DNA of 6,292 nucleotides, taken from NCBI GenBank assembly GCA_001871015.1, contig MNUO01000129.1:1-6292 (forward strand), in the 5' to 3' direction. Of this stretch, positions 1 through 6,292 are shown piece by piece (within the stretch, counting starts at the first letter, position 1; each line of letters opens with the position of its first letter). The notes under the pieces were generated by a model that was not told the origin of the DNA, did not search any database, and worked only from the letters and a program-made list of their open reading frames with translations. The position numbers and the translations under genes are program-made. This stretch comes from Candidatus Desantisbacteria bacterium CG1_02_38_46 (GTDB taxonomy: Bacteria > Desantisbacteria > UBA1551 > UBA1559).

Positions 1-1
1 A

Positions 2-1105
2 ATTATCATTGTGGCATTATGGATTAAAAGATTTACTGATTCCTCTAAATATTTCAAAAAGGGTAGTGAACTTTATTCCCAGCAAAAAATTGCCGTGGCA
101 ATTGAGAACTGGGAAAAAGCATCTCATTTGAATCCCTGGTCAGCAAGAACATTCAATAATCTCGCAATTGCCTATAATTGCCAGAAATTATACACCAAAT
201 CATATACCGCTGCAAAGAGGGCTACTGAGTTAAAACCAAATTATGAAAGTGCTCTTGTTATATTCGGGGAAGCCTGCTTTCATTTAGCAAGGAATGAGGA
301 GAAAAGGAAAAATTATTGGGAGGCGAGGAAATTTTACAGGGAATGCGTTTTGGCTTGTAAAAAGGCACTCGCCTTTACTTATAGTCCAGATGCTATATAT
401 TATCTGGGCACTGCATACTCATCGCTTGGAGGATATGATGAGGGTATTATATTTTTTACTGGTAGGATGCCAGGGAATCGTAATGCACAGGAACAAGTAA
501 ATTTATTAATGGAAGCGAAGAGAAATTTTCTTGCAGGGACAGGACCAAATCAAATTGTAGATGCAGATACAGAGGGTCCACTTCCGTCCGGAGCAGAGAT
601 TGCAGTCATCGGGCATCCGATTCTTAAATTTAGCGATACAGAAACAAAAAATTTCCAGAACGGCGTGTTTTACTCTGATCTTGACAGCGATAAACAACCA
701 GAACTTATACTGATTTATAAAATGCCAGGCAATGACAATAAAGTTCCTTGTTATGTTTCAGTGTTTATGTGGAATGTGAATAAATGGGACTTGCGCTGGC
801 ACACAAAGATAAGCGATTATGATGTGGGATACTTTACTGTAGAAGATATAAACGGGGATACAAAACCTGAAATACTTATTGAAGGAATCTATGATGCCAA
901 AAGCGGTGCACTGGTCAACATCTATGCCTGCGATGGTTTATTTATCAGGGCAATTCAGCAACTGGGGCCAACCTGGGGAACAACACTTTATGATGTGGAT
1001 GGGGACGGAGCAAAAGAAATCATAATTCTGGATAGAAAAAAGGATGAATATAATTCAATCATCTACAAATGGAACACCACCAAATATGTGAAAGTGGACG
1101 AGTAA
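2..1105 (+). CDS. TPR-repeat protein with C-terminal FG-GAP/VCBS-like repeats, 5' partial
   Basis: The reading frame is open to the left edge, and the codons before the GTG at 11 read Ile-Ile-Ile, so the true start and perhaps a hydrophobic membrane anchor or signal (III-VALWI) probably lie outside the window. No ribosome binding site is visible before GTG 11. Counting from that GTG, residues ~11-44, 45-78 and 127-160 look like TPR helix pairs (e.g. EKASHLNP, AKRATELKPNY, YYLGTAYSSLGGYDEG), with a longer, less regular unit between. Three acidic DxDxDxxxE-type loops follow at 223-231 (DLDSDKQPE), 279-287 (DINGDTKPE) and 328-336 (DVDGDGAKE), each followed by a short hydrophobic strand, as in FG-GAP/VCBS beta-propeller or dockerin-like calcium loops. 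TPRs usually mediate protein contacts, and such acidic repeats occur in exported proteins. The exact role is unknown. It appears unrelated to the defence genes downstream. Confidence 0.75.
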   Translation: MIIVALWIKRFTDSSKYFKKGSELYSQQKIAVAIENWEKASHLNPWSARTFNNLAIAYNCQKLYTKSYTAAKRATELKPNYESALVIFGEACFHLARNEEKRKNYWEARKFYRECVLACKKALAFTYSPDAIYYLGTAYSSLGGYDEGIIFFTGRMPGNRNAQEQVNLLMEAKRNFLAGTGPNQIVDADTEGPLPSGAEIAVIGHPILKFSDTETKNFQNGVFYSDLDSDKQPELILIYKMPGNDNKVPCYVSVFMWNVNKWDLRWHTKISDYDVGYFTVEDINGDTKPEILIEGIYDAKSGALVNIYACDGLFIRAIQQLGPTWGTTLYDVDGDGAKEIIILDRKKDEYNSIIYKWNTTKYVKVDE

Positions 1106-1162
1106 CTTATGAACCTCGGTTAGGTGGAGATGGGCAATAAATAAAAATTGTAAATTTATAGC

Positions 1163-1166
1163 GGAG
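1163..1166 (+). promoter_or_regulatory. Shine-Dalgarno site of the methylase remnant
   Basis: GGAG lies 6 nt before the ATG at 1173. It supports this start, so the 5' end of the gene seems intact although the body is damaged. I see no convincing promoter or rho-independent terminator in the 67-bp gap 1106-1172, only a weak 4-bp ACCT/AGGT inverted repeat. Confidence 0.6.
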
Positions 1167-1172
1167 AAATAA

Positions 1173-2567
1173 ATGGAGTGCTATCTTAAAAACATAAGGT
1201 CAAGGAATGATCTTAAAGAACTATTCATTGAAGAATGGAACTGGAAAAATCCCGAATCCACTTCAATGTCAATTGATTTTTCTGATGAAACCAAAGGCAA
1301 GATTGAACATTTTGAGATACTGGCTGAAAAACTATACTGCAAGATTTTGCTTTTTACTCTGCAGGACATTGCACAACCCGAAAAAGAACTAAGACAACTG
1401 GAAAGAAAAATTCTCGCCACTCCAGAAATCAAAAGAATGGCAGGAGATACCGTTTTTATTTTTTCCTTCAGTAATTTTGATTATTTGGATTTTGTTAGGG
1501 CAGAGCAGGTTGGGACAAAACTCAGGATAAAAAGGTTTTCAGTTTCTCCTGACAATAGAGATAAGTTGAGAACGCCTGAAGAACAGCTGAGAAACTTGTC
1601 TTTACCTGCAGATATTCAGTTGAAACCTTCTTCTGTGCGTGAAAGGATAGAAGATGCTTTTAAAGTTGAGGTATTGACTGAGCAATTTTATACTGGCTAT
1701 ATAGCAGTTTTCAAGCGTATAAAAGAATATTTGCTGAAGCAGGATGTCCGCAAGGTTGAGGAAAAAGAAAAGAAATTGAAGGATTCCATCCACCAGGTTC
1801 TAAACAGGATAATGTTCCTTATACAGAAAAAGCAGTACGTTTATGAATCAGGTAGTTCAAAAGACTGTGAGCATACGCTTTATCTTGAGAAAAGACTTCT
1901 TCTGGATGCAATAACTGAAGAAGAGAGAAATCTTCAAAAAGAAGTGCAGAAAGTAGGCGCTGAATTATCAAGAAGTGCTGGTTTCCAGGAAGATTTATAT
2001 AAAAAAGAAGCCGAACAAAAGACACTTTTTGAACAGGGGCTAAGAAAGAAAAAAGAATTTTTAGAAAATGATTTATTTCAAGTTAAAAAGTACAGAGAAG
2101 AATTGAGGAAACTCAAAGAACCGCCAATGATATGGGACCTGGCATTTGCAGAAGTTTTTATGATGAAAAATGGCTTTGACATTGTCATAGCAAATCCACC
2201 ATATGTCAGGCAGGAAGAAATAAGCGACCTGGACGGATTTTATTCATCGAAAAGTGAGTATAAAGAAAAACTTATTGAGCAGATTAAAACTGACTGGCAG
2301 TACGACTATTCTGGTGCTCCATTGCACTGTCCACAGATTCAGATTGATAAAAAATCTGATTTATATATCTATTTCTATCTTAAAGGGTTGAAACTCTTAA
2401 ACGAAAATGGCATTCTCTGCTACATTTCTTCAAATTCCTGGCTTGATGTAGGATATGGAAAGGACTTGCAGGAAATACTACTCAAAAGAGTGCCTGTAAT
2501 TGCTATTTATGACAATCAGGCAAAAATAAGGAAACAAACAAAAAGGAAGTTATCGAGCTTTTCTTGA
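1173..2567 (+). pseudogene. Eco57I/type IIG-like N6-adenine DNA methyltransferase, internally deleted and C-terminally truncated
   Basis: Residues 1-190 resemble the N-terminal region of large type IIG/Eco57I-like restriction-modification proteins: an opening segment (LKNIRSRNDLKELF), a core with FIFSFSNFDYLDFV and LRIKRFSVSP, then DAFKVEVLTEQFY. Residues 207-222 (HQVLNRIMFLIQKKQY) match the helix that normally leads into the methylase core. A coiled-coil-like charged stretch follows (~191-315), then WDLAFAEVF and the catalytic NPPY motif IV at 341-344 (GFDIVIANPPYVRQEE), and later ILCYISSNSWLDVGYGKDLQE. No SAM-binding motif I (DPxxGSGxF type) exists anywhere, although it should come before NPPY, so a large in-frame internal deletion is inferred. 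Homology appears to end near residue 450 (YDNQA); the last ~14 residues (KIRKQTKRKLSSFS) look like out-of-frame read-through. Full-length relatives usually approach or exceed 1000 aa, versus 464 here. It is almost certainly inactive as a methylase. Confidence 0.75.
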
Positions 2568-2850
2568 AAAACATGTTAGAGTATTAGAACATGAGTTTTA
2601 TGGGAAAATAAATTTTGAAATAAAAAAGTATCCTCATTGGTTTGGTCTGATAATAATTGCCCAAAAATCAAAACCTTTTATTGCAGAAAAAATTGTTCCA
2701 GAGCTTAAAGCTATAAAATTTCCAGTTTTTGTATTGTCACTCAATGATTTGGAATTAATTACTTCACGATTTGATACTGCCGGAGATTTTATTACTTACC
2801 TTGAATTCCGCAGGGATTTGAAGGAACAAATTGAATTTTCTGTTCATTAG
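2530..2850 (+). pseudogene. Start-less fragment of an unrecognised protein, part 1
   Basis: The frame beginning at 2530, different from the methylase frame that ends at 2567, stays open for 106 codons to TAG 2848-2850. It reads as believable protein: KGSYRAFLEKHVRVLEHEF, then YPHWFGLIIIAQKSKPF, then KFPVFVLSLNDLEL and FRRDLKEQIEF. Alternating hydrophobic strands and helices suggest an alpha/beta fold. It has no ATG or GTG and is preceded by an in-frame stop (2527-2529), so it can only be the remains of a longer gene whose 5' part was lost when it was joined to the methylase remnant at about 2520-2530. The family is not recognised. The strand pattern resembles the middle of uncharacterised nuclease-related proteins, but this is a weak impression. 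It seems to continue in another frame at 2835-3245. Confidence 0.5.
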
Positions 2851-3245
2851 GATATTTGACGAGGGACCGTAGAATAGCACTGGGACGTATGATATTAAAG
2901 CATACAATCTTAGCAAAGAATGGAAAAGATTACTATTTTTGTCATCGTCATCCTTCCAGTAATAGAATATTTGTATTTCTGACTACATCTATGCCCAGGG
3001 AAGAGCGCGTTAAATTTCTACAGGGTTTAGTATTGGCTGGACAATGTAAATATAATGCCTTAAAAGGATTGGGGGTTGCCACAGAGCCAATTGGTCCCGG
3101 TCGTTCATATGATTTTGTCTTTCTCATGGGATTGCCAAAAATTAAATCTGGATTTGAAGATAAAATAAGTGAACTTAAAGAACGTGCTAATAGTATATGG
3201 ACAGATGAACACCAAAAGAATTTATTAGGTTATAATAATATATGA
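2835..3245 (+). pseudogene. Unrecognised protein, C-terminal fragment (part 2, after a frame change)
   Basis: This frame is open from 2835 to TGA 3243-3245. The first usable start is TTG at 2856 (129 aa) with no good Shine-Dalgarno, so independent translation is doubtful. The protein includes LTRDRRIALGRMIL, KDYYFCHRHPSSNRIFVFL, MPREERVKFLQGLV and LGVATEPIGPGRSYDFVFL. It has no transmembrane segment and no catalytic motif I can name. The preceding fragment ends in the overlap 2835-2850. Adding one T to the TTTT run at 2836-2839 would join them as ...KEQIEFFCSLGYLTRDRR..., a smooth protein of ~238 residues. I therefore read both as the C-terminal half of one gene with a 1-nt deletion, or a homopolymer sequencing error. 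An alternative is a small separate hypothetical gene starting at TTG 2856. Confidence 0.5.
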
Positions 3246-3246
3246 T

Positions 3247-3304
3247 ATTTTCACTATAAATACTATTTTCACCGTTTGGTGAAAATGGCAAAAATAGTGA
3301 AAAT
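3247..3304. promoter_or_regulatory. Nested double dyad, upstream operator of the AbiE operon
   Basis: Two perfect inverted repeats share one centre at 3275.5. The outer arms are ATTTTCACTAT (3247-3257) and ATAGTGAAAAT (3294-3304), 11 bp each. The inner arms are ATTTTCACC (3265-3273) and GGTGAAAAT (3278-3286), 9 bp each with a 4-nt centre. The core heptamers TTTTCAC/GTGAAAA on each side are exactly 18 bp apart. AbiEi-family antitoxins are known to repress their own promoters by binding inverted repeats, so this is the likely AbiEi operator, centred about 68 bp upstream of the predicted transcription start. That it binds this antitoxin is inference. Confidence 0.7.
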
Positions 3305-3308
3305 TAAC

Positions 3309-3337
3309 TTGACAAATCACTATTTTCATGCTATAAT
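3309..3337 (+). promoter_or_regulatory. Consensus sigma70-type promoter of the AbiE operon
   Basis: A perfect -35 TTGACA (3309-3314) and a perfect -10 TATAAT (3332-3337) are separated by 17 bp, the optimal spacing. Transcription would start near 3344, giving a leader of about 23 nt before ATG 3367. The spacer holds a heptamer-like half-site (TTTTCA, 3323-3328). A promoter this strong normally needs repression, which fits autoregulation by the antitoxin. Confidence 0.85.
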
Positions 3338-3365
3338 ATGGTGAAAACGCATAAAAGAGTGAAAA
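3319..3365. promoter_or_regulatory. Promoter-proximal operator half-sites over the -10 box and leader
   Basis: TTTTCAT (3323-3329, one mismatch to TTTTCAC) and GTGAAAA (3341-3347) form an imperfect dyad centred on the -10 box, at 3335. A further direct copy, GTGAAAA, lies at 3359-3365, just before the ATG. Successive starts are 18 bp apart (3323, 3341, 3359), the same spacing as in the upstream dyad. The 10-mer ACTATTTTCA occurs at 3262-3271 and again at 3319-3328. Occupancy here would block RNA polymerase directly. The last copy also lies where the Shine-Dalgarno should be, and the antitoxin has only a weak ribosome binding site. Confidence 0.6.
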
Positions 3366-3366
3366 A

Positions 3367-4467
3367 ATGGAAAATTTAATAGAAATTCAGGAACTAATTG
3401 AGAATGTTTTCAGAAACGTGCCTGGAATAACAATAGGAAGGATTGAAATGGACGAATATCCTTCTTCTGTCCCCGATTTACTATTTTCAGTAACCTGGGG
3501 TGGCAGGACTACAATGATAGGGGTTGAATGTAAAGCTTTAGGTGAGCCGAGATATGTCCGATCAGCCATTCAGCAATTAAAAGAACCGAAAACTATCCAA
3601 TCAGCGATTCAGCAACTGAAAAAGTTCATAGGACAAGCAGGGCAAGATATTTATGTTTACGGGGTTGTGGCTGCACCTTATATAAGCGGGGAGTCTTCTT
3701 CTATCTGCAAAGAGAACGGTATAGGATATATAGACCTTGCGGGGAATTGCTTTTTTAATATTAATAACCTCGGTCTTTATGTAGAAAAGCAGGGGTTTGA
3801 AAATAAAAAAGCAGAGCGTCGTCTTTTAAGGTCAATTTTTTCAGCAAAGGCAAGCAGAGTTCTTAGAGTAATGCTTTCCAATCCTAAAAAAAGTTGGAAA
3901 ATGCAGGAGCTATCAAATGAAGCGGGCGCAAGCCTCGGTCTCGTGTTTAAAGTTAAAGAAAGACTATTAGATTTGGAATATGCTAAAGAAGAAAAACGGG
4001 GTGTTTTTATTTCCCAGTCTGAAGAACTGTTGGAGAAATGGGCGGAGAATTACTCATTTCGCAGGAATAAATTAAACGATTATTTTGGAATGGGCGATGC
4101 CAAAGAAATAGAAAAAAAATTTTCAGACTATTGCAACGAAAAGCAAGTTTCTTATGGTTTTACTCTTTTCTCGGGTCTGGCTTTAGTTGCTCCATATGCA
4201 CGCTATTCAAGAGGGTTTGTTTATATTAAGGAAAAGGAGAAAATTCAGGAAATAGCAGAAACACTGGGCTTTAAAAAAGTTGATTCCGGAGCAAATTTTA
4301 CGATTCTTGAACCATATGATGAGGGTGTATTTTATGGAACAAAAGATATTAATGGGATTAAGGTAGTAACCAATGTCCAGATATATCTTGATTTGGTTGG
4401 TTATAAAGGCAGAGGTGAAGAATCGGCAAAATTTCTGCTTGAGCAAAGGATTAAAACTGAATGGTAA
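3367..4467 (+). CDS. AbiEi-family type IV antitoxin/transcriptional repressor with N-terminal PD-(D/E)xK-like domain
   Basis: This 366-aa protein is the presumed antitoxin and autorepressor of the toxin gene it overlaps by 7 nt. Residues ~1-145 form a restriction-endonuclease-like domain: PD at 36-37, then ECK at 54-56 (GVECKALGEPR), then Gln-rich helices, then a conserved GIGYIDLAGNCFF block at 118-130. Residues ~160-215 look like a winged helix (SRVLRVMLSNP, MQELSNEAGASLG, FKVKERLLDLEYA). Residues ~260-366 match the AbiEi C-terminal domain (FTLFSGLALVAPYARY; ending VQIYLDLVGYKGRGEESAKFL). In the first domain a 13-residue unit starting SAIQQLK is tandemly repeated at 66-78 and 79 onward. AbiEi proteins bind promoter inverted repeats and neutralise AbiEii without forming a stable complex with it (type IV). 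Whether the nuclease-like residues are catalytic is unknown. The start is fixed by the promoter and a 23-nt leader. Confidence 0.85.
   Translation: MENLIEIQELIENVFRNVPGITIGRIEMDEYPSSVPDLLFSVTWGGRTTMIGVECKALGEPRYVRSAIQQLKEPKTIQSAIQQLKKFIGQAGQDIYVYGVVAAPYISGESSSICKENGIGYIDLAGNCFFNINNLGLYVEKQGFENKKAERRLLRSIFSAKASRVLRVMLSNPKKSWKMQELSNEAGASLGLVFKVKERLLDLEYAKEEKRGVFISQSEELLEKWAENYSFRRNKLNDYFGMGDAKEIEKKFSDYCNEKQVSYGFTLFSGLALVAPYARYSRGFVYIKEKEKIQEIAETLGFKKVDSGANFTILEPYDEGVFYGTKDINGIKVVTNVQIYLDLVGYKGRGEESAKFLLEQRIKTEW
3562..3621 (+). repeat. 39-bp in-frame tandem duplication inside the antitoxin gene
   Basis: The codons for SAIQQLK at 3562-3582 recur at 3601-3621, exactly 39 bp (13 codons) later, and the two codons before each copy are also similar (VR and IQ). 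The copies differ at synonymous positions (GCC/GCG, TTA/CTG), so the duplication is not recent. It lengthens a Gln-rich helix just after the ECK motif. Confidence 0.75.
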
Positions 4468-5294
4468 AGCAAAGCGATTACAAAGAACCTGAAGTGCAAA
4501 TTTGTTTTTCAGTTCTGTTGGAATTAATGACAATTCTTGGCGGGTTCAGGGAAAACATCGTTATTGTGGGAGGCAGTGTCCCTCCGCTGTTAATTCCTGA
4601 AACAAAGCCGAAATATCCAGGCACTCTGGACATAGACATTGCATTAGATTTTAAATCTATAAGCGATGACTCGTATAAAACTATTTTAAAGACTCTGAAG
4701 GAAAAAGGTTATTATCAGAAAGAAGGTGACCAGCCCTTTAAATTTTACAGGGATGTCAATGAAATGACGGTTGAAATTGACCTTTTGGCTGGGGAATATG
4801 GTGGCACAGGGAAAAGCAGACGTCATCAAATTGTTCAGGAAGTAAAAGCAAGAAAAGTGCGCGGATGTGACCTTGTTTTTGACAGATTCATTAAAATCGA
4901 ATTATATGGAATTTTACCGGGCGGAGCAGCAAACAAAGTTACTGTAAAAGTACCGGAAATAGGGCCTTTTCTAATAACCAAAGGAATGGTATTGTGGGAT
5001 AGAGGAAAAGAGAAAGACGCGTTTGACATTTATTATTGTTGCAAGCACTATCCAGGAGGAATCCCAGCATTAGTTGAAGCAATAAAGCCTCTACTTGGCA
5101 ATAATTTAGTAAAGGAAGGGTTAGGTAAAATCAAAGCCAAGTTTGAAGAAATAAATTTTATCGGGCCCAATTATGTTGCCGATTTCCTTGAAATTTCTAA
5201 TGCAGAAGAACGTGATATAGTAAAAAGAGAAGCATTTGAATTAGTAAATACTCTCATGGAAAAATTCGGCATTGAACCGTTTAAGGAGATATAA
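4461..5294 (+). CDS. AbiEii-family nucleotidyltransferase toxin
   Basis: This 277-aa protein belongs to the nucleotidyltransferase (DNA polymerase beta-like) AbiEii/AbiGii toxin group. The catalytic motif reads VGGSVPPLL at 36-44 followed by TLDIDIALD at 55-63; D57 and D59 are the expected metal ligands. A third acidic residue is likely D107 in TVEIDLLAG. The downstream signature DRGKEKDAFDIYY (180-192), with lysines and D189, matches motifs III-IV of the family (K-x-KD-x-x-DIY). AbiEii toxins are GTP-binding and cause reversible growth arrest; related MenT toxins add nucleotides to tRNA 3' ends. The target of this one is not known. The ATG overlaps the end of the antitoxin gene by 7 nt, with AAAGGA at 4445-4450, so translation is probably coupled. 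All key residues are present and length is normal, so it looks functional. Confidence 0.85.
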   Translation: MVKQSDYKEPEVQICFSVLLELMTILGGFRENIVIVGGSVPPLLIPETKPKYPGTLDIDIALDFKSISDDSYKTILKTLKEKGYYQKEGDQPFKFYRDVNEMTVEIDLLAGEYGGTGKSRRHQIVQEVKARKVRGCDLVFDRFIKIELYGILPGGAANKVTVKVPEIGPFLITKGMVLWDRGKEKDAFDIYYCCKHYPGGIPALVEAIKPLLGNNLVKEGLGKIKAKFEEINFIGPNYVADFLEISNAEERDIVKREAFELVNTLMEKFGIEPFKEI

Positions 5295-5330
5295 AAATTG
5301 AAAATTATTTTAAGTGAATCTATGATTATT

Positions 5331-5336
5331 GGGGGG
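5331..5336 (+). promoter_or_regulatory. G-rich ribosome binding site before a GTG start
   Basis: GGGGGG lies 4 nt before GTG 5341. An in-frame TAG occupies 5338-5340, so the next gene cannot start earlier in this frame. A stronger AAGGAG at 5283-5288, inside the end of the toxin gene, lies too far away to serve GTG 5341. No separate promoter is seen in 5295-5340, so the PLD fragment is probably co-transcribed with the toxin-antitoxin pair. Confidence 0.45.
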
Positions 5337-5340
5337 ATAG

Positions 5341-5934
5341 GTGTCCCACGATATTATTGATAATTCAAATTTAAAGCTTGTCGATGTGCTGAAGGAGAAA
5401 TTGCTCATTTCAAAGCGGGCAAGTTTTGCTGTGGGGTGGCTATTTTTAAGTGGATTCAAAGAATTAAGGAACGAGATAGATGGTTTAGAGAAACTTGAGA
5501 TTATTGCCGGTCCCAGGACAAATAAACAGACCATTGAAGCAATGCTATTGGAAAAGAAATGGGAAAAAGCGGTTTCTGACAACCTTGAAAAAATGAAATA
5601 CCTGCCTGAGAATGAAAGACAAAAAATCCTAGACGAAGAATTCAGGGATTTGATAAATGACATAAGTTATATAAAACCCACAGAAGAAAATATTGAATTC
5701 TTAAGATGGTTTGCTGAAAAATTGAAAGAAAAAAAGATAGAGATAAGAATTTATTATAAGGCACCTTTGCACGCAAAACTTTATGTTTTTGAATACAAAG
5801 ACCAGAGACATGGATTAGGAGAGACAATTGTTGGTTCAAGCAATTTTTCTATAAGTGGTTTTGACCTGAATACAGAATTGAATGTTCGGGTGCTTGGCAA
5901 CGATAATTATGAAGATCTGTCAAAATGTGCTTAA
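5341..5934 (+). pseudogene. PLD-family nuclease domain, N-terminal fragment of a probable PLD-SNF2 helicase
   Basis: The 197 residues form one phospholipase D-like domain. The N-terminus (LKLVDVLKEKLLISKRASFAVGWLFLSGF) and the KLEIIAGPRTNKQTIEAM strand are typical of PLD domains that precede SNF2-type helicases in defence loci. A charged helical insert (~70-130) follows, then the HKD-like motif: H144-A-K146, E151, and GSSN at 165-168, then a conserved FDLNTELNVRV with E179. The protein ends abruptly at NYEDLSKCA, exactly where relatives normally continue into a helix and the helicase region. No helicase motifs follow, only 78 bp before parB. I read it as a truncated remnant, although a stand-alone PLD nuclease of this size (compare DrmC of DISARM) cannot be excluded. 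HKD enzymes usually dimerise to complete the active site, so a single domain could still be active. Confidence 0.7.
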
Positions 5935-5989
5935 ACCAGAAATAAAGCAAAAATATGCACAAGTCATTATTTCAGAGGAACTAAAATAA
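5909..5989 (+). other. Orphan 26-codon reading frame between the PLD fragment and parB
   Basis: Starting at ATG 5909 in a different frame from the PLD gene and overlapping its end, this frame encodes CQNVLKPEIKQKYAQVIISE and ends at TAA 5987-5989, 23 nt before parB. There is no good Shine-Dalgarno, so it is more likely the C-terminal tail of a gene lost in a deletion, or of the PLD gene after a frameshift, than a real small gene. It does not resemble the usual ParA C-terminus, although parA would be the expected gene upstream of parB. Confidence 0.25.
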
Positions 5990-6000
5990 AAAATCAAGAA

Positions 6001-6006
6001 AAGGAG
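6001..6006 (+). promoter_or_regulatory. Shine-Dalgarno site of parB
   Basis: AAGGAG sits 6 nt before ATG 6013, an ideal site that fixes the parB start. Confidence 0.8.
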
Positions 6007-6012
6007 TTGAAG

Positions 6013-6292
6013 ATGGAAAAAAAGAAGAAACTTGGCAGGGGATTGGGAGCACTTATTCCTAAGGCAGGAATGCCACCAACTGAAAAAGATGGAACATCCG
6101 CCGTGGTGGAAGGAATTGTTCAAATGGGCATAGAGAAGATTCGCCCAAATCCCTATCAGCCCCGCAAAGAGTTCAATCCAGAGAAACTCTTAGAGTTAGT
6201 CAATTCAATAAAAGAAAAGGGGATTCTTGAACCTGTAATTTTGAGAAGTTTTGCAGACCATTATGAATTAATCACAGGTGAGCGCAGATTAC
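6013..6292 (+). CDS. parB: ParB/Spo0J chromosome-partitioning protein, 3' partial
   Basis: The 93 visible residues run off the window. The N-terminus KKLGRGLGALIP is the classic ParB/Spo0J box that contacts the ParA/Soj ATPase. A short variable linker follows, then the start of the ParB nuclease-like/CTP-binding domain: IEKIRPNPYQPRKEF (40-54), EKLLELVNSIKEKGILEPVIL (57-77) and the beginning of the GERR box at 89-92 (ITGERRL). ParB binds parS sites near the origin, loads as a CTP-gated clamp, and directs chromosome segregation with ParA. The gene looks intact as far as it goes. No parA lies immediately upstream; the PLD fragment does. Either parA is elsewhere or the defence island has separated the two. 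I saw no parS-like 16-bp palindrome in the window, but the search was by eye. Confidence 0.93.
   Translation, partial: MEKKKKLGRGLGALIPKAGMPPTEKDGTSAVVEGIVQMGIEKIRPNPYQPRKEFNPEKLLELVNSIKEKGILEPVILRSFADHYELITGERRL

Follow-up and report, generated by a model that had tools for sequence, protein, structure and literature searches.

Among the closest described systems, AbiEi of Streptococcus agalactiae and Rv2827c of Mycobacterium tuberculosis, both antitoxins of COG5340, each bind the promoter of their own gene and repress it (PMC3985639, PMC7319586). The S. agalactiae promoter, PabiE (Dy et al. 2014), contains two inverted repeats of 23 bp, separated by 3 bp, each with one 11-bp perfectly repeated block (PMC3985639). 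The M. tuberculosis promoter, Prv2827c (Beck et al. 2020), carries two inverted-repeat sets within -1 to -131, made up of four 23-bp repeats with 13-bp gaps within the pairs and 4 bp between the pairs; one binding event takes place per repeat, several molecules are bound at once and the filling is negatively cooperative (PMC7319586). COG4861, which is equivalent to PF09952 (PMC7251935), has been treated as a family of its own, whose members are putative regulators associated with COG4849 nucleotidyltransferases, and was stated to be without sequence identity to COG5340 (PMC3985639). No operator for the COG4861 family was met in those non-subscription papers mentioning COG4861 that were examined by a term search, and no report of DNA binding by any COG4861 antitoxin was found.

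The antitoxin gene and its surroundings

The DNA stretch analysed in this study (hereafter, the window) comprises 6,292 nucleotides from Candidatus Desantisbacteria bacterium CG1_02_38_46. The antitoxin gene occupies positions 3367–4467 on the plus strand. Its product matched PF09952 (E 1e-13; 52.3 bits versus a curated cut-off of 21; residues 217–362), and a structure model and fold matches were also obtained for it. According to Pfam, the window antitoxin is a member of COG4861/PF09952 (AbiEi_2), whereas the antitoxin of PabiE belongs to COG5340; the family and its pairing with COG4849 were already known. The protein consists of a NucS-like N-terminal domain, a winged-helix domain (about residues 151–215) and a C-terminal domain of nucleotidyltransferase fold. 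Model residues from about 150 to 229 matched many winged-helix chains, e.g., 3eco (Z 8.0) and 3nrv (Z 7.9), with middling Z scores and many consistent rows, and the C-terminal domain matched MenT1 (8rr5; Z 11.7, rmsd 2.7 over 119 residues). No solved structure clearly related to the antitoxin by sequence was found. The N-terminal part resembled NucS/EndoMS weakly and at low model confidence. Within this NucS/EndoMS-like region (3367–3770), the E-x-K glutamate (E54) was invariant in nine relatives and the lysine was not, so the N-terminal domain of the antitoxin may be a dead nuclease.

A DUF1814/AbiEii nucleotidyltransferase gene encoding the putative toxin (4461–5294, plus strand) is located directly downstream and overlaps the antitoxin gene by 7 bp. 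The putative toxin was 30% identical (E 2e-42) to a protein from locus L210 that matches PF08843 (AbiEii); the window protein alone matched PF12281 only, below the cut-off. The two genes are regarded as a putative type IV AbiE-like toxin-antitoxin operon. In the upstream part of the window, an Eco57I-type methylase ORF (1173–2567) ends in an early stop and is followed by ORFs 2542–2847 and 2856–3245 in different frames; they look like broken or frameshifted genes. On the other side of the operon, a PLD-like (NgoFVII/DrmC-like) ORF (5341–5934) is apparently cut short, with more coding sequence in another frame.

The 56-bp module and the promoter

The intergenic region is bounded by the stop codon at 3245 and the antitoxin ATG at 3367. 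The original prediction placed seven TTTTCAC/GTGAAAA half-sites here. The coordinates were right and six of the heptamers are exact, starting at 3248 and 3266 on the plus strand and at 3279, 3297, 3341 and 3359 on the minus strand. Dinucleotide shuffles of 3246–3366 contained on average 0.07 exact heptamers and never more than two (20,000 trials); thus, the six are not a product of chance. The remaining candidate, counted fifth in the prediction, is a doubtful one (TTTTCAT, 3323–3329, plus strand). It carries one mismatch, and a site as good arose by chance in 15% of the shuffles of 3304–3340. It also lies 5 bp off the register of the module described below, in which the missing left half-sites of the second copy would start at 3310 and 3328. 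No such heptamer was present in two relatives (L016 and L017) in which module 2 is likewise reduced to this half and the promoter has a similar position. The site at 3323 probably does not belong to the operator.

Two 27-nt repeats emerged from the repeat search, an inverted one around 3275.5 and a direct one (3277–3303 and 3339–3365, 62 bp apart) in which the right arm of the former recurs. A 56-bp module, TTTTCAC-N11-TTTTCAC-N6-GTGAAAA-N11-GTGAAAA, present in one and a half copies, describes these repeats better than a seven-member array phased at 18 bp does. The module has two 25-bp arms of two direct heptamers each, separated by a gap of 6 bp. Module 1 (3248–3303, assigned to neither strand) is complete, with 20/20 core matches to the family pattern; its four half-sites form the predicted nested double dyad with a common centre at 3275.5. 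The left arm (3248–3272, annotated on the minus strand) consists of the outer site 3248–3254 and the inner site 3266–3272, 18 bp apart, and the right arm (3279–3303, plus strand) of the inner site 3279–3285 and the outer site 3297–3303. Module 2 is represented by its right arm only (3341–3365, plus strand), with the inner site 3341–3347 over the predicted transcription start and the outer site 3359–3365 just before the ATG; the place of its left arm is occupied by the promoter. A spacing of 18 bp, which had been attributed to every group of sites, holds for the direct pairs 3248/3266, 3279/3297 and 3341/3359. The 18-bp pair 3323/3341 is an inverted one, and the inverted pair of module 1 is spaced at 13 bp.

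The promoter is indeed perfect, TTGACA-17-TATAAT with 12/12 matches, and consists on the plus strand of a -35 box at 3309–3314 and, after a 17-bp spacer, a -10 box at 3332–3337 preceded by TG. The complete module 1 lies upstream of the -35 box. In most relatives, TTGAC started upstream of the promoter-proximal module centre by 34–42 bp, most commonly by 36.5–37.5 bp, from which we infer, assuming normal promoter geometry, that the left arm contains the -10 box and that transcription starts close to the centre of the module. The window promoter lies approximately 9 bp further along than in the relatives (offset -28.5) and replaces the left arm. In a group of Pseudomonadota plasmid loci (L210, L211, L218, L220 and L221), the module is centred on the ATG, which, given the usual promoter position, suggests leaderless transcripts. 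The last site of the window spans -8 to -2 relative to the ATG and was predicted to cover the Shine-Dalgarno position; it covers the normal position only in part, and there is no clear Shine-Dalgarno sequence before the antitoxin ATG.

Like PabiE, the region has inverted repeats that overlie the promoter of an operon for an antitoxin and a nucleotidyltransferase, and the antitoxin is a winged-helix protein, which in PabiE represses its own promoter. In contrast to the two recognition sites of PabiE, the window module has four heptamers, 25-bp arms and a 6-bp gap, instead of a pair of 23-bp repeats with a 3-bp gap and one block each. Conversely, no second heptamer at 17–18 bp was detected in PabiE, as printed in PMC3985639 (best score 17/42). 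Likewise, Prv2827c has two sets of inverted repeats before the antitoxin gene at which several molecules are bound, but here the distance from set to set varies among relatives and each arm contains two sites. The region would work like an AbiEi operator and is not of the PabiE type.

Conservation and specificity of the module

The conservation of the module was evaluated in 79 AbiEi_2-type antitoxin genes, comprising that of the window and relatives from genomes, contigs and plasmids. The sample holds near relatives, and about a third of it comes from a single family (f86). The scan covered up to 230 bp upstream of each gene and 50 bp into it, with a core pattern derived from the window sequence and a threshold of 15/20. 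The module reached this threshold upstream of 63 of the 79 AbiEi_2 (PF09952/COG4861) genes, 53 of which scored 19 or 20; a single one of 790 control pieces taken at these loci reached it. The upstream comparison proposed with the original prediction hence found the same sites before most homologues, consistent with a conserved operator of the antitoxin gene and with the antitoxin as its likely binder. The module-bearing genes span distant bacteria, Pseudomonadota plasmids among them; the phylum-wide searches yielded one to four genomes each. The mean best score of the 78 relatives was 17.4 at a direct spacing of 18 and an inverted spacing of 13, and did not exceed 14.1 at any neighbouring geometry. 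A search without an assumed motif also peaked at a direct spacing of 18 bp. Relatives failing the TTTCA pattern often had other heptamers (TTTTCCT, TTTTACC, GTTCAC, TTAGCTG), with a direct spacing of 17 or 18 and an inverted spacing off by a base or so, and a few (L167, L169, L171 and L244) had no convincing module upstream. The consensus of 37 aligned modules amounted to about 53 bits and separated the inner sites (TTTCA[CG]C) from the outer sites (TTTCACT); sites 6 and 7 of the window matched the inner and the outer consensus, respectively.

Many relatives have a single module. In relatives with two modules, the centre-to-centre distance ranged from 62 to 99 bp, without significant 10.5-bp helical phasing (Rayleigh 0.29; null 95% 0.46). 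The rigid unit is the module, with a near-fixed 18/13/18 spacing, and not the array, as the distance between modules is loose. These observations bear directly on the original interpretation, in which seven sites form one continuous array with 18-bp phasing that is filled cooperatively, the two groups of sites may be looped or sandwiched together and ribosome binding may be affected as well. The six or seven half-sites and the 18-bp direct spacings are there, and the last site abuts the start codon, as this interpretation has it. However, neither the variable and unphased distance between modules nor the many single modules fit such an array, its fifth member is off register, absent from L016 and L017 and could be due to chance, and the present reading takes the sites to be DNA sites. 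Repression at the level of ribosome binding was considered and set aside. The array, the looping and the ribosomal effect were left unsupported, and we consider the interpretation as a whole unlikely.

Exact 25-bp arms occurred three times in the genome of the window, all at this locus, according to a pattern search; the next best place, elsewhere in the genome, had one mismatch. Of 109 genomes around the G085 family, 56 contained a 19-base version of the module, and all the listed places adjoined an AbiEi_2 gene by coordinate comparison. A reversed control pattern gave zero matches across the same 109 genomes. The single-arm pattern GTGAAAA-N11-GTGAAAA was present in at least 120 stretches of viral contigs; single arms are therefore not diagnostic. 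No relatives of the antitoxin were detected in the viral contigs or in the phages searched.

For some of the antitoxin genes, no toxin gene was found nearby. In the f86 family (L157, L183–L198 and L205), an AbiEi_2 gene with the operator was present in 56 of 57 genomes, and a search of about 1.5 kb downstream, at the loci with enough flank, gave no AbiEii toxin. The gene adjoined recG in 13 of 13 cases tested. It may be classed as a putative orphan autoregulated antitoxin gene, perhaps a domesticated one. At another locus, from a WOR-3 genome (L016, 3968–6112), the gene after an antitoxin gene with this operator encodes a Schlafen AlbA_2 protein, and no toxin was found within 4 kb of the start.

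The likely binder and the proposed mode of repression

The occurrence of a module with the same internal spacing before most of the related antitoxin genes indicates that it is very probably the binding place of the antitoxin. The recognition helix of the antitoxin was predicted at residues 190–202 of the structure model. It holds residue 195, which among the columns of the antitoxin is the most informative as to a C at the end (base 7) of both inner heptamers. Residue 195 was N in 50/50 proteins without a C-ending inner pair and K, R, Q or V in 13/13 with it, the C/not-C split having been chosen after seeing the data. For K/R versus other residues, Fisher's test among 25 representatives below 60% identity gave p = 7e-5, with ancestry ignored. 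Four independent pairs for residue 195 and base 7 were identified on the tree; two of them were on well-supported branches, both in the expected direction, and two are too few for significance. The co-variation supports the antitoxin as the binder, short of proof, and on comparative grounds the antitoxin is the likely binder of these sites.

Another regulator, encoded by the host or by a neighbouring gene, might occupy the operator instead. Nevertheless, the module tracks AbiEi_2 genes across phyla and genomic contexts, even where there is no adjacent toxin, appears nowhere else in the searched genomes and varies together with the recognition helix of the antitoxin, which makes a different binder quite improbable. 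That the dyads serve mainly as a terminator or RNA hairpin of the upstream gene is more improbable still, since the weak terminator score of the module 1 inner dyad is on the minus strand and the upstream ORF on the plus strand, the four sites, in their conserved geometry with 11-bp spacers, do not resemble a terminator, and the module overlaps the promoter in most relatives.

In all likelihood, the region is the autorepression operator of the AbiE-like toxin-antitoxin operon, bound by the antitoxin; both binding and repression are what we infer from the comparisons above. The unit of recognition would be the 56-bp module with its facing arms, in which the direct heptamers are 18 bp and the inner heptamers 13 bp apart. 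If the heptamers are read by the winged-helix domain of the antitoxin, a full module probably accommodates four winged helices, contributed by four monomers or by two dimers. The promoter-proximal module of most relatives lies over the -10 box and near the transcription start, so binding should block RNA polymerase. In the window, the antitoxin would fill the complete module 1 as well as the remaining arm of module 2, the right one, which lies over the transcription start and the 5′ leader. Filling of the sites would then lower the transcription of antitoxin and toxin together.

A broader proposal concerns the COG4861 antitoxins as a family, and we give it roughly even chances. It states that their DNA recognition uses one platform of four sites, conserved in its spacing (direct 18, inverted 13, direct 18) and with distinct inner and outer sites. 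Each module would be bound by a symmetric tetramer or a dimer of dimers that has a direct-repeat contact built in, in a mode unlike that of COG5340 AbiEi. The platform would be kept as the heptamers change with the recognition-helix residues, and also in orphans without a toxin. With the operator described here, the COG4861 branch of AbiE-like systems, which is large and little studied, gains a concrete and predictive element of about 53 bits. It could be used to find AbiE-like operons, to predict repressor specificity from a single helix and to tell autoregulated orphan antitoxins apart from those accompanied by a toxin. A structural question arises as well, namely how winged-helix proteins are arranged on direct and inverted sites within one module.
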